Assembly: GCA_028278505.1 (NCBI GenBank) | Contig: JANQEG010000115.1 | Coordinates: forward strand, 1 to 64,000 | Source of the DNA: Rhodobiaceae bacterium | Lineage (GTDB): Bacteria; Pseudomonadota; Alphaproteobacteria; Rhizobiales; JAKPQE01 | Length of the DNA stretch: 64,000 bases | Direction: 5' to 3' | Shown: positions 1 through 64,000 of the stretch, in pieces | How positions within the stretch are numbered: position 1 is the stretch's first letter | Layout of the letters: each line of letters opens with the position of its first letter | Program-made: the position numbers and the translations under genes | The notes under the pieces: generated by a model | The model's database searches: none | What the model saw: the letters and a program-made list of their open reading frames with translations, nothing else | What the model was told of the DNA's origin: nothing

Positions 1-639
1 GGCGCCCCAGAGCACGAACGCGTCGGCGTGCTCCAGATCGTCATAGCAGCCCATCGGCTCGTCGATGCCGAAGGCGCGCATGAACGCGCCGACCGCCGAG
101 GCCATGCAGTGGCGGGCATTGGGTTCCAGGCCGTTGGAGCGGAAGCCGGCCTTGATCAGCTTGGAGGCCGCATAGCCTTCCCAGATCGTCCACTGGCCGG
201 AGCCGAACATGCCGATGCCCCTGGGGCCCTTGGCCCTGCGCGCCGCGACCCATTTCTCGGCCATGGTCTTGAAGGCCTCGTCCCAACTCACCTCCTCAAA
301 ATCGCCGTCCTTGGCGAACTGGCCGCCCTTCTTGCGCATCAGCGGCTTGGTCAGCCGGTCCTTGCCGTACATGATCTTGGTCAGGAAGTAGCCCTTGATG
401 CAGTTGAGGCCGCGATTGACCGGGGCGTCCGGGTCGCCCTGGGTGGCGACGACCTTGCCGTCCCTGACGCCGACCAGCACGCTGCACCCGGTTCCGCAGA
501 ACCGGCAGGCGGTCTTGTCCCAGCGGATGCCGGCATCGTCCTGCGCCGCAGCGCTGGATACCGGCAGGGTTATTCCGGCAGTCGCCGCAGCCGCTGCGGC
601 GGCATTGGCTTTAATGAATTCACGGCGATCGAGCGACAT
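1..639 (-). CDS. napA: Periplasmic nitrate reductase catalytic subunit NapA (N-terminal part, cut by window edge)
   Basis: NapA is the molybdenum bis-MGD nitrate reductase of the periplasm and reduces nitrate to nitrite. The visible part, about 213 residues, opens with a twin-arginine signal (SLDRREFIK followed by an Ala-rich stretch). The [4Fe-4S] motif follows with spacing C-x2-C-x3-C (CRFCGTGC) and a downstream Cys in [10 protein letters not shown]. Further matches include [16 protein letters not shown] and the ARHCMASAV segment that holds the Mo-ligand Cys. The start at 639 has a clear AGGAGG ribosome site nine bases upstream. It is the third gene of a napF-D-A operon read leftward, and the C-terminal three quarters and any napGHBC lie outside the window. 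Confidence 0.95.
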
Positions 640-693
640 CGTCTTCCCTCCTTGATCTGTCCGTTGAGTCGTCCTGCGACAATTCCTGCGAAG

Positions 694-921
694 TCATTCC
701 ACGTATTCGTAGACAAGAGCGGTGTTGATCACACCGTCGATATTCGCCAGTCCCATGATCGTCTCGCTGCAAATGGTGCGATCGGGTTGGTCCACCGTCA
801 CGACGACCCGTCCTTTCGGGTCGGTGGCGTGGATTTCAACGCCATCCAGGGCTTCAAGGGCCTGTTCCACCGGCGCCAGATTTTGCGGTTTGGTGAACAC
901 AACCAGGCTGCAAATGCTCAT
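694..921 (-). CDS. napD: NapD chaperone for NapA maturation
   Basis: This 75-residue cytoplasmic protein belongs to the NapD family, which binds the twin-arginine leader of NapA and holds back export until the cofactor is loaded. It begins MSICSLVVF and has the family's alternating ferredoxin-like strand pattern, with a VEIHATDPKGRVVVTV segment in the middle. The size is slightly below the usual 80-95 residues. Its start overlaps the napF stop by four bases (ATGA), and napA begins 54 bases downstream, so the three genes are surely co-transcribed. Confidence 0.9.
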   Translation of the reverse strand: MSICSLVVFTKPQNLAPVEQALEALDGVEIHATDPKGRVVVTVDQPDRTICSETIMGLANIDGVINTALVYEYVE

Positions 922-1430
922 GCGGGCATCCTCTCTTCCTTGGACGGGGATTGGGTCATGGCGATCGCCGCGGCCGGGCACGGCGCGACACAGGCGCCGC
1001 AGCCGGTGCAGCGGGCGCGATCGATGATCACGTCGCTGAGCCCGCCGACCATCGGCCGGAACCGGATGGCATCCTCCGCGCACCAGCTCTCGCAGAGCCG
1101 GCAGGAGATGCCTCGGCGATCGAGACAGGTCGGCGTTACCGTCGCCGTGACAGTGAGCCGGGGTTCGCCGCGCTCGGTGTCGAACGCGCCAACTTGGCAG
1201 GCGTCGGCGCAGGCGCCGCAGAACGTACAGCCGCCGCGGCTGAAGACGATCTCCGGAAAGCCGCCATCGCCGCGAACGAGCACGCCCGGTTCGCAGACGC
1301 GAAGGCAGTCGTCGCAGCGGGAGCAGACGTCCGTAAAGCGCTCTTCAGCCAAAGCGAAAGGCGGCCTTATCGGGACACTCCCGCCTTTAAATCTCTTGAA
1401 TAGCTGACGTCGCGAAAGCGGTTTCGACAT
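918..1430 (-). CDS. napF: Ferredoxin-type protein NapF
   Basis: NapF is a cytoplasmic iron-sulfur protein that takes part in NapA assembly. The 170-residue product contains the four Cys-rich clusters expected for several [4Fe-4S] centres: CSRCDDCLRVC, CTFCGACADAC, CRLCESWC and CTGCGACVAPC. The N-terminus (MSKPLSRRQLFKRF) matches the family. I chose the ATG at 1430, though an in-frame ATG at 1442 is also possible. It is the promoter-proximal gene of napFDA. A TTGAC-N4-GTCAA palindrome lies 47 bases upstream, so expression is probably controlled by an Fnr/Dnr-type regulator. Confidence 0.9.
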   Translation of the reverse strand: MSKPLSRRQLFKRFKGGSVPIRPPFALAEERFTDVCSRCDDCLRVCEPGVLVRGDGGFPEIVFSRGGCTFCGACADACQVGAFDTERGEPRLTVTATVTPTCLDRRGISCRLCESWCAEDAIRFRPMVGGLSDVIIDRARCTGCGACVAPCPAAAIAMTQSPSKEERMPA

Positions 1431-1476
1431 GACCGGTCCCATCGCGGCCAGTTTCGTCCGTCCGCCCGGAACCAAC

Positions 1477-1490
1477 TTGACCATCGTCAA
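1477..1490. promoter_or_regulatory. DNR/FNR-type operator between nap operon and regulator gene
   Basis: Perfect palindrome TTGACCATCGTCAA. It matches the TTGAC-N4-GTCAA half-sites used by DNR/NnrR-like members of the Crp/Fnr family. It lies in the divergent gap, with its centre 53 bases from the napF start and about 237 bases from the regulator start, so napFDA is the more likely target. Confidence 0.8.
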
Positions 1491-1719
1491 GCACTGGTCG
1501 CGACATCCTGGCACGCCGCCGGCACGAGCGCCAAAGCAGCGCCGGAGAATCCGATTCGACCGGTTCGATCGCCAAACCGCTTTTGTGCACTGCCAGAGTC
1601 GTGCTATGCGACTATAGGTCATTAGGCGCCGGGACATATCCCGCTCCGGCGCAGACCCGAAATCGGCTCGAACGGACATTTCGGTGCGCTGAATGGCAAT
1701 CGGCTTGAAGTCCGGAGAC

Positions 1720-2409
1720 ATGGAGCTCATCTGCCAAACCGCGATCTTCGGCGGTCTGGCCGCTGACAGTCTTGATCACCTGATCGAGGACGCCTCCGTC
1801 CGCGCCATCAATCGCGGCGAGACGATTTTTTTGCAGGGTGATCCGGCCTCGGCCTTTTACGTCGTGCTCGACGGCTGGGTGAAGATCTACCGCATGACCC
1901 CGGCCGGCGAGGAGGCGGTCGTCGGCGTCTTCACCAAGGGCCAGAGCTTCGCCGAGGCCGCGGCCTTCACCAAGGGATCGTATCCGGCCTCCGGCGAGGC
2001 CGTCACCGACGGCCGCATCCTGGTGGTGCCGGCGCGCCATCTGTTCGACCGGATCATCGAATCGCCCGATATCGGCCTCGCCATGCTGGCCTCGACATCG
2101 GTCCATCTGCACCTTTTGGTCCAGCAGATCGAGCAGTTGAAGGCGCATACGGGCGCCCAGCGCGTCGCCGAGTTCCTGCTCCAGCTCTGCCCGGTCGAGA
2201 ACGGCGCCTGCACCATCGCCCTGCCTTATGACAAGGCGCTGATCGCCGGTCGTCTCGGCATGAAGCCGGAAAGCCTGTCGCGGGCGTTCCAGCGGCTGAA
2301 GCAAATCGGGGTGACGATCGACCACAATCTGGCCAACGTCCGAAATGTCCCCGCATTGCGCGATTTTGTCGATCAGGAACGGGCGCTGGTCCTGCGCTCA
2401 CGGTGCTGA
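1720..2409 (+). CDS. Crp/Fnr-family regulator of the DNR/NnrR type
   Basis: This regulator of 229 residues probably controls the adjoining denitrification genes. Its N-terminal cyclic-nucleotide-binding-like sensor domain (about residues 15-120) includes ETIFLQGDPASAFYVVLDGWVKIY. A dimer helix follows around 130-150, and a C-terminal winged helix carries the recognition segment KPESLSRAFQRLK. The N-terminal Cys cluster of true FNR is missing, with only one Cys near the start, which points to an NO-sensing DNR/NnrR-type protein rather than an oxygen sensor. I chose the ATG at 1720 because GGAGAC sits five bases upstream; an ATG at 1693 is in frame but has a poor ribosome site. It diverges from napFDA and lies next to nnrS and nirS, typical partners of this subgroup. 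Confidence 0.85.
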   Translation: MELICQTAIFGGLAADSLDHLIEDASVRAINRGETIFLQGDPASAFYVVLDGWVKIYRMTPAGEEAVVGVFTKGQSFAEAAAFTKGSYPASGEAVTDGRILVVPARHLFDRIIESPDIGLAMLASTSVHLHLLVQQIEQLKAHTGAQRVAEFLLQLCPVENGACTIALPYDKALIAGRLGMKPESLSRAFQRLKQIGVTIDHNLANVRNVPALRDFVDQERALVLRSRC

Positions 2410-2432
2410 CCTTCACCGACAATTTGGTCAGC

Positions 2433-2446
2433 TTGACCAAAGTCAA
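2433..2446. promoter_or_regulatory. Orphan DNR/FNR-type operator
   Basis: Perfect palindrome TTGACCAAAGTCAA, 24 bases after the regulator stop and before a convergent gene end, so no annotated coding gene starts downstream. A -10-like CATTCT at 2469-2474 has its centre exactly 32 bases from the palindrome centre, the spacing of a class II activated promoter reading rightward. Confidence 0.75.
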
Positions 2447-2480
2447 GGCCGGCGCCGGCCGCCCGACTCATTCTGGGCCG

Positions 2481-2637
2481 CGTCAATCGTGACACCGGCG
2501 TCCCGGCGCTCCTACCCCTCGCATGTCGGGTTGCCGAACCAGGCGGAGCCGATCTGGTGGTGTCCGATTGTCCCGTTTGATTGAAGCCTTGCACAATGGG
2601 CCCGGATTTCGTTCGCGGAATCCGGGCCTTTCTTTTT
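2481..2637 (+). ncRNA. Candidate DNR-dependent small RNA
   Basis: The predicted transcript of about 155 nt runs from the start expected for the operator at 2433-2446 to the rho-independent terminator ending near 2637. No convincing reading frame lies inside it. It carries an unpaired-looking pyrimidine run with CCTACCCCTC around 2511-2520 that could pair with purine-rich ribosome sites. The arrangement recalls FnrS, an FNR-controlled sRNA of enterobacteria, though no sequence homology is implied. Alternatively the terminator simply ends the regulator mRNA. Confidence 0.45.
2599..2637 (+). terminator. Strong rho-independent terminator
   Basis: A 13-bp stem (2599-2611 with 2616-2628, one G-T pair) is closed by a TTCG tetraloop and followed by TTTCTTTTT. 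There is no U tract in the opposite direction, so it works for rightward transcription only. Confidence 0.85.
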
Positions 2638-2644
2638 GGTGCTC

Positions 2645-3880
2645 CTAGGCGGTCTCGCGCCGGGCCGGCCGCTTCCGCGTCAGGATCGGCCAGTAGACGA
2701 GCGCGAACAGCGAAAATCCGGCGATCCACAGCGCCCCGGACAGAAACACCACTTCATAATAGGCCGCCGGCAGCAACTCGGTGCCGAAGCCGCGGACCAG
2801 GGCGGCGAGCGCGATCAGCACATAGCCGACGGCGATCGGCGGTGCGACCTTGAGCGGCCGCCCGGTGTGACCGAGCGCGGCCCGCGTCATCATCGCCAGC
2901 GTCATGCCGCCGATGGCGCCGATGCCGGTGATGTGGAGGGCTGCGACCTCGTGCGGCACGCCGAAGGCATGGGCCGCGGCCATCATCAGATAGCCGGCCG
3001 ACAGCATCGCAAAGCCGAGGTGAAGGCTCCACAATATCGGCTCGCCCAGGGTCTGGCGCCATTGCCAGCCGAGCAGCCGTGTCAGATTTGCCAGCCCGGC
3101 CACCGTCGCGATCAGGGCCAGCAGCCAGCCCGGCAGGCCGAGCGGCATCGCCACCGCAAAGGCAATCGCGGCGATGATCCCGACCCGTTCGGCCGGCGCG
3201 CGGGATTTCGGCAGCCGGGCCTCCGGGTCGCGCCTCAGCAGCGCGTTGCGGGTGAACGCCGGCACGACGCGGCCGCCGATGATGGTGATCAGCCCGGCGA
3301 TCGTAAAAAGGCCGAAGCGCAGCCCCGCCGCCGCGGTGTCTTCAGTCCAGCCGATCCATTCCAGGTGAACGAGCAGATTGGCGGCGGTCACCAGGGCGAG
3401 CAGCCCGACCACCACCAGATTGCGCGGCTGCGGATTGTTGCGCATCTGATGGGCGAGCCGCACGGCCAGGATCGGCAGGAACACCAGATCGATGACGGCG
3501 ACGAGGATGGCCGGCAGGAAGGCGGCGAACCAGACCGCGATCCGGCCCGCCAGCCACAGCCCGCCGACGCTGCTGACGAAGACGATTCGCGCCGGCGCCG
3601 TGTTGGTCCAGCTCGGCACCGCGGTCAGGAAAAATCCGGCGGTGACGGCAACCGCATAACCGAAGATCATCTCGTGGGCGTGCCACATATAGGGCGCGAC
3701 CGCGATGGTCGGCGCCTGGACCGCGCCGCCGCCGGCGTGAATGCCGAGCCAGACCAGCCACAGCGTCATCGACACCACCGCAAACAGCCCGGCCGACAGG
3801 AAGAAGAAGCGGAAACCGGCGGTCAGCACCACCGGTCCGGTTCGCTCAGTTTTTTTCGGGCGCGACCGCTCTTGCCGCAT
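2645..3880 (-). CDS. nnrS: NnrS family heme-copper membrane protein
   Basis: NnrS is a polytopic inner-membrane heme protein that relieves nitrosative stress caused by NO, and its genes usually belong to NnrR/DNR regulons. The 411-residue product has about twelve hydrophobic segments from residue 20 onward. Characteristic stretches are PYMWHAHEMIFGYAVAV, with two His near residue 68, and WSLHLGFAMLSAGY, HITGIGAIGGMTLAMM and RAALGHTGRPL in the C-terminal half. It diverges from nirS, and the operator at 4010-4023 is shared between the two. It ends just beyond the plus-strand terminator at 2599-2637. Confidence 0.92.
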   Translation of the reverse strand: MRQERSRPKKTERTGPVVLTAGFRFFFLSAGLFAVVSMTLWLVWLGIHAGGGAVQAPTIAVAPYMWHAHEMIFGYAVAVTAGFFLTAVPSWTNTAPARIVFVSSVGGLWLAGRIAVWFAAFLPAILVAVIDLVFLPILAVRLAHQMRNNPQPRNLVVVGLLALVTAANLLVHLEWIGWTEDTAAAGLRFGLFTIAGLITIIGGRVVPAFTRNALLRRDPEARLPKSRAPAERVGIIAAIAFAVAMPLGLPGWLLALIATVAGLANLTRLLGWQWRQTLGEPILWSLHLGFAMLSAGYLMMAAAHAFGVPHEVAALHITGIGAIGGMTLAMMTRAALGHTGRPLKVAPPIAVGYVLIALAALVRGFGTELLPAAYYEVVFLSGALWIAGFSLFALVYWPILTRKRPARRETA

Positions 3881-4009
3881 TTATGCAACCCCCGGAGATG
3901 GCGTGATCGAGTCGACGCGGGCCGCGGCAATCGAGGCCATCGCGTTGCGACCACGATCGCTTCATTTTGCCGCGGTGTTCGTATTGTGGGCTCGGGCGTA
4001 CCCGCACCC

Positions 4010-4023
4010 TTGACTTTGGTCAA
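4010..4023. promoter_or_regulatory. DNR/FNR-type operator between nnrS and nirS
   Basis: Perfect palindrome TTGACTTTGGTCAA. For a class II promoter the predicted nirS start point is near 4058, 28 bases before the nirS ATG. On the other strand the predicted nnrS start point is near 3975. Confidence 0.85.
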
Positions 4024-4085
4024 GGTTGCTCCGGCGCTCCGGCTCGACCCTTCGAAAGCCTCTAGACCCAACGGGGGAGCCGATA

Positions 4086-5732
4086 ATGTCGAACCACAAA
4101 GCACGGCGGAAAACGGCACTGATTCTCGGTGCCGGTCTGTCGATTATCATGTCGGGAGCCGCAGTGCCGGCCTCGGCTCAGGATGCAACCGCACCGGAAA
4201 TGTCGAAGGAAGCTTACGAAAGTTCCAAGACGATCTACTTCCAACGCTGTGCGGGCTGCCATGGCGTGCTGCGTAAGGGCGCAACGGGCAAGAGCCTGCT
4301 GCCTGCCGAAACCATCAAGCTTGGTCAGGAGCGTCTTGAGAAGATCATCACGCTCGGCACCGAAGGCGGGATGAACAACTTCGACGACGTCATGTCGGCC
4401 GAAGAAATCAAGCAAATGGCGACCTACATCCAGCATGAGCCGCCGAAACCGCCCGAGATGTCGCTTGCCCTGATGAAGGAGCGCCGCAAGGTCTACGTCG
4501 ATCCGGCGGACTATCCCGACAAGCCGCTGCATGGCCGCAACTGGGAGAACTTCTTCGTCGTCATCGAACGCGACGTCGGCAAGGTTGCCATCGTCGACGG
4601 CGACAAGCACGAAATCGTTGCCCATCTGGACACCGGCTATGCGGTGCACGTGATCAAGGCAACCGAACACCACCACGTCGAGCATGCCGCCGTTCCGGGC
4701 CGGTTCTGGTACACCATGGGCCGCGACGGCAAGCTGACCAAGATCGACCTGTTCCAGACCCCGGACAAGATGCGCGTTGCTGAAGTCCAGGTCGCCTATG
4801 ACGCCCGCGACGTCGCCGTGTCCGGTGACGGCAAATACGTCATCGGCGGCGGGTACTGGCCGCCGCACTTCGTCATCGTCGATGCCGCGACCATGGATCC
4901 GCTGAAGGTCGTCTCCACCCGCGGCGTCAACGTCGACGGCGACTATGTGGAGGAATCCCGCGTCGCGGCGATCTACACCACGCCGAACGAGACGACGTTC
5001 CTGGTCTCGGCCAAGGAACTCGGTCAGATCTGGCAGGTCGACTACACCGACCTCGACAATCTGAAGACGACCAAGATCAACACGGCGAAGTTCCTGCATG
5101 ACGGCTTCTTCGATCCGACCGGTCGTTACTTCCAGATCGCCGCCAACGCCTCCAACAAGATGGTGGTGGTCGATTCCAAGACCCAGAAGCTGGAAGCCCT
5201 GATCGACGTTCCGAAGCTGCCGCATCCGGGGCCCGGCGCCAACTGGAACGATTCCGAATGCGGTCCGGTGGGCGGCACCGTCCATCTCGGCGTCGGCACG
5301 GTCACGGTTTGGGGCAACGACCCGGCCGGACATCCCGACCAGGCGTGGAAGGTCTGCTATACGGTCGAGACCGACGGTCCTGGCCTGTTCATCCGGACCC
5401 ATCCGACCTCCGACTATGTCTGGGCCGACCAGACCAAGCATCCGGAGCCGGAAGTGCAGCAGTCGATCCAGGTCATCAACAAGAAGACCCGCGAAATCGA
5501 GAAGACCATCCAGTTGACCGATAAGGAAGGCTATGCGGCCGTCCATATCGAATTCAACAAGGACGGCTCGGAAGTCTGGGTCTCGGTCTGGAACCGTTCG
5601 ACCTCGCTCGAGCCGAACGGCGAGATCGTGATCTTCGACGCCAAGACGCTTGAAGAAAAGGCACGGATCCCGGGCTTCTACGCCCCGACCGGCAAATTCA
5701 ACGTCTACAACCGCACCAATCACGTCACGTGA
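4086..5732 (+). CDS. nirS: Cytochrome cd1 nitrite reductase NirS
   Basis: NirS is the periplasmic dimeric enzyme that reduces nitrite to nitric oxide. The 548-residue precursor has a Sec signal peptide ending near ASAQ (residues 28-32). A cytochrome c domain follows with heme motif CAGCH at 55-59, then the eight-bladed d1 propeller from about 155 to the end. Diagnostic segments include NWENFFVVIERDVGKVAIVDG, HHHVEHAAVPGRFWYTMGRDG, LPHPGPGANW and AAVHIEFNKDGSEVWVSVW. The ATG at 4086 has a GGGGGAG ribosome site. The DNR-type operator lies 62 bases upstream. It stands alone before a hairpin at 5755 and the next cytochrome gene. Confidence 0.98.
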   Translation: MSNHKARRKTALILGAGLSIIMSGAAVPASAQDATAPEMSKEAYESSKTIYFQRCAGCHGVLRKGATGKSLLPAETIKLGQERLEKIITLGTEGGMNNFDDVMSAEEIKQMATYIQHEPPKPPEMSLALMKERRKVYVDPADYPDKPLHGRNWENFFVVIERDVGKVAIVDGDKHEIVAHLDTGYAVHVIKATEHHHVEHAAVPGRFWYTMGRDGKLTKIDLFQTPDKMRVAEVQVAYDARDVAVSGDGKYVIGGGYWPPHFVIVDAATMDPLKVVSTRGVNVDGDYVEESRVAAIYTTPNETTFLVSAKELGQIWQVDYTDLDNLKTTKINTAKFLHDGFFDPTGRYFQIAANASNKMVVVDSKTQKLEALIDVPKLPHPGPGANWNDSECGPVGGTVHLGVGTVTVWGNDPAGHPDQAWKVCYTVETDGPGLFIRTHPTSDYVWADQTKHPEPEVQQSIQVINKKTREIEKTIQLTDKEGYAAVHIEFNKDGSEVWVSVWNRSTSLEPNGEIVIFDAKTLEEKARIPGFYAPTGKFNVYNRTNHVT

Positions 5733-5754
5733 TCGGCCGGTTCTGAAAAAGGAA

Positions 5755-5779
5755 GAGGCGAGCGCGGTGCTCGCCTCTT
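5755..5779 (+). terminator. Hairpin after nirS
   Basis: Perfect 9-bp stem GAGGCGAGC/GCTCGCCTC (5755-5763 and 5769-5777) with a five-base loop but only two following T residues. It is a likely partial terminator or mRNA stabiliser that would let nirS be made in excess over the downstream genes. Confidence 0.6.
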
Positions 5780-5902
5780 CAGCTTTCAGCCGGAGGTCGG
5801 CAGCCGGCGGGCGAAGCCCGACACCCGACGGTCCCGGGCGGCCGCTTCGGCGCCCGATGAGCGACGCTTCCAGACCAACAAAAACAGTTGTGGAGGATGA
5901 TC

Positions 5903-7753
5903 ATGTCCGGCGCAGACGGAACCAGCGGAAACAGCGCCAATGACAACAGCGATCGCCGGCGTCGGTCCCGGTGGCTGCTGTTCGGCGTGCCGATCGTTGG
6001 CGCCGGGCTGTTCTTCGCCCTCGGCATCGTCTTCTGGGGCGGCTTCAACACCGCCATGGAAGCGACCAATACGATGGAGTTCTGCATCACCTGTCACGAG
6101 ATGGAGAACACCGTCTACCAGGAATACAAGGAAACGATTCACTACCACAACCGTACCGGCGTGCGCGCCACGTGCTCCGACTGCCACGTGCCGGATCCGT
6201 GGATCCACAAATTCGTCCGCAAGATCGAAGCCACGAAGGAACTCTGGGGCAAGTTCACCGGCTCCATCGACACACCCGAGAAATTCGAGGCCAAGCGGCT
6301 GGAGCTGGCCCGAAATGTCTGGGCCTCGATGAAGGAGACCGACTCGCGCGAATGCCGCAACTGCCACAATTACATCTCCATGGACCCCGCCTACCAGCGC
6401 CCGCGGGCCCGCAAACAGCACTTGAATGCGTTCGAGACCGGCCAGACCTGCATCGACTGTCACAAGGGCATCGCCCACAAGAACGTCCGCGACCTCTTGA
6501 GCGACGAGGAACTCGAAGCCTTTGAGAAGCCGAACCCGTCCTATGCGCGCCCGGTGCCGGAGCTTTACCTGGCCAGCATGAAGCGCATCGAGGAAGCCGA
6601 AATGGCCGAGGCGATCAAGGCCGAGGAAGAGGCCAAGGCCGCCACCGAAGCCGTCAAGGCCCGGATCGCCGCCGCGGTCGATGCTGCCCGCGCCGAGGAG
6701 CAGGCCAAGGCCGCCGCGGCGATCGCCGCAGCCGCCGGCGATGCGTCCGCAGCTGCCGCCGCGACCCCGGAGACCGCCACCGGCGACGGCCTCGGCGCCG
6801 CAATCGACTGGTCGGCGGTCGACGCCAAGACCGTCACCATGTTCTACCCCGGCCAGACCTCGTTCGAATGGGCCCGGACCGGCAGGGATCACGGCGGCGC
6901 CCGCCCCTTCGTCAAGGTCGGCGACCGCTGCGCCACCTGCCATCTGAAGGAAGTCAAGGACATGGGCGCCAAGCTCGTCTCCGGCGAAAAGGCCGAGGAG
7001 ACGCCGATTCCCGGCAAGCGCCCCTATGTGGAGATGACCGTCCAGGCCGCCCATGACGCGGAGAACCTCTATTTGCGCCTGCAATGGGCCGAGGGCACCC
7101 ACGCGCCGGTGCCGTTCGTCGACGGCGGCAAGATGGACCCGGACAACCAGGTCAAGATGGCGATGATGATCGCCGGCACCGGTATCGAATTTGTGGAGCG
7201 CGCCGGCTGCTGGGTCACCTGCCACCACGATTCCCGCTATATGCCGCACGCGCCGAAAGAGGACGCGCTGGCCGCCGCCGGGCCGGTCGGCGAGCGCATC
7301 GACATCTCCGACGGCATCACCAAATATCTCGCCGAAACCCGCACCAAGGTCGAGGTCGCCGGTCGCCGCGGCAAGATCCGGGGCGGCTGGGAAAAGCTGA
7401 AGGAGGCCGGCGAGATCGACGGCCTGCGCTCGTCGGGTGCAATCATGGATTTGATCCGCTACCGCTCCGGCGCCGATGCCGAGAACGGTTCGGTGCTCGC
7501 CGACCGCAAGATGGAGGGCGGCGCCCCGGTCAGCGCCGAGGGCAAGCTTGAAGCCGGCGAATGGACGGTGGTGATGGCGCGGCCTCTTGCCGCGGGCGAC
7601 GCCGATGACGTCGCCATCGAGCCCGGCAAGACCTACGTCGTCGGTTTCGCCATCCACGACGACTACTCGTCGGCGCGGTTCCATCACGTCTCGCTCGAAT
7701 ACACATTCGCGCTTGATGATCCGGCCGCAGAAATTAACGTCGTCGGCCAGTGA
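5903..7753 (+). CDS. nirT: NapC/NirT-type multiheme cytochrome fused to an ethylbenzene-dehydrogenase-like heme domain
   Basis: This quinol-to-periplasm electron carrier of 616 residues probably feeds NirS. A single membrane anchor (residues about 24-48) is followed by a NapC/NirT tetraheme module with CITCH (61-65), CSDCH (91-95), CRNCH (151-155) and CIDCH (183-187). A charged Ala/Glu-rich linker spans about 225-295. The C-terminal half carries another heme site, CATCH (343-347), and an unusual C-x3-CH site, CWVTCH (436-441). It resembles the heme-binding domain family of ethylbenzene/DMSO-type dehydrogenases. Plain NirT is about 200 residues, so this is a clear fusion. I chose the ATG at 5903 because GGAGG is six bases upstream; an ATG six bases earlier overlaps that site. 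Confidence 0.85.
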   Translation: MSGADGTSGNSANDNSDRRRRSRWLLFGVPIVGAGLFFALGIVFWGGFNTAMEATNTMEFCITCHEMENTVYQEYKETIHYHNRTGVRATCSDCHVPDPWIHKFVRKIEATKELWGKFTGSIDTPEKFEAKRLELARNVWASMKETDSRECRNCHNYISMDPAYQRPRARKQHLNAFETGQTCIDCHKGIAHKNVRDLLSDEELEAFEKPNPSYARPVPELYLASMKRIEEAEMAEAIKAEEEAKAATEAVKARIAAAVDAARAEEQAKAAAAIAAAAGDASAAAAATPETATGDGLGAAIDWSAVDAKTVTMFYPGQTSFEWARTGRDHGGARPFVKVGDRCATCHLKEVKDMGAKLVSGEKAEETPIPGKRPYVEMTVQAAHDAENLYLRLQWAEGTHAPVPFVDGGKMDPDNQVKMAMMIAGTGIEFVERAGCWVTCHHDSRYMPHAPKEDALAAAGPVGERIDISDGITKYLAETRTKVEVAGRRGKIRGGWEKLKEAGEIDGLRSSGAIMDLIRYRSGADAENGSVLADRKMEGGAPVSAEGKLEAGEWTVVMARPLAAGDADDVAIEPGKTYVVGFAIHDDYSSARFHHVSLEYTFALDDPAAEINVVGQ

Positions 7754-7813
7754 TCCGGCATTTCGGGTAATTTGGCCGGCGCCATGCCGTTTAGAGACCG
7801 AGGAGGAGGCTCG

Positions 7814-8239
7814 ATGCGAAGCTTGGTTGTCGCGATTGCCGCGTCTGTGGCGCTCGCCGCCGCCGCCAGTCCGGCCGCCGCCACGAGCGACCCGGAAAAG
7901 GCCGCCGAGATCTGTGAAAAAGCCGAGGAGCGCTATCAGGAGATTTTCGGCAAGCCCAGCGCCGAGGAGCCGATCCCGATCGTGCTCATGTACAAATACA
8001 CCTTCTGCCCGGTCCATCTGACGGTCAAGCAGGGCACCACCGTTCGCTGGGTCAATGTCGACAAGCGCACCAGCCACAGCTACTGGTTCAAGGACGCCGG
8101 CAAGGAGGAATCGGTCCGGCTGTTTCCGGACGAACTCGCCGAGATGACGTTCGATCTGCCGCCCGGCGACTACCCCTATCTGTGCGGCCCGCACTGGGAA
8201 TCCGACGACATGATCGGGACCGTGACGGTGACCGAGTAA
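7814..8239 (+). CDS. Periplasmic cupredoxin-domain protein
   Basis: This is a small blue-copper-like protein of 141 residues, probably an electron carrier in the nitrite reductase chain. A signal peptide spans residues 1-24. A cupredoxin fold follows from about 55, with candidate copper ligands His88 (RTSHSYWF), Cys124, His127 and Met133 in the CGPHWESDDM loop. The His-Met spacing is one residue longer than in the pseudoazurin loop. Residues 25-50 form a charged helix with an extra Cys at 34, and Cys65 might pair with it. The start at 7814 has an AGGAGGAGG ribosome site. It lies 60 bases after the NirT fusion gene and before the nirE promoter, so it is probably co-transcribed with the former. 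Confidence 0.8.
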   Translation: MRSLVVAIAASVALAAAASPAAATSDPEKAAEICEKAEERYQEIFGKPSAEEPIPIVLMYKYTFCPVHLTVKQGTTVRWVNVDKRTSHSYWFKDAGKEESVRLFPDELAEMTFDLPPGDYPYLCGPHWESDDMIGTVTVTE

Positions 8240-8289
8240 TTGATTGATTTTCCACGAGCGCCGGCGCGGCGCGTGGACCTTAATCGCAC

Positions 8290-8303
8290 TTGACGAGCGT
8301 CAA
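8290..8303. promoter_or_regulatory. DNR/FNR-type operator before the heme d1 operon
   Basis: Perfect palindrome TTGACGAGCGTCAA. Its centre is 71 bases before the nirE ATG, the same distance class as at nirS, where the centre lies 69 bases before the ATG. Both promoters also show a CGACC[CT]T string about 32 bases from the palindrome centre. Confidence 0.85.
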
Positions 8304-8367
8304 GGTATCGCGCCTCGACAGAACCGACCTTGGCTATTGTGAAGTTCTCTGAAGACGGGAAGCGGCC

Positions 8368-9171
8368 ATGAAGAAGATCGGCAAGGTCACACTGGTCGGC
8401 GCCGGGCCGGGAGACCCTGACCTGCTCACGGTCAAGGCCCTTCGCGCGATCGAAACCGCCGAAATCGTCGTCCATGACCGTCTCGTCTCGCGCGAGGTGC
8501 TGGCCTGCGCCCGCTGCGCCGAACTGGTCGATGTCGGCAAGCGGCCGGGCAACCACCCGGTGCCGCAGCGGGACATCGAAACCCTGCTCATCGAACTGGC
8601 GCTCGCCGGCAAGGACGTGGTCCGCCTGAAGGGCGGCGACCCGTTCGTGTTCGGCCGAGGTTATGAGGAGATCGAGGCGCTCCGCGACGCCGGCATTCCC
8701 TGCACCGTGGTGCCGGGACTGACCGCCGCCCAGGGCGCCGCCGCCTCCGCCGAGATTCCGCTCACCCATCGTGGCGTGGCCCGCTCGGTCCGCTTCATCA
8801 CCGGCCACTGTCGCCAAGGCGAACCGCTCATTCTCGACTGGGCCGGGCTCGCCGATTCGGCGACGACGCTGGTCGTCTATATGGGCCGCGGTGCGATCGC
8901 CGGCATCGCCAAGCAGCTCGTCGCCCACGGGCTCAACTCCGATACGCCGGTACTGGCGATCGCCAACGCCACCTGCAGCGACGAACGCCGCTGCCTGACC
9001 AGCCTCGCCGCCGTTGCCTCCGACATTGCCGCGGCCGAGTTGAGCGGACCGGTAATTTTCATCATCGGCGATGTTGCGGCACTGGCGCGCGCCGACATGC
9101 TGTCCACCGTCATCGAAAATGCCGACGGAACCGGACGGCGGCCGCAGCACGCGGGAACCGTGCATGTATGA
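8368..9171 (+). CDS. nirE: Uroporphyrinogen-III C-methyltransferase NirE
   Basis: NirE uses two S-adenosylmethionine to methylate uroporphyrinogen III at C2 and C7, giving precorrin-2, the first committed step to heme d1. The 267-residue protein shows the family motifs VGAGPGDPDLLT (residues 10-21), VRLKGGDPFVFGRG (about 88-101) and VVPGLTAAQGAAA. The position at the head of nirE-C-F-DL-G-H-J-N, rather than beside cob or cys genes, supports nirE over cobA. It has its own operator at 8290. Its end overlaps the chosen nirC start by eight bases. Confidence 0.92.
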   Translation: MKKIGKVTLVGAGPGDPDLLTVKALRAIETAEIVVHDRLVSREVLACARCAELVDVGKRPGNHPVPQRDIETLLIELALAGKDVVRLKGGDPFVFGRGYEEIEALRDAGIPCTVVPGLTAAQGAAASAEIPLTHRGVARSVRFITGHCRQGEPLILDWAGLADSATTLVVYMGRGAIAGIAKQLVAHGLNSDTPVLAIANATCSDERRCLTSLAAVASDIAAAELSGPVIFIIGDVAALARADMLSTVIENADGTGRRPQHAGTVHV

Positions 9172-9577
9172 TCACATGGCTGTGCGGACGACGAAATCCG
9201 GGCAGAAAGCCCCACGGCACAAATCTCGACGCGTAAGCTATGTCGAGATCGCCGCCGCGATCGCCCTGACCTGCATCGCGCTCGCCGCAGCCATTGGCGA
9301 CACCATCGCCAGCGCGCCCGGCCTGACGCAGGAGCGGCAGCGCCAGCTCACCGAATTCGTCCGCCAGGACTGCGGCTCGTGCCACGGCATGACGCTGAAG
9401 GGCGGCCTCGGCCGGCCGCTGTCGGCCGATATGTTCGAGGGCCGCGGCGCCGACATCATCGCCGAGATCATTCTCGACGGCATTCCCGGCACGGCCATGC
9501 CGCCCTGGCGCGCGCTCCTCACTGAGGCCGAAGCGGACTGGATCGCGGAGGCCCTCAAACGCGGCGACATCCGATGA
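9164..9577 (+). CDS. nirC: Cytochrome c55x NirC
   Basis: This small monoheme cytochrome c of 137 residues is encoded in the heme d1 operon. Such proteins donate electrons to NirS or act in d1 maturation. A hydrophobic segment at about residues 26-48 serves as signal or anchor. The heme motif CGSCH lies at 70-74, and the axial Met is probably in the GTAMPPWRALL segment. The start at 9164 has GGGAA six bases upstream; an in-frame ATG at 9176 is an alternative. The stop overlaps the nirF start by four bases (ATGA), which shows tight coupling. Confidence 0.87.
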   Translation: MYDHMAVRTTKSGQKAPRHKSRRVSYVEIAAAIALTCIALAAAIGDTIASAPGLTQERQRQLTEFVRQDCGSCHGMTLKGGLGRPLSADMFEGRGADIIAEIILDGIPGTAMPPWRALLTEAEADWIAEALKRGDIR

Positions 9578-10749
9578 TGCGCGTAATCGCAACCCTCGCC
9601 GTCCTGCTCGGCCTCGCTGTGTCGGCGGCCGCCGACGACCTCCGCGGCACCGGCGATCTCGGCATCGTCATTGAGCGCGCGAGCGGATCGATCGCCATCG
9701 TCGACACCACCAATCACGCGATCCTCGGCCGTGTCGAAGGCCTCGGCGACGTTTCCCACGCCTCCGCCGTCTATTCCCGCGACGAACGCTATGTCTATGT
9801 GTTCGGCCGCGACGGCGGCCTGACCAAGATCGACATGCTGACCCGCAAGATCGTCGACCGTGTCGTCCAGTCCGGCAACGCCATCGGCGGTGCCATTTCC
9901 GACGACGGCCGGCTGATCGCGGTCTCCAATTACGAACCCGGCGGCGTAAAGGTGTTCAACGCCGAGACCCTCGACCTTGTCGCCGACATCCCCGCCGTCT
10001 ACGGCAAGGCCGGCGCCCGCTCCAAGACCGTCGGCCTCGTCGATGCGCCGGGCCGGCGCTTCGTCTTCTCGCTTTGGGATGCCGGCGAGACCTGGATCGT
10101 CGACTTCTCGACCGGAGAGACGCCGCAGGTGACCAAGTTCGCCGATATCGGCCTCAACCCCTATGACGGCCTGATCACCGGCGACGGCCGCCATTACCTC
10201 GCCGGACTTTTCGGCGAGGACGGCCTCGCCCATATCGACCTCTGGGCCGAGCCGCCGGCGCCGCGCCGCATCCTCGACAATTACGGCCGCGGCGAGGAGA
10301 AGCTGCCGGTCTATAAGATGCCGCATCTGGAAGGCTGGGCGCTCGCCGGCGACCGCTTCTTCCTGCCGGCGATCGGCCGCCACGAGGTGCTCGCCGTCGA
10401 TGCCCGCAGCTTCGAGGAGATCGGCCGTATCAAGGTCAAGGGCCAGCCGGTGTTTGCCGTGGCGCGCCCGGACGGACGCCAGGTCTGGGTCAATTTCGCC
10501 CTGCCCGACAACCGCTTCATCCAGGTGATCGACGTGCCGACGATGACGATCGTGCACGAGTTCGAACCGGGCCCGGCGGCGCTCCACATGGAGTTTTCGC
10601 CGCGCGGCCACGAGGTCTGGATTTCGGTGCGCGACGCCGACCGCGTCGACGTCTACGACACCAGGACATTCGCCAAGATCGCCGAACTGCCGGCGATGAA
10701 GCCGAGCGGCATCTTCTTCACCGCCCGCGCCCACAGGACCGGACTGTAA
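9574..10749 (+). CDS. nirF: Heme d1 biosynthesis protein NirF
   Basis: NirF acts in a late periplasmic step of heme d1 assembly and resembles the d1 propeller domain of NirS without the cytochrome c domain. The 391-residue product has a signal peptide (residues 1-20, ending SAAA) and propeller repeats such as LGIVIERASGSIAIVDTTNH and RYVYVFGRDGGLTKIDMLTR. The C-terminal ALHMEFSPRGHEVWISVRDADRVDVYD is homologous to the matching region of NirS. Length and position between nirC and nirDL are standard. Confidence 0.95.
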   Translation: MMRVIATLAVLLGLAVSAAADDLRGTGDLGIVIERASGSIAIVDTTNHAILGRVEGLGDVSHASAVYSRDERYVYVFGRDGGLTKIDMLTRKIVDRVVQSGNAIGGAISDDGRLIAVSNYEPGGVKVFNAETLDLVADIPAVYGKAGARSKTVGLVDAPGRRFVFSLWDAGETWIVDFSTGETPQVTKFADIGLNPYDGLITGDGRHYLAGLFGEDGLAHIDLWAEPPAPRRILDNYGRGEEKLPVYKMPHLEGWALAGDRFFLPAIGRHEVLAVDARSFEEIGRIKVKGQPVFAVARPDGRQVWVNFALPDNRFIQVIDVPTMTIVHEFEPGPAALHMEFSPRGHEVWISVRDADRVDVYDTRTFAKIAELPAMKPSGIFFTARAHRTGL

Positions 10750-10753
10750 GCGC

Positions 10754-11752
10754 ATGAGCCACGCCCTCGACACCATCGACCATATGCTGATCGAGCGCTG
10801 GCAGCGCGACCTGCCGCTCACCCCCTATCCATTCACCGCGCTCGGCGTGCCGCTGGGGCTTAACGAGGCTCAGGTGATCGCCCGCCTGAAGCGGTTTATC
10901 GACGGCGGCCTCGCCACCCGCATCGGCGCGGTGCTCGCCCCCAACACGGTCGGCGCCAGCACCCTTGCCGCGCTTTCCGTGCCGGCGGGGCGCCTGGAGG
11001 CGGTGGCGGCGATCGTCGATGCTGAGCCCGGCGTCAATCACAATTACGAGCGCGAGCACGATTTCAACATGTGGTTCGTGGTCACCGGCGCCGACCGCGC
11101 CGCCGTCGACGCCACGCTGCGACGGATCGCGGAGCGCACCGCGCTCAACGTGCTCGACCTGCCGCTCATGTGCGCCTACCACATCGATCTGGGCTTTCCG
11201 ATCAACGGCCGCCGCGCCGTCGTCGACAAGACCGCCCAGCCGCCCTGCACGCCCGACCTTGCGGCGATCCGGCCGCAGGACACGCCGCTCATGATCGCGC
11301 TCGAAGACGGGTTGCCGCTCGTTCCCCGGCCCTATTTGACGGTCGGCGAGGCGGTCGGCCTTTCCGAAGCCGCCGTGATCGACCGCCTCGGCGCCCTGCA
11401 GGCGGCCGGCATCGTCCGCCGGCTCGGCATCGTCGTGCGCCATCGCGCCGTCGGCTTTTCCGCCAACGCCATGGCCGTGTGGGACGTGCCCGACGATCGC
11501 ATCGACGACATCGGCCGGGCGTTCGCCGCCCACCCCTCGGTGACGCTCTGCTATCGCCGCCGGGTCGCGCCCGACTGGCCCTATGCGCTGTTCGTCATGG
11601 TCCACGCCAAGGCGCGCGATGCCGCCCTTCACGTCATCGACGAACTCAACCGGGAAAACGACACCGGCACGTTCAAGCAGGCCGTGCTCTTTTCGCGCCG
11701 CTGTTTCAAGCAGCGCGGCGCCCGGCTCAGTGCCGACAGGAAGGTCGCATGA
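10754..11752 (+). CDS. nirD: Siroheme decarboxylase NirDL (fused NirD-NirL)
   Basis: NirDL is one of the Lrp/AsnC-like proteins that decarboxylate siroheme to didecarboxysiroheme on the heme d1 pathway. At 332 residues it is a tandem fusion of two related domains of about 160 residues. Each domain has an N-terminal helix-turn-helix-like part and a C-terminal ferredoxin-like part. The NirD-like half has VNHNYEREHDFNMWFVV (residues about 96-112), which contains the conserved His of the family. The NirL-like half ends with VTLCYRRRVAPDWPYALFVMVH, with its own conserved Tyr-Arg-Arg stretch. The gene overlaps nirG by four bases. Confidence 0.92.
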   Translation: MSHALDTIDHMLIERWQRDLPLTPYPFTALGVPLGLNEAQVIARLKRFIDGGLATRIGAVLAPNTVGASTLAALSVPAGRLEAVAAIVDAEPGVNHNYEREHDFNMWFVVTGADRAAVDATLRRIAERTALNVLDLPLMCAYHIDLGFPINGRRAVVDKTAQPPCTPDLAAIRPQDTPLMIALEDGLPLVPRPYLTVGEAVGLSEAAVIDRLGALQAAGIVRRLGIVVRHRAVGFSANAMAVWDVPDDRIDDIGRAFAAHPSVTLCYRRRVAPDWPYALFVMVHAKARDAALHVIDELNRENDTGTFKQAVLFSRRCFKQRGARLSADRKVA

Positions 11753-12222
11753 CGGCCCTTGCCCAAGACGCGCCGGACATCGACGATACCGACAGGCACA
11801 TCGTCAACGCGCTGCAGGGCGGCTTTCCCCTCACCGAACGGCCGTTCCATGCTGAGGCCGGCCTGCTCGGCATTCCCGAGGGCGAACTGATCGCGCGCCT
11901 GCGTGGCATGCTCGAGGCCGGTCTGCTGACCCGTTTCGGGCCGCTCTACAACATCGACCGCATGGGCGGCAGCTTCTGCCTGTGCGCGCTCACGGCGCCC
12001 GCCGACCGCTTCGACGAGATCGCCGACATCGTCAACGGCTTCGCGGAAGTCGCGCACAATTACGAGCGCGACCACCGCCTCAACATGTGGTTCGTGCTCG
12101 CCCTGGAACGTCCGGAAGACGTTCCGGAACTGGTCGAACGGATCGAGGAAGCGACAGGTCTTCAGGTCTTCGCCTTTCCAAAGGAGGCGGAGTATTTCGT
12201 CGAATTCAAGGTCAGCCTATGA
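11749..12222 (+). CDS. nirG: Siroheme decarboxylase subunit NirG
   Basis: NirG is a 157-residue Lrp/AsnC-like protein of the siroheme decarboxylase complex. It resembles the first half of NirDL: an N-terminal helix-turn-helix-like region with FPLTERPFHAEAGLLGI and then HNYERDHRLNMWFVLAL around residues 103-119. Such proteins have lost DNA binding and act as enzymes together with NirH and NirDL. It overlaps nirDL by four bases and nirH by four bases, so the decarboxylase genes are translationally linked. Confidence 0.9.
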   Translation: MTALAQDAPDIDDTDRHIVNALQGGFPLTERPFHAEAGLLGIPEGELIARLRGMLEAGLLTRFGPLYNIDRMGGSFCLCALTAPADRFDEIADIVNGFAEVAHNYERDHRLNMWFVLALERPEDVPELVERIEEATGLQVFAFPKEAEYFVEFKVSL

Positions 12223-12716
12223 GCGCGGAAAATTCCATCGCTCTCGATGACATCGACCGCCGCATCGTCGCGGCGACCTCGGCCGGCCTGCCGCTCGTGG
12301 CCGAGCCCTATCGCGCGGTCGCCGACGAGGTCGGCATCCCGGTTAGTGACGTGCTCGCCCGCATGGCGCGAATGCTCGAGGCCGGTGCGATCCGGCGCAT
12401 CGGCGCCGTTCCCAACCATTTCCGCCTCGGGCTTATCGCCAACGGCATGAGTGTCTGGGATGTCGACGACGCCGAGATCGACGACCTCGGCCCGAAGGTC
12501 GGGGCGCTCGTCTTCGTCACCCATTGCTACCGGCGGCCGCGACATCTGCCCGATTGGCCCTATAATCTCTTCGCAATGGTGCACGGCCCGGACCGCGGCG
12601 TGGTTGCCGCACGCATTGCCGAGATTGCCGACCTGCTCGGTCCGGCCTGCCGCGGCCACGACGTGCTCTATTCGAAGCGCATCCTGAAAAAGACCGGCCT
12701 CAGGCTGGCCAGTTAG
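12219..12716 (+). CDS. nirH: Siroheme decarboxylase subunit NirH
   Basis: This 165-residue paralog resembles the second half of NirDL. The family feature is FVTHCYRRPRHLPDWPYNLFAMVH at about residues 101-124, and the N-terminal half has the helix-turn-helix-like LPLVAEPYRAVADEVGI. It completes the NirDLGH set for converting siroheme to didecarboxysiroheme. The start ATG overlaps the nirG stop (ATGA). nirJ follows after eight bases. Confidence 0.9.
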   Translation: MSAENSIALDDIDRRIVAATSAGLPLVAEPYRAVADEVGIPVSDVLARMARMLEAGAIRRIGAVPNHFRLGLIANGMSVWDVDDAEIDDLGPKVGALVFVTHCYRRPRHLPDWPYNLFAMVHGPDRGVVAARIAEIADLLGPACRGHDVLYSKRILKKTGLRLAS

Positions 12717-12724
12717 GTTAGGTC

Positions 12725-13936
12725 ATGTTCCGCTTGACCCACTACCTGCGCGAAATCGCCGATCCGAAACCGCTCGGACCGCATCGCGATCCGCCCGGTC
12801 CGGTGGTGATCTGGAATTTGATCCGCCGCTGCAATTTGAAATGCCAGCACTGCTACACGATTTCCGGCGATGTCGACTTTCCGGGCGAGTTGTCTACCAG
12901 CGAAGTCTTCACGGTTATGGACGACCTGAAGGCGTTCGGCGTGCCGGTGCTGATCCTGTCGGGCGGCGAGCCGCTGCTGCGGCCGGACATCTTCGAGATC
13001 TCTGCCCGCGCCAAGGCCATGCGGTTCTACGTCGGGCTCTCCACCAACGGCACGCTGATCGATGAAGACATGGCCGACCGCATCGCCGGCATCGGTTACG
13101 ACTATGTCGGCATTTCGCTCGACGGCATCGGCGCCGTGCACGATGCCTTCCGCGGCCAGGAGGGCGCCTATGACGCGTCATTGGCCGCCGTCCGGCATTT
13201 GCGCGCCCGCGGCGTCAAGGTCGGCTTGCGCTTCACCATGACCCGCGATAACGCCGAGAAATTGCAGGACCTGCTCGATCTCGCCGCGGCCGAGGATGTC
13301 GACAAGCTCTATCTCTCGCATCTGGTCTATGCCGGCCGCGGCAACAAGAACCGCGACCGCGACGCCGAACTGGAGATCACCCGAGAGGGCATGGATCTTC
13401 TGATCGAACGCGCCTGGGCCGATGTCCGCGCCGGCTCGGCCCGCGAATACGTCACCGGCAACAACGACGCCGATGGCGTCTACCTGCTGCACTGGGCGCA
13501 GCGCAACCATCCCGACCGCGCCGCCCATCTGGAAGAATTGCTCCTCCGCTGGGGCGGCAATGCCACCGGCGTCTGGATCGCCAATATCGACAATCTCGGC
13601 AACGTCCACCCGGACAGCTTCTGGTGGGATCACACGCTCGGCAACGTCAAGGACCGCCGATTTTCCGAGATCTGGCAGGACACAACCGACCCGATCTTCG
13701 CCGGGCTGAAGGTCCGTCCGCGCAAGGTCGAGGGCCGCTGCGGCGCCTGCCGCCATCTGGGCATTTGCGGCGGCAACACCCGCATGCGCGCCCTGCAACT
13801 GACCGGCAACCCGTGGGCGGAAGACCCGTCCTGCTATCTGACCGATTCAGAGATCGGCCTCGAGGAGGCCGGCGAGCGGCTCGTCGTCACCCCGTTCCGC
13901 GGAGTTCGCCACGATGCGCGCGCGCTCGGCCGCTAG
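12725..13936 (+). CDS. nirJ: Radical SAM heme d1 biosynthesis protein NirJ
   Basis: NirJ is a radical S-adenosylmethionine enzyme that removes propionate side chains from didecarboxysiroheme on the way to heme d1. The 403-residue product has the cluster motif CNLKCQHC (Cys 36, 40 and 43) at the top of the barrel and the SAM-contact segment [15 protein letters not shown]-terminal Cys-rich SPASM-like region ([13 protein letters not shown] and a further Cys in DPSCYL) probably binds a second [4Fe-4S] cluster. Length and order are typical. Its last 23 bases overlap the nirN start. Confidence 0.95.
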
Positions 13937-15479
13937 AGCATCGGGCCTCGGCGCGCTGGCGCTCATCGCCGCCCTCGCCGCGCCGGCCGGCGCCGAAGAC
14001 CCCTTGTCGGCCGATGCGCTCTACCGCGAGCACTGCATCGAATGCCACGGCGAAAGCCGGCTCGGCGGCATCGGCCCGGCGCTGATCCCCGAGACGCTGA
14101 AGCGGACAAAGCCCGACGGCCTCGCCGCCACCATCCGCAGCGGCCGGCCCGCCACCCAGATGCCCGCCTTTAACGAGGTGCTCGGTGCGGCCGAGATCGC
14201 CGCACTCGTCGACTATATCCGCGAACCGCTCGGCGAAATCCCCGAATGGGGCCCGGCCGATATCGCCGCCAGCCGCACCCTCAACCCGGACTATATGGCG
14301 GCCGACAGCCCGCAATTCGCCGCCGATCCGCTCAACCTCTTCATTGTCGTTGAGACCGGCGACAACCACGCCACCCTGCTCGACGGCGACAAGTTCGCGC
14401 CGATCGTCCGCTTCCCGACGCCCTATGCGGTGCATGGCGGGCCGAAATTCACCTCCGACGGCCGCTACGTTTTCTTCATGTCCCGCGACGGCTGGATCAT
14501 GAAATACGACATCTGGTCGCTCACCGAGGTCGGCCGCGTCCGCGGCGCCTACAATTCCCGCAACATCGCGCTCTCGGGCGACGGCAGGCACGTGGCGCTC
14601 GCCAATTATCTGCCGCACACGCTCGTCATCTTCAGCGCCGACGATTTGACGCTCGAAAAGATCATCCCGATCGAGGATGGCGAGGGAAACAGCTCGCGCG
14701 TCAGCGCGGTCTATCAGGCGCCGCCGCGCGAAAGCTTCATCCTGGCGCTGAAGGACATCCCCCAGGTGTGGGAGGTTTTTTACGGCGACGACCCGCCGTT
14801 TTACGGCTTCGTCCACGACTATCGCGACGAAGGCCCGCCGAAATACACCGATCCGTTTCCGATCCGCAAAATCAAGCTCGACGACTATCTCGACGACTTC
14901 TTCTTCGACCAGGCTTACGAATATCTCGTCGGCGCGGCGCGCAACGCCAAGCAGGGCCAGGTCGTCGATCTCGTCATCGGCCGCAAGATCGCCGAACTGG
15001 AACTCGCCAGCCTGCCGCATCTGGCCTCCGGCATCACCTGGAAGCGCCAGGGCACGACGGTGATGGCGACGCCGCATATCCGCGAGAACGCCGTCAGCGT
15101 CATCGACATGAAGGACTGGAAGACGATCAAGCGGGTCGAAACCCTCGGCCCGGGCTTTTTCCTGCGCAGCCATGAAAACACGCCCTATGCCTGGACCGAT
15201 GTCTTCTTCGGCCCCAACAAGGACGTGATCCACGTCATCGACAAGGAAACGCTCGAAATCGTCAGGACGCTGCGCCCGGCGCCCGGCAAGACCGCGGCCC
15301 ATGTCGAATTCGACCGGTCGGGCCGCCACGCCATCGTCTCCATCTGGGAGGATGACGGCGCGATCGTCATCTACGACGCCGCGACCTTCACAGAGGTGAA
15401 GCGGCTGCCGATGCGAAAACCCTCAGGCAAGTACAACGTCCACAACAAGATCACCTTCTCCGAGGGCACCAGCCATTGA
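13914..15479 (+). CDS. nirN: Dihydro-heme d1 dehydrogenase NirN
   Basis: NirN is a periplasmic cytochrome with a d1-type propeller that performs the last oxidation of heme d1, introducing the acrylate double bond, and hands it to NirS. The 521-residue product has a signal peptide (residues 1-27), a cytochrome c domain with CIECH at 41-45, and a C-terminal propeller with [20 protein letters not shown] and [23 protein letters not shown]. It resembles NirS over its full length but is clearly a different branch. It is the last gene of the heme d1 operon. Confidence 0.93.
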
Positions 15480-15883
15480 GGCCAGCCACTACTGCATGGT
15501 TAAGTGGCTTTTCGGGTGGCTCGACTTCCCCTCCATCGTCATTGCCCGCTTTATGCGGGCAATCCAATGGCGGTCCGGTATCCAGAAGCGCTTGAATACC
15601 TTCACCAATGCGTTGGCAAGTCGACAAGCCAATGGACCACCCGGACAAGCCGGGTGGTGACGAAGGAGGGGTTGGGTGGTGACAACCGAGGGCTTGGGTG
15701 ATGACGTCGAGACGAGAGGCCGTCCCCCGTGTCTGAGCCCCCTTCAGTCGAAATAACACCATCTACACAAGAGCCTATGACCAACTTGAGCAACTCAACT
15801 GTACAGCAGTGGATACCGTCCGACGTGACGACGTGCCACGGATACATTTCGACGCCGCCTTTTAGGTAAGGTTTCGAATTTCA
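15480..15883. other. Intergenic stretch with a short palindromic repeat
   Basis: 404 bases with no credible gene. An 8-bp hairpin TTGCCCGC/GCGGGCAA (15542-15562), flanked by GTCA and CCAATGG, is a fragment of the dispersed repeat seen more fully at 32132 and 35618. GTGGTGAC occurs twice around 15652-15682. I see no operator palindrome with the correct N4 spacing. Confidence 0.5.
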
Positions 15884-16297
15884 ATGAGGAGTCATGCGAA
15901 AATGGCGGATGCCGCCGATCACCTTGCCTACAGCCGCACCAACAACGCCATGATCGATGAGGATCACGCCCATTGCGCCGAATTGCTGATGCGCTGCCGG
16001 ATGGCGGAGGAGTCCGCGCTCCTTGGCCTGCTCGACGAACTGGCCGCCCATTTCGAGGCGCATTTCGCCCGCGAGGAAGCGCTGATGCAGGAGACCGGCT
16101 TTCCGCCGATGCCGATTCATAAGACCGAGCACCGTCGCGTGCTCGCCTGGACGGCCAATATCGCCGACGCCGCCAGGGACGGCGATATCGCGCGCCTGCG
16201 GACCTTCCTGACCGTCGATGCGCCGCGCTGGTTTGCGGACCACGCCGCGACGATGGATATGGCGACCGCCAACTGGGCCGCCGCCCGGCAGCGATGA
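15884..16297 (+). CDS. Bacteriohemerythrin-like protein
   Basis: This 137-residue four-helix-bundle protein carries the diiron ligand pattern of hemerythrins: His in MIDEDHAHC, H-x3-E in HFEAHFAREE, H-x3-H in HKTEH, and H-x4-D in DHAATMD. Family members bind oxygen or NO reversibly in the cytoplasm. Its place right after the heme d1 operon and the second hemerythrin at 17338 suggest a role in NO or oxygen handling. An in-frame ATG at 15902, preceded by GAGGA, may be the true start. The gene is followed by a stretch of different base composition. Confidence 0.8.
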   Translation: MRSHAKMADAADHLAYSRTNNAMIDEDHAHCAELLMRCRMAEESALLGLLDELAAHFEAHFAREEALMQETGFPPMPIHKTEHRRVLAWTANIADAARDGDIARLRTFLTVDAPRWFADHAATMDMATANWAAARQR

Positions 16298-16494
16298 CAC
16301 TGCTGGGCACCGCCGCAACCCCGCAACGCGATGGTAACTTGTCGTTTGCGACCTGTAATTTTGATTTGACGCCTCGGTTGATCACCTCCATATTGAGAAC
16401 ATCACGTGAACGGTTCTTTAATCGCGTAGCCTGTATTTTCCGCCGTGCCACGATGATCCAAATGGCATACGGACGGAAAAAGGAGCGGTTTAAA

Positions 16495-16701
16495 ATGGCA
16501 GACAGAAAACAGTTTCTGGGTGAGGTCGAGCTTGATCCAAGGCTCAAGGAGCTGTTGGAGAAATCTCGCGAAACCCCCGTTACAGAGGAACAGCTTCACG
16601 AGCAGAGGATCAGCTTTGCGTTCGGGAACTCACTTGAATCAGAGCACATAACAAAAGAATCGGTGCGAAAGGCATCGCGAACTATTCGATTGGCATCTTA
16701 G
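16495..16701 (+). CDS. Probable antitoxin-like partner of Fic protein
   Basis: This 68-residue, mostly helical, charged protein is encoded 17 bases before a Fic-domain gene. The start at 16495 has AAGGAG 10-15 bases upstream. The C-terminal half (ISFAFGNSLESEHITKESVRKAS) resembles short proteins often found before fic genes. Known class I Fic antitoxins such as VbhA carry an inhibitory [ST]-x3-E-[GN] motif. Here the closest match, SLESEH (46-51), lacks the final Gly/Asn. Codon use and GC content are lower than in neighbouring genes. The antitoxin role is inferred from context. Confidence 0.55.
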   Translation: MADRKQFLGEVELDPRLKELLEKSRETPVTEEQLHEQRISFAFGNSLESEHITKESVRKASRTIRLAS

Positions 16702-16718
16702 GGGCGTTCTAGCTGACC

Positions 16719-17315
16719 GTGTCGGTAAGGGAAAAGGACAATCCTGAGTTTTTTGCTCGCATACAAGAGCAAAACCTTTTGCGCCAATATGACCTTTTAA
16801 CAAACTGCATTGAAATCGGCCTGACCAAGGGCATAGAAGCGTTCGATAAATATACTCTGTGGGCATTAAACCATGTCGCGGTATCGAACATCGCGCAATT
16901 TGGCGGGAGATATCGGGAGCAGCCCATCTATGTCGGCAGGCATATTCCACCACACTTTGAAAAGGTCCCCCATCTCATAGATCAATTCCTGTCCGTGGTG
17001 CATGAGAATTGGGAGATCATGGATCATCCAACCGTATTGCCGGCCTACGCGCTTTGGCGGATGAACTGGATCCACCCTTTTGTCGAAGGCAACGGGAGAA
17101 CGGCGCGGGCTGCCTGCTATTATCTCATTTGCATGAGGTATGGTGGCTTGCTGCCCGGAAACAAAATCGTTCCCGAGCGCATAAGAGAAAACCGGCAACC
17201 CTATTATGACGCGCTCGCTGACGCGGACAGGCACTGGGCAGACGGCCATTTCAACGTGTCGGTTCTCGCCGACTATCTCCAGGGCTTACTGATCGCGCAG
17301 CTTTCGGATACGTAA
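16719..17315 (+). CDS. Fic-domain protein (probable AMP transferase)
   Basis: This 198-residue protein contains the complete Fic active-site motif HPFVEGNGRTAR (residues 119-130). Its His, acidic residue and two Arg are needed to transfer AMP from ATP onto target Ser, Thr or Tyr side chains. The full Fic fold is covered (about residues 40-190), with a putative flap near 70-85. The start is a GTG at 16719 with no strong ribosome site, so it may be translated by coupling to the preceding small gene. The lower GC content of 16.3-17.3 kb suggests horizontal gain of this two-gene module. Confidence 0.85.
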   Translation: MSVREKDNPEFFARIQEQNLLRQYDLLTNCIEIGLTKGIEAFDKYTLWALNHVAVSNIAQFGGRYREQPIYVGRHIPPHFEKVPHLIDQFLSVVHENWEIMDHPTVLPAYALWRMNWIHPFVEGNGRTARAACYYLICMRYGGLLPGNKIVPERIRENRQPYYDALADADRHWADGHFNVSVLADYLQGLLIAQLSDT

Positions 17316-17337
17316 GCCGGTAAGACGTTCTCACCAC

Positions 17338-17742
17338 TCAATGCCCCGTCGCCCCGAACACCTTGTGCAGGCGCGCGTCATGGGTGCTGAAGTGGACGGA
17401 GAACCACGAGTCGAGCACGGCGCCGAGCTTGTCCGGCGCAAACGCCGCCTCGCCCGCCTCGTAGCCTTCCATGATATAGCGGATCGATTCCAGCAGCGTC
17501 TCGTGGTCAGCCTTGTGGGCGCCGTAGCCGTCATAGCCGCGTTCGCGCATCAGCCTTTCCTCGAGCGCGAAATGCCCGGTGACCGCGTTGAGCAGATCGC
17601 CGAAGAAGCCGACGACCTCATCCGGCGCCTCGCCCTCGCCGATCCGTTCGTAGAGCGTGTTGATCAGATCGATCAGTTCGCGGTGCTCGTAGTCGACATC
17701 CGCGATACCGGTGGCGTAGCGATCTTCCCATTTGATCAGCAT
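17338..17742 (-). CDS. Bacteriohemerythrin
   Basis: This is a canonical 134-residue bacteriohemerythrin. The diiron ligands are visible in order: His in DVDYEHRELI, H-x3-E in HFALEERLM, H-x3-H in HKADHETLL, and H-x4-D in HFSTHDARL. It begins with the typical IKWEDRYATGI. It is the last gene of the leftward operon headed by the heme-copper oxidoreductase genes, 13 bases after the gene at 17756. A role in supplying or buffering NO or oxygen for that enzyme is plausible from context. Confidence 0.9.
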   Translation of the reverse strand: MLIKWEDRYATGIADVDYEHRELIDLINTLYERIGEGEAPDEVVGFFGDLLNAVTGHFALEERLMRERGYDGYGAHKADHETLLESIRYIMEGYEAGEAAFAPDKLGAVLDSWFSVHFSTHDARLHKVFGATGH

Positions 17743-17755
17743 GACGGCATTTTCT

Positions 17756-18268
17756 TCAGTTCATCACAAAACCGCCGGTCTCGTGCCGGAAGTCGATGGA
17801 GAGGTTCTGGCCGGGGACAAGCGTCACCCGGCGCGTCGATTCGTAGTCGAAGCCTTCTTCGCGCGGCGTATCGCGCATGCGCGCGGTGATCGTATGGTCG
17901 CCGGCCGGAACCAGGAACCGCTCATAGAGCCGCGACGGCCCGTCCTTGGCGATCCCCGAAGGCGGCAGCGACTTGAAGAAGAGCTGCTCGCCGTTGACCT
18001 CGAGTTCGGTCACCACCGGCGGCCGTTCGCGCGGGCAGTCGAGCGGCACGCGCTTGTTCGGCGGCAGCTTCTGCAGCTCCTCGCGGCTGCGCCGCTTGCA
18101 CAGCGACGAGCGGTCGGAGCCGTGGGTGAACGAGAATTTCAGCACCGCCATGCCGTCCGGGATGCGGCTGTAGCGCGGCCAGTCGTCGAACACGGCGGCA
18201 AGCGCCGACAGCGCGACCGTGAAGACGAGCATGCCGATGATCCGCGGAAACGATACGCCGTCGATCAT
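17756..18268 (-). CDS. Membrane-anchored periplasmic protein of unknown function
   Basis: This 170-residue protein has one N-terminal membrane segment (about residues 9-27, IIGMLVFTVALSALAAVF) and then a soluble, probably beta-rich domain facing the periplasm. Two Cys (57 in SSLCKRR, 78 in DCPRER) could form a disulfide or bind a metal. The second half (FLVPAGDHTITARM and RVTLVPGQNLSIDF) looks like an immunoglobulin-like sandwich. I do not recognise the family. Its start overlaps the stop of the cytochrome b fusion gene by four bases, so it is probably a partner or assembly factor of that protein. Confidence 0.65.
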   Translation of the reverse strand: MIDGVSFPRIIGMLVFTVALSALAAVFDDWPRYSRIPDGMAVLKFSFTHGSDRSSLCKRRSREELQKLPPNKRVPLDCPRERPPVVTELEVNGEQLFFKSLPPSGIAKDGPSRLYERFLVPAGDHTITARMRDTPREEGFDYESTRRVTLVPGQNLSIDFRHETGGFVMN

Positions 18269-19851
18269 AGCGCCTTCTCCTCCGCCGCGCCTGCCGAAGA
18301 GGGTGCCGGCGGCATCCGCGTTCCGCTGCCGTCATCGGCAGGCAGCGCCTTCAGCCGGTCGACGAAGTCGGCCAACTCGCGCCTGAACACCCGCCCCTCG
18401 GTCGGCGACGCCCACACCGTCAGCAGCCTTTCGCGCGGCACCCGCTTGCGCAAATAGGGATCGCGCTCGCCGGCGATGCGCTGCTTGGTCCAGTCGACGC
18501 CGAGCCGGTTGTGGCACGATCGTTCGGCGCAGCCGGCGACCACCACGCCGTCGGCCAGGTCGCGCGACAACACATAGTCGATCAGCGGCGGCGGCGCCAT
18601 CGCCACGCAGGGCAGCGCCAGCACCGCGCCGTCATGCCGGGCGCCGGCCGAATGGGTGCAGGCGATCACCAGCACCCGCGGCGCCCCGGTCAGCGTTTCG
18701 GCGACCTCCTGAACCCGGCCGCGCACCTCCGTCAGCGGCAGGTCGGGAATGTCGATGCCGGTCGCCAGTTCGGCGGTGCGCCGGAACGGCGTCGACGACG
18801 GGCACGCCCCCATGCAGATGCCGCAGGACACGCATTTCGATGCATTCACCGCCACTTCATGGCTGTAGGGCAGGTCGTCGCTGCGCGGCGCCAATATCAG
18901 CGCCTCATAGGGGCAGTCGTCGACACAGCGCCCGCAGCCATTGCAATGGGCCAGATCGACCGCCGCCGGTTTCGGTTTCTTCAGCGGCGGCAGCCATGGC
19001 ATCAGCCCGATGAGAAGCGTGGCGACGGCAAGGAACAGCCAGACCAGTCCCGGATTGCTGTCGGCCAGCGGATAAAGCGGCAGGTAGAACCAGTCGAGGC
19101 CGACGGGACTGGGTTCCTGGGTGAGGTCCGCCGGCCCCTGGCTGAGCGCCGGCTGCCACAGCGAGACGATGACAAGGCCGACGACGATGACGCCGGCGAG
19201 TAGCCGCGGCGGGTTGACCTTCGGCCGCGAGATGCGCTGGATGTGCACCCACATGATGAACAAGAGGATCAGCGGCACCGCGACGTGCAGGAAGATCAGC
19301 AGCGTGAAGAAGCGGCTCGACAACACGCCGCCGCTCAGATAGTTGCGGGCGATCGGCTCACCGAAGATGGGCAGCCAGTCGAGCAGTTCGGTCGAGGTGA
19401 CCGCGACGTATTGGGCGAGCTTGTCCCAGATCAGCCAATAGCCGGTGATGCCGGAGATATAGACCATCCAGATCACCGGGATACCGGTGAACCAAGAGAA
19501 CCAGCGCACGCCGCGATAACGGTCGAGCGCGAACTCCCGCGCCAGATGCACCAGCATCATCACCACCATCAGATCGGAGGCATAGCGGTGCAGGCTGCGC
19601 ATGACGCCGGCATGATACCAGTGGTCGTAGGTGTACCACTCGATCGATTCGTAGGTGTTCTCCAGGCCGGTATCGTAGACCGCGAACAGGTAGATGCCCG
19701 ACGCCGCGACGATCCAGTAGAGGAAATAGCCGATCGCGCCGAGCTGTCCGAACGGGTTGAGCTTCGGACCGAAAATCTTGTCGAGCAGTCCTTCAGCAGA
19801 TTCGAATATACGCCTGAGGCCCGAGCGAAGGCTGGAAATCACCGCTTCCAA
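18265..19851 (-). CDS. Cytochrome b / 2[4Fe-4S] ferredoxin / MvhD-like fusion protein
   Basis: This is a 528-residue, three-part redox protein. Residues 30-285 form a membrane cytochrome b of the bc1/b6f N-terminal type, with two heme-binding His pairs 14 residues apart: His88/His102 and His189/His203. Residues 300-352 hold a two-cluster ferredoxin domain (CNGCGRCVDDC and CVSCGICMGAC). Residues about 390-485 resemble the hydrogenase iron-sulfur subunit family (MvhD/FlpD), with Cys398, Cys415, Cys441 and Cys446. It could move electrons between the quinone pool and a cytoplasmic carrier. Its place in the eNOR-like operon suggests a link to NO reduction. The domain calls come from motifs; the joint function is inference. 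Confidence 0.8.
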   Translation of the reverse strand: MEAVISSLRSGLRRIFESAEGLLDKIFGPKLNPFGQLGAIGYFLYWIVAASGIYLFAVYDTGLENTYESIEWYTYDHWYHAGVMRSLHRYASDLMVVMMLVHLAREFALDRYRGVRWFSWFTGIPVIWMVYISGITGYWLIWDKLAQYVAVTSTELLDWLPIFGEPIARNYLSGGVLSSRFFTLLIFLHVAVPLILLFIMWVHIQRISRPKVNPPRLLAGVIVVGLVIVSLWQPALSQGPADLTQEPSPVGLDWFYLPLYPLADSNPGLVWLFLAVATLLIGLMPWLPPLKKPKPAAVDLAHCNGCGRCVDDCPYEALILAPRSDDLPYSHEVAVNASKCVSCGICMGACPSSTPFRRTAELATGIDIPDLPLTEVRGRVQEVAETLTGAPRVLVIACTHSAGARHDGAVLALPCVAMAPPPLIDYVLSRDLADGVVVAGCAERSCHNRLGVDWTKQRIAGERDPYLRKRVPRERLLTVWASPTEGRVFRRELADFVDRLKALPADDGSGTRMPPAPSSAGAAEEKAL

Positions 19852-19907
19852 CGGTTCTTCCTTTCATCATCAGTCGATCACGATCGATCTGGATTATTGT
19901 TTCTTTG

Positions 19908-20729
19908 TCAAGCGGGCCGTTTCTTGAACCATTCGCGGGCGATCCACCCGGCAAAGACGAGAAGTGACAGGGCACCGAGAACGATCCCGGCGATCGTCGA
20001 GCCGTAGCGGGTCGTGTAGTGGCCGGTGCTCGGATCGTAGGCGGTGCAGAAATAGCGGAACCGGTCAATGAGGCCGGAAACGGTCAACGGCCGGTCCCAG
20101 CCGTAGACGGCGCCCTTCAGCGGCTCCATCAGCATCTGGATCGGGAACTCGTCGCCGTAGACATGGCGGTAGACGACGCCGTCGGCATCGAGGATCGTCG
20201 TCTGGGCGATGTGATCGAAGCCGCCGGCGGCAGCGGCGTAGCTGAAGCCGAGCTCGCCGAGCAGCGTCTTAAGCGTCGCCGCATCGGCGCTGGCGATCCG
20301 CCAATTGTCCAGATCGATGTCCTGGTCGATGGCGAACTGGGCCATTCGGGTCGGCGTGTCGTTGCGCGCGTCGAACCCGATGGTCAGCACGGTGAACCGC
20401 TCCGGCCCGAACAGCTCCAGCGCGTCCTCGACCGCCACCCGCAAATGCTGGGTGGTGATCGGGCAGACGGTGCTGCAGCTCGAATAGACCAGGTTGATGA
20501 TGACCGGATTGCCGGCCAGTTCGCCGAGCGAGAACCGCGCGCCCGAAATGTCGACAAGGGCATGGTCGCCGACCTTGCGGCCGATCGCCTCGCGGCTGAC
20601 CTTGATGACGGTTTCCGGATCGAGATGGCGGCTCTTGTCGGTCGCCTTGGTGGCGGCCAGGGCATCGCCGGAGCAAAGCCCGGCGAGCGCCATCAGCCCC
20701 GCCGCCGCAAGCGCAAGTCTCAGCCTCAT
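19908..20729 (-). CDS. Sco1/SenC family copper chaperone
   Basis: Sco proteins deliver copper to, or reduce, the CuA site of heme-copper oxidase subunit II. The 273-residue product has an N-terminal signal (residues 1-25) and a thioredoxin-like domain with the copper-binding CSTVCP (Cys85, Cys89) and the partner His173 (GGFDHIAQTT). It also has an extra C-terminal membrane segment at about 247-265 followed by basic residues, which many Sco proteins lack. It overlaps ctaB by four bases within the operon whose subunit II carries a full CuA motif. Confidence 0.88.
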   Translation of the reverse strand: MRLRLALAAAGLMALAGLCSGDALAATKATDKSRHLDPETVIKVSREAIGRKVGDHALVDISGARFSLGELAGNPVIINLVYSSCSTVCPITTQHLRVAVEDALELFGPERFTVLTIGFDARNDTPTRMAQFAIDQDIDLDNWRIASADAATLKTLLGELGFSYAAAAGGFDHIAQTTILDADGVVYRHVYGDEFPIQMLMEPLKGAVYGWDRPLTVSGLIDRFRYFCTAYDPSTGHYTTRYGSTIAGIVLGALSLLVFAGWIAREWFKKRPA

Positions 20730-21598
20730 ATCAGTGATCCGAACGCCGCATCCAGGGAGACGCCGAGCACCAGCGCCGGAAGCTGGATCAGCGAGGCGAC
20801 AAAGTTCGCCATTGCGGTCTTTTTGGTCGGATTCCGGTAAAGCTGCCAGCTTTTATAGACCAGATAGCCGCCGCCGAGACCGGCGCCGAGGCCGTAGAAG
20901 AGGCCCTTGCCGAAGGCGAGCGGAACCAGCGAGATCAGCGCCAGCGCCAGCGAATGGGTGAGCACGGCCGCCTTCCAGGCGTATTCCGGCACGACGATCG
21001 GCAGCATCGGCACGCCGGCGACCGCATAGTCGTCGCCGCGCGCCGCCGCAAGGCTCCAGAAATGCGGTGGTGTCCACAGAAAAAGGACGATGGCGAGGAT
21101 GTAGGGCGTGACCTGCGGCATCGGATCGATCGCCGCCGCCCCGGCAAGCACGGCGAACGAGCCGGCCAGCCCGCCGACGACGATGTTCCACACCGTGCGC
21201 CGCTTCAGCCAGACCGTATAGACGATGCCGTAGGTGAATGCCCCGAGGAAGATGAAGAACGCGGCAAGCGAACCACCGGCCACCGTCGCCAGCGCCAGCG
21301 ACGCCGCCAGCAAGAGGGCGAAGCCAACGGGCCACCAGGCGCTTTCCGGCAGTGCCCCGCTGGCGAACGGCCGGTTGCGGGTGCGCCGCATAATCCGGTC
21401 GATATCGCGCTCATAATATTGGTTGAAGGCCCCTGCGGCGCCCGAAGCGCCCATGACGGCGATCACCAGCGCCAGGGTTTTCCAGAACGGCGGCATCGCG
21501 CCTTCGCTTGCCGCAATCCCGGCAATCGCACTCGCCGCGATCGCGATCGCGATCCTGAGTTTCAGGACGGAGATCGTCATTTTGACCGCGGCGAGCAT
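20726..21598 (-). CDS. ctaB: Protoheme IX farnesyltransferase (heme O synthase)
   Basis: This polytopic membrane enzyme attaches a farnesyl group to heme B, giving heme O, the precursor of heme A. The 290-residue product has the UbiA-family prenyl-diphosphate motif NQYYERDIDRIMRRTRNRP near the N-terminus and the second Asp-rich area around LAAARGDDYAVAGVPMLP. I set the start at 21598 because AAGGAG lies at proper distance; a GTG at 21619 is in frame. With ctaA at 25169 it suggests that the adjacent oxidoreductase uses heme O or A. Confidence 0.93.
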   Translation of the reverse strand: MLAAVKMTISVLKLRIAIAIAASAIAGIAASEGAMPPFWKTLALVIAVMGASGAAGAFNQYYERDIDRIMRRTRNRPFASGALPESAWWPVGFALLLAASLALATVAGGSLAAFFIFLGAFTYGIVYTVWLKRRTVWNIVVGGLAGSFAVLAGAAAIDPMPQVTPYILAIVLFLWTPPHFWSLAAARGDDYAVAGVPMLPIVVPEYAWKAAVLTHSLALALISLVPLAFGKGLFYGLGAGLGGGYLVYKSWQLYRNPTKKTAMANFVASLIQLPALVLGVSLDAAFGSLI

Positions 21599-21637
21599 CA
21601 CTTCACACTCCTTCGTCACTAAGTGCCGGGAACCCCA

Positions 21638-23362
21638 TCAACGGAACAGCCAGAGCTCTGACAGATATTTCCAGTTGATGAAGTAGTAGAGCACGAACGA
21701 GACGAAGAAGATCGCCACCAGCACGGCCGTGCCCGGAAGTTTGGTCGTCGCATGACTGCCATATTCCGAGGCCGCCTTGCCGCCGCCCGCATGCAGCGGG
21801 AAGGTCAGCTGATGACCGCTCTGCACCTTCTTGCCGAACAGCACCGTGCCGACGACAACGAGGATGAAGACCGCACCGCCGACCGACGCCAAGAGGGCGC
21901 CGATGCCGTTGAGGCCCATCATCAGGAACGCGCCCGCCGACGGCTCATAGCCGATGACCGCGTCCGAGAAGGTGATGTCCCAGTGCCGGCGCGGCATGCC
22001 GAGCGTGCCGGCGCCCATCATGAACAGCGAGATCATGCCGGCGCCGATGCCGAACAGATAGGGCTGCCATTTGGCGAGCGTCGGCCACACGATCTCGCGC
22101 TGGAAGATCAGCGGCAGCACCAGATAGGTCGCCGCCATGAAGGCGAGCGTGGTGCCGGCGACGACGGTGCCGTGGAAGTGTCCGGGCACGTAGAGCGTGT
22201 TGTGCATCAGCACGTTGAGCTGCTCGGTGCCGAGCACGACGCCGGAGATGCCGCCGATGAATCCGAACATCACCAGCGACAGGAACATGCCGGAGAAGGC
22301 CGGATGCCCCCAGGGCGCCTTGCGCAGCCATTCGAACATGCCCTTGTCGAAGCCGTTGCGCCGCTGCGCCGCCTCGATCGAGCCCGGAACCGTGAGGCCG
22401 TGCACCATCGAACCGACGACGGCGAGGTACATCATGTAGCTGGTGTTGACGATCTTCCAGCTCGGGTCCAAGCCGGGTTCGGCGAGCAGATGGTGCGCCG
22501 AAGCAAGCTGCAGGAACAGGATGTACATCAGGAACGCCGTGCGGCTGACCTTTTCCGACAGCGGCTTGGCGCCGACCAGCAACGCCGCGATCATGTACCA
22601 GATGGCGACATGGGCGGAGACGTTGATCTGCTGCGAGGAGTGGCCCATGCCCCACCACACGACCTTGTAGAGCAGCGGGTCGATATTGCTGATCAGACCC
22701 ACCGACCACAACAGCGTCGGGATCAGGATGATGGCGCCGGACGCCAGCGTGAAGACGGCGATGATCGCCGCCGTCAGCGCACCGAAGGTGACCAGCGGTA
22801 TCGAGCCCTCATAGGTGCCCTCCTCCTTGGCGATCACCAGGGTCGCAAAGAAGATGCCGACCGCAATCAGCGTACCGACCGCAAACAGGATCAGCGACAG
22901 GTAGAAGATCGGCTCGGCCATCAGCGGCGGATAGGAGGTGAACATCACCGACGATTCGCCGCGCAGCACCGCGACATTGGCCAGAACCGCGCCGGCCACC
23001 ATCAACAGGAAGGCGAGCCAGGCGAGTTTGGGTGTCGCCAGCCTGCTGTTCAACAATATCGCCGAGGCGAAATAGAGCACCGCCACCTCGAAGAAGATGA
23101 TCCAGAACAACAGCACGTTGGCGCCGTGCCCGGTCAGGACCAGATAGAACAGTTCGGCGGGAAGCAGGTGCACCGCCGGCCAGCGCGTCAGCGCCACCAA
23201 CAGGCCCATGACGCCGCCGAGCAGCAGGAAGATCACCGCGGCCACCGCGTTGACCTTGATCAGGGTCTGGGCTGCGGTATCGACCTTGAGGCCGGTGAAT
23301 TGGCAAGTGCGGAACTTGGCGGCGCGGCCGCCGATGGTTCCGACAGCGGTTTCGGCAGTCAT
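21638..23362 (-). CDS. Atypical heme-copper oxidoreductase subunit I, probable NO reductase of eNOR type
   Basis: This 574-residue protein of 12-14 helices keeps all six metal-binding His of the superfamily: His79 and His397 for the low-spin heme, His395 for the high-spin heme, and His241, His290 and His291 for CuB. In oxygen reductases a Tyr four residues after the first CuB ligand is covalently linked to it; here that position is Gln245 (GHSSQQINVSAH). Loss of this Tyr argues against ordinary oxygen reduction. It fits the alternative NO reductase class called eNOR, assigned from memory of that work. The upstream DNR-type operator and neighbouring nirS support NO reduction. It overlaps subunit II by four bases. 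Confidence 0.85.
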   Translation of the reverse strand: MTAETAVGTIGGRAAKFRTCQFTGLKVDTAAQTLIKVNAVAAVIFLLLGGVMGLLVALTRWPAVHLLPAELFYLVLTGHGANVLLFWIIFFEVAVLYFASAILLNSRLATPKLAWLAFLLMVAGAVLANVAVLRGESSVMFTSYPPLMAEPIFYLSLILFAVGTLIAVGIFFATLVIAKEEGTYEGSIPLVTFGALTAAIIAVFTLASGAIILIPTLLWSVGLISNIDPLLYKVVWWGMGHSSQQINVSAHVAIWYMIAALLVGAKPLSEKVSRTAFLMYILFLQLASAHHLLAEPGLDPSWKIVNTSYMMYLAVVGSMVHGLTVPGSIEAAQRRNGFDKGMFEWLRKAPWGHPAFSGMFLSLVMFGFIGGISGVVLGTEQLNVLMHNTLYVPGHFHGTVVAGTTLAFMAATYLVLPLIFQREIVWPTLAKWQPYLFGIGAGMISLFMMGAGTLGMPRRHWDITFSDAVIGYEPSAGAFLMMGLNGIGALLASVGGAVFILVVVGTVLFGKKVQSGHQLTFPLHAGGGKAASEYGSHATTKLPGTAVLVAIFFVSFVLYYFINWKYLSELWLFR

Positions 23363-23961
23363 TGCGTCACCTCCCCGTCCGCCAGTTTGCTGACCGCCAC
23401 CGGCGACTGGCCGCTGTCGGCGGTCTTCTTGTCGACGACGATGATCTTGCCGGTCATGACGTGATGGCCGAGGCCGCAGTATTCGTTACAGATAATCCCG
23501 AATTCACCGGTCTCGGTCGGCGTCAGCGTGATCACGTGCTCGTAACCCGGATGGATCTGAATGTTGATGTTGGTCGGCAGCAGCGAGAAGCCGTGCTGCA
23601 GGTCGACCGACGAGATGTGGAACCGGTAGCTCTGATCCTTCTCAAGCTGCAGGATCGGCCACCAGTCGAAGGTCCGGCCGAGCATGTAGGCATCGCCGCC
23701 GGGCGGCGGCGCGACGATCGGCACGCCCTCTTCTTCGCCGACCGTATGTTCCTCGGCAAAGGCCTCGACCTTCGCTTCGTAGTTCGAGGGCAGAATACGA
23801 TAGGCTTCCGGGCTCAGATTCTGTTCGCCGATGAAGTGCCAGGCGATCATGAAGCCGAACATGAAAAAGCCCCACAGGACGGCGATGATCACCCAGACGA
23901 GTTCGACCTTCTCAATCGGCTCTTTCCACCAGATACGTTGTTCAGGTGGCAGGACAGCCAT
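23359..23961 (-). CDS. Heme-copper oxidoreductase subunit II with CuA site
   Basis: This 200-residue membrane-anchored protein passes electrons from a soluble donor to subunit I. One membrane segment lies at about residues 20-42. The periplasmic cupredoxin domain carries a complete binuclear CuA motif: His123 (DLQHGF), Cys158, Glu160, Cys162, His166 and Met169 (C-x3-C-x3-H-x2-M). It is shorter than typical aa3 subunit II and close to the B-type layout with one helix. A full CuA means the donor is probably a cytochrome c or cupredoxin rather than quinol. The ATG at 23961 has a GGGAGG ribosome site. Confidence 0.92.
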   Translation of the reverse strand: MAVLPPEQRIWWKEPIEKVELVWVIIAVLWGFFMFGFMIAWHFIGEQNLSPEAYRILPSNYEAKVEAFAEEHTVGEEEGVPIVAPPPGGDAYMLGRTFDWWPILQLEKDQSYRFHISSVDLQHGFSLLPTNINIQIHPGYEHVITLTPTETGEFGIICNEYCGLGHHVMTGKIIVVDKKTADSGQSPVAVSKLADGEVTQ

Positions 23962-23979
23962 GATGTTCCCTCCCCGCGC

Positions 23980-24156
23980 TTATTGGGCAAGCGGGATGGA
24001 GGCAACTTCCATCACGCCCCAGATTGTGTAGAGCACCGTCGGTACGACGACACCGAGGAACAGCAGCAGGAACGGGCTATCGAGTATCCGCTGCATCATC
24101 GGTATCGGTTCCTGCCGCTCGGCCGGTCCCGTCTCTTCGGATTGAGTGTCAGACAT
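23980..24156 (-). CDS. Small single-helix membrane subunit of the oxidoreductase
   Basis: A 58-residue reading frame begins MSDTQSEETG. It has a polar N-terminus, a segment with MMQRILDSP, and one strong membrane helix (PFLLLFLGVVVPTVLYTIWG, about residues 28-47). GGGGGA lies nine bases before the ATG. It is the first gene after the operator at 24245 and sits 18 bases before subunit II. Its place and form resemble the small helix subunits (IIa/CbaD-like) of ba3-type oxidases. I assign it as a structural subunit by context; no enzymatic motif is present. Confidence 0.7.
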   Translation of the reverse strand: MSDTQSEETGPAERQEPIPMMQRILDSPFLLLFLGVVVPTVLYTIWGVMEVASIPLAQ

Positions 24157-24244
24157 CAAAAATCCCCCATGCGCGCATCGTCCCCGGCTCGTTTTGATAG
24201 AGTCCGGCCATGCTGAATCGGAGCACGGTTAACGCCCGCTCGTC

Positions 24245-24258
24245 TTGACTTTCGTCAA
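24245..24258. promoter_or_regulatory. DNR/FNR-type operator of the eNOR-like operon
   Basis: Perfect palindrome TTGACTTTCGTCAA, 89 bases upstream of the first gene of the leftward heme-copper operon and 162 bases before the rightward thioredoxin-like gene. It is the fifth copy in the window of the TTGAC-N4-GTCAA operator, which places the operon in the same regulon as nap, nnrS and nir. Confidence 0.82.
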
Positions 24259-24420
24259 TTCGGCCATCGGCCCGTTCCTCTACCGCCGAAGGAGGTGCCG
24301 GCCCCGAGGTCTTGCGATCGCGCGCGGCCGCGGCGCGGCCGGACTCGTCCATTGAATGCCGTCGGCAATGACGGCATGATCCGGGCGAAGGTAAATTTGG
24401 ACGCGAACGGAGAAAATCAG

Positions 24421-24846
24421 ATGGGTCGCCTGGCGGTAATTGCGATCATTCTGCTCGTCGTCGCAAACGCGGCGAGCGCGCTGTTCGCCACCTCCGTGCC
24501 GAGCCGCTTCAAGCACGAGGGCGACGACAAATTCATGGTCATCTATGTCGGCGCCGATGACTGCATGCCGTGCAAGCAATGGCGCAAAACGTTCCGCGAG
24601 GGTTTTGTCAATTCCGCCGAATTCAAGAAGCTCGAATATCACGAACTGATCGCGACCGAACTGAAGACCGCCTTCGACGACGAGAACTGGCCGCTCAATC
24701 TGCGCCGCTACCGCGACACCAGCAAAGCGCCGCGCGGCGCGCCGACCTGGATTCTGGTGCGCGGCCAGACCGTTGTCGCCTCGGCCGCGGGCCTCAGTGC
24801 GTGGCCGAAAAAGGTCTGGCCGATGGTGATGGAATCGGTCCGCTGA
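24421..24846 (+). CDS. Thioredoxin-like membrane-anchored protein
   Basis: The 141-residue product has an N-terminal signal or anchor (about residues 3-24). A thioredoxin-like domain follows with the redox motif CMPC (Cys48-Cys51) in the context VGADDCMPCKQW, and a probable cis-Pro stretch at RGAPTWILVRG. The ATG at 24421 has GGAGAA upstream; longer frames lack support. It diverges from the heme-copper operon across the shared operator. With ctaA downstream, a role in reducing Cys of CuA, Sco or cytochrome c precursors is reasonable but inferred. Confidence 0.75.
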   Translation: MGRLAVIAIILLVVANAASALFATSVPSRFKHEGDDKFMVIYVGADDCMPCKQWRKTFREGFVNSAEFKKLEYHELIATELKTAFDDENWPLNLRRYRDTSKAPRGAPTWILVRGQTVVASAAGLSAWPKKVWPMVMESVR

Positions 24847-24919
24847 ACCGGCGAAAGGCCCGCATCGGTCCATCATTGCCGGCGAATGGAAGAAAGACGT
24901 GATGATTGCGGGTATTGAC

Positions 24920-25018
24920 CCCCCTCCCTGTCCCTCCCCCATGAAGGGGGAGGGGACGATGGCGGCAATCCCGGCATACTCCCCTCCCCCTTGTGGGGAG
25001 GGGTCGGGGGTGGGGGTT
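24920..25018. repeat. GC-rich palindromic repeat pair
   Basis: Two C-rich/G-rich hairpin units occur in tandem: one centred on the ATGAAGG loop near 24940 and one with CCCCTCCCCCTTGTGGGGAG near 24985. Each is followed by a G-rich tail. The second type recurs several times between 26380 and 26800. No coding potential. Confidence 0.75.
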
Positions 25019-25122
25019 AGAGCGTATTCCCGAAAAGTGGGAACCGGTTTTCGGATAAGAATACGCGACAATAAAACAGATAGAGCGCTTTGAGTGATTC
25101 AGTTCGAACGAAAAGCACTCTA
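25019..25122. repeat. RIME1-like intergenic repeat
   Basis: A mosaic of two imperfect palindromes: CGAAAAGTGGGAACCGGTTTTCGG in the left half and GAGTG...CACTC with a TTCGAACGAA core in the right half. The layout matches the roughly 100-bp RIME1-type elements of Rhizobiales genomes. It lies between the thioredoxin-like gene and ctaA. Confidence 0.65.
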
Positions 25123-25168
25123 GGAAAGAAAAATTCCTCGCCAGCCTGCACCAGCTCAGGAACATCCC

Positions 25169-26290
25169 ATGACCGAGCACGCCGCCGACCTCGAACGACG
25201 CCATCGCGCCATCCGCATCTGGCTTTACGGCATCGCCGTGCTGGTGACGCTGATGGTGCTGCTCGGCGGCGCCACACGGCTGACCGATTCGGGGCTGTCG
25301 ATCGTCGAGTGGAAGCCGGTGACCGGGGCGATCCCGCCGCTCTCGCACGAGGCCTGGCTCGAAGAGCTGGAAAAATACAAGCAGATCCCGGAATACGAGC
25401 AGATCAACAAGGGCTTCAGCCTCGACGAGTTCAAGGTCATCTACTACTGGGAATGGGGCCACCGGCTGTTCGGCCGGCTGATCGGGCTGGTCTTTTTCGT
25501 ACCGCTGGTCTGGTTCTGGTGGAAGGGCTGGATCGGGCCGGGCCTGCGCGGCCGGCTGGTGGCGATCTTCCTGCTCGGCGGCCTGCAGGGCGCAATCGGC
25601 TGGTGGATGGTCGCGTCAGGCCTCGTCAACCGGGTCGACGTCGCCCAGGAACGGCTTGCCGTGCACCTGGTGATGGCCTGTTTCATCCTGATTGCGATCG
25701 TCTGGACGGCGCGTCGAACGTTGCCGCAGCCTGAGCCGCCCGACCGGCGGCTCCGCCGCACCGCAGTCGCGCTGATCGTGCTCGTGACTGCGCAGATTTT
25801 CCTCGGCGGCCTCGTCGCCGGCCTCAAGGCCGGGCTCATTTACAACACCTGGCCGCTGATGGACGGCGATCTGCTGCCGCCGTTCGCCGATCTCTTCTCG
25901 ATGGCGCCGGCCTGGGTCAACCTCGTCGAAAATCACCTGACCGTGCAGTTCGTCCACCGCATCGGCGCCTATCTGGTGGTGATCGTCGCGCTCACTCACG
26001 CCTACGATGCGCGCAGCGCCGCAAGCCCGATCAGGACCGGCGCGTTCGTTATAGCCGCGATCACCCTCGCTCAGGTGGTGATCGGCATCTACACGCTGAT
26101 CTGGGTGGTGCCGATGTGGCTGGCGCTCGTCCATCAGGGCGCCGCGATCGTGCTGCTCGTCGCCTGCGTCGTCCATGCCGAACGCGCTAATCCCGCGCGT
26201 CAGCCCCTGCAGACGGGGGAAACGGCCGGCACCGAATCTTCCCTCTCCCTTGAGGGAGAGGGCTACGCAGACCCGGTGAATCGAAGCTGA
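25169..26290 (+). CDS. ctaA: Heme A synthase CtaA/Cox15
   Basis: This eight-helix membrane enzyme oxidises the C8 methyl of heme O to formyl, giving heme A. The 373-residue product has the alphaproteobacterial CtaA motifs GGATRLTDSGLSIVEWKPVTGAIPP near the N-terminus, WEWGHRLFGR with the first His pair position, VHLVMACF, FVHRIGAYLVV and LVHQGAAIVLL with the other conserved His. The last 18-20 residues are encoded by an inserted GC-rich repeat: the 22-bp palindrome at 26241-26262 has an identical copy at 31836-31857. The native C-terminus was probably near residue 350. It pairs with ctaB in the operon on the other strand. Confidence 0.94.
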   Translation: MTEHAADLERRHRAIRIWLYGIAVLVTLMVLLGGATRLTDSGLSIVEWKPVTGAIPPLSHEAWLEELEKYKQIPEYEQINKGFSLDEFKVIYYWEWGHRLFGRLIGLVFFVPLVWFWWKGWIGPGLRGRLVAIFLLGGLQGAIGWWMVASGLVNRVDVAQERLAVHLVMACFILIAIVWTARRTLPQPEPPDRRLRRTAVALIVLVTAQIFLGGLVAGLKAGLIYNTWPLMDGDLLPPFADLFSMAPAWVNLVENHLTVQFVHRIGAYLVVIVALTHAYDARSAASPIRTGAFVIAAITLAQVVIGIYTLIWVVPMWLALVHQGAAIVLLVACVVHAERANPARQPLQTGETAGTESSLSLEGEGYADPVNRS

Positions 26291-26810
26291 ACCGCGGTCG
26301 AAGTCGGGTGAGGGTGATTATTCTTGACCCCCTCACTTGGGCCCTCTCCCCGACGGGGAGAGGGCTTTGGCGCGATCCGCAAGGCCATCCCTCCCCCTTG
26401 CGGGGAGGGATACCGAAGCTTCGCTTTGGTGCGGAGCGACAAGGCGTTAGCTGAGGTTGGGTGGGGGTTAAGAGCGGCCTTGGCTGACAATCGCTGATTG
26501 TTTTTGTTTCCGGGACCCCCACCCCCGACCCCTCCCCACAAGGGGGAGGGGAGAATTCCGAGGCTGCCGCCATCGTTCCCTCCCCCTTGCGGGGAGGGAT
26601 ACCGAAGCTTCGCTTTGGTGCGGAGCGACAAGGCGTTAGCTGAGGTTGGGTGGGGGTGAAACGCGGCCTTGGCTGACAATCGCTGATTGTTTTTTTTGTG
26701 GACCCCCACCCCCAACCCCTCCCCACAAGGGGGAGGGGAGTTGTGCCGAGCTTGCCGTAAACGTCCCCTCCCCCCTTGTGGGGGAGGGACAGGGAGGGGG
26801 GTAGCCAACT
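26241..26810. repeat. Cluster of GC-rich palindromic repeats with a 189-bp tandem unit
   Basis: The stretch starts inside the ctaA 3' end with a 22-bp palindrome (26241-26262). From 26388 a unit of 189 bases is repeated once, starting again at 26577 with near identity over about 175 bases. It includes the string ACCGAAGCTTCGCTTTGGTG and a TTGGCTGACAATCGCTGATTG section. Both copies are framed by CCCTCCCC/GGGGAGGG hairpins. No gene is present. Confidence 0.8.
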
Positions 26811-26830
26811 CCGCCTACCCCAACCTTCCC

Positions 26831-28399
26831 TCACCGTCCCATCGCGGCCTTTTCGAGCTTGATATCGAAACGCGCGCGGATCGCGTCGTCGATCTCGTCG
26901 GGGATGTGACGGGGATAGAAGCTGTCGAGGATGCGCCGTTTTTCCGCGACGGCGCGGACCACCATGTCCGGCTTGTCGCGCTCGATCCATTCCTTCGGCG
27001 AGGTGCGGTCGCCGAGGCTCGGATAGACGTATTCGGTCTGCATCAGTTCGAGCGTCTGGCCGTGGCCGAGATAGTGGCCGGGCCCCTCCAGGCAGACCTC
27101 GCGCATCGCCGCGATCGACAGCGTGTCGTCGGTGACCTCGATGCCGCGCACGCAGCGCAGGCACTGGCCGATCATGTCGTTGTCGATGATCAGGCTCTCC
27201 AGGCAGAAGCCGAGCAGCGAGCCGTGCATGCCGGCGGATTCGTAAACGAGATTGAGACCTGAGAGACCGGCCATCACATCGGTGATGCCCTTTTCGTAGC
27301 CGGCCTGCACGTCCGGCAGCTTGGCGTCGGTCATGCCGGCGGCCGAGCCGCCCGGCAGCGCGTAGAATTCATGCATCTGGGCGCAGGCCGCCGTCAGCAG
27401 CGCCTGTTCGCCGGAGCCGCCGGACATGGCGCCGGTGCGCAGGTCGGAGACGAACGGCCAGGTGCCGAAGATCGCCGGCGCGCCGAGTTGGACCGAATTG
27501 ACGTAGATGAGGCCGGCAAGGCATTCGGCCACCGCCTGGGCAACGGCACCCGCAAGTGCCGCCGGCGCCGTCGCGCCGGCCTGGCCGGCCGAGAGCATGA
27601 GCACCGGGATGCCGCCATGGATGCACGTCTCCATGACCTCGCAGGCCTCGGTGGCGAATTTCAGCGGCGGCACCACATGGCAGATCGAGGCGGACAGGAA
27701 CGGCCGCTCCCGCCATGCCGCTTCGCCGCCGGCGACCATGTGCAGCAGGTCCAGCGCCTCGGTCACATGCTCCGGCTTGATGAAGCTCGTGCCCACATGC
27801 TTGGTCGTGCCCGAAAGCGCCGCATAGACCGTGTTGATGTCGAGATCGCGCGGGTCCTCCAGGTCGCGCGCCACCATCGGCCGCTGGAAAAAATGGATGT
27901 TGTCGAGGGTCTCGACGATCCGCGCCGCGTCGTAGATGTCTTGAAGCGTCGATTCCCTGTATTCACGGTGTTCGACATCGACCAGATGCACCGCGGCACC
28001 CGCCGTGCCGTAATGGACCTGGCGCCCGAGCGGCCGCATGTCATGGGCCGGATCGCGACCGCACAAAGTGAACGAGCGGCCGGCCCGCAACACCATGTCG
28101 TCGACGAGCGCCGGCGAAAACCGCAGCCGGCCGTCATCGCCGAGCGTCGCCCCGGCCGCAACCATCGCGTCGATGCCGCTTTGCGGCGCATCGGCGATGC
28201 CGATCTCCTCCAGGATTTTCAGCGCCGCCTTATGGATCTTCTCCAGATCCTCATCGGCGAGCGGCCGGTAGGTGCCGCCCAGCATGCCCGGGCGGACCGG
28301 CCGGCGATCCGCCTTGATCGGTGCGGCGCGCTCGGCCCGCCTTGCGGCGCGGCCGCCGCCCGGTCGCCGTCCCTGCCTCGGCGATTGTTCCTGATCCAT
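26831..28399 (-). CDS. Trimethylamine methyltransferase (MttB) family protein, non-pyrrolysine type
   Basis: The 522-residue product belongs to the MttB superfamily, which moves methyl groups from quaternary or tertiary amines to a corrinoid protein. An N-terminal Arg-rich extension (residues 1-37) precedes the barrel, which begins GMLGGTYRPLADEDLEKIH. No in-frame TAG codon is present, so it is a non-pyrrolysine member such as those acting on glycine betaine or related betaines. Segments GTWPFVSDLRTGAMSGGSGEQAL and EGPGHYLGHGQTLELMQTEYVYP match the family. No corrinoid protein gene lies nearby, but dimethylglycine dehydrogenase-like genes follow, consistent with betaine breakdown. Confidence 0.88.
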   Translation of the reverse strand: MDQEQSPRQGRRPGGGRAARRAERAAPIKADRRPVRPGMLGGTYRPLADEDLEKIHKAALKILEEIGIADAPQSGIDAMVAAGATLGDDGRLRFSPALVDDMVLRAGRSFTLCGRDPAHDMRPLGRQVHYGTAGAAVHLVDVEHREYRESTLQDIYDAARIVETLDNIHFFQRPMVARDLEDPRDLDINTVYAALSGTTKHVGTSFIKPEHVTEALDLLHMVAGGEAAWRERPFLSASICHVVPPLKFATEACEVMETCIHGGIPVLMLSAGQAGATAPAALAGAVAQAVAECLAGLIYVNSVQLGAPAIFGTWPFVSDLRTGAMSGGSGEQALLTAACAQMHEFYALPGGSAAGMTDAKLPDVQAGYEKGITDVMAGLSGLNLVYESAGMHGSLLGFCLESLIIDNDMIGQCLRCVRGIEVTDDTLSIAAMREVCLEGPGHYLGHGQTLELMQTEYVYPSLGDRTSPKEWIERDKPDMVVRAVAEKRRILDSFYPRHIPDEIDDAIRARFDIKLEKAAMGR

Positions 28400-28453
28400 G
28401 CCGGCATCCTCCGCATTGAACGCGTCGATCGCGCTATTCCTGTCGATCGGAAA

Positions 28454-29290
28454 TCAGTCGCCCCGCTTCCCCGCCCGCATCGCCTTGTCGGCCTCGGCCC
28501 AGCCGTCTTTCGCAACCAGCGCCGAAACGTCGCCGTCGCCGAGCAAGGCGATCGCCGCCCGTGCCGCCGCGCCGAGCGCGGTGCGGAACAGGAACGGCCC
28601 GGTGCTGACCCGGCGCACGCCGAGCGCGGCAAGGTCAGAAACCGAACAGCCGGTCGCGGCGATGCCGGTCAGATGGCTGACCGGCGCCGTCACGCCCGCG
28701 CACAGCCGGGCGAGCGCCTGATCCTCGGAAATGCCCGGGACGAAAACGCAGCCGGCCCCGGCTTCGGCGAAGGCGGCGGCGCGGCGCAGCGCTTCGTCGA
28801 GATCATAGGCGCCGCCGAGAACGCCATCCGCTCTTGCCGTTAACGTAAAGGGAAAGTCCAACGCTTTTACGGCCGCGACCGCCGCCGCGATGCGGGCGAC
28901 CGCATGGTCGAAATCGTAGAACGCGGTTCCCCCATGCACCTTGTCTTCGATCCCGCAGCCTGCAAGGCCGGCCTCGCTCGCCAGCCGGATCGTTTCGGCA
29001 ACGCCCCCCGGGTCGTCGGCATAACCGTTCTCCAGATCGCCGGAGACCGGAATGTCGATGGAAGCGGCCACCGCCCGCGCATGCGCCAGCGCCTGGTCGC
29101 GGCCGACCGCGCCGTCGGGCAGGCCGAGGGTTCCGGCAAGTCCGGCCGACGCCGTCGCGATCGCGCGTGCGCCGAGGCCGGCGAGCATCTGCGCCGAGCC
29201 GATGTCGTAGGCGTTCGGCATGACGAAGATGTCCGGCCCGGCATGCAGGCGCCGGAAGGTTTCGCCCAGTCGCTGCTGTCGATCGTTCAT
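28454..29290 (-). CDS. Isocitrate lyase/PEP mutase family protein
   Basis: This 278-residue TIM-barrel enzyme belongs to the isocitrate lyase/phosphoenolpyruvate mutase superfamily. Visible features are VMPNAYDIGSAQMLAGLGARAIATAS near the N-terminus and the metal-binding DLENGYADDP. GIEDKVHGG follows in place of the Cys-containing lyase loop, then LTARADG. Lack of the KKCGH-type Cys argues against true isocitrate lyase; a carboxyphosphonoenolpyruvate mutase or oxaloacetase-like activity is possible. The start at 29290 is favoured over longer frames. It lies 11 bases after the dimethylglycine dehydrogenase-like gene, in one operon. Confidence 0.82.
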   Translation of the reverse strand: MNDRQQRLGETFRRLHAGPDIFVMPNAYDIGSAQMLAGLGARAIATASAGLAGTLGLPDGAVGRDQALAHARAVAASIDIPVSGDLENGYADDPGGVAETIRLASEAGLAGCGIEDKVHGGTAFYDFDHAVARIAAAVAAVKALDFPFTLTARADGVLGGAYDLDEALRRAAAFAEAGAGCVFVPGISEDQALARLCAGVTAPVSHLTGIAATGCSVSDLAALGVRRVSTGPFLFRTALGAAARAAIALLGDGDVSALVAKDGWAEADKAMRAGKRGD

Positions 29291-29301
29291 GGGCCCTCTC
29301 C

Positions 29302-31770
29302 TCAAAGGCGCACCCGCTCGGCCCGCGGATCGTACATCGGCTTCAGCGACGCCTCGGCGGCGAAGCGCCGGCCGGCGACTTCGATCTCGTAAGAAGACGA
29401 CAGAAGATCGGCCGGCTTCTCGCCCGCTGCACATGGCACATAGCCGAGCCCGACGGCACCGCCGAGGAAGTGGCCGTAATTGCCCGAGGTCACATAGCCG
29501 ACCATCTCGCCGTCCCTGAGGATCGGCTCATTGTGGTAGAGCAGCGGCTCCGGATCGGTGAGCTTGAACTGGACGAGGCGGCGTTGCAGCCCCGTTTCCT
29601 TCTTTTTCAGCACCGCCTCGCGGCCGATGAACTGGCCGAAATTCGATGCCGTCTTGTCCGGCTTGACGGCAAAGCCGAGCCCGGCTTCGAGCACATGGTC
29701 CTCGTCGCTGATGTCGTGGCCGAAATGGCGGAACGCCTTTTCGATGCGGCAAGAATCGAGCACGTGCAGGCCGCAGAGCCGTATGTTCGCCGCCTCGCCG
29801 CCGGCCATGATCGTCTCGAACACGTGCATGGCCATGTCGGCGGTCACGTAAATCTCCCAGCCGAGTTCACCGACATAGGTGACCCGGTGGGCGCGCACCG
29901 GCGCCATGCCAAGATCGATGTCCTGATAGGTGCCGAAGGGAAAATCATCATTGGCGAGCGAAGCCGAGGTGAGCGGCTGCAGCACGTCGCGCGCCCTCGG
30001 CCCCATCACGCAGATGACCGCCTCCATCGCCGAGACCTCGAGCGCGACCGCACGCGCCTCTTCCGGCGTATGGCGCTTCAGCCACGCCATGTCGCGGACG
30101 ATCGTGGCGCCCGGCGTGACGATCATGAAGGACGTCTCGGAAAGCCGGGTGACGGTGAGGTCGGCTTCGATGCCGCCGCGCGGATTGAGCCATTGGGTGT
30201 AGACGATCTTGCCCGGCGCGACGGCGACATCGTTTGCGCAGATACGCTGCAACACCGCCTCGGCGTCCGGCCCCTCGACGCGTATCTTGCCGAAGGACGA
30301 CATGTCGAAAAGCCCGACGCCCTCGCGCACCGCCATGTGCTCGGCGCGGGCAAAATCGAACCAGTTCTGCCGCTTCCACGAATAGCGGTACTCGGCGGTC
30401 TGGCCGGCTGCGGCCGCCTCCGGCGGCAGGAACCAGTTGGCCCGCTCCCAGCCGGCGACCTCGCCGAAGCAGGCGCCGTGATCGGCGAGCGCCCGGTGCA
30501 GCGGCGAACGGCGCAAGCCCCGGGCCGTGGCGAACTGCCGGTAGGGAAAATGGTCGGCATAGAGCAGGCCGAGCGTCTCGGTCGAGCGCTGATAGAGATA
30601 GGTCTTGGTGTTCTGGAACGGCAGCATCCGGCGGATGTCCACGTCCCAGAGATCAAACGGCGGCTCGCCCGCATCCATCCACTCTGACAGCGCCATGCCG
30701 GCACCGCCGGCCGACTGGATGCCGATCGAATTGAACCCGGCCGCCACATAGTAATTGTCGAGATTCGGCGCCGGCCCGAGCAGATAGCGGTCGTCCGGCG
30801 TAAAGCTCTCCGGCCCGTTGAAGAAGGTGTGAATGCCGGCATCGGCTAAAAGCGGCAGCCGCTTGACCGCGGCCTCCAGCACCGGCTCGAAATGGTCGAA
30901 ATCCTCCGGCAACTGGTCGAAGCAGAAATCCTCGGGGATGCCGTCCATGCCCCACGGCTTCGACACCGGCTCAAACGCCCCGAGCAGGATCTTGCCGGCA
31001 TCTTCCTTATAGTAGGCGCATTCGTCCGGCACCCGCAGCACCGGCAAATCGCGCGGCAGGTCCGGGATCGCCTCGGTGACGATATAGAAGTGCTCGCAGG
31101 CGTGAAGCGGCACGTCGACGCCCGCCATCAGCCCGACTTCGCGGCCCCACATGCCGGCACAATTGACGACGTAATCGGCTTCGATCGTGCCGCGATCGGT
31201 GGCAACGCCGGTGACCCGGCGGCCGGTGCGCGTAATCCCGGTCACCTTGACGTTTTCGAAGATTTTGGCGCCGTTCTGCCGCGCGCCCTTGGCCAGGGCG
31301 AGTGCGATATTGGCCGGATCGGCCTGGCCGTCCTTGTCGATGAAGACGCCGCCGACCACCCCTTCGGCCTCGATCAGCGGATAGCGGTCCTTGCATTCCG
31401 CCGCCGTCAGCATGTGGGCTTCAAGCCCGTTATTGGCCGCCATCGACGCGCCGCGGGCGAATTCCTCATAGCGGTGCTCGGAAAGCGCCAGGCCGAGCGA
31501 GCCGTTCTGCTTGTAGCCGGTGGCAACGCCCGTTTCTTCTTCCAGTCCGGTGTAGAGATCGGCGGAATATTTCGCCAGCTTGGTCATGTTCGAGGTGGCG
31601 CGAAGCTGGCCGATCAGCCCGGCGGCGTGCCAGGTGGTGCCGCAGGTGAGCTGTTTGCGTTCCAAGAGCACCACGTCCGACCAGCCGAGCTTGGCCAGGT
31701 GATAGGCGACCGAGCAGCCGACGACACCGCCGCCGATGATCACCGCGCGGGCTTTGTCGGGGAGGTCCAT
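29302..31770 (-). CDS. FAD-dependent dimethylglycine/sarcosine dehydrogenase-like protein
   Basis: The 822-residue protein combines an N-terminal FAD domain (Rossmann motif VIIGGGVVGCSVAYHLAKLG, residues about 8-27) with a C-terminal GcvT-like folate-binding domain from about 430. This is the layout of dimethylglycine and sarcosine dehydrogenases, which demethylate N-methylglycines and pass the C1 unit to tetrahydrofolate. The LTCGTTWHAAGLIGQLRAT segment includes the His that anchors FAD in this family. I chose the ATG at 31770 because the GTG at 31779 overlaps the ribosome site. A paralog lies at 32418, and the MttB-family gene is downstream. Confidence 0.88.
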   Translation of the reverse strand: MDLPDKARAVIIGGGVVGCSVAYHLAKLGWSDVVLLERKQLTCGTTWHAAGLIGQLRATSNMTKLAKYSADLYTGLEEETGVATGYKQNGSLGLALSEHRYEEFARGASMAANNGLEAHMLTAAECKDRYPLIEAEGVVGGVFIDKDGQADPANIALALAKGARQNGAKIFENVKVTGITRTGRRVTGVATDRGTIEADYVVNCAGMWGREVGLMAGVDVPLHACEHFYIVTEAIPDLPRDLPVLRVPDECAYYKEDAGKILLGAFEPVSKPWGMDGIPEDFCFDQLPEDFDHFEPVLEAAVKRLPLLADAGIHTFFNGPESFTPDDRYLLGPAPNLDNYYVAAGFNSIGIQSAGGAGMALSEWMDAGEPPFDLWDVDIRRMLPFQNTKTYLYQRSTETLGLLYADHFPYRQFATARGLRRSPLHRALADHGACFGEVAGWERANWFLPPEAAAAGQTAEYRYSWKRQNWFDFARAEHMAVREGVGLFDMSSFGKIRVEGPDAEAVLQRICANDVAVAPGKIVYTQWLNPRGGIEADLTVTRLSETSFMIVTPGATIVRDMAWLKRHTPEEARAVALEVSAMEAVICVMGPRARDVLQPLTSASLANDDFPFGTYQDIDLGMAPVRAHRVTYVGELGWEIYVTADMAMHVFETIMAGGEAANIRLCGLHVLDSCRIEKAFRHFGHDISDEDHVLEAGLGFAVKPDKTASNFGQFIGREAVLKKKETGLQRRLVQFKLTDPEPLLYHNEPILRDGEMVGYVTSGNYGHFLGGAVGLGYVPCAAGEKPADLLSSSYEIEVAGRRFAAEASLKPMYDPRAERVRL

Positions 31771-31835
31771 GGCGCGCACCTTTCCTTCAAATCACCGGGA
31801 TACCGGATTGGGAGCCGAAGCGGCTGCGGAGTCTT

Positions 31836-31857
31836 CCCTCTCCCTTGAGGGAGAGGG
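31836..31857. repeat. 22-bp palindrome shared with the ctaA 3' end
   Basis: Perfect palindromic string CCCTCTCCCTTGAGGGAGAG plus two G, preceded by GTCTT. It is identical to 26241-26262, which encodes part of the CtaA C-terminus. Confidence 0.85.
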
Positions 31858-31878
31858 AATCCCGATATTGAGTTTTCG

Positions 31879-32020
31879 CACCGCCCCCGTGAAAACGGGG
31901 GCCCATTGCCCCTATCGGCTCGGTATGTCGCCGCAGGTCTTTCATTGTCGTCCGGTTGAACGCGCCGAAGGCATACCGTGTCGCCATCGCCAATGGACGC
32001 CCGCTTTCGCGGGCGAGGTG
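31879..32020. repeat. MITE-like element, family 2, copy 1 (142 bp)
   Basis: The ends are inverted repeats of about 25-28 bases: CACC(G/T)..CCCG(T/C)GAAAACGGG at the left and CCCGCTTTCGCGGGCGAGGTG at the right, each containing its own hairpin. The interior has CGGTATG and CATACCG. Related elements of the same length lie at 35929-36069 and 63559-63700. It carries no open reading frame. Confidence 0.7.
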
Positions 32021-32131
32021 GATTCGGATAGCCCCGAGTTTGGCGGAAGTCCGGTCTTCCTGCCCCCCACCCCGAACCCCTCCCCCGCAAGGGGGAGGGG
32101 AGCCTTCCGAGGTTCGCGCTATCGTCCCCTT

Positions 32132-32370
32132 GGATTCCTCCGCGAAACGGAAGATCCGGCTATTGGGGTTGACCGCGAACGAAGCTACCTGCCGCCAAGG
32201 CCATAATGGACCCCCACCTGCGTGGGGGTGACGTTGGAGGATGTGGATTGGCAGTGAATCCACCGCACGTTCGTCATTCCCGCGAAGGCGGGAATCCAAT
32301 AAGGCCTGACCGAACATACATTCGCCCGCCGCTATCGCTCCAATGACCTCCCGCTTTCGCAGAGGAGTCC
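32132..32370. repeat. MITE-like element, family 1, copy A (239 bp)
   Basis: Terminal inverted repeats of 15 bases: GGATTCCTCCGCGAA at 32132 and TTCGCAGAGGAGTCC ending at 32370. The whole element aligns in reverse orientation with 35618-35856, which has exactly the same length. Shared interior strings are ATCCAATAAGGC and GCCCGCCGCTATCGCT. No transposase is encoded, so it could only move with help from elsewhere. Confidence 0.75.
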
Positions 32371-32417
32371 CTTCAAGGCGGAGGGACAGGGAAGGGGGTG
32401 ACGGCATCACCAATATC

Positions 32418-34856
32418 TCACGCCCTGATCCGCTCATTGGCCGGATCCCAGACCGCCTGCCCGTCCTGGACGACGGCGCGGCGGCGCTCACCGAAAATCT
32501 CCACTTCGAGTTCGGTGCCCGGCTCGGCCAGATCGGTGCGCACCACGCCGAGCGCGATCGAGGCGCCGACCCGATAGCCCCAGCCGCCGGACGTGGTCTC
32601 GCCGACCACGGTGCCGTTCTGCCAGATGGTCGACATATAGGGCGCGTCGTGGTCGCCGGCCTCGACGATGAGGCTGACGAAGCGCTTCTTCGGCCCGCGC
32701 GCCTTTTCTTCCGTCAGCGCCGTCTTGCCCGGAAAATCGACGTTCTTGCCGAGCCTCATGAACCGGTCGAGCCCGCCTTCAAGCAGCGTGTAGTCGGTGG
32801 AGAGGTCGCCCTTCCAGGCGCGATAGCCTTTTTCCAGACGAAGGCTGTTCAGCGCATACATGCCGAAAGGCTTGGCGCCGGCGGCGAGAACCGCCTCGTA
32901 GATTTCCGGCATATCATCGCGCGCCGAATGGATTTCCCAACCCAGTTCGCCGGTGAAGCTGACCCGGATAAGATTGACGTATTTACCCGCAATATGGCTG
33001 GTCTGGTGGGTCAGCCACGGTTTTGTCAGGTCTGCATCGCAAAGCCCGGCGAAAAGATCACGCGACCCCGGCCCGGCGACGATCAGCGTCGCATAGGCTT
33101 CGGTCTCGTCGGTGAGCGTGAAGCCGGCATCGGCCGGCATAAGCTTCTTCAACAGGTCGAAATCATGCCATTGCGCGGCCGCGGCCGTGATCAGCGTCAT
33201 CTTGTCGTCGTCATGGCGCACCACCGACATTTCGGTCAGGATGCGGCCGCGCCGATCGGCGAAGTAGACGAGGCCGATGCGTCCCGGTTTCGGCAGCGCC
33301 CCGGCGATCTGCCCGTTGAGCCAGTCGGCCGCACCCGGCCCTTCAAGCTGGTAGCGCGAGAAGCCCGGCAGATCGAGCACGCCGACGCCGTCGCGCACCA
33401 CCTCGCACTCCTCGCGGATGCGCTTCTGCCACGGGCCGTTGCGGGACCAGGTCTGGGTCGCTGCTTCCGAGGTGTCGTCGCCGGGCCCCGCAAACCAGTT
33501 GGCCCGTTCCCAGCCATTATAGGCGCCCATCTGGCCGCCGAGTTCGATGATGCGATCGTGGACCGGCGAGTGCTTCTTGTCGCGTCCGGCCGGCCATTCG
33601 TGTTGCGGAAAATGCATCGCATATTCGTGGCCGTAGACCTCCATGCCCTTGGCCACGCAATAGTCGTGATCGGCATAGGCGGTGAACCGGCGCGGGTCGC
33701 ACGACCACATGTCCCATTCGGTCTCGCCTTCCGTCACCCATTCGGCGAGCACCTTGCCGGCGCCGCCGCCTTGGGCGATGCCGAAAGTGAAGACGCAGGC
33801 CTCGAACGCGTTGGGCACGCCCGGCATCGGCCCGATCAGCGGATTGCCGTCCGGCGCATAAGGGATCGGTCCGTTGATGACCTTGGAGAGGCCGCCGCTC
33901 TGAAGCACCGGCACCCGCTCCATGGCATCGTGCAAATACCATTCGAGCCGTTCCAGATCGTCCGGGTAGAGCTGGAACGAGAAATCGTCGGGCATCGGAT
34001 CGTCGGGCGTCGCCCAATGGGCGCGGCAGTTGCGCTCATAGGGCCCGAGATTCATGCCGTACTTCTCCTGGCGCAGATAATAGGAGCTGTCGACATCGCG
34101 CAAGAGCGGCAGCTTCCGCCCTTCCGCCTCCGACCAGGCTTTCAATTCGGCGATCTCCTCGAACAGGATGTATTGATGGCTCATCACCATCATCGGCACC
34201 TCGCGGCCGAACATCGCCCCGACCTCGCGGGCCCGGTAGCCGGCGGCGTTGACCACATATTCGCATCGGATCTCGCCCTTTTCGGTCGCAATGACCCATT
34301 CGCCACCTTCCCGGCGCGTGCCGGTGACCGGGCAGAAGCGGACGATTTTGGCGCCGAGAGTGCGCGCGCCCTTGGCCAGCGCCTGGGTCAGCTGCGCCGG
34401 ATCGATATCGCCGTCATTGGGGTCGTAGAGCGCGCCCTTGAGATCGTGGGTCTCAACGAACGGATAGCGCGAAGTGATCTCGTCAGGACCGAGCATGTCG
34501 AGCGCCATGCCCTGATAGCGGCCCATGCCGACGACCCGCTCGAATTCCAGAATCCGCTCCGCGCTGTGGCCGAGCCGCACCGATCCGGTGACGTGATAGT
34601 TCATCGGATAGTCGACCTCTTCGGCGAGGCCGCGATAGAGCTCGGCCGAATAGCGCTGCATGTTCATGATCGACCACGACGCCGAAAAGGTCGGCACGTT
34701 ACCCGCCGCATGCCAGGTCGAGCCCGAGGTCAGTTCGTTCTTTTCCAAGAGCACGCAGTCGCTCCACCCGGCCCTGGCCAGGTGATAGAGCGCCGAGGTG
34801 CCGACGACGCCGCCGCCGATGATCACCACGCGGGCCGTGCCTGGAAGCTCCGCCAT
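32418..34856 (-). CDS. FAD-dependent dimethylglycine/sarcosine dehydrogenase-like protein (second paralog)
   Basis: The 812-residue product has the same two-part design as the gene at 29302. The FAD domain has VVIIGGGVVGTSALYHLARAG (residues about 9-29) and LTSGSTWHAAGNVPTF, and the C-terminal GcvT-like domain runs from about 430 with LEGPGAADWLNGQIAG. It is expected to oxidise an N-methylated amino acid with transfer of formaldehyde to folate. The paralogs differ clearly, so substrates may differ. It starts 45 bases after the XRE-cupin regulator gene and is probably co-transcribed with it. The pair is flanked by inverted MITE-like repeats. Confidence 0.88.
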   Translation of the reverse strand: MAELPGTARVVIIGGGVVGTSALYHLARAGWSDCVLLEKNELTSGSTWHAAGNVPTFSASWSIMNMQRYSAELYRGLAEEVDYPMNYHVTGSVRLGHSAERILEFERVVGMGRYQGMALDMLGPDEITSRYPFVETHDLKGALYDPNDGDIDPAQLTQALAKGARTLGAKIVRFCPVTGTRREGGEWVIATEKGEIRCEYVVNAAGYRAREVGAMFGREVPMMVMSHQYILFEEIAELKAWSEAEGRKLPLLRDVDSSYYLRQEKYGMNLGPYERNCRAHWATPDDPMPDDFSFQLYPDDLERLEWYLHDAMERVPVLQSGGLSKVINGPIPYAPDGNPLIGPMPGVPNAFEACVFTFGIAQGGGAGKVLAEWVTEGETEWDMWSCDPRRFTAYADHDYCVAKGMEVYGHEYAMHFPQHEWPAGRDKKHSPVHDRIIELGGQMGAYNGWERANWFAGPGDDTSEAATQTWSRNGPWQKRIREECEVVRDGVGVLDLPGFSRYQLEGPGAADWLNGQIAGALPKPGRIGLVYFADRRGRILTEMSVVRHDDDKMTLITAAAAQWHDFDLLKKLMPADAGFTLTDETEAYATLIVAGPGSRDLFAGLCDADLTKPWLTHQTSHIAGKYVNLIRVSFTGELGWEIHSARDDMPEIYEAVLAAGAKPFGMYALNSLRLEKGYRAWKGDLSTDYTLLEGGLDRFMRLGKNVDFPGKTALTEEKARGPKKRFVSLIVEAGDHDAPYMSTIWQNGTVVGETTSGGWGYRVGASIALGVVRTDLAEPGTELEVEIFGERRRAVVQDGQAVWDPANERIRA

Positions 34857-34901
34857 CTTTTCCTCCCTCGTGGCGCCTGTTTGCGCGGCACCTTTGTTCG
34901 T

Positions 34902-35486
34902 TCAGTAGACCGGCGGCGCGATCACCCAGATCACCACCGCCGTCTCGGCACCCGGATTGCGCCAGTTGATCGCTGCGTTCTCGAAGCGGAAGCTGTCGCC
35001 GGCATTGAGCCGGTAGGCGCGGCCATCGACGGTCAGGTCGAGCCGGCCGGCGACCACGTAGCCGGCCTCCTCGGTCCGCCGCACCGTCGCGTTCTCAAGG
35101 AAAGCCCCCGGCGCGAAGGCGGAGCGGACCAGTTCGAACGAGCCGCCGAGATCGGGCGACAGCAATTCCTCGACGAGGCCGTCTTCCGAGGTGCCGAGCG
35201 CGTGGCGGGCGTGGCCGCGGACGATCGCACCGCGCTCCGCCTCGGGGGCGTCCTCATTGTGGAAGAAAAGCCCGAGCGGCACGTCGAGCACCTTGGCGAT
35301 GCGCCGCAGATCGCTGATCGAGACATCCGATATGCCGCGCTCGACCTGGCTGAGCCAGCCGACCGAGCGTCCGGTGGCCGTGGCCAGTTCGGCGAGCGTG
35401 GCGCCGCGCGCCTTGCGCAGCGCGCGCAGGCTCGATCCGACGCCGCCCGCCTGCCCTGCCAGTTCGTCGACCGCCGGCACCGCCAT
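34902..35486 (-). CDS. XRE-family regulator with C-terminal cupin domain
   Basis: This 194-residue transcription factor has a helix-turn-helix at about residues 18-72 (LRALRKARGATLAELATATGRSVGWLSQVERG) and a small cupin barrel at about 115-190 (GYVVAGRLDLTVDGRAYRL and DSFRFENAAINWRNPG). Members of this group often sense amines or amino acid metabolites and control nearby catabolic genes, for example PuuR. It is the first gene of a two-gene unit with the dehydrogenase at 32418, which makes that gene the likely target. Confidence 0.88.
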   Translation of the reverse strand: MAVPAVDELAGQAGGVGSSLRALRKARGATLAELATATGRSVGWLSQVERGISDVSISDLRRIAKVLDVPLGLFFHNEDAPEAERGAIVRGHARHALGTSEDGLVEELLSPDLGGSFELVRSAFAPGAFLENATVRRTEEAGYVVAGRLDLTVDGRAYRLNAGDSFRFENAAINWRNPGAETAVVIWVIAPPVY

Positions 35487-35617
35487 CTGCTGTTCCGCCC
35501 GGATGAAATTTTCGGCTAATTTTTCACCATTCGATCATACGGGCCGGATTTTTTCAATCGGATTTTTACGGCGGGCGGGCGGGCTGTTCGGGCGAGACTG
35601 GTTTACCCCCCCTTTTT

Positions 35618-35856
35618 GGATTCCTCTGCGAATGGGAGAGGTCATTGCAGCGATAGCGGCGGGCGAGTGTATGTTCGGTAAGGCCTTATTGGATTCCCGC
35701 CTACGCGGGAATGACGAACGCGCGGTGGATTCTCTGAAAATCCATACCCGCCAACGTCACCCCCGCGGATGCGGGGGTCCATTGTGGCCTTTGCAGCAGG
35801 CATATTCGTTTGTGGCCAGCCCTAACAATCGGGATTCCCTTTTCGCAGAGGAATCC
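35618..35856. repeat. MITE-like element, family 1, copy B (239 bp, inverted relative to copy A)
   Basis: Terminal inverted repeats GGATTCCTCTGCGAA (35618-35632) and TTCGCAGAGGAATCC (35842-35856) are perfect complements. The interior includes TTGGATTCCCGCCTACGCGG and a CCCCCGCGGATGCGGGGG hairpin. It aligns in reverse with 32132-32370. Confidence 0.78.
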
Positions 35857-35928
35857 CTTGTGGCGACGGTGGACGGCCCGGCCGCGCCGGCCGCGCGATC
35901 GCCGACTGTCCAACATCTTTCCAACCCG

Positions 35929-36069
35929 CACCTTCCCCGCGAAAGCGGGGAACCAATAGCGTGGGCGGCAAATCCTTGGCCTGGTTGAAAAATTCGAGGC
36001 ATCCCCCCGATCACCGCCGACATACCGTGTCGAACAGGGCATTGGATTCCCGCTTCCGCGGGAAAGGTG
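35929..36069. repeat. MITE-like element, family 2, copy 2 (141 bp)
   Basis: Ends are CACCTTCCCCGCGAAAGCGG at the left and CCCGCTTCCGCGGGAAAGGTG at the right. The string CGGTATGTCG, read on the minus strand, lines up with the left part of copy 1, which suggests an inverted relationship to it. No coding content. Confidence 0.7.
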
Positions 36070-36139
36070 CATTTTGGTGGCGCCCGCGCCTCAAATCGCA
36101 CCTTCGCCGTACACGAAAGCGCAGAACGACTGCCAACCC

Positions 36140-36838
36140 CTAAACAACCTCCACCGCCGCCTGTTCCGGGCAAAAACCCAGATAGCGGTAGTCGAGGCCG
36201 TTTGCAGATACGAATTCCGTCCAGGCCCGGTATTCGCCGTTCTGCCAGTTCGGATAGCCGAGATATTCGTCGAAGACGATGACGGTTCCCGGACCGATCC
36301 GCTCTTTGAGCAGGGCGAGCACGGTTTGGGCCGCCTCGAACGTATCGGAATCGATGTGGAGGAAAGCGGCCCGGCCGTCGTGTTCGGCGAGGAATCTCGG
36401 CAGCGTCTCGTCGAACCAGCCGGGGATGAGCGTCACATTCGCTGCCACCTTCGGCAGCCTGCCGGCGACGTCGAACGCCCCCTTCGGTTCGAAATGGCCG
36501 AGCCAGTCCTCCTTCAACCCGACGAAGCTATCGAAGCCGTGAAAGCGCTGCTGCGGCCGCCGTTTGGCGAAATAGGCGATGGACTCGCCTTTGAACACGC
36601 CGAACTCCAGGAAAAGACCGGACGACAACGCCCGGTCGAGCGCATAGTCCCAGAGCTTCCGCTTGGTCTCGAACAAGAGCACGCTGCCGATATGCGGCTC
36701 GATATAGTCGGCCGACGACACCGCCGCCCGCTGCCACAGGATCGTGTGCGCATTGACGTCGACGCCGGTGCGGCGCCTTAAGTAGCGCAGCGGCCTCAGC
36801 ACAAAACGGTCGAGTATCCGCTTGGGCAATCCCTGCAT
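36140..36838 (-). CDS. Class I SAM-dependent methyltransferase (TylF/CmcI-like)
   Basis: This 232-residue protein has a Rossmann methyltransferase core: the glycine motif LFLEFGVFKGESIAYFAKR (about residues 74-93), the acidic residue in FHGFDSFVGL, and an Asp pair in AAFLHIDSDTFEAA that could bind a metal. VIVFDEYLGYPNWQNGEYRAW follows. The arrangement resembles O-methyltransferases of the TylF/macrocin type and relatives near polysaccharide genes. The substrate is unknown. It stands alone on the minus strand after the repeat-rich region and has a basic N-terminus (residues 1-25). Confidence 0.75.
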   Translation of the reverse strand: MQGLPKRILDRFVLRPLRYLRRRTGVDVNAHTILWQRAAVSSADYIEPHIGSVLLFETKRKLWDYALDRALSSGLFLEFGVFKGESIAYFAKRRPQQRFHGFDSFVGLKEDWLGHFEPKGAFDVAGRLPKVAANVTLIPGWFDETLPRFLAEHDGRAAFLHIDSDTFEAAQTVLALLKERIGPGTVIVFDEYLGYPNWQNGEYRAWTEFVSANGLDYRYLGFCPEQAAVEVV

Positions 36839-37170
36839 GACAATTCCATCATTCGCTGCGCGACAGGCCGTAAGACGCGGCCGGCACGGATGTCGCGCGG
36901 ATCGCCGCTCCGGTCAAGGACGCAACCCGCCCAAATCTGCGTCTTGCAGCACGGTTGCACCGGAGACCGGGCGCGAAGCCTTTAATTCTGCCGTTTCTAC
37001 ACCAGAAAATGCGAAATCGCTCGACGCTTTAGCGGAATTAGAGTGATAAATTCGTTTTATAATGGGAAAATTACGTTTTCTATTGTCAAACGATCCGAAC
37101 CGTGCAATGACAGCCCCAATGATAAAGGTGGCTGCCATGCCGGCCGCGACAACAAACCGGATCAATAGGG
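36839..37170. other. AT-richer intergenic region before the iclR-type gene
   Basis: 332 bases without a credible gene. The right half is much richer in A and T than its surroundings. It holds a perfect -10 box TATAAT (37058-37063) pointing toward the regulator gene, and an imperfect palindrome around CGCTTTAGCGG (37025-37035) that could be an operator. I see no clear -35 element. Confidence 0.45.
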
Positions 37171-38037
37171 ATGGAACCGACGATCGCTGAGGTCGATATT
37201 CGCGCACCCGATCGCACGACTCCGGGCAGCGACGGCGAACGGCCGCGCAAAAAAATCCAGTCGGTCGAGCGGGCGCTGCTCATGCTGGAATATCTCGCCA
37301 AGACCGGCGGGCCGGCGCGCCTGCGCGACATCTCCCAGTTCCTGGGCATCAATGTCAGCACCTGCCACCATCTCCTGAGCACGCTGATGGACCACGGCTT
37401 CGTCGATCAGGCGGCGGGGCGCGGCTATCTGCTCGGATCGAAAATGGCCCAGCTTGCCGGCTGCGAGGCCGATCAGTTCGACCTCTCCGACATTGCATTG
37501 GGCGAATTGCGCGCGCTCAACGAAGCGACCGGCGAAACCGTGCATCTGGCGGTTCGCCAGGGGCGCGAGCTGGCAACCGTGATCGTTCTCGATTCCCATC
37601 ATGCCGTCCGGGTCTTCTCCGACGGCGGCGCCAAATCGGACGCCTTCCATGCCACCGCGACCGGCAAGGCCATTCTCGCCTGGTTGCCGGAAACCATGAT
37701 CGACCGGCTGTTACCGCCCTCGACCCTGAAGCGGTTCACCGACAAGACCATCACCTCGAAGGCGGCGCTGATCGAGGATCTGCGCCAGGTGCGCCGCCAC
37801 GGCTACGCCATCGACAATGAGGAATTCCAGCCCGCCGTGATCTGCATCGGCGCGGCCATCCGCGACAACACCGGCGCGGTGCGCGGCTCGTTCAGTTGCT
37901 CGCTGCCGACCATTCGCGCCGAACAAAAGCGGCTCGACGAGATCAAGCGCCAGGTCAAGGCGACCGCTGAAATCATTTCCAAGAAGCTCGGCCATCAGAG
38001 CGACGACGACGGCCAGCCGCATGAGACACCTGCTTAA
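37171..38037 (+). CDS. IclR-family transcription regulator
   Basis: This 288-residue regulator has an N-terminal winged helix (residues about 30-90: KIQSVERALLMLEYLAKTGGPARLRDISQFLGINVSTCHHLL with the recognition helix at the end) and a C-terminal effector domain with GKAILAWLPETMIDRLLP and a ligand loop near DNEEFQPAVICIGAAIRDNTG. IclR proteins usually respond to small aromatic or organic acids and control adjacent catabolic operons. It is the first gene on the plus strand before the alcohol dehydrogenase, whose chosen start lies 28 bases downstream. Confidence 0.9.
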   Translation: MEPTIAEVDIRAPDRTTPGSDGERPRKKIQSVERALLMLEYLAKTGGPARLRDISQFLGINVSTCHHLLSTLMDHGFVDQAAGRGYLLGSKMAQLAGCEADQFDLSDIALGELRALNEATGETVHLAVRQGRELATVIVLDSHHAVRVFSDGGAKSDAFHATATGKAILAWLPETMIDRLLPPSTLKRFTDKTITSKAALIEDLRQVRRHGYAIDNEEFQPAVICIGAAIRDNTGAVRGSFSCSLPTIRAEQKRLDEIKRQVKATAEIISKKLGHQSDDDGQPHETPA

Positions 38038-38065
38038 GCGAACCGTTCACGGAGGTAGCCCAAAA

Positions 38066-39229
38066 ATGCCGATGCCGGAAAACGTGAAGACCAGCTCCGA
38101 TTATCCGATTCCGGAAACCATGAAGGCCTGGGTGCTCGGCGATCCGGGCGAGCTTTCCCCGACCGAAAAGCCGGTTCCGGCCCCGAAAAAGGCCGAGGTG
38201 CTGGTCCGCATCGACGCGATCGCCGTTTGCGGCACCGATCTGGAGATCATCTATAAGGGCCCGCCGGCGCTGATCAACGGCAAGCAGCCCTTCAATCAGA
38301 ATTTCACGCCTGGCCATGAATATATGGGCACCGTCGTGGCGCTCGGCCCCGGTGTCGACGAATATGCGATCGGCGACCGCGTCACCGTGGAAATCCACGC
38401 CGGCTGCGGCCAGTGCCGGCGCTGCCGCGAGGGCATGTACACCTCGTGCCACAATTACGGCCTCAACTATGGTAACGTCGACAAGGGCCACCGCGCCAAC
38501 GGCTTCACCACCGATGGCGGCTTTTGCGAATATGCCGTCAACAACATCAACACGCTGGTGCATGTGCCCGACAGCATGAGCGACGAAGAGGCGACCCTCG
38601 TCGTCACCGCGGGCACGTCGATGTACGGCCTCACCGAGCTCGGCGGCCTGGTCGCCGGCGAAAGCGTCGCGGTCATCGGCCCCGGCCCGATCGGCCTGCT
38701 CGGCGTGGCTGTGGCCAAGGCGCTCGGCGCCCAGCCGGTGATCCTCACCGGCACAAGAGACAATCGCCTGGAGATGGGCAAGAAGCTCGGCGCCGATCAC
38801 GTCGTCAATGTCCGCAATGAGGACGCCATCGAGGCCGTGCGCCGCCACAGCGGCGGCAAGGGCGTCGACTATGTGCTCGAATGCTCCGGCGGCAAGACCG
38901 GCTTCAACGACGCCGCAAAGATGGTCAATCGCGGCGGCAAGATCTGTCTCGGCGCCTTCCCCGATGGCGAGGTCGGCGTCGATGTCGCCCATCTCGTTCG
39001 CAACAACATCTATGTCTACGCCATCCGCGGCGAGGGCAAGAGCGGCACCCACAGGGCCGCAGCGTTCATGGAGCAGAAGCGCTTCGACGCCACGCTCATT
39101 CACACCCACACCTTCCTGATGGACGATTTGCCCGAGGCCATTCGCTACGCCAAGGAACGGGTCGACGACGCCATCAAGGTGGTGGTGAAGAACGATTTTG
39201 CCCAGTCCGCCCAGGAAGCGGCCGAATAG
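38066..39229 (+). CDS. Zinc-dependent alcohol dehydrogenase (MDR family)
   Basis: This 387-residue NAD(P)-dependent dehydrogenase probably oxidises a secondary or polyol hydroxyl group. The catalytic zinc site includes Cys in VCGTDLE and His-Glu in PGHEYMG. The structural zinc loop is CGQCRRCREGMYTSC. The nucleotide motif is GPGPIGLLGVAVAKALG. It resembles the sorbitol/threonine dehydrogenase branch more than ethanol dehydrogenases. The ATG at 38066 has GGAGG ten bases upstream; longer frames run into the regulator gene. It starts the catabolic operon. Confidence 0.87.
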   Translation: MPMPENVKTSSDYPIPETMKAWVLGDPGELSPTEKPVPAPKKAEVLVRIDAIAVCGTDLEIIYKGPPALINGKQPFNQNFTPGHEYMGTVVALGPGVDEYAIGDRVTVEIHAGCGQCRRCREGMYTSCHNYGLNYGNVDKGHRANGFTTDGGFCEYAVNNINTLVHVPDSMSDEEATLVVTAGTSMYGLTELGGLVAGESVAVIGPGPIGLLGVAVAKALGAQPVILTGTRDNRLEMGKKLGADHVVNVRNEDAIEAVRRHSGGKGVDYVLECSGGKTGFNDAAKMVNRGGKICLGAFPDGEVGVDVAHLVRNNIYVYAIRGEGKSGTHRAAAFMEQKRFDATLIHTHTFLMDDLPEAIRYAKERVDDAIKVVVKNDFAQSAQEAAE

Positions 39230-39241
39230 TCCCGGTGCCCG

Positions 39242-40168
39242 ATGCTGACCTGCGACACCTATCTGACGCCTGAAAGCCTGAAGGAGGCGCTCGACGCTCT
39301 TGCCGGCGCCGGCGACGACGTTCGCCTGTTGGCGGGGGCCACCGACACCTTTCCCTGGGCGCGCCAGGGGCGCGCCGGCGATGTCACCGGCGATCGCCAT
39401 GTCGCAACCCTGATCGACATTTCCCGGGTGCCGGAACTTGCCGGCTACGCGATCGCTGAAGGCCGCGTCCGCCTCGGCGCAAATGTCGTGTTCCAGGACT
39501 TCCTTGAAGACCAGGCGCTGATGCGGCACCTGCCGAACATGCCCTATTGCGCGGTCTGGTTTGCCGATGACCAGATACGGCGCCAGGCGACGCTGGCCGG
39601 CAATCTGGCCAACGCCTCGCCGGCCGCCGACGGCACCCCGGCCCTCCTCGTGCTGAACGGCGAGATGGAACTGGCCCGGCCGGGCGGCGATGCGCCGGTC
39701 ACGCGCACCGTGCCGGTGCAGGATTTCATCACCGGGCCGGGCAAGACGGTCCTTCACGCCGATGAGATCGTCGTTGCGATCAGTTGCGACAGCTTAGCCG
39801 GCTATGGCGGATCGTTCGAAAAGGTCGGGCAGCGCCGTTCCCTTGTCATCTCGGTGGCCTGCGCCTCATGCTGCGTCAAGCCGTCGGAAGACGGCCGGCA
39901 TTTCGAGGATATTCGCCTGGCGCTTGGCGGTGTCGGCCCGCTGCCGATCCGTCTCGACGATGTCGAGGCCGCGCTTATCGGCCAGCCGATCACGATGGAC
40001 AACATTCGCGAGGCGTCGGCGCTGAGCGCTTTGCGCGTCGCTTCGCGCAGCCGCCGCGACTATCGCGAGGAGGTGGTGCGCGGCTTCACCGAGCGCGCCG
40101 TCATCGACGCGCTCGCCGATTGCGGCGCCATGCCGGACACGGTGCTGGAGGAAGTGGTTCATGGCTGA
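39242..40168 (+). CDS. Molybdenum hydroxylase FAD-binding (medium) subunit
   Basis: This 308-residue protein belongs to the CoxM/xanthine dehydrogenase medium subunit family and accepts electrons from the iron-sulfur domain onto FAD. The FAD-binding segments are VRLLAGATDTFPWARQG near the N-terminus and TLAGNLANASPAADGTPALLVL in the middle. The C-terminal domain includes FEKVGQRRSLVISVACA and LALGGVGPLPIRL. It overlaps the large-subunit gene by eight bases, so the two form one enzyme. Confidence 0.9.
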   Translation: MLTCDTYLTPESLKEALDALAGAGDDVRLLAGATDTFPWARQGRAGDVTGDRHVATLIDISRVPELAGYAIAEGRVRLGANVVFQDFLEDQALMRHLPNMPYCAVWFADDQIRRQATLAGNLANASPAADGTPALLVLNGEMELARPGGDAPVTRTVPVQDFITGPGKTVLHADEIVVAISCDSLAGYGGSFEKVGQRRSLVISVACASCCVKPSEDGRHFEDIRLALGGVGPLPIRLDDVEAALIGQPITMDNIREASALSALRVASRSRRDYREEVVRGFTERAVIDALADCGAMPDTVLEEVVHG

Positions 40169-43052
40169 ACGCATCATCGAAGCCACCGTCAACGGACGCC
40201 CGGTCCGCAGGCTCGTGAAGGCCCACTCGCGGCTGATCGATTTCCTGCGCGGCGACCTGCAGTTGACCGGCACCAAGGAAGGCTGTGGCGCCGGCGAATG
40301 CGGCACCTGCTCGGTTTTCGTCGACGGCAAGCTGATGAAATCCTGCCTGTTGCCGGTCGCCCGCGCCGAGGGCGCCGACATCGAGACCGTGGAGGGGCTG
40401 AACGGCGGCAACGTGCTCGGCGAGCGGACGGCGCTGCAAAAGGCGTTTCACAAGATGGGCGCCAGCCAGTGCGGCTATTGCATCCCCGGCATGGTGATGG
40501 CCGGCACCGCGCTTTTGCGCGAGGCGCCCGAGGCCGACCGCGAGGAGATCAAGGAACGCATCGGCGGCAATATCTGCCGCTGCACTGGCTATCAGAAGAT
40601 CATCGATGCCGTGGAACTGGCCCGGGATGTGCTGAACGGGGCGGTAGCCGCGAATGTGCTCGACAACGATGAGGAAGAAGAGAGCTTCATCGGATCGAGC
40701 GTGCGCCGCATCGATGCGCCGGCTAAGGTCACCGGCGCCTTAAAATATGCCGGCGACATGGTCATGCCGCACATGCTGCACATGCAGGTGCTGCGCAGCC
40801 CGCACGCCCATGCCCGCATCGTCGGCATTGATCTGAGCGAAGCCGAAAAACTGCCCGGCGTCGTCGGCATCATCACCGCCGACGACGTTCCCGGCAAAGA
40901 CGGCTTCGGCGTCTTCGTCCACGACCAGCCGGTCATGGCCCGAGGCAAGGTCCGCCATGTTGGAGAGGCGGTGGCTGCCGTTGCGGCCGAGGACCCGGAA
41001 ACCGCCAAAGAAGCGGTGCGGCGCATTCGCGTCGACTATGAGGAATTGCCGGCGGTGTTTGACGTCGACGCGGCCAAGGCGCCGGGCGCCCCGGTGCTGC
41101 ATGACTATGCACCGGACAATCTCGTCAAGCACATCCCCATTCGTAAGGGCGATGTCGCCGCCGGGTTCGCCGAAGCCGACATCGTCATCGAGGAGACGTT
41201 CCGGACGCAGCCGGTCGAACACGCCTATCTGGAACCGGAGGCGGGCCTTGCTTATGTCGATGCCGACGGCACAGTCACGGTGGTCTCGCCGAGCCAGAAC
41301 ATCACCCACCACCGCCATTTCCTCTCCGACATCCTCGCTTTGCCGATCAACAAGGTGCGCATGATCATGAGCCCGGTCGGCGGCGGCTTCGGCGGCAAGG
41401 AGGACATGCTCTATCAGGGCATGCTCGCCATCATGGCGATGAAAACCGGCCGTCCGGTGCGCCTGACGTTTACCCGCGAGGAATCGATCACGGTCAGCGC
41501 CAAGCGCCACCCGGCCCATGTGCGCTACAAGATGGGCCTGACCAGAGAGGGCCGGATCACCGCCAGCGAGATCAGGATCGAAAACGATGGCGGCGCCTAT
41601 GGCTGCTCCACCGAAGGCGTGATGCGCAAGATGGCGATCCTCGGGGCTGGGCCTTACGACATCGCCAATCTCAGGATGGACACCTACGGCTACTACACCA
41701 ACAACACGTCGTCGGGCGCGTTCCGCACCTTCGGCGCCATGCAGGGTGAATTCGCCACCGAAATCATGCTCGACATGGCGGCGGAACGGCTCGGCCTCGA
41801 TGCCTTTGCGATCCGCCGGCTGAACGGCCTGAAGGATGGCGGCGTCACACATACGAAGCAGACGCTCGGCTCGGTGAGCCTTACCCGCGTGCTCGATGCG
41901 GCCCATCAGGGCTCGGGCTGGGAGAACGGCACGGCCGCACCGCGCGGCGATCTGCGTCGCGATCTGGGGCGGGCCGAAACCCGTGCCCCGTGCACGCTCG
42001 GCGCACGGTTCACGGAGCGGCGCAAGGCGGCCGTTTCCGGCAAGGTGCGCGGCCGCGGCATGGCGGCGTCCTGGTACGGCATTGCCCGCACCGCCACCAT
42101 CGACCGCGCCGGCGCCTGGGTCGAACTCGATGACGGCGGCACCGCCAAGGTGCTGACCGGGGTCACCGAAATCGGCGAGGGTATTCTGACCGTGCTGGCC
42201 CAGGTGGCGGCCGAGGAACTGGGCATCCGGCCCGAAGACATAACACTCGGCGACAACGATACGGCGCGCTCGCCCGAAGCCGCGCACGCCGGCGCCACCC
42301 GCCAGACCTATATGATCGCCAATGCGGTGGCGATCGCCTGCCGCGACGCGCGCTCACGCTTCGATGCGGAAATCGCCGCCTATTGGGATGTCGATCCGGA
42401 ATTGATCGAAGCCGCCAACGGCGAGATCCGGGCGCGCGGCACCAATCTCAAAATGACCATGGGCGAGGCGGTCGCCGTCTGCAAGGGTCCGCGCGGCGTC
42501 GTCCCGGTCGGCTCGGGCAGCTATACCGCCCCCCACACCGGCCTCGATCCCGTCGATGGTTCGGGCAAGCCGTGGCAAGCCTACGTCTATGGCTGCCAGG
42601 TCGCGGAAGTCGAAGTGGATACGGTCACCGGCGAGGTCCAGGTGCTCGGCATCTGGGCGGCGCACGACGTCGGCCGCGCCATCAATCCGCAAGGGGTCGA
42701 AGGACAGATCGAGGGCGGCATCGTCCAGGGCCTCGGACAGGCGCTGATGGAGGACTATCAGCAGGTCGAGGGCCATGCGGTCACGCAAGGGTTCGACAAG
42801 TACATCCTGCCGACCTCGCTTGATGTGCCGCACATCACCTCGCTGATCGTCGAGGATCCCGATCCGCTGAGCCCGCTCGGCGCCAAGGGGATCGGCGAGC
42901 CGTCGCTGTTGCCGACCGCGCCCGCCATCATCAACGCCATTCACGATGCGGTCGGCATCCGCCTGACCGCGCTGCCGGCAACGCCGGTCAAGGTGCTGGC
43001 GGCGCTGAGCGAAAAACGAAACCAACAGGCTGCGAGCGTCGCAGCCGAGTAA
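40161..43052 (+). CDS. Molybdenum hydroxylase: fused [2Fe-2S] and molybdopterin subunits
   Basis: The 963-residue enzyme fuses the small and large subunits of a xanthine dehydrogenase/aldehyde oxidase-type hydroxylase. Residues 1-160 hold two [2Fe-2S] clusters: Cys42, 47, 50, 62 (CGAGECGTC) and Cys105, 108, 140, 142 (CGYC...CRC). The rest is the molybdopterin-cytosine-dinucleotide domain, with GGGFGGKED, a GAFRTFGAMQGEF loop, and the catalytic Glu in GAKGIGEPSLLPTAP near the C-terminus. Such enzymes hydroxylate aldehydes or electron-poor ring carbons with water. The transporter and dehydrogenases nearby suggest a carboxylic acid pathway. The substrate is not evident. Confidence 0.88.
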   Translation: MAERIIEATVNGRPVRRLVKAHSRLIDFLRGDLQLTGTKEGCGAGECGTCSVFVDGKLMKSCLLPVARAEGADIETVEGLNGGNVLGERTALQKAFHKMGASQCGYCIPGMVMAGTALLREAPEADREEIKERIGGNICRCTGYQKIIDAVELARDVLNGAVAANVLDNDEEEESFIGSSVRRIDAPAKVTGALKYAGDMVMPHMLHMQVLRSPHAHARIVGIDLSEAEKLPGVVGIITADDVPGKDGFGVFVHDQPVMARGKVRHVGEAVAAVAAEDPETAKEAVRRIRVDYEELPAVFDVDAAKAPGAPVLHDYAPDNLVKHIPIRKGDVAAGFAEADIVIEETFRTQPVEHAYLEPEAGLAYVDADGTVTVVSPSQNITHHRHFLSDILALPINKVRMIMSPVGGGFGGKEDMLYQGMLAIMAMKTGRPVRLTFTREESITVSAKRHPAHVRYKMGLTREGRITASEIRIENDGGAYGCSTEGVMRKMAILGAGPYDIANLRMDTYGYYTNNTSSGAFRTFGAMQGEFATEIMLDMAAERLGLDAFAIRRLNGLKDGGVTHTKQTLGSVSLTRVLDAAHQGSGWENGTAAPRGDLRRDLGRAETRAPCTLGARFTERRKAAVSGKVRGRGMAASWYGIARTATIDRAGAWVELDDGGTAKVLTGVTEIGEGILTVLAQVAAEELGIRPEDITLGDNDTARSPEAAHAGATRQTYMIANAVAIACRDARSRFDAEIAAYWDVDPELIEAANGEIRARGTNLKMTMGEAVAVCKGPRGVVPVGSGSYTAPHTGLDPVDGSGKPWQAYVYGCQVAEVEVDTVTGEVQVLGIWAAHDVGRAINPQGVEGQIEGGIVQGLGQALMEDYQQVEGHAVTQGFDKYILPTSLDVPHITSLIVEDPDPLSPLGAKGIGEPSLLPTAPAIINAIHDAVGIRLTALPATPVKVLAALSEKRNQQAASVAAE

Positions 43053-43109
43053 ACGATCCGGTCATCTGAGAATGACGGTAAGGATAAGTCAGTAGAAAGG
43101 GAGCCAAAC

Positions 43110-44087
43110 ATGTCCAGCATCATCAGGAAGTCTTTTTACGGGGTTGCCAGCATCCTCGCCGCCAGCATCGGCCTTGGCGGCGCCGCGCAGGCGGAATTTC
43201 CCGACAAGCCGATCGAATTCGTCATTCCCTTCGGCGCCGGCGGCAGCGCCGATATCGAAGGCCGCCTGCTCGCCGACGGCATGAGCAAGGTGCTCGGCGT
43301 GCCGGTGGTCCCGGTCAACAAGACCGGCGGCGGCGGCGCGGTCACCTACACCTATCTGAAGAACGCCAAGCCCGACGGCTATACGGTGGCGTGGAGCTCC
43401 ACCTCGATCCTGACCTCGTCCGGCATCGGCAACATGCCGTTCGACCACTCCGCCCTCGATCATCTGGGCCAGGTCGAATTCCAGCCGATGATCGTCTCGG
43501 TCAAGGGCGATGCCCAGTGGAAGACGTTCAAGGAATTCGCCGACTACTGCAAGGCCAATCCCGGCAAGCTGACGATCGCCAATTCCGGCACCGGCAGCGC
43601 CACCCATATCGCCGCCGTCGCGGTCGTGAACGCCATGGACTGCGAGGTCGTCCACCTGCCGGTCGGCATCAAGCGCCGCAACGCCACCGTGCTGTCCGGC
43701 GAGGCGGACGCGGCCGTCGGCCCGCTGACCGCGACCTTGAAGCTCGCCAAGGCCGGCAAGCTGCGCATGCTGACGGCGCCGACCGCGGAACGCAATCCGG
43801 TCGTCCCCGATCTGCCGACGATGAACGAGCTCGGTTACCCGGCCGATCTCGATCTCTTCCGCAGCCTGTCCGTGCCCAAGGGCACGCCCAAGGAGGTCGT
43901 CGACAAGCTGACCGACGCGATGATCCAGGCGGCGCAGTCGCAGCCGTTCCAGGATCTGGCGAAAAAGAACGGCTTCACCATCAAGCCGCTGACCGGGGCC
44001 GACTTCGATGCACGGCTGAAAAAGGATGGCGACGTGGTGATCAGCATCATGAAGAGCGCCGGCATCTATCAGAGCAAGGCCCAATAA
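43110..44087 (+). CDS. tctC: Tripartite tricarboxylate transporter substrate-binding protein (TctC/Bug family)
   Basis: This 325-residue periplasmic binding protein has a signal peptide (about residues 1-30, cleaved near GAAQAEF). The family pattern starts FPDKPIEFVIPFGAGGSADI, followed by GGGGAVTYTYLKNAKPDGYT and the ligand-loop region GTGSATHIAAVAV. Bug proteins bind carboxylates or other small molecules for the TctAB membrane pair. It is separated from tctB by a short hairpin. The position inside the catabolic operon suggests it takes up the pathway substrate. Confidence 0.92.
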   Translation: MSSIIRKSFYGVASILAASIGLGGAAQAEFPDKPIEFVIPFGAGGSADIEGRLLADGMSKVLGVPVVPVNKTGGGGAVTYTYLKNAKPDGYTVAWSSTSILTSSGIGNMPFDHSALDHLGQVEFQPMIVSVKGDAQWKTFKEFADYCKANPGKLTIANSGTGSATHIAAVAVVNAMDCEVVHLPVGIKRRNATVLSGEADAAVGPLTATLKLAKAGKLRMLTAPTAERNPVVPDLPTMNELGYPADLDLFRSLSVPKGTPKEVVDKLTDAMIQAAQSQPFQDLAKKNGFTIKPLTGADFDARLKKDGDVVISIMKSAGIYQSKAQ

Positions 44088-44105
44088 CAGGCGGCAAAAC
44101 GCCTG
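44088..44105 (+). promoter_or_regulatory. Hairpin between tctC and tctB
   Basis: Six-base stem CAGGCG/CGCCTG with loop GCAAAA starts immediately after the tctC stop. It is probably an RNA stabiliser or attenuator that raises the binding protein over the membrane subunits; no U tract follows. Confidence 0.5.
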
Positions 44106-44132
44106 ATCACGGGAAATGCACGGGGGGTGCAG

Positions 44133-44588
44133 ATGTCGATGCCATTGAAAAATCTGGTCATATCCCTGGTCATGGGAGTGATCGGCGGCGCCTATCTGTA
44201 CCTCTCGCTGCAACTGCCGGAGCGTTCTATCCAGAACGTTCCCGGCCCTTCTTTCTTCCCGCTGATCATATCCGGAACGATCCTGGTTCTGGCGGCGGCC
44301 ATGCTGGTGAAGAGCTTGTTCGGCCTCCGGGGCAAAAAACTGATGCCGAGGCTGACCTTCCCCGGGCTTACCCTGGCGGTGCTCGGCTGGTTCGCGCTCT
44401 ATCTGGCGGTGCTGCCCTATGCCGGATTCCTTATTGCCAGCGTCCCGTTCTTTGCCGGATTGATGTTTCTCTGCGACCGACCGCGCCTCGTGCCCATCGT
44501 CGTCGCCTCGATCTTGGTGCCGGTGTTCTTGTTCTATCTGTTCCGCAACGGATTCAGCATTCTGCTTCCCGCCGGCCTGTGGATGTAG
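44133..44588 (+). CDS. tctB: Tripartite tricarboxylate transporter small membrane subunit TctB
   Basis: This 151-residue membrane protein has four predicted helices (about residues 8-25, 40-60, 78-110 and 120-140) and the family's N-terminal pattern NLVISLVMGVIGGAYLYLSL followed by PGPSFFPLIISG. The sequence is hydrophobic and has no catalytic motif. The start is the ATG at 44133, or one two codons later. It forms the transporter with TctA (six bases downstream) and TctC. Confidence 0.88.
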   Translation: MSMPLKNLVISLVMGVIGGAYLYLSLQLPERSIQNVPGPSFFPLIISGTILVLAAAMLVKSLFGLRGKKLMPRLTFPGLTLAVLGWFALYLAVLPYAGFLIASVPFFAGLMFLCDRPRLVPIVVASILVPVFLFYLFRNGFSILLPAGLWM

Positions 44589-44594
44589 TCGTTC

Positions 44595-46118
44595 ATGATC
44601 CAGGACGCAGCACTCGGATTAGCTCAGGCGAGCCAGTTCTCCAGCCTGGTGGCTACGGCCGTCGGCGTGCTGCTCGGCCTGACCGTCGGCATGATCCCGG
44701 GCATGACCATCAGCACCGGCATCATCATCGTGCTGCCGCTGACGTTCACGATGGACCCGAACATCTCGATCGCGCTCCTGCTCGGGCTCTATGTCGCCGG
44801 CATGACAGGCGGCAGCTTCGCCGCCATCCTGCTCAACATCCCCGGCACGCCGTCGGCGTCCGCCACCGCCATGGACGGCTTTCCGCTGACCGAGCGTGGC
44901 GAGGCCGGGCGCGCGCTCGGCATCGCCATCGTCGCCAGCTTCTTCGGCGGCATCATCAGTTTCGGCTGCCTTTATCTGATCGCACCGCAGCTTGCCGAGC
45001 TTGCCCTTCAGTTCCGCGCGCCGGACCTTTTTTCCCTGGTCTTCTTCGGCCTGACCATCATTTGCGGCTTTGCCGCCAAATCGCTGATCAAGGGGCTTCT
45101 GTCGGCGGCGCTCGGGCTGATGATCGTCACCATCGGCCAGGACCCGATGATGGGGACGGCAAGGTTCACCTTCGACAATGTCAACCTGCTTTCCGGCGTG
45201 CATTTCCTGACCGCGATGATCGGCCTCTTTGCGATCCCGGAACTGGTCAAGAGCATCTGTTCGCCGACTAAACTCACGCGGGAATCCCAAAAGACGATCG
45301 GCTCGTTCTGGAGCGTGTTTCCGCGCCTTGCCGATCTGCGCCGCGTCATCCGCCCGGTGCTGATCGGCGGCCCGATCGGCTCGTTCATGGGCCTTTTGCC
45401 CGGCGCCGGCGGCCCGATCGCCGCCTTCATCAGCTATGACTATGCAAAGAAATCGAGCCGGCGCGCCGACGGCTTCGGCAAGGGCTCGGTGGAAGGCATC
45501 GCCGCCCCGGAATCGGCCAACAACGCGGTGACCGGCAGCGCGCTGGTGCCGATGATGACGCTGGGTATTCCCGGCGATCCGGTCACCGCGATCCTGATCG
45601 GCGCGCTGCTGGTGCACGGCCTGGCGCCCGGACCGCTGCTCTTCCTGGAGCGCGGCGATTTCGCCTACGGGCTGATCTTCTCCTTCTTCTTTGCCAACAT
45701 CTTCAACCTGATCCTGGCGCTTGTCGGCGTGCGGCTGCTGGTCAAGCTGCTCAACACGCCGCGGGCGTTGATGATGCCGACCATCGGGCTTCTCTGCATC
45801 ATCGGCAGCTACGCCCTGCGCAATTCCTTCTTCGACATCTACATCATGCTCGCTTTCGGCGTGATCGGGCTGGTGATGCGCTGGGTCGACATGCCGGTCG
45901 TGCCGCTGCTGCTGGCGCTGGTGCTGGGCAAGCCATTGGAAGAGAACATGCGGGTCGCGCTGACCTCGTCGCAGGGCGACTACTCGATCTTCTTCACCTC
46001 ACCCTTCAGCCTGTTCTTTCTCGTCCTGGCGGCGCTCTCCATCGTCTGGTCGCTGGTGATCGAACCGTGGCGGGAGAAACGCCGCGCGGCGGGGCTCAAC
46101 GAAACGCAGAAAGCTTAG
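44595..46118 (+). CDS. tctA: Tripartite tricarboxylate transporter large membrane subunit TctA
   Basis: The 507-residue main permease has about 11-12 membrane helices. The duplicated family motif GMIPGMTISTGIIIVLPLTF (near residue 33) and its second-half counterpart GLLPGAGGPIAAFISYDYAKK are clear, as is GIAAPESANNAVTGSALVPMMTLGIPG. It is full length. It uses the sodium or proton gradient to import the ligand bound by TctC. Confidence 0.93.
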   Translation: MIQDAALGLAQASQFSSLVATAVGVLLGLTVGMIPGMTISTGIIIVLPLTFTMDPNISIALLLGLYVAGMTGGSFAAILLNIPGTPSASATAMDGFPLTERGEAGRALGIAIVASFFGGIISFGCLYLIAPQLAELALQFRAPDLFSLVFFGLTIICGFAAKSLIKGLLSAALGLMIVTIGQDPMMGTARFTFDNVNLLSGVHFLTAMIGLFAIPELVKSICSPTKLTRESQKTIGSFWSVFPRLADLRRVIRPVLIGGPIGSFMGLLPGAGGPIAAFISYDYAKKSSRRADGFGKGSVEGIAAPESANNAVTGSALVPMMTLGIPGDPVTAILIGALLVHGLAPGPLLFLERGDFAYGLIFSFFFANIFNLILALVGVRLLVKLLNTPRALMMPTIGLLCIIGSYALRNSFFDIYIMLAFGVIGLVMRWVDMPVVPLLLALVLGKPLEENMRVALTSSQGDYSIFFTSPFSLFFLVLAALSIVWSLVIEPWREKRRAAGLNETQKA

Positions 46119-46139
46119 GCGACTATCCGGACCTGAACC

Positions 46140-48029
46140 ATGCTCAACGAAACACCCCATTCGGATCAGATGCGCGCCCGCGCCCGTGCGATCAAAGAAG
46201 CCGGCGGTCTCGATGCGGCGCTTATGAACGGCAGCTTCCCGGCCCATTTCGAGACGACGCTCTCGGAGGGCATCGTGCTCGGCCTGCTGAAACAGGGGGT
46301 GCGCAAATATCTGGCGGTCTTCGGCCACGGCTCCACCGATCTCGGCGAGGTCTTACGGATCTACGAGGAGGAAGGCGTCACCCGGACCTTCAATTTCCGC
46401 AACGAGGTCGCCATGGCCCACGCCGGCACGGCGCTGTCCTGGCAGTATGGCGAGGTGCCGGCCGTGGTCACCTCGATCGGACCGGGCGCGCTGCAGGCCA
46501 TGGCCGGATCGCTCGCGGCCGCCTCGAACGGCGTCGGCGTCTATCACCTCTACGGCGACGAGACGACCCATGGGGAAGGCTACAACATGCAGCAGATCCC
46601 GAAGCCGGCTAAGGGGCTTTACGGGCGAATGACCGCGATCATGGGCGAGAGCTATGTGATGCACACGCCCGAAGCGCTGCGTGACATGCTGCGGCTCGGC
46701 ACCAACCGGGTCCACCACTCCACCAAGGCCGGCCCGTTCTACATATTGCTGCCGCTCAACACCCAGCCGCAGCGCGTTCTGGTCAACCTCAACGCCCTGC
46801 CCGAACGCATGCGCGTGGCACCATCGGCGCCTGCCGATGATGCGGTCTTCAGCGAAGCGGCCGAGCTGATCCGGCGCCATGACCGCGTGGTCATCAAGGC
46901 CGGCGGCGGCTGCCGGCAAAATCCCGATCACATCCGCCGCCTGGCCGAGGCGGCCGGCGCGGCGGTGGCGCTGTCGCCGGGCTCGACCGGCGTCCTGCCC
47001 GACGACCACCCGCAGAACATGCATGTGGGCGGCTCCAAGGGCTCGATCAGCGGCAATTTCGCCATGCGCGAGGGCAATCTTCTGATCGTCATCGGCTCGC
47101 GCGGCGTCTGTCAGGCGGATTCCTCAGGGATCGGCTATGAAAGCGCCGAGGCGGTCATCAACATCAACGCCGATCTGACCGACGTCACCCACTACAACAG
47201 GACGCTGGCGCTCAAGGGCGATATCGGACCGGTGATCGACCGGCTGCTGGCGGCGCTCGAAGGTGCGGGCGGCGTCGACAGCGCGGCACGCAAACCCTGG
47301 CTCGAGGCGTGTCTTGAGAAGAAGCGGGAATGGCGCGCCTTCAAGGCGGAGCGCTTTGCGACGCCACCGCTCGCCGATGATGCGTTTTCGAAGCCCGTCC
47401 TGACCCAGCCGGCGGCGATCAAGATCGTCGCCGATTTCGCCAGGAAGATCGGCGCGGCGAAATTCTTCGATGCCGGCGATGTGCAGGCCAATGGTTTTCA
47501 AATCGTCGAGGACGACCGGCCGGGCGAGACCTATACCGAGACTGGGGCCTCCTATATGGGCTTTGCCGTCAGCGCCGTGCTCGCCGCCGGGCTGGCCGAT
47601 GCGCCGCAATACGGCATCGCCTTTTCCGGCGACGGCTCCTTCATGATGAACCCGCAAGTCCTCATCGACGCGGTCGAACACGGCGCCAAGGGCTGTATCG
47701 TCATCTTCGACAATCGCCGCATGGCCGCCATCACCGGCCTGCAGGAAGCGCAATATGGCGAGGCGTTCCGCACCAATGACGGCGTGCCCGTCGACTATGT
47801 ACAACTGGCCGGCGCGGTGTCCGGCATCACCGCTTTTTATGGCGGCGACGACGCCGAGAGCCTGAAGGCGGCGCTGTCGAAGGCGCACGCTCATGTCGGC
47901 ATGTCGGTCATTCACGTGCCGGTCTATGCCGGCGGCGACGAGCGCGGCGGCATGGGCGCCTACGGATCGTGGAATGTCGGCAATTGGGTCGACGACGTCC
48001 AGCGGCGCTGGCGCGAGCAGGATATCTAA
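46140..48029 (+). CDS. ThDP-dependent IolD-like hydrolase
   Basis: This 629-residue thiamine diphosphate enzyme resembles IolD, which opens the ring of 3D-trihydroxycyclohexane-1,2-dione in inositol breakdown. The N-terminal domain has FGHGSTDLGEVLRIYEEEGV and TSIGPGALQAMAGSLAA. The C-terminal cofactor domain has the motif GDGSFMMNPQVLIDAVEHGAKGCIVIFDN, which supplies Mg and ThDP contacts. No other iol genes are present, so the substrate may be a related cyclic dione or 2-oxo acid rather than the inositol intermediate. Confidence 0.82.
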   Translation: MLNETPHSDQMRARARAIKEAGGLDAALMNGSFPAHFETTLSEGIVLGLLKQGVRKYLAVFGHGSTDLGEVLRIYEEEGVTRTFNFRNEVAMAHAGTALSWQYGEVPAVVTSIGPGALQAMAGSLAAASNGVGVYHLYGDETTHGEGYNMQQIPKPAKGLYGRMTAIMGESYVMHTPEALRDMLRLGTNRVHHSTKAGPFYILLPLNTQPQRVLVNLNALPERMRVAPSAPADDAVFSEAAELIRRHDRVVIKAGGGCRQNPDHIRRLAEAAGAAVALSPGSTGVLPDDHPQNMHVGGSKGSISGNFAMREGNLLIVIGSRGVCQADSSGIGYESAEAVININADLTDVTHYNRTLALKGDIGPVIDRLLAALEGAGGVDSAARKPWLEACLEKKREWRAFKAERFATPPLADDAFSKPVLTQPAAIKIVADFARKIGAAKFFDAGDVQANGFQIVEDDRPGETYTETGASYMGFAVSAVLAAGLADAPQYGIAFSGDGSFMMNPQVLIDAVEHGAKGCIVIFDNRRMAAITGLQEAQYGEAFRTNDGVPVDYVQLAGAVSGITAFYGGDDAESLKAALSKAHAHVGMSVIHVPVYAGGDERGGMGAYGSWNVGNWVDDVQRRWREQDI

Positions 48030-48047
48030 TTCGGAGAAGAGAGCACC

Positions 48048-49484
48048 ATGTATCAGGATTACGGCCTCTATATCGATGGTGGCTGGCGCAAGGCTTCCGA
48101 CGGCGGCGAACTGCCGGTCCATGACCCGGCGACGGAAGCCGCGATCGGCGCCATTCCGGCCGCGACCGCCGACGATCTCGACGCGGCGCTGCGCGCTGCC
48201 GAGGCCGGCTTTGCCAAATGGCGCACAACCAGCCCTTGGGAACGCGGCGCCCTGATCCGCAAGGCGGCGGAACTGATCCGCGCGCGCGTCGACCAGATTG
48301 CGGAAATCATGTCGGTGGAAACCGGCAAGCCGCTGGCCGAGGCCAAGGGCGAGACGAACGCGGCGGCCGACCAGTTCGAATGGTATGCGGAAGAGACCAA
48401 GCGCATTTACGGCCAGACGATTGAAGGCCGCACGCCCGATGTCCGCATGACCGTGCGCTATCAGCCGGTCGGCGTCGTGGCGGCGTTCTCGGCCTGGAAT
48501 TTCCCCGCACTCCTGCCGGCGCGCAAGATCGCGGCGGCCCTCGGCGCCGGCTGTTCGATCATCGTCAAGCCGGCGGGCGAAGCGCCGGGCTCGTGCATGG
48601 CGCTTATTCAAGCCTGCCACGACGCCGGGATCCCGGCCGGCGTGGTCAACTTTGTCACCGGCAAGTCCTCGCTGATCGCGCCTTATCTGGTGGGCTCACC
48701 GATCGTGAAGAAGGTCTCGCTCACCGGCTCAGTCCCGGTCGGCCGCGACATCCTGCACCTGGCCGCCGACGGCGTGAAGAAGGTCACCATGGAACTGGGC
48801 GGGCACGGGCCCGTCATCGTCTTTGAGGATGCCGACGCGATCGCCGCGGCGCGCGCCTGCGCGGCGACCAAATTCCGCAATTGCGGTCAGGTCTGCATCT
48901 CGCCGAGCCGGTTTTACGTGCATGAGAGCAGTTACGAGGAGTTCGCGAAAGAGTTCGCGCGCATCGCCGCAGCGCTCAAGGTCGGCCGCGGCATGGATAA
49001 GGGCGTCGAAATGGGCCCGATGGCCAACCGCCGCGGCCTCGACGGCGCCCTGGCGCTGATCGCCGATGCGGTCGAACGAGGCGCGGAAGTGCTTGCCGGC
49101 GGCGGCCGGCCCAACGGCCGCGACAAGGGATTCTTCCTGCAGCCGACGGTATTGGGCCGGGTCGCCGACGACGCCCGCATCATGAACGAAGAGCCGTTTG
49201 CGCCGGTCGCGCCGATCACCACCTTTACCGATTTCGACGACGTCATGGCGCGCGCCAACAGCCTGCCGTTTGGATTGGCCGGCTACGTCTTCACCAATGA
49301 TCTGCAGACCGCCCATCTGGCCTCCGAGGCCATGGAGGTCGGCATGGTCGGCGTCAACGAAATGCTGCTCGCCACCGCCGAGGCTCCGTTCGGCGGCATC
49401 AAGGAAAGCGGCATGGGCCGCGAGGGCGGCTCGCTCGGCATCAAGGACTATCTGGTGCCCAAATATATCAGGATGAAGCTTTAG
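48048..49484 (+). CDS. NAD(P)-dependent aldehyde dehydrogenase
   Basis: This 478-residue member of the aldehyde dehydrogenase superfamily resembles succinate-semialdehyde or 2,5-dioxovalerate dehydrogenases. The catalytic Glu is in TMELGGHGPVIVFEDAD (about residue 249), and the catalytic Cys is in FRNCGQVCISPSRFYVHE (about residue 283). The C-terminus contains APFGGIKESGMGREGG. It would oxidise an aldehyde intermediate to the acid. It lies 18 bases after the IolD-like gene and five bases before the dehydratase gene, so it is in the same transcript. Confidence 0.9.
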   Translation: MYQDYGLYIDGGWRKASDGGELPVHDPATEAAIGAIPAATADDLDAALRAAEAGFAKWRTTSPWERGALIRKAAELIRARVDQIAEIMSVETGKPLAEAKGETNAAADQFEWYAEETKRIYGQTIEGRTPDVRMTVRYQPVGVVAAFSAWNFPALLPARKIAAALGAGCSIIVKPAGEAPGSCMALIQACHDAGIPAGVVNFVTGKSSLIAPYLVGSPIVKKVSLTGSVPVGRDILHLAADGVKKVTMELGGHGPVIVFEDADAIAAARACAATKFRNCGQVCISPSRFYVHESSYEEFAKEFARIAAALKVGRGMDKGVEMGPMANRRGLDGALALIADAVERGAEVLAGGGRPNGRDKGFFLQPTVLGRVADDARIMNEEPFAPVAPITTFTDFDDVMARANSLPFGLAGYVFTNDLQTAHLASEAMEVGMVGVNEMLLATAEAPFGGIKESGMGREGGSLGIKDYLVPKYIRMKL

Positions 49485-49489
49485 CCAGC

Positions 49490-51235
49490 ATGAGTAACAA
49501 GAACGACCAAGACGAAAAGCCGAAAGGGCTCGAAAACGGCCTGACCAATTACGGCGATGCGGGGTTTGCCGTCTATCTGCGGCGCTCGTTTGCCAAATCG
49601 ATGGGCTTTTCCCGCGAGATGCTGGCGCGGCCCATCGTCGGCATCGCCTTTACGCCGAGCGGGTTCAACAATTGCCACCGGCATTTCCCCGAATTGTTGG
49701 AGGCGATCAAGCGCGGGGTGATCGCGCGCGGCGGCCTGCCGATCGAGTTCCCGACGGTGTCGCTCGGCGAGGTGTTCCTCAACCCGACGAGCCTTTTTTA
49801 CCGCAACCTCATGTCCATGGACACCGAGGAGATGATCCGCGCCCAGCCGATGGATGCGGTGGTGCTGATGGGCGGCTGTGACAAGACCGTGCCGGCGCAG
49901 TTGATGGGCGCGGCTTCGGCCGACCGCCCGGCGATCCAGATCGTCGCCGGGCCGATGATGACCGGCACCTATAAGACCGAGCGGCTCGGCGCCTGCACCG
50001 ATTGCCGCCGGTTCTGGGGCAAGTACCGCGCCGGCGAGGTCTCCGGCGAGGAGATCCAGGCGATCGAAAGCGGGCTCGCCACCACCGCCGGCACCTGCGC
50101 GGTGATGGGCACCGCCTCGACCATGGCCTGCATCGCCGAGACGCTCGGCATGACGCTGCCCGGCACCGCGGCGATCCCGGCGGTTCACGCCGACCGGCTG
50201 CGCGCCGCCGAACTGACCGGCATGCGCGCGGTCGACCTGATCGGTAGCGACCTGACCCCGTCGCGGATCATCACCGAAAGTGCGGTCGAGAACGCAATGC
50301 GCGTGCTTCTGGCGCTCGGCGGCTCCACCAACGCCATTATCCATCTGACCGCCATTGCCGGGCGGCTGGGGCTGAAGGTCTCGCTGGAGCGCATGAATGC
50401 GATCTCCGATGAGACGCCGGTGCTCGTCAATCTGAAGCCCACCGGCGCCCATTACATGGAGGATTTCTTCGCCGCCGGCGGCATGTCCGCCGTATTGCGC
50501 GAACTGGCGCCACTGCTCAATCTCGATTGCGTCACCGTCACCGGCGAGACGCTCGGCGAACGCATCACCGCCGAGCGTGACGGCTGGATCAACACCGATG
50601 TCATCGCCCGGTTCGACACGCCGGTGGAACCGGTCGGCGGGCTTGTGGCGCTCTTTGGATCGCTCGCCCCCAATGGCGCGATCCTGAAGCGCTCGGCCGC
50701 CGACAAGACCCTGTTCGAGCGGCAAGGCCGCGCCATCGTCTTTGCCTCGCTCGACGATCTGGCGGAACGCATCGACGATCCGGACCTCGACGTCAGCGCC
50801 GACGATTTCCTGGTGCTGCAGAACGCCGGCCCGAAAAGCCCGTCCGGCATGCCCGAGTCGGGCTATCTGCCGATACCGGAGAAGCTCGCCCGCGCCGGCG
50901 TCAAGGACATGGTGCGCATTTCGGACGCGCGCATGAGCGGCACCGCTTTCGGCACCATCGTGCTGCATGTCTCGCCCGATGCCGCCTCCGGCGGGCCGCT
51001 GTCGCTGGTCAAGACCGGCGACCGTATCCGGCTGAGCGTGAACGAGCGCCGTATCGACCTGCTGGTCGATGAGGCCGAATTGGACCGGCGGCGCTCGGCC
51101 GGCGAAGCCGCGTCGGCGGCGGTGCAGCCCGCGCGCGGCTACCAGAAGCTCTATTACGACAGTGTGCTGCAGGCCGAGGACGGCTGCGATTTCGATTTTC
51201 TGACGAGTGAGAGAGCAAGCAGGAGTAAGCCATGA
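49490..51235 (+). CDS. IlvD/Edd-family dehydratase
   Basis: The 581-residue protein belongs to the dihydroxy-acid/sugar-acid dehydratase family, which uses an iron-sulfur cluster and Mg to remove water from 2,3-dihydroxy acids. Three cluster-type Cys positions are visible: FNNCHRHFPEL, LMGGCDKTVPA and TAGTCAVMGTASTMACIAE. The Ser-containing SDARMSGTAFGTIVLHVSPDA near the C-terminus holds the catalytic region. It resembles the sugar-acid (arabonate/gluconate) branch more than IlvD of amino acid synthesis. Its end overlaps the next gene by four bases. Confidence 0.85.
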   Translation: MSNKNDQDEKPKGLENGLTNYGDAGFAVYLRRSFAKSMGFSREMLARPIVGIAFTPSGFNNCHRHFPELLEAIKRGVIARGGLPIEFPTVSLGEVFLNPTSLFYRNLMSMDTEEMIRAQPMDAVVLMGGCDKTVPAQLMGAASADRPAIQIVAGPMMTGTYKTERLGACTDCRRFWGKYRAGEVSGEEIQAIESGLATTAGTCAVMGTASTMACIAETLGMTLPGTAAIPAVHADRLRAAELTGMRAVDLIGSDLTPSRIITESAVENAMRVLLALGGSTNAIIHLTAIAGRLGLKVSLERMNAISDETPVLVNLKPTGAHYMEDFFAAGGMSAVLRELAPLLNLDCVTVTGETLGERITAERDGWINTDVIARFDTPVEPVGGLVALFGSLAPNGAILKRSAADKTLFERQGRAIVFASLDDLAERIDDPDLDVSADDFLVLQNAGPKSPSGMPESGYLPIPEKLARAGVKDMVRISDARMSGTAFGTIVLHVSPDAASGGPLSLVKTGDRIRLSVNERRIDLLVDEAELDRRRSAGEAASAAVQPARGYQKLYYDSVLQAEDGCDFDFLTSERASRSKP

Positions 51236-52143
51236 AGGACTCTCTTTACGCCTACATGAAGCCCGGCCTCGTGCACTTCAAAGCCTATCCGCAAGTGATG
51301 CAGGGGCACGGCTATGTCGAGACCCTGGAGAAGATCTGCGAGGACGATTTCTGGCACGTGGTCGAAATCGGCCCGGTCAAGGACACCCGCGAGCGCGACC
51401 GCGCCCGCAAGATGCTGGAGGCCGCCCATATCGAAGTCGCCTATGCCACCCAGCCGACCGTGCTGCCGCAGAAGCTGAACCCCCACCATTTCGACAAGGC
51501 GGAGCGGGCCCGGGTCTGGAACATCGTCAAGAAATGCGTCGACGAGGCCTATCAGCTCGGCGCCGGCTATGTGCGCATCATGTCGGGCAAGGACCCCGGC
51601 CCGGAGAAGCGCGACGAGGCCAAGAAGATCTTCGTCGACTTCATGCATGAGATCTGCGACTACACCAAAGAGAACGGCGATATCGTCATTACGCTCAAAA
51701 TCTTCGACCATGATGTCGACAAGCAATCCCTGATCGGGCCGTTCGCCACCGCCCGCGAAGTCGCCCTGCCGGTGCGCGACGCCCACGACAATTTCGGCAT
51801 CCTGTCCGATCTCTCGCACTTCCCGTTGCTGCGCGAAGACCCGAAGGACGCCATCCCGCTGGTCAAGGATTTCTTCCTCCACTTCCATATCGGCAATTGC
51901 GTCAAGACCAAGGGGCATTACCTCTACGGCGATCTGCAGCCGCGCTTCGGCGTGCCGGGCGGCGACATGGATACCGAGCATCTGCGCGATTATTTCCGCG
52001 TCCTCCTGGAACATGATTTGATCGGCCCCGACACCCGCCCCCATGTCAGCGCCGAAGTGCGCCCGCTCTTGGCCGAGGAGACCTCGGCGCTGGTGATTGC
52101 CAACACCAAGCGCGTGATCCGCGAGGCCTGGGCGCTGGCCTGA
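51232..52143 (+). CDS. Sugar phosphate isomerase/epimerase-like TIM barrel protein
   Basis: This 303-residue protein belongs to the xylose isomerase-like TIM barrel family. Likely metal ligands are spread over VEIGPVKD, VRIMSGKDPGPE, DLSHFPLL with Asp and His, and HFHIGNCV. In other catabolic clusters such proteins isomerise or dehydrate keto-sugars or inosose derivatives, like IolE or IolI. The ATG overlaps the dehydratase stop (ATGA). The presence of both an IolD-like and an IolE/I-like protein hints at a cyclic polyol-type intermediate, but this is inference. Confidence 0.78.
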   Translation: MKDSLYAYMKPGLVHFKAYPQVMQGHGYVETLEKICEDDFWHVVEIGPVKDTRERDRARKMLEAAHIEVAYATQPTVLPQKLNPHHFDKAERARVWNIVKKCVDEAYQLGAGYVRIMSGKDPGPEKRDEAKKIFVDFMHEICDYTKENGDIVITLKIFDHDVDKQSLIGPFATAREVALPVRDAHDNFGILSDLSHFPLLREDPKDAIPLVKDFFLHFHIGNCVKTKGHYLYGDLQPRFGVPGGDMDTEHLRDYFRVLLEHDLIGPDTRPHVSAEVRPLLAEETSALVIANTKRVIREAWALA

Positions 52144-52273
52144 TCGAAAGCAAGCAATATCGAAATTCGCAGCGTGATGCGGGAATTCGGTCCCGCTTTC
52201 GCCGCCATGGCTTCACCGGCCGCTATCAAGCGGATCATCCGTCCGTTACTCTCCCGGTCGATCTCGGAGAGGA

Positions 52274-53782
52274 ATGATTGCGGCCATGAACCTCGCCCGC
52301 TATTGCATCGCCGGCGCCGCCCGGCGCAGCCCGGAAAAGACCGCGCTTCTGGTGGCGCGCGACACCTCCGGAATTGCTGCCGAGCGCTGGAGCTTCGGCG
52401 AATTGGAGGAAGCGGTGCTGCGCGTCGCCGGCGGGCTTGCCGCCCGCGGGCTCAGCGCCGGCGACCGGGTTCTGCTCCGGCTCGGCAACAGTTCCGATTT
52501 TCCGCTGTTCTTCTTCGGCGCAATCGCCGCCGGGCTCGTGGCCGTGCCGACATCGCCGATGCTGACGCGGCCGGAGGTCGACGCCGTGCTGGCCGACAGC
52601 GGCGCCCGCCTCGTCGTCGCCGATGACGAGGCCGTGCTGCCGACGCCGGTCGAAGGCGTTGAAATTGCCGGGGTCGAGGACATCGCCAGGATGAAGGCGG
52701 CCGAACCGCTTGCCTATGCCGAGAGCGCCGACGACGATCCGGCTTTCCTGGTCTTCACCTCGGGCACCAGCGGCCACCCCAAAGGCGTCCTCCATGCTCA
52801 GCGCAGCGCCCGCGGCCGGGCGCCGATGGTCGACGGCTGGTACGGCCTTCGCCCCGACGATGTCCTGCTCCACGCCGGCGCTTTCAACTGGACCTATACG
52901 CTCGGCGCCGGGCTGATGGACCCGTGGGCGAACGGCGCAACGGCGGTCATCTATGCCGGCGAGAAAGACCCGACGGTCTGGCCGGAGTTGATCGCGGGCT
53001 ACCGGGCGACCCTCTTTGCCGCCGTGCCGAGCCTTTACCGCCAGATCCTCAAATATTGCAAAATCGGTCCCGAAGACATGCCGACGCTGCGCCACGGCCT
53101 GACCGCCGGCGAGGCGCTGCGGCCGGCGCTCCACCGGGAATGGACGGAAAGCACCGGCCGGCCGCTCTACGAGGCGCTCGGCATGAGCGAAATCTCCACC
53201 TACATTTCGTCATCGCCGACGACCCCGACCCGGTCGGGAAGTCCCGGTCGGCCGCAGGCCGGACGCCGCGTCGCGATCCTGCCGGCCGACGGTGGCACCG
53301 AGGAACTGCCGCCCGGCGAGGTCGGCATCATTGCCGTTCATGCCGGCGATCCGGGCCTGATGCTCGGCTATTGGAACCGGCCGGAAGAGACGCGCGCCGC
53401 CTTCCGCGGCGACTGGTTCGTCACCGGCGATCTCGCCCGTTTCGACACCGACGGCTATCTCTGGTTCGAAGGGCGCGGCGACGATCTGATGAACACGTTC
53501 GGCTACCGCGTCGCGCCGGAGGAGGTGGAAGCCGCGCTCGCCGCTCATCCCGACATCGCCGAAGCCGCCGTGACCGACACCCGCGTCGACGATCTCGTCC
53601 GCATCATCACCGCCTTCGTCGTGCCGCGGACCGCGTCGAGCCTTGAAGATGCGGAGCTTGCCGCCTGGTGCGCGGCACGGCTTGCGGCCTACAAATGCCC
53701 GCGCCGCTTCGTCCACGTCACCGCCCTGCCGCGGACTGCGAGCGGCAAGGTCAAACGCAGGGAATTGCGGGAATTTGTTTAA
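52274..53782 (+). CDS. AMP-dependent acyl-CoA ligase
   Basis: This 502-residue adenylate-forming enzyme activates a carboxylic acid as its CoA thioester. The P-loop-like motif LVFTSGTSGHPKGVLHAQR (about residues 160-178), the YEALGMSEIS segment, the hinge YLWFEGRGDDLMNTFGYRV and the catalytic Lys in PRTASGKVKRRELREFV are all present. It resembles benzoate and related aryl acid ligases more than acetyl-CoA synthetase. It lies 131 bases after the isomerase gene and may have its own promoter, but probably finishes the catabolic locus. Confidence 0.85.
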   Translation: MIAAMNLARYCIAGAARRSPEKTALLVARDTSGIAAERWSFGELEEAVLRVAGGLAARGLSAGDRVLLRLGNSSDFPLFFFGAIAAGLVAVPTSPMLTRPEVDAVLADSGARLVVADDEAVLPTPVEGVEIAGVEDIARMKAAEPLAYAESADDDPAFLVFTSGTSGHPKGVLHAQRSARGRAPMVDGWYGLRPDDVLLHAGAFNWTYTLGAGLMDPWANGATAVIYAGEKDPTVWPELIAGYRATLFAAVPSLYRQILKYCKIGPEDMPTLRHGLTAGEALRPALHREWTESTGRPLYEALGMSEISTYISSSPTTPTRSGSPGRPQAGRRVAILPADGGTEELPPGEVGIIAVHAGDPGLMLGYWNRPEETRAAFRGDWFVTGDLARFDTDGYLWFEGRGDDLMNTFGYRVAPEEVEAALAAHPDIAEAAVTDTRVDDLVRIITAFVVPRTASSLEDAELAAWCAARLAAYKCPRRFVHVTALPRTASGKVKRRELREFV

Positions 53783-53879
53783 CGATCGGTAATCGAAATC
53801 GTTAAATTGCGACCGGTTTTTTCAACCGGATATTGCGGTCTTCGGCCTACACTCGCCCGAAATCGTGAGGGCAATTGCC

Positions 53880-54065
53880 ATGGTCGAAGGGCTTTCTTCC
53901 GAATCGACAGTCGCCGCGTCTTCGAAACCGCGCGAGACGGCAGCCGTCGATCCGGCGCAGCAAAACGACAGGGCGGACGAGCGCTCGCCCGAAATCCCCG
54001 ACGAGCCGGCCGTCTCCGGCAAGCCGCGCGACGGGCTCGGCACGATCCTCGATATCCGGGTCTGA
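53880..54065 (+). CDS. Small hypothetical protein
   Basis: This is a possible 61-residue protein rich in Ser, Pro, Glu and Asp and probably disordered, ending with KPRDGLGTILDIRV. GAGGG lies eight bases before the ATG at 53880, and a GTG at 53865 is also in frame. No membrane segment or known motif is present. It ends 14 bases before the convergent chaC stop. Confidence 0.35.
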   Translation: MVEGLSSESTVAASSKPRETAAVDPAQQNDRADERSPEIPDEPAVSGKPRDGLGTILDIRV

Positions 54066-54078
54066 CGGCAATCCGGTC

Positions 54079-54633
54079 CTAATCCCCCGGCCCGAGGCCG
54101 CGCTCCTCGTCGAGGATCAGCTCGGCGGCGATCCACGCCAGCCGGGCGTCGTGAATGCCCATCTCCTCCAGATGCGCCATCGTGTTGAGCACGTAATCGC
54201 GATTGGCTCCGGACTGCCCCTCACCGCGGCGGACGAGCGCAAGTTGTTCCTCCCGCGTGAGCAGGCCTGAATACTGGCCGTGGCGGCGGTCGACCACGTA
54301 GGTGATCGCGTCGATCGCGGTTTCCGGCCGGTCGAGCAGCCTCACTTTCCGCACGCTTTCCCGGTAGACCATGGTCACCTGTTCGCGCCCGCGAAGATAG
54401 GCGATCGTCTCCGCCCGCCGCGCCGCGGCAACGCGGAAGGCGACGCCGCGGCAGGCGCCGCCGCGGTCGAGCCCGAGCACCAGCCCCGGCTTCTCCGGCG
54501 TGCCGCGATGAATGTGCGAGTAGATGCACAGCGCGCGATGCAGGCCGCGGAGCAGCGCCGGCGCTCGCTCTTCGAAGGCGAAACCGGGCCGCCACATCAG
54601 CGAGCCGTAGCCGAACACCCACAAATCGCCCAT
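54079..54633 (-). CDS. chaC: Glutathione-specific gamma-glutamylcyclotransferase (ChaC family)
   Basis: This 184-residue cytoplasmic enzyme splits glutathione into 5-oxoproline and Cys-Gly. The substrate-binding motif VFGYGSLMWRPGF is at residues 6-18. The catalytic Glu is expected in the VTMVYRESVRKV region or shortly before it. The DAITYVVDRRHGQY segment and the LAL..GGQS-like end are typical. A much longer frame extends upstream, but the family length and the YGSL motif place the start at 54633. It diverges from the DUF2125 gene. Confidence 0.9.
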   Translation of the reverse strand: MGDLWVFGYGSLMWRPGFAFEERAPALLRGLHRALCIYSHIHRGTPEKPGLVLGLDRGGACRGVAFRVAAARRAETIAYLRGREQVTMVYRESVRKVRLLDRPETAIDAITYVVDRRHGQYSGLLTREEQLALVRRGEGQSGANRDYVLNTMAHLEEMGIHDARLAWIAAELILDEERGLGPGD

Positions 54634-54774
54634 TTTCTGCCCTTGACTGGTGCGGATAGACACCGGGTTGACATTCGGCCCGAACACCGCGATCGGATGC
54701 CGTAACAGGGCGCGGACATTGGCGCAAGAAAGAGGCGGGCGGAACCGGCATGGGGGCCGGTTCGTTCGGAAGGC

Positions 54775-55782
54775 ATGACACGAAGACTGCTCCTGCTTGC
54801 CGCTGTTCTCCTGCTCGCCGCCGGGGGCTGGGCCGTTTTCTGGTTCGGCGCCGCCGACCGCGCCGAGGCGGCACTGGAGCTTCATCTGGCCCGCGCCGCC
54901 GAACAGGGCATGGTGATCGACTGCGCCGAGCGGCGCTTCGGCGGATTTCCGTTTCGACTGGAGTTTGACTGCGACAAGCCGAGCTTCGATCTCGACGGCA
55001 GCGGCAAAACCTATGCGAAAGGCGAGCGGCTTCGGGTCGTCTCCATGGTCTGGGCGCCGTTCCGGCTGGTCGCGCTCCTCGACGGACCGGCGATTGCGCG
55101 GACCCCGGACACGGTGGAGCCGGTCCGCGCCGAATGGTCGTCGGCGCGGGCGAGCGCGGAGCTTTCGACCGACGCTCTCGACCGGCTTTCGGTGGAATTC
55201 ATCGACCTCCGGCTCGGCCCGGGATCGACCGCCGCCGCCCGCATCATCCCCAACGTGGCGATGAAGCGCTTCGAGGCGCATGGCCGGCCGGTTCCCGAGG
55301 ATCTCAGCGGCGGTGATCTCGACTTCGCCGGCCGCGCCGTCGACCTCGACATCATCGCCGCCGACGGCCGCACCGTGCCGCTCTTGTCGCTCGACCTCGA
55401 CACGACGATCCGCAAGGCGCTGCCAATCCTGTTCGCACCGGCCGAGACGGCGGAGAAGCTGAAAAGCTGGCAGGCGGCGGGCGGCCGGGTCGAGATCCGC
55501 CGGTTTCGCGGCGCCATCGGCGACACCGCGCTCGCCGACGGTTCGGGAACGCTCGCGACCGACGCCGCCGGCCGGCTCGAAGGCCGCATCAAGGCGCGCA
55601 TGGCCGGTATCGAGCGCCTGCTCGCGCCCGCCGGCGGTGCCATCGCCCAGCTCGGCCCGATGATCCTCGGCCCCGAAACCGAACTCGAAGGCCGGAGTGC
55701 CCGTTCCGTCATCGTCGATTTCAAGGAAGGCCGGGTCCGGATCGGCCCGCTCGGCATCGGCAATTTGCCGCCGCTTTATTGA
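54775..55782 (+). CDS. DUF2125 domain protein
   Basis: This 335-residue protein of unknown function is common in alphaproteobacteria. A signal or anchor segment lies at residues 4-26. It is followed by an elongated beta-rich domain in which ERRFGGFPFRLEFDC (about residues 52-66) is the family signature. The rest lacks catalytic motifs and resembles lipid-transport-like or AsmA-type beta structures in pattern. It is divergent from chaC, an arrangement seen in several Rhizobiales. Confidence 0.82.
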   Translation: MTRRLLLLAAVLLLAAGGWAVFWFGAADRAEAALELHLARAAEQGMVIDCAERRFGGFPFRLEFDCDKPSFDLDGSGKTYAKGERLRVVSMVWAPFRLVALLDGPAIARTPDTVEPVRAEWSSARASAELSTDALDRLSVEFIDLRLGPGSTAAARIIPNVAMKRFEAHGRPVPEDLSGGDLDFAGRAVDLDIIAADGRTVPLLSLDLDTTIRKALPILFAPAETAEKLKSWQAAGGRVEIRRFRGAIGDTALADGSGTLATDAAGRLEGRIKARMAGIERLLAPAGGAIAQLGPMILGPETELEGRSARSVIVDFKEGRVRIGPLGIGNLPPLY

Positions 55783-55886
55783 CGAGAGCGTCGCCTGTCG
55801 GCGCCTCGCAATGACAATTGAGGAAGCCAATTTCGACGCAATCGCACATGGCCACCGCGCCGAGGTGACCCGGACGGCAATAGACT

Positions 55887-56351
55887 TTAGTCCTGGCCGA
55901 TATCGCCTTCGACCTCTTTGCGGATTCTGATCCGGTCGCGCGAGGAGACACCGATCAGCTCGGCCACGCGCCAGACGAGATTGTCCTCGAATTCGTGGAC
56001 GTTTCCGTCCGCATAGACGATCCGCCACAGCATCTTGACGACCTCCTGGCGATGCTCGTCGTCGAGCGCCCGCTTGAGCACGCTGGTGAAGGAATAGAGG
56101 TCGACCGCTTCGGCGTTCTTTTCCTCCGCCTCGGCGACCAGCGTTGCCGCGTCGCGGGCGTCCAGGCCGTAGCGCTCGCGCACCAGTTCGGCGAGCATCG
56201 CCTTTTCGGTGTCTTCAATGGTGCCGTCGATCTGCATGGCGTGCACCAACAGCGCCACCGCCGCCAGCCGGTGGTCGGTCTCGTCGAAATGCCGCTCGGC
56301 GGTGTGGCCGCCGACCAGCTCCTCGACGAATTGTTTCAGGGCGTCGAACAT
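55887..56351 (-). CDS. TerB-like / DjlA N-terminal-type helical protein
   Basis: This 154-residue, all-helical, acidic cytoplasmic protein has the TerB family pattern. The sections HRLAAVALLVHAMQIDGTIEDTEKAML and MLWRIVYADGNVHEFEDNLVWRVAELIGVS each hold an Asp-Gly-x3-Glu-type metal-binding loop. TerB-like domains are found in tellurite-resistance proteins and in the N-terminus of DjlA, but this stand-alone form has no assigned role. It is a single gene on the minus strand between DUF2125 and enolase. Confidence 0.8.
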   Translation of the reverse strand: MFDALKQFVEELVGGHTAERHFDETDHRLAAVALLVHAMQIDGTIEDTEKAMLAELVRERYGLDARDAATLVAEAEEKNAEAVDLYSFTSVLKRALDDEHRQEVVKMLWRIVYADGNVHEFEDNLVWRVAELIGVSSRDRIRIRKEVEGDIGQD

Positions 56352-56424
56352 GCCGGCGCGATTCTCTTGAATTGCTTTCAGGACATATTAGCGCCCGCGC
56401 GGCATCTGACAAATCCGCGGTTGA

Positions 56425-57798
<1,374 letters not shown>

Positions 57799-57818
57799 GG
57801 CCAAAGGCCGGTGCGGGA

Positions 57819-58616
57819 ATGACCGAAACGACCGGCCGCGCGACCGGATCCCCGGGCCGCGCGGGCTCAATCCGGCTCGACAAGGTGTCGATGGCCTTTG
57901 CCGGCGACCGGCCCGTGCTCGACAATTTATCGCTGGACATTCCCGCCGGCCGGCTGACGACGCTGCTCGGGCCGTCCGGCTGCGGCAAGACGACGATCCT
58001 GAAGATCATTGCCGGCCTCATCGCGCCCGCCTCCGGGACCGTGACCGTCGACGGGCGGCCGGTGACCGGGCCGGGGCCCGACCGCACCTTCGTCTTTCAG
58101 GATGTGGCGCTGATGCCGTGGGCGAGCGTCTTGAAGAATGTCGCCTTCGGCCTCGAACTGCGCGGCACGGCACGGGCCGCGCGCGAAGAGATCGCCCGGC
58201 GCTATATCGCCGAAATGGGCCTTGCCGGGTTCGAGAATGCGCTTCCCCATGAGCTTTCCGGCGGCATGCGGCAACGGGTCGGCCTCGCCCGGGCGTTTGC
58301 GGTCGACGCGCCGGTGCTCCTCATGGACGAGCCGTTTTCCGCCGTCGACGAGCAGATCCGGCGGAAATTCCAGGAAGACCTCCTCGGCCTTGCTGGGATC
58401 GCGCAGAAGACGATCGTCTTCGTCACCCATTCGATCGAGGAGGCGGTCATCCTCTCCGACCGGATCGCGCTTCTGACGCCGCGGCCGGCGCGGGTCTCGT
58501 CGGTGATTACGCCGGACCTGCCGCGCGGCGGCGATACCGACGCGCTGCGCCGCGACAAGCGCTATCTCGATACGGTCGATGCGATCTGGCAGACGCTGCG
58601 GCAATATCTCGACTGA
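57819..58616 (+). CDS. ABC transporter ATP-binding protein (SsuB/TauB/NrtD-like)
   Basis: This 265-residue ATPase belongs to the nitrate/sulfonate/taurine type of ABC importers. Walker A is GPSGCGKTT (about residues 49-57), the Q-loop lies in VFQDVALMPW, the signature is LSGGMRQR, Walker B is VLLMDEPFSAVD, and the switch His is in VTHSIEEAV. No permease or binding protein gene lies nearby, so its partners must be encoded elsewhere, or it is an orphan left after rearrangement. It starts 20 bases after enolase. Confidence 0.9.
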   Translation: MTETTGRATGSPGRAGSIRLDKVSMAFAGDRPVLDNLSLDIPAGRLTTLLGPSGCGKTTILKIIAGLIAPASGTVTVDGRPVTGPGPDRTFVFQDVALMPWASVLKNVAFGLELRGTARAAREEIARRYIAEMGLAGFENALPHELSGGMRQRVGLARAFAVDAPVLLMDEPFSAVDEQIRRKFQEDLLGLAGIAQKTIVFVTHSIEEAVILSDRIALLTPRPARVSSVITPDLPRGGDTDALRRDKRYLDTVDAIWQTLRQYLD

Positions 58617-58813
58617 GCGGCGCTGCGGCGGAAAGGGACGGACCGGCCATTTCGCCGCCTCCCGGATGCGCGCAGTCGTGTCGCGCCGGGCGCCGGGTTG
58701 AAGAGCACGGGCCGCTGGTCTAGAGAATGCCGGACGAAGGCCCGGAGGCGCGCCGACAAGGGGCGGCGTCCGGCCGGCGCAGTCTTCGGACCGAAAGCGG
58801 ATAGGAAAGAGCC

Positions 58814-60193
58814 ATGCGAATTGTCCTCGTCGGCGCGGGCTATGTCGGGCTCGTCTCAGGGGCGTGCTTTGCCGATTTCGGCCATGTGGTGACCTGCGTC
58901 GACAATGATGCGGCAAAGATCGACGCGCTGCGGGCCGGTCGCATCCCGATCTACGAGCCGGGTCTCGACGAACTGGTCGAAAAGAACCTGGCCGAGGAGC
59001 GGCTCAACTTTTCCACCGATCTGAAGGCGGCGATGGCCGATGCCGAAGCCGTCTTCATCGCCGTCGGCACGCCGTCGCGGCGCGGCGACGGACATGCCGA
59101 CCTCAGCCACGTCTATACGGTTGCCCGCGAGATCGCCCGATCGATCGACGATTTCGTCGTGGTGGCGACCAAATCGACGGTGCCGGTGGGGACCGGCGAC
59201 GCGGTCGAGCGGATCATCCGGGAGACCAATCCCGACGCCGATTTCGCCGTCGTCTCCAATCCCGAATTCCTGCGCGAGGGTGCGGCGATCACCGATTTCA
59301 AGCGCCCCGACCGCATCGTCATCGGCACCGATGACGAGCGCGCCCGGGTCGTCATGGGTGAGGTCTACCGGCCGCTCTACCTCAACCAGGCGCCGCTTCT
59401 GTTCACCGCGCGCCGCACCTCCGAACTCATTAAATACGCCGCCAACGCCTTCCTGGCGATGAAGATCACCTTCATCAACGAGATCGCGGATTTGTGCGAG
59501 GCCACCGGCGCCGACGTTCAGGAGGTGGCGCGCGGCATCGGGCTCGACAACCGGATCGGCTCCAAATTCCTGCACGCCGGACCCGGCTATGGCGGCTCGT
59601 GCTTCCCCAAGGACACCCAGGCGCTGGTGGTGACCGCGCAGGACGCGGCGACGCCGCTGCGGCTGGTGGAGACGACGATCGCCGTCAACGATACCCGCAA
59701 GCGGGCGATGGCGCGCAAGGTGACGGCGGCCTGCGGCGGCAAGGTTCTCGGCAAGACGATCGCCGTCCTCGGCCTCACCTTCAAGCCGAACACCGACGAC
59801 ATGCGCGAGGCGCCGGCGGTGTCGATCGTGCGCGCCCTGCAGGACGCCGGGGCGCGGGTCCACGCCTACGATCCGGCCGGAATGGATCAGGCGCGGCAAT
59901 TGCTCGACGACGTCGTCTTTGCCGCCAGCGCCTATGACTGCGCCGAGGGCGCCGACGCGCTGGTCATCGTGACCGAATGGGATGCGTTCCGGGCGCTCGA
60001 TTTCAAGCGGCTCGCCGAGATCATGCGCGGCCGCATCGTCGTCGATCTGCGCAATATCTACCAGCCCGAGGAGATCGAACGGCACGGTTTCGTCTACGCC
60101 AGCATCGGCCGGACCAATGCGCAGAGCAGATCGGCCTATGTGCTGCGGGAGACCGAGGCGGAGGAGGTTCCGGCCGGCGCCGCCGGGGAATAG
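58814..60193 (+). CDS. ugd: UDP-glucose 6-dehydrogenase
   Basis: This enzyme oxidises UDP-glucose to UDP-glucuronate for envelope polysaccharides. The 459-residue product has the NAD motif VGAGYVGLVSGACFADFGH (residues 6-24), NPEFLREGAAI, the catalytic Cys in GPGYGGSCFPKDTQAL (about residue 263), and GLTFKPNTDDMREAPA. It is about 20 residues longer than usual because of a C-terminal tail. The ATG at 58814 has AGGAAAG upstream. It is not part of a visible polysaccharide operon. Confidence 0.93.
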   Translation: MRIVLVGAGYVGLVSGACFADFGHVVTCVDNDAAKIDALRAGRIPIYEPGLDELVEKNLAEERLNFSTDLKAAMADAEAVFIAVGTPSRRGDGHADLSHVYTVAREIARSIDDFVVVATKSTVPVGTGDAVERIIRETNPDADFAVVSNPEFLREGAAITDFKRPDRIVIGTDDERARVVMGEVYRPLYLNQAPLLFTARRTSELIKYAANAFLAMKITFINEIADLCEATGADVQEVARGIGLDNRIGSKFLHAGPGYGGSCFPKDTQALVVTAQDAATPLRLVETTIAVNDTRKRAMARKVTAACGGKVLGKTIAVLGLTFKPNTDDMREAPAVSIVRALQDAGARVHAYDPAGMDQARQLLDDVVFAASAYDCAEGADALVIVTEWDAFRALDFKRLAEIMRGRIVVDLRNIYQPEEIERHGFVYASIGRTNAQSRSAYVLRETEAEEVPAGAAGE

Positions 60194-60328
60194 AGGTCGA
60201 ATCTGCGATCGAAACTGCCGCGCCCATCAACCTTAACCGCGGATTTTTCGGATTTACCGTTTCCGGCCCCGATTGAGCCGCTATGATGCGGCGTATTGTC
60301 CGGGGGAGTTAAACTGGGAGCGGACCAG

Positions 60329-60733
60329 ATGTCGGAAGACCACCACGAAAGCGGTTCCGGTAACGGTGCCGATAACGCGCCGGACGCCGCCATTGGCGAA
60401 ATCGGCGACGAAGACCGCGAGCGCGAAAATCCATCGGCCGAGGGCGCTGGTGTCTCCGATGCGATGACGCAGGTGCGCGAGCTCCTGTTCGGCGAAGTGC
60501 AGCGGACCAATGACGACCACTTCGACAAGCTAAGCCGGCAAATGGAGGCCATGCGCACCGAGATCGAAGACCGCCTCGACCGGATCGAGCAGCGCGTCGA
60601 TCAGCTCAGCCGCGAAACCAAGGAAGAGCAGAACGCGGTGATCGTCTCGATCGGCGCGGCGATCGAATCCGTCGGTCAGCAGATCGCGCAGCTCGGCGAC
60701 AATGGCGCAGCGGACGATGCGGCACACGAATGA
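60329..60733 (+). CDS. Coiled-coil protein of the OmpA/GTPase module
   Basis: This 134-residue acidic protein has a disordered N-terminus (residues 1-40, rich in Glu, Gly and Asp). A long coiled coil follows from about 45 to 118, including MEAMRTEIEDRLDRIEQRVDQLSRETKEEQ. It has no membrane segment and no known catalytic motif. The ATG at 60329 has GGGAG upstream. It overlaps the next gene by 32 bases, so it probably acts with it. I do not recognise the family. Confidence 0.7.
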   Translation: MSEDHHESGSGNGADNAPDAAIGEIGDEDRERENPSAEGAGVSDAMTQVRELLFGEVQRTNDDHFDKLSRQMEAMRTEIEDRLDRIEQRVDQLSRETKEEQNAVIVSIGAAIESVGQQIAQLGDNGAADDAAHE

Positions 60734-62705
60734 GCCGACGGGACAGTTTTCCAAACTGAAGCAACTGCTGTTCGCGGACGAACGGCGGAAAATCGACTCC
60801 CTCGGCGAGAAGGTCGATGATCTCGACGCCCGCTACGGCTCCGACGAACGGTTCGAGAGCGCGGTTGCCGCCTCCCTTGTCACCGCGTTGCGCCGCGCCG
60901 AGGTCGAAAATCACCGCCAGCTTGCCGCCGCCGTCTCGCCGCTGGTGGTCGCGGCGATCCGCCAGGAGATTTCCCAGTCCAAGGACATGATGGTCGAGGC
61001 GCTCTATCCGATCACCGGGCGCCTCGTCGCCACCGCCGTTGCCCGGGCGTTTCGGCAGTTCCTCCAGGAGGTCAACGACAGGATCGAGGCGGTGCTGTCG
61101 CCGCAACTCTGGAAATTGCGGCTGAAGGCGCTGATCACCAGGCGGCCGCTGGCCGAACTGGTGCTGGCCGAGGCGACCGCCTATCACGTTCAGCAGATGC
61201 TGCTGATCGACCGCGAGGACGGCACGCTGCTCGCGAACGTCCCCGACGGGGCGGACGGCGCCGAAACGCCGAACGGCACGGCGGCCGACCTCGACCTCGT
61301 CGGCGGCCTGCTGACGGCGATCATCGATTTTTCCCATGAGGCCTTTGCCGCCGAGGGCGGCGATCTGCGCGGCATCGATCTCGGCGGCCGCATGGTCTTC
61401 CTGCGCGCTTCGCCGAGCCTGACGGTGGCGGCGATTGGGATCGGCGCGACGCGCCCGGCGATCGAGCAGGTGATCGATGATGCCTTCATGGCCTTCCTCG
61501 ACGACCAGGCTGAAGCCCGCCGCAACGGCACGATCGACCACGGCGCGGCACTGTCGGCGCTGAAAGAGCGGATCGACGAAGGGCTCGCGCCCGGCGAGGC
61601 GCGCAAAGGCAATGCGATCGGCAAGGTCGTCGTTGCGGCCGCCGTCATCGCCGCTCTTGCGCTTGCCGGGTACTGGGCCGCGCGGACACTGGAAACGGTG
61701 CGCCTCGACCGCCAGCTTGCGGCGCTGGAATCCTATCCCGAGTTCGGCGGTTATCCGCTGGTCGCCCGCTACGATCGCGATGCCGGCACCGTTCGCCTTC
61801 GCGGCATTGCGCCGAGCCTCCGCGCCCGCCGCAACGTCGAAGTCGAGGCGCAACGGATAGCGGCCGGATACACGATCGATAGCCGGCTTATCGTCGATGC
61901 TTCGGGGCAACTTCGGCGCGAAATTGCCGGCGCCGAATTCCGCACGGCTGAAATCGGCGAACGTCTTTCGGCGATGGATGCGATGCTCGCCGGTCTGGAG
62001 GGGACGCTTGCCGGGCTTGCGCAAAGCGCCGATGAACTGCGCGCCGAGCTTCTGGCGTTCCATGACGCCGTCGGCGCCGATCGAGACGCGGCCATCGATC
62101 CGCTGGTGCGCCGGCTCGATGCAGTCGCAGCCGCAATCGGCGGCCTCGAACAGCGCCTGACGGCGACCGATACGGCGTCGCGTAGAAGGATCGCGGACAT
62201 TGCACGAAGTATTGGCAATGACCTCCAGGCGCTCGCCGCCGGCCTTGCGGAACTTGACGCGGGACTTGCCGGCAAGGCTGCGGCAGACGATCTCGCCAAA
62301 GTGGAGAGCGAGTTCTCTGCACTTGTCGCGGATTACAACAGGCCGACCCGGAAATTGTCGGAATTTGTTGAAAGACAATCAATTTTCTTTGCCGACGGAG
62401 TCGAATTCCGTAACAATGAAGCCGCTGGCGAGACGCTGAGAGAGCTTGTCGGCCTGTTAAGGGAGTTGCCGAGTGTACGAATTCGCATCGTCGGATATGC
62501 CGACGCGTCGGGCAGTGCGTCGGCCAATCGCCGGGTCGCGCGCGACCGGGCGAGCGCGGTTGCTGCCGAACTCTTAACCTTGGGCATTTCAGCGGAGCGT
62601 CTTGTGGTGGTCGGACGACCGGAAGCAGCATCGCTTTCCGATTCGTTCGGTCCCGACAGCGCCAATCGTCGCGTCGGATTTGAAATCGTCTTTATCGGGG
62701 AATGA
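60702..62705 (+). CDS. Membrane-anchored OmpA-domain protein with cytoplasmic longin/roadblock-like domain
   Basis: The 667-residue protein probably spans the inner membrane once (about residues 307-325, VVVAAAVIAALALAGYWAA). The cytoplasmic N-terminal half has a helical part, then MLLIDREDGTLLANV (about 166-180) and a further alpha/beta stretch to 250. That segment looks like a longin or roadblock-type fold. Beyond the membrane are a BON-like segment (about 340-400), a helical or coiled stalk (410-555), and a C-terminal OmpA domain (about 560-667) with GYADASGSASANRRVARDRA for peptidoglycan binding. It lies between the coiled-coil gene and the GTPase gene. The domain call for the N-terminal half is tentative. 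Confidence 0.78.
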   Translation: MAQRTMRHTNEPTGQFSKLKQLLFADERRKIDSLGEKVDDLDARYGSDERFESAVAASLVTALRRAEVENHRQLAAAVSPLVVAAIRQEISQSKDMMVEALYPITGRLVATAVARAFRQFLQEVNDRIEAVLSPQLWKLRLKALITRRPLAELVLAEATAYHVQQMLLIDREDGTLLANVPDGADGAETPNGTAADLDLVGGLLTAIIDFSHEAFAAEGGDLRGIDLGGRMVFLRASPSLTVAAIGIGATRPAIEQVIDDAFMAFLDDQAEARRNGTIDHGAALSALKERIDEGLAPGEARKGNAIGKVVVAAAVIAALALAGYWAARTLETVRLDRQLAALESYPEFGGYPLVARYDRDAGTVRLRGIAPSLRARRNVEVEAQRIAAGYTIDSRLIVDASGQLRREIAGAEFRTAEIGERLSAMDAMLAGLEGTLAGLAQSADELRAELLAFHDAVGADRDAAIDPLVRRLDAVAAAIGGLEQRLTATDTASRRRIADIARSIGNDLQALAAGLAELDAGLAGKAAADDLAKVESEFSALVADYNRPTRKLSEFVERQSIFFADGVEFRNNEAAGETLRELVGLLRELPSVRIRIVGYADASGSASANRRVARDRASAVAAELLTLGISAERLVVVGRPEAASLSDSFGPDSANRRVGFEIVFIGE

Positions 62706-62708
62706 CCG

Positions 62709-63224
62709 GTGAACGGAACGGCAAAAAAAATAATGATCATCGGCGGCGTCGGCGTCGGCAAGACCTCGATCACCCACAGGCTCATCTTCAATCGGTTCGA
62801 TGCCGCCTATAAGGCGACGATCGGGGTCGACATCTATACCTATGACTGTCCGTTCGAATGGGAGGGCCAGCCGCAGTCCTTGCGCATGGTGCTGTGGGAT
62901 ACCGACGGCGATTTCGGCATGGCGATGTTCTCGACCGTCTACATAAAGGGCGCGGCGGCGGCCGTCGTCGTCGCCGATATCACCGACCCGGAATCGGTCG
63001 ACACCGCCACCCGCCTGATCGGCCGCTTCGCCGAGGTCATGCCGGGCCGGCCGGTCGCGCTGCTGCTCAACAAGGTCGATCTGGCAACCGGCGAGGAACC
63101 GGTGCCCGATATCGCCGATGCGGTCGAGCCGGACGTGACCATCAGGACCAGCGCCAAGGACGGAACCGGGATCGCCCGGGCGTTTTCGGCTTTGTCGGCC
63201 GCAATCCACCGCCGCGAGCTCTGA
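62709..63224 (+). CDS. Ras/Rab-like small GTPase
   Basis: This 171-residue P-loop GTPase has the full set of G motifs: G1 GGVGVGKTS (12-20), G2 Thr37, G3 WDTDGD (63-68), G4 NKVD (121-124) and G5 TSAK (147-150). In Ras the G3 sequence is DTAGQ, with Gln supplying catalysis; here Asp68 stands in that place, so intrinsic hydrolysis may be slow or need a partner. No membrane or lipid anchor is visible. The GTG start is three bases after the OmpA-domain gene, a tight operon. Together with that gene's roadblock-like part it recalls the MglA/MglB pairing. Confidence 0.85.
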   Translation: MNGTAKKIMIIGGVGVGKTSITHRLIFNRFDAAYKATIGVDIYTYDCPFEWEGQPQSLRMVLWDTDGDFGMAMFSTVYIKGAAAAVVVADITDPESVDTATRLIGRFAEVMPGRPVALLLNKVDLATGEEPVPDIADAVEPDVTIRTSAKDGTGIARAFSALSAAIHRREL

Positions 63225-63806
63225 TCCCCTTCACTCCGCCATTATCTGTCTCACGCCGAGTTCGCTCCGCACACCGGCTCCGACGGGGGGGTCCCCGGCG
63301 CGGGTTTTCCCGCGCCACCGGTCAAGAATGAGCAAGTCGGAAACATCCGACTTGCGGCCGCGCGACGGCCGTTCGGCCTTGCGAACCCTTCGGGTTCGAA
63401 CGTTCCCCCCCCGGGTCGCTAGGGTATTCACACATCTCAAAAGCCGCATCCCGGCACGACATCGATCGATCGCCTGACACGTCGAATTTCGGGGAAATTC
63501 CGTGTTCGAACGTCGCCGAATTGATGCGATGGCCATTTGGCGCGACCTTGCCTTTGCCCACCTTTCCCGCGAAAGCGGGAATCCAATTTTCCTCTCGATA
63601 CGCACTGTCGTCGGCTATTGCGGGTTGGAGATTCGACTGACAAAACAAGCGCTAACAGTGGCGGATCGGCCATTGGACACCCGCTTTCGCGGGTGAGGTG
63701 CCAAGAAGTTCGCTTTGTGCGCAGATCTTTCCCACCCAGAGCGGCGCAAATCGGCAAGAAGTGTGCATCCCCTAGCCCGGGTCCGGGGTCGGGCGCATCC
63801 GCGCCG
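63225..63806. other. Repeat-bearing intergenic region
   Basis: 582 bases without a credible gene. An inverted pair around CGAACCCTTCGGGTTCG (63375-63400) forms a hairpin. A MITE-like element fills 63559-63700. The remainder shows no promoter or coding signals I can support. Confidence 0.55.
63559..63700. repeat. MITE-like element, family 2, copy 3 (142 bp)
   Basis: The ends are CACCTTTCCCGCGAAAGCGG and CCCGCTTTCGCGGGTGAGGTG, inverted relative to each other. Length and end structure equal the copies at 31879 and 35929; the interior is more diverged. No coding content. Confidence 0.68.
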
Positions 63807-64000
63807 TCACTCATCGTAAAAGGTCGCGAACTGCTCGACCGGCGCGCGCTCGGTCGCGAGCCGGTTTTCCGGCGCGTTTCTGTCCGGCCGGCCGATCGAA
63901 ATTCCGCACAGCAGCATCTGATCGTCGCCGATGCCGAGCGTTTCCCGCACCAGCCCACCATACCAGACCCAGGCGGCCTGGGGACAGGTTTCCAGGCCGA
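63807..64000 (-). CDS. Nitroreductase-family protein (C-terminal part, cut by window edge)
   Basis: The last 64 codons of a gene entering from the right edge are visible. The translation includes LETCPQAAWVWYGGLVRETLGIGDDQMLLCGISIGRPD followed by NRLATERAPVEQF, the usual C-terminal part of FMN-dependent nitroreductases. The P-x-Ala region helps shape the flavin site. The rest of the gene and any partners lie outside the window. Confidence 0.8.
   Translation of the reverse strand, partial: GLETCPQAAWVWYGGLVRETLGIGDDQMLLCGISIGRPDRNAPENRLATERAPVEQFATFYDE

Follow-up and report, generated by a model that had tools for sequence, protein, structure and literature searches.

Why is a membrane cytochrome b, joined in one chain to iron-sulfur domains, encoded beside a heme-copper enzyme of the eNOR type, and in which direction would it carry electrons? 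Both genes lie in one operon of the window, by which we mean the whole stretch of 64,000 nucleotides analysed here. Many environmental bacteria carry eNOR, which produces N2O. A sequence-only reading of the window had described a 528-residue fusion in an NO-responsive operon, linked it to the eNOR-like enzyme and proposed that it passes electrons between quinol and a cytoplasmic carrier. The features of the operon, including the gene at 17756 (hereafter o170), are the following.

17338-17742, minus strand: bacteriohemerythrin, downstream, conserved in most alphaproteobacterial loci
17756-18268, minus strand: o170, an N-terminal membrane anchor and an Ig-like beta-sandwich, predicted periplasmic
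18265-19851, minus strand: fusion of cytochrome b, two-[4Fe-4S] ferredoxin and FlpD domains, 528 residues, TTG start (start codon unproven)
18343-18675, minus strand: FlpD/MvhD-like domain of the fusion, residues 393-503, with C398, C415, C441 and C446
18790-18966, minus strand: two-cluster [4Fe-4S] ferredoxin domain of the fusion, residues 296-354
18994-19782, minus strand: bc1-type diheme cytochrome b domain of the fusion, residues 24-286, helices A-F, with H88/H102/H189/H203 and a PEWY-like motif, L252-D253-W254-F255
19908-20729, minus strand: SCO1/SenC-type copper chaperone
20726-21619, minus strand: ctaB/cyoE heme O synthase
21638-23362, minus strand: eNOR subunit I, heme-copper family, GHSSQQ with Gln replacing the oxidase Tyr
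23359-23961, minus strand: eNOR subunit II, CuA motif (H...CNEYCGLGHHVM)
23980-24156, minus strand: 58-residue single-TM ORF, probable small eNOR subunit
24245-24258: FNR/DNR-type box TTGACTTTCGTCAA, upstream of the eNOR operon

On the minus strand, the box is followed by the 58-residue ORF, subunit II, subunit I, heme O synthase, SCO, the fusion, o170 and bacteriohemerythrin. The published mark of eNOR is the replacement of Tyr by Gln in subunit I (PMC8756737). This Gln is present in the window, and the motif GHSSQQ is found in nearly all mapped relatives examined, with HSTQQ or HGAQQ in L093, Thermomicrobium and Thermus. Subunit II has CxxxCxxxHxxM and the upstream His, aligned with the proteins of Thermus and Thermomicrobium. 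By these two marks, which it shares with eNOR, the operon encodes a predicted eNOR. In the literature searched, eNOR consists of subunits I and II only, whereas in Pseudomonadota the genes of the fusion and o170 come in addition, although the primary eNOR report may list them. In Alphaproteobacteria, Thermomicrobium and Thermus, small single-TM ORFs (41-60 residues) immediately precede subunit II (the one in the window; L145:8238-8393; L146:8352-8477; L144:9771-9953) and end alike in WG...IP; they probably encode a small eNOR subunit.

Regulation by NO is supported by the TTGAC-N4-GTCAA box upstream of the operon, which is of the FNR/DNR type. Five exact boxes occur in the window (at 1477, 2433, 4010, 8290 and 24245) against 0.01 expected, and one of them precedes the gene of the cd1 nitrite reductase (nirS). 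A gene at 1693-2409 was called a CRP/FNR-family regulator by reading the sequence, with no profile, and an NnrS-like gene at 2645-3880 (minus strand) and nirS were named in the same way. The five boxes probably define an NO regulon that includes these two genes and nirS.

The triple fusion described earlier is confirmed by Pfam matches and invariant ligands. The ORF starts with TTG at 19851 and stops at 18265-18267. Its matches to Cytochrome_B (residues 24-206, 4e-19), to the two-cluster ferredoxin (298-353) and to FlpD (409-503, 2.9e-10; 40.7 bits against a cut-off of 22.3) all exceed the curated cut-offs. A pattern search through 84,980 species genomes found 43 full-length relatives with 53-67% identity, hence the ORF is not a chance one. 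In 30 of 30 diverse FlpD-type relatives, all the ligands are invariant: the four heme His (H88, H102, H189, H203), the eight ferredoxin Cys (303, 306, 309, 313, 340, 343, 346, 350) and the four Cys of FlpD (398, 415, 441, 446). Occupancy by clusters would follow from these ligands. Among the same 30 relatives, no further His, Cys or Met is well conserved except M84 and M418, and no copper site is evident. In-frame TGA or TAA codons among the relatives are the natural stop codons, past which the reading frame had been extended, and selenocysteine was discarded. The AlphaFold model (pLDDT 75.8) matches the cytochrome b of bc1 in Foldseek (E 1e-5). Given six membrane helices and the homology with bc1, both the ferredoxin and the FlpD part should be cytoplasmic.

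In sequence the cytochrome b part is similar to cytochrome b6, but extends beyond helix D with helices E and F. It shares with cytochrome b6/bc1 the His pairs in helices B and D, the cd loop and a PEWY-like motif before helix F, here LDWF. Its D253-W254 is invariant in FlpD-type relatives, where W142-D143, also Qo-like, is conserved. The fusion has LDWFYLPLYPL at the position where the bc1 proteins of the same genome have PEWYYLPFYAIL or PEWYFLPFYAIL, and this segment is a putative remnant Qo motif. Unlike cytochrome b6/bc1, the fusion stops after helix F and bears cytoplasmic iron-sulfur modules, and neither a Rieske nor a c1/f gene is found among its operon neighbours. A role as replacement of bc1 was rejected, as the genome has two other bc1-type cytochrome b genes, each with an adjoining Rieske gene. 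Among curated families, the cytochrome b half best matches ExtP and ExtQ of the Geobacter ext operon for selenite/tellurite. The scores (95.8 bits for ExtP, NCBIfam NF040969; 25.6 for ExtQ) are far below the cut-offs of 290 and 150, and ExtP and ExtQ are two proteins without cytoplasmic modules. The other half resembles systems of the HdrA2/MvhD/QmoB type: residues 294-504 match the C-terminal end of HdrA2 (58 bits), and the ferredoxin and FlpD part also matches MvhD of the solved Hdr-Mvh complexes. Unlike these, the fusion lacks the FAD/HdrA part and is bound to a membrane cytochrome b. In the source genome, which is 85% complete, the only FlpD is the fusion itself and no HdrA2 match is above the cut-off.

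The fusion is a near-universal companion of eNOR in Pseudomonadota. All 43 full-length relatives come from records labelled Alphaproteobacteria or unresolved Proteobacteria, and every locus that is long enough keeps the order subunit II, subunit I, ctaB, SCO, fusion and o170, usually followed by hemerythrin in the mapped alphaproteobacterial loci. Among 398 Pseudomonadota genomes, 34 have the fusion, 30 have eNOR subunit I and 29 have both. The fusion is thus present in 29 of 30 genomes with eNOR and in 5 of the 368 others (Fisher p = 8e-38, a value that treats genomes as independent despite their shared ancestry, although the pair spans 11 families). In the exception, G070, the contig runs out 52 bp beyond the SCO match, at the place expected for the start of the fusion. 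The five genomes with the fusion and no detected subunit I are all incomplete or fragmented assemblies, and two of them (G122 and G279) have contigs that break off within the operon. In a second family (f44) the same gene set occurs together in 22 of 23 genomes, the 23rd being truncated. The proposed link with the eNOR-like enzyme is therefore borne out, and homologs do not lie predominantly apart from heme-copper genes. Of the 398 genomes, 52 have the heme d1 gene nirF, 28 of them with the fusion and 24 without it. Hence, the fusion follows eNOR rather than nitrite reductase or heme d1, and the idea that it is a part of the nirS/heme d1 system was rejected. In one family (f48) the pair of fusion and o170 adjoins nirS, away from eNOR and SCO. 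On plasmids of Thermus and Thermomicrobium that carry eNOR loci the fusion is absent, so that eNOR in itself seems able to do without it.

The sequence-only reading had pointed to o170 as a possible bound partner. Its gene overlaps that of the fusion by 4 bp (ATGA), and every mapped locus of sufficient length has a cytochrome b fusion next to it. In one isolate (L031, Roseomonas sp. HF4, 10001-12046) o170 is joined to the C terminus of the fusion in a single frame of 682 residues, giving a four-part chain. With this gene fusion and the conserved adjacency, o170 as the periplasmic partner of the fusion is well supported, though not proven. A second such chain, in L040, is not credited, as its FlpD end looks frameshifted. 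The predicted structure of o170 is a membrane-anchored beta-sandwich (pLDDT 94), with only weak beta-sandwich matches in Foldseek, none with E below 0.001, and its sequence has no cofactor motif. Its two Cys are missing jointly in L084 and L093; they are therefore no essential redox site, a redox-active metal or disulfide at this place was rejected, and they behave as expected of a structural disulfide. The identification of o170 with FixH or with the C-terminal domain of FixG was also rejected (no profile match, hhalign probability under 2%).

The cytoplasmic part of the fusion has a substitute. In the f44 family, for which 201 genomes were searched, the FlpD-type fusion is present in 23 genomes, and 22 of these also carry a sister protein, the FNR type, in which the same cytochrome b is followed by a [2Fe-2S] ferredoxin, a FAD domain and an NAD-binding domain (Fer2, FAD_binding_6 and NAD_binding_1 in the one member scanned with Pfam, the motifs being checked in the rest). 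The sister is usually in the same operon as eNOR; L185 and L200 have it in divergent orientation, directly before subunit II on its upstream side. Some genomes have the order SCO, FlpD type, o170 and, further on, FNR type; others have SCO, FNR type, o170 and FlpD type. Nearly all FNR-type proteins keep the His pairs, the DWF motif and the reductase motifs. In the cytochrome b tree, which has a distant and long-branched bc1 outgroup and a few FNR-type rows assigned by locus position, the FlpD types form one clade (95/83), with the FNR types alongside as sister group. The same cytochrome b thus occurs with either of two input modules, 2x[4Fe-4S]-FlpD or [2Fe-2S]-FAD-NAD(P)H, and this exchange makes the cytoplasmic part an exchangeable module. 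Since one of the two is an NAD(P)H reductase, both are most simply electron entry points. The transmembrane NAD(P)H reductases of the NOX/FRE/STEAP kind provide a parallel, the FNR-type sister likewise having an FNR module on a diheme membrane domain. The difference is that here the membrane part is a bc1-type cytochrome b with no ferric-reductase domain, and that the protein of the window has FlpD and no FNR.

NAD(P)H can reduce b hemes, and quinol cannot reduce NAD(P)+ without energy input. Together with the NAD(P)H-reductase module of the sister, these energetics favour a flow from the cytoplasm towards the membrane and periplasm. We propose, with somewhat less than even confidence, that the fusion and o170 form a transmembrane conduit that carries electrons from cytoplasm to periplasm and is dedicated to eNOR in Pseudomonadota. 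A cytoplasmic reductant would donate electrons at the FlpD domain. The two [4Fe-4S] clusters would relay them to the b heme of the cytoplasmic side and, across the membrane, to that of the periplasmic side, and their exit would be a remodelled Qo-like pocket that faces the periplasm, beside o170. The direction, the exit site and the exact acceptor are what we infer from these data. The electrons might keep the copper, heme or thiol steps of eNOR assembly in the periplasm reduced, or might supply eNOR and shared periplasmic carriers without the bc1 complex. These two roles are at about even odds: the position of the fusion after SCO and ctaB suggests assembly, and the displacement of the pair to nirS in f48 suggests supply to carriers common to NirS and eNOR. 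A wider claim, which we hold a shade more hesitantly than the conduit itself, is that a bc1-type diheme cytochrome b was rebuilt without Rieske into a transmembrane reductase with exchangeable cytoplasmic inputs, obligate in the eNOR system of Pseudomonadota and delivering cytoplasmic reductant to the periplasmic face. We know of no earlier cytochrome-bc1-type scaffold that serves as a transmembrane reductase with swappable cytoplasmic modules, and this would be the first.

The retained Qo-like residues suggest quinone chemistry and speak against the conduit. The lack of an evident copper site, the joint loss of the two Cys of o170, the place beside nirS in f48 and the absence of the fusion from the Thermus and Thermomicrobium loci also count against it. 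The Qo-like residues support the best of the alternatives, an NAD(P)H/ferredoxin:quinone oxidoreductase in which electrons from the cytoplasm cross the b hemes and reduce quinone at a Qo-like site of the periplasmic side, so that the quinol pool and, in turn, bc1, cytochrome c, NirS and eNOR would be supplied. W142-D143 and D253-W254 in the FlpD type, DWF in nearly all of the FNR type, and the two bc1-type cytochrome b genes with their Rieske genes are consistent with it. However, periplasmic-side reduction of quinone by electrons drawn from the cytoplasm would dissipate the proton-motive force, as a matter of general knowledge, and such an enzyme has no need for a tie to eNOR. We regard it as unlikely.

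The model proposed initially, taken as a flow in which quinol gives up electrons at the periplasmic side and these travel by way of the b hemes and the cytoplasmic clusters to FlpD and a cytoplasmic acceptor, as in NarI, agrees with the bc1-type cytochrome b and its PEWY-like motif, and with the hemerythrin gene that comes next in most alphaproteobacterial loci. It is not favoured, as the NAD(P)H-reductase module on the sister in the same operon and redox energetics point the opposite way, NAD(P)+ being too negative for quinol. In addition, a Rieske-like partner for bifurcation is missing, o170 has no cofactor motif, and no HdrA-like partner is recognised in the source genome at its 85% completeness. 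We consider this direction improbable.

An assembly factor proper, similar to CcoG, has an equally small chance. CcoG (FixG/RdxA) is a cupric reductase encoded downstream of the cbb3 genes, with two [4Fe-4S] clusters and an Ig-like periplasmic domain (PMC7558416). The fusion and o170 offer the same combination downstream of a heme-copper enzyme, right after SCO and ctaB, and might give Cu(I) to SCO and to the CuA and CuB sites of eNOR. Yet the fusion has a bc1-type heme domain, and its homology with FixG is confined to the ferredoxin motif (only columns 301-353 align in hhalign), so that it does not belong to the CcoG/FixG family. Moreover, o170 resembles neither FixH nor the C-terminal domain of FixG, the genome already has FixG and FixH elsewhere, conserved copper ligands are absent, and the fusion-o170 pair leaves SCO to join nirS in f48.

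Relative to the two-subunit enzyme of the literature searched, eNOR of Pseudomonadota is accompanied by one more component, a wired cytochrome b with o170, which would matter for expression, assay and modelling of the enzyme. In addition, the fusion marks denitrifiers with eNOR at the sequence level, their enzyme usually being annotated as cytochrome oxidase.

Two further features were seen in these operons. In families f39 and f44 there is a second heme-copper-like protein of about 460 residues with a COX1 Pfam match (L093:11490-12866, L084:469-1875 and further ORFs); three aligned members keep the heme His and one CuB His and miss the HH pair, and the protein is probably without CuB. In the f39 family, which has small genomes, the FlpD-type fusion is duplicated in tandem (G137, G202, G228 and G279; for example L093:7632-10994 and L086), and the aligned copies keep the cofactor ligands.
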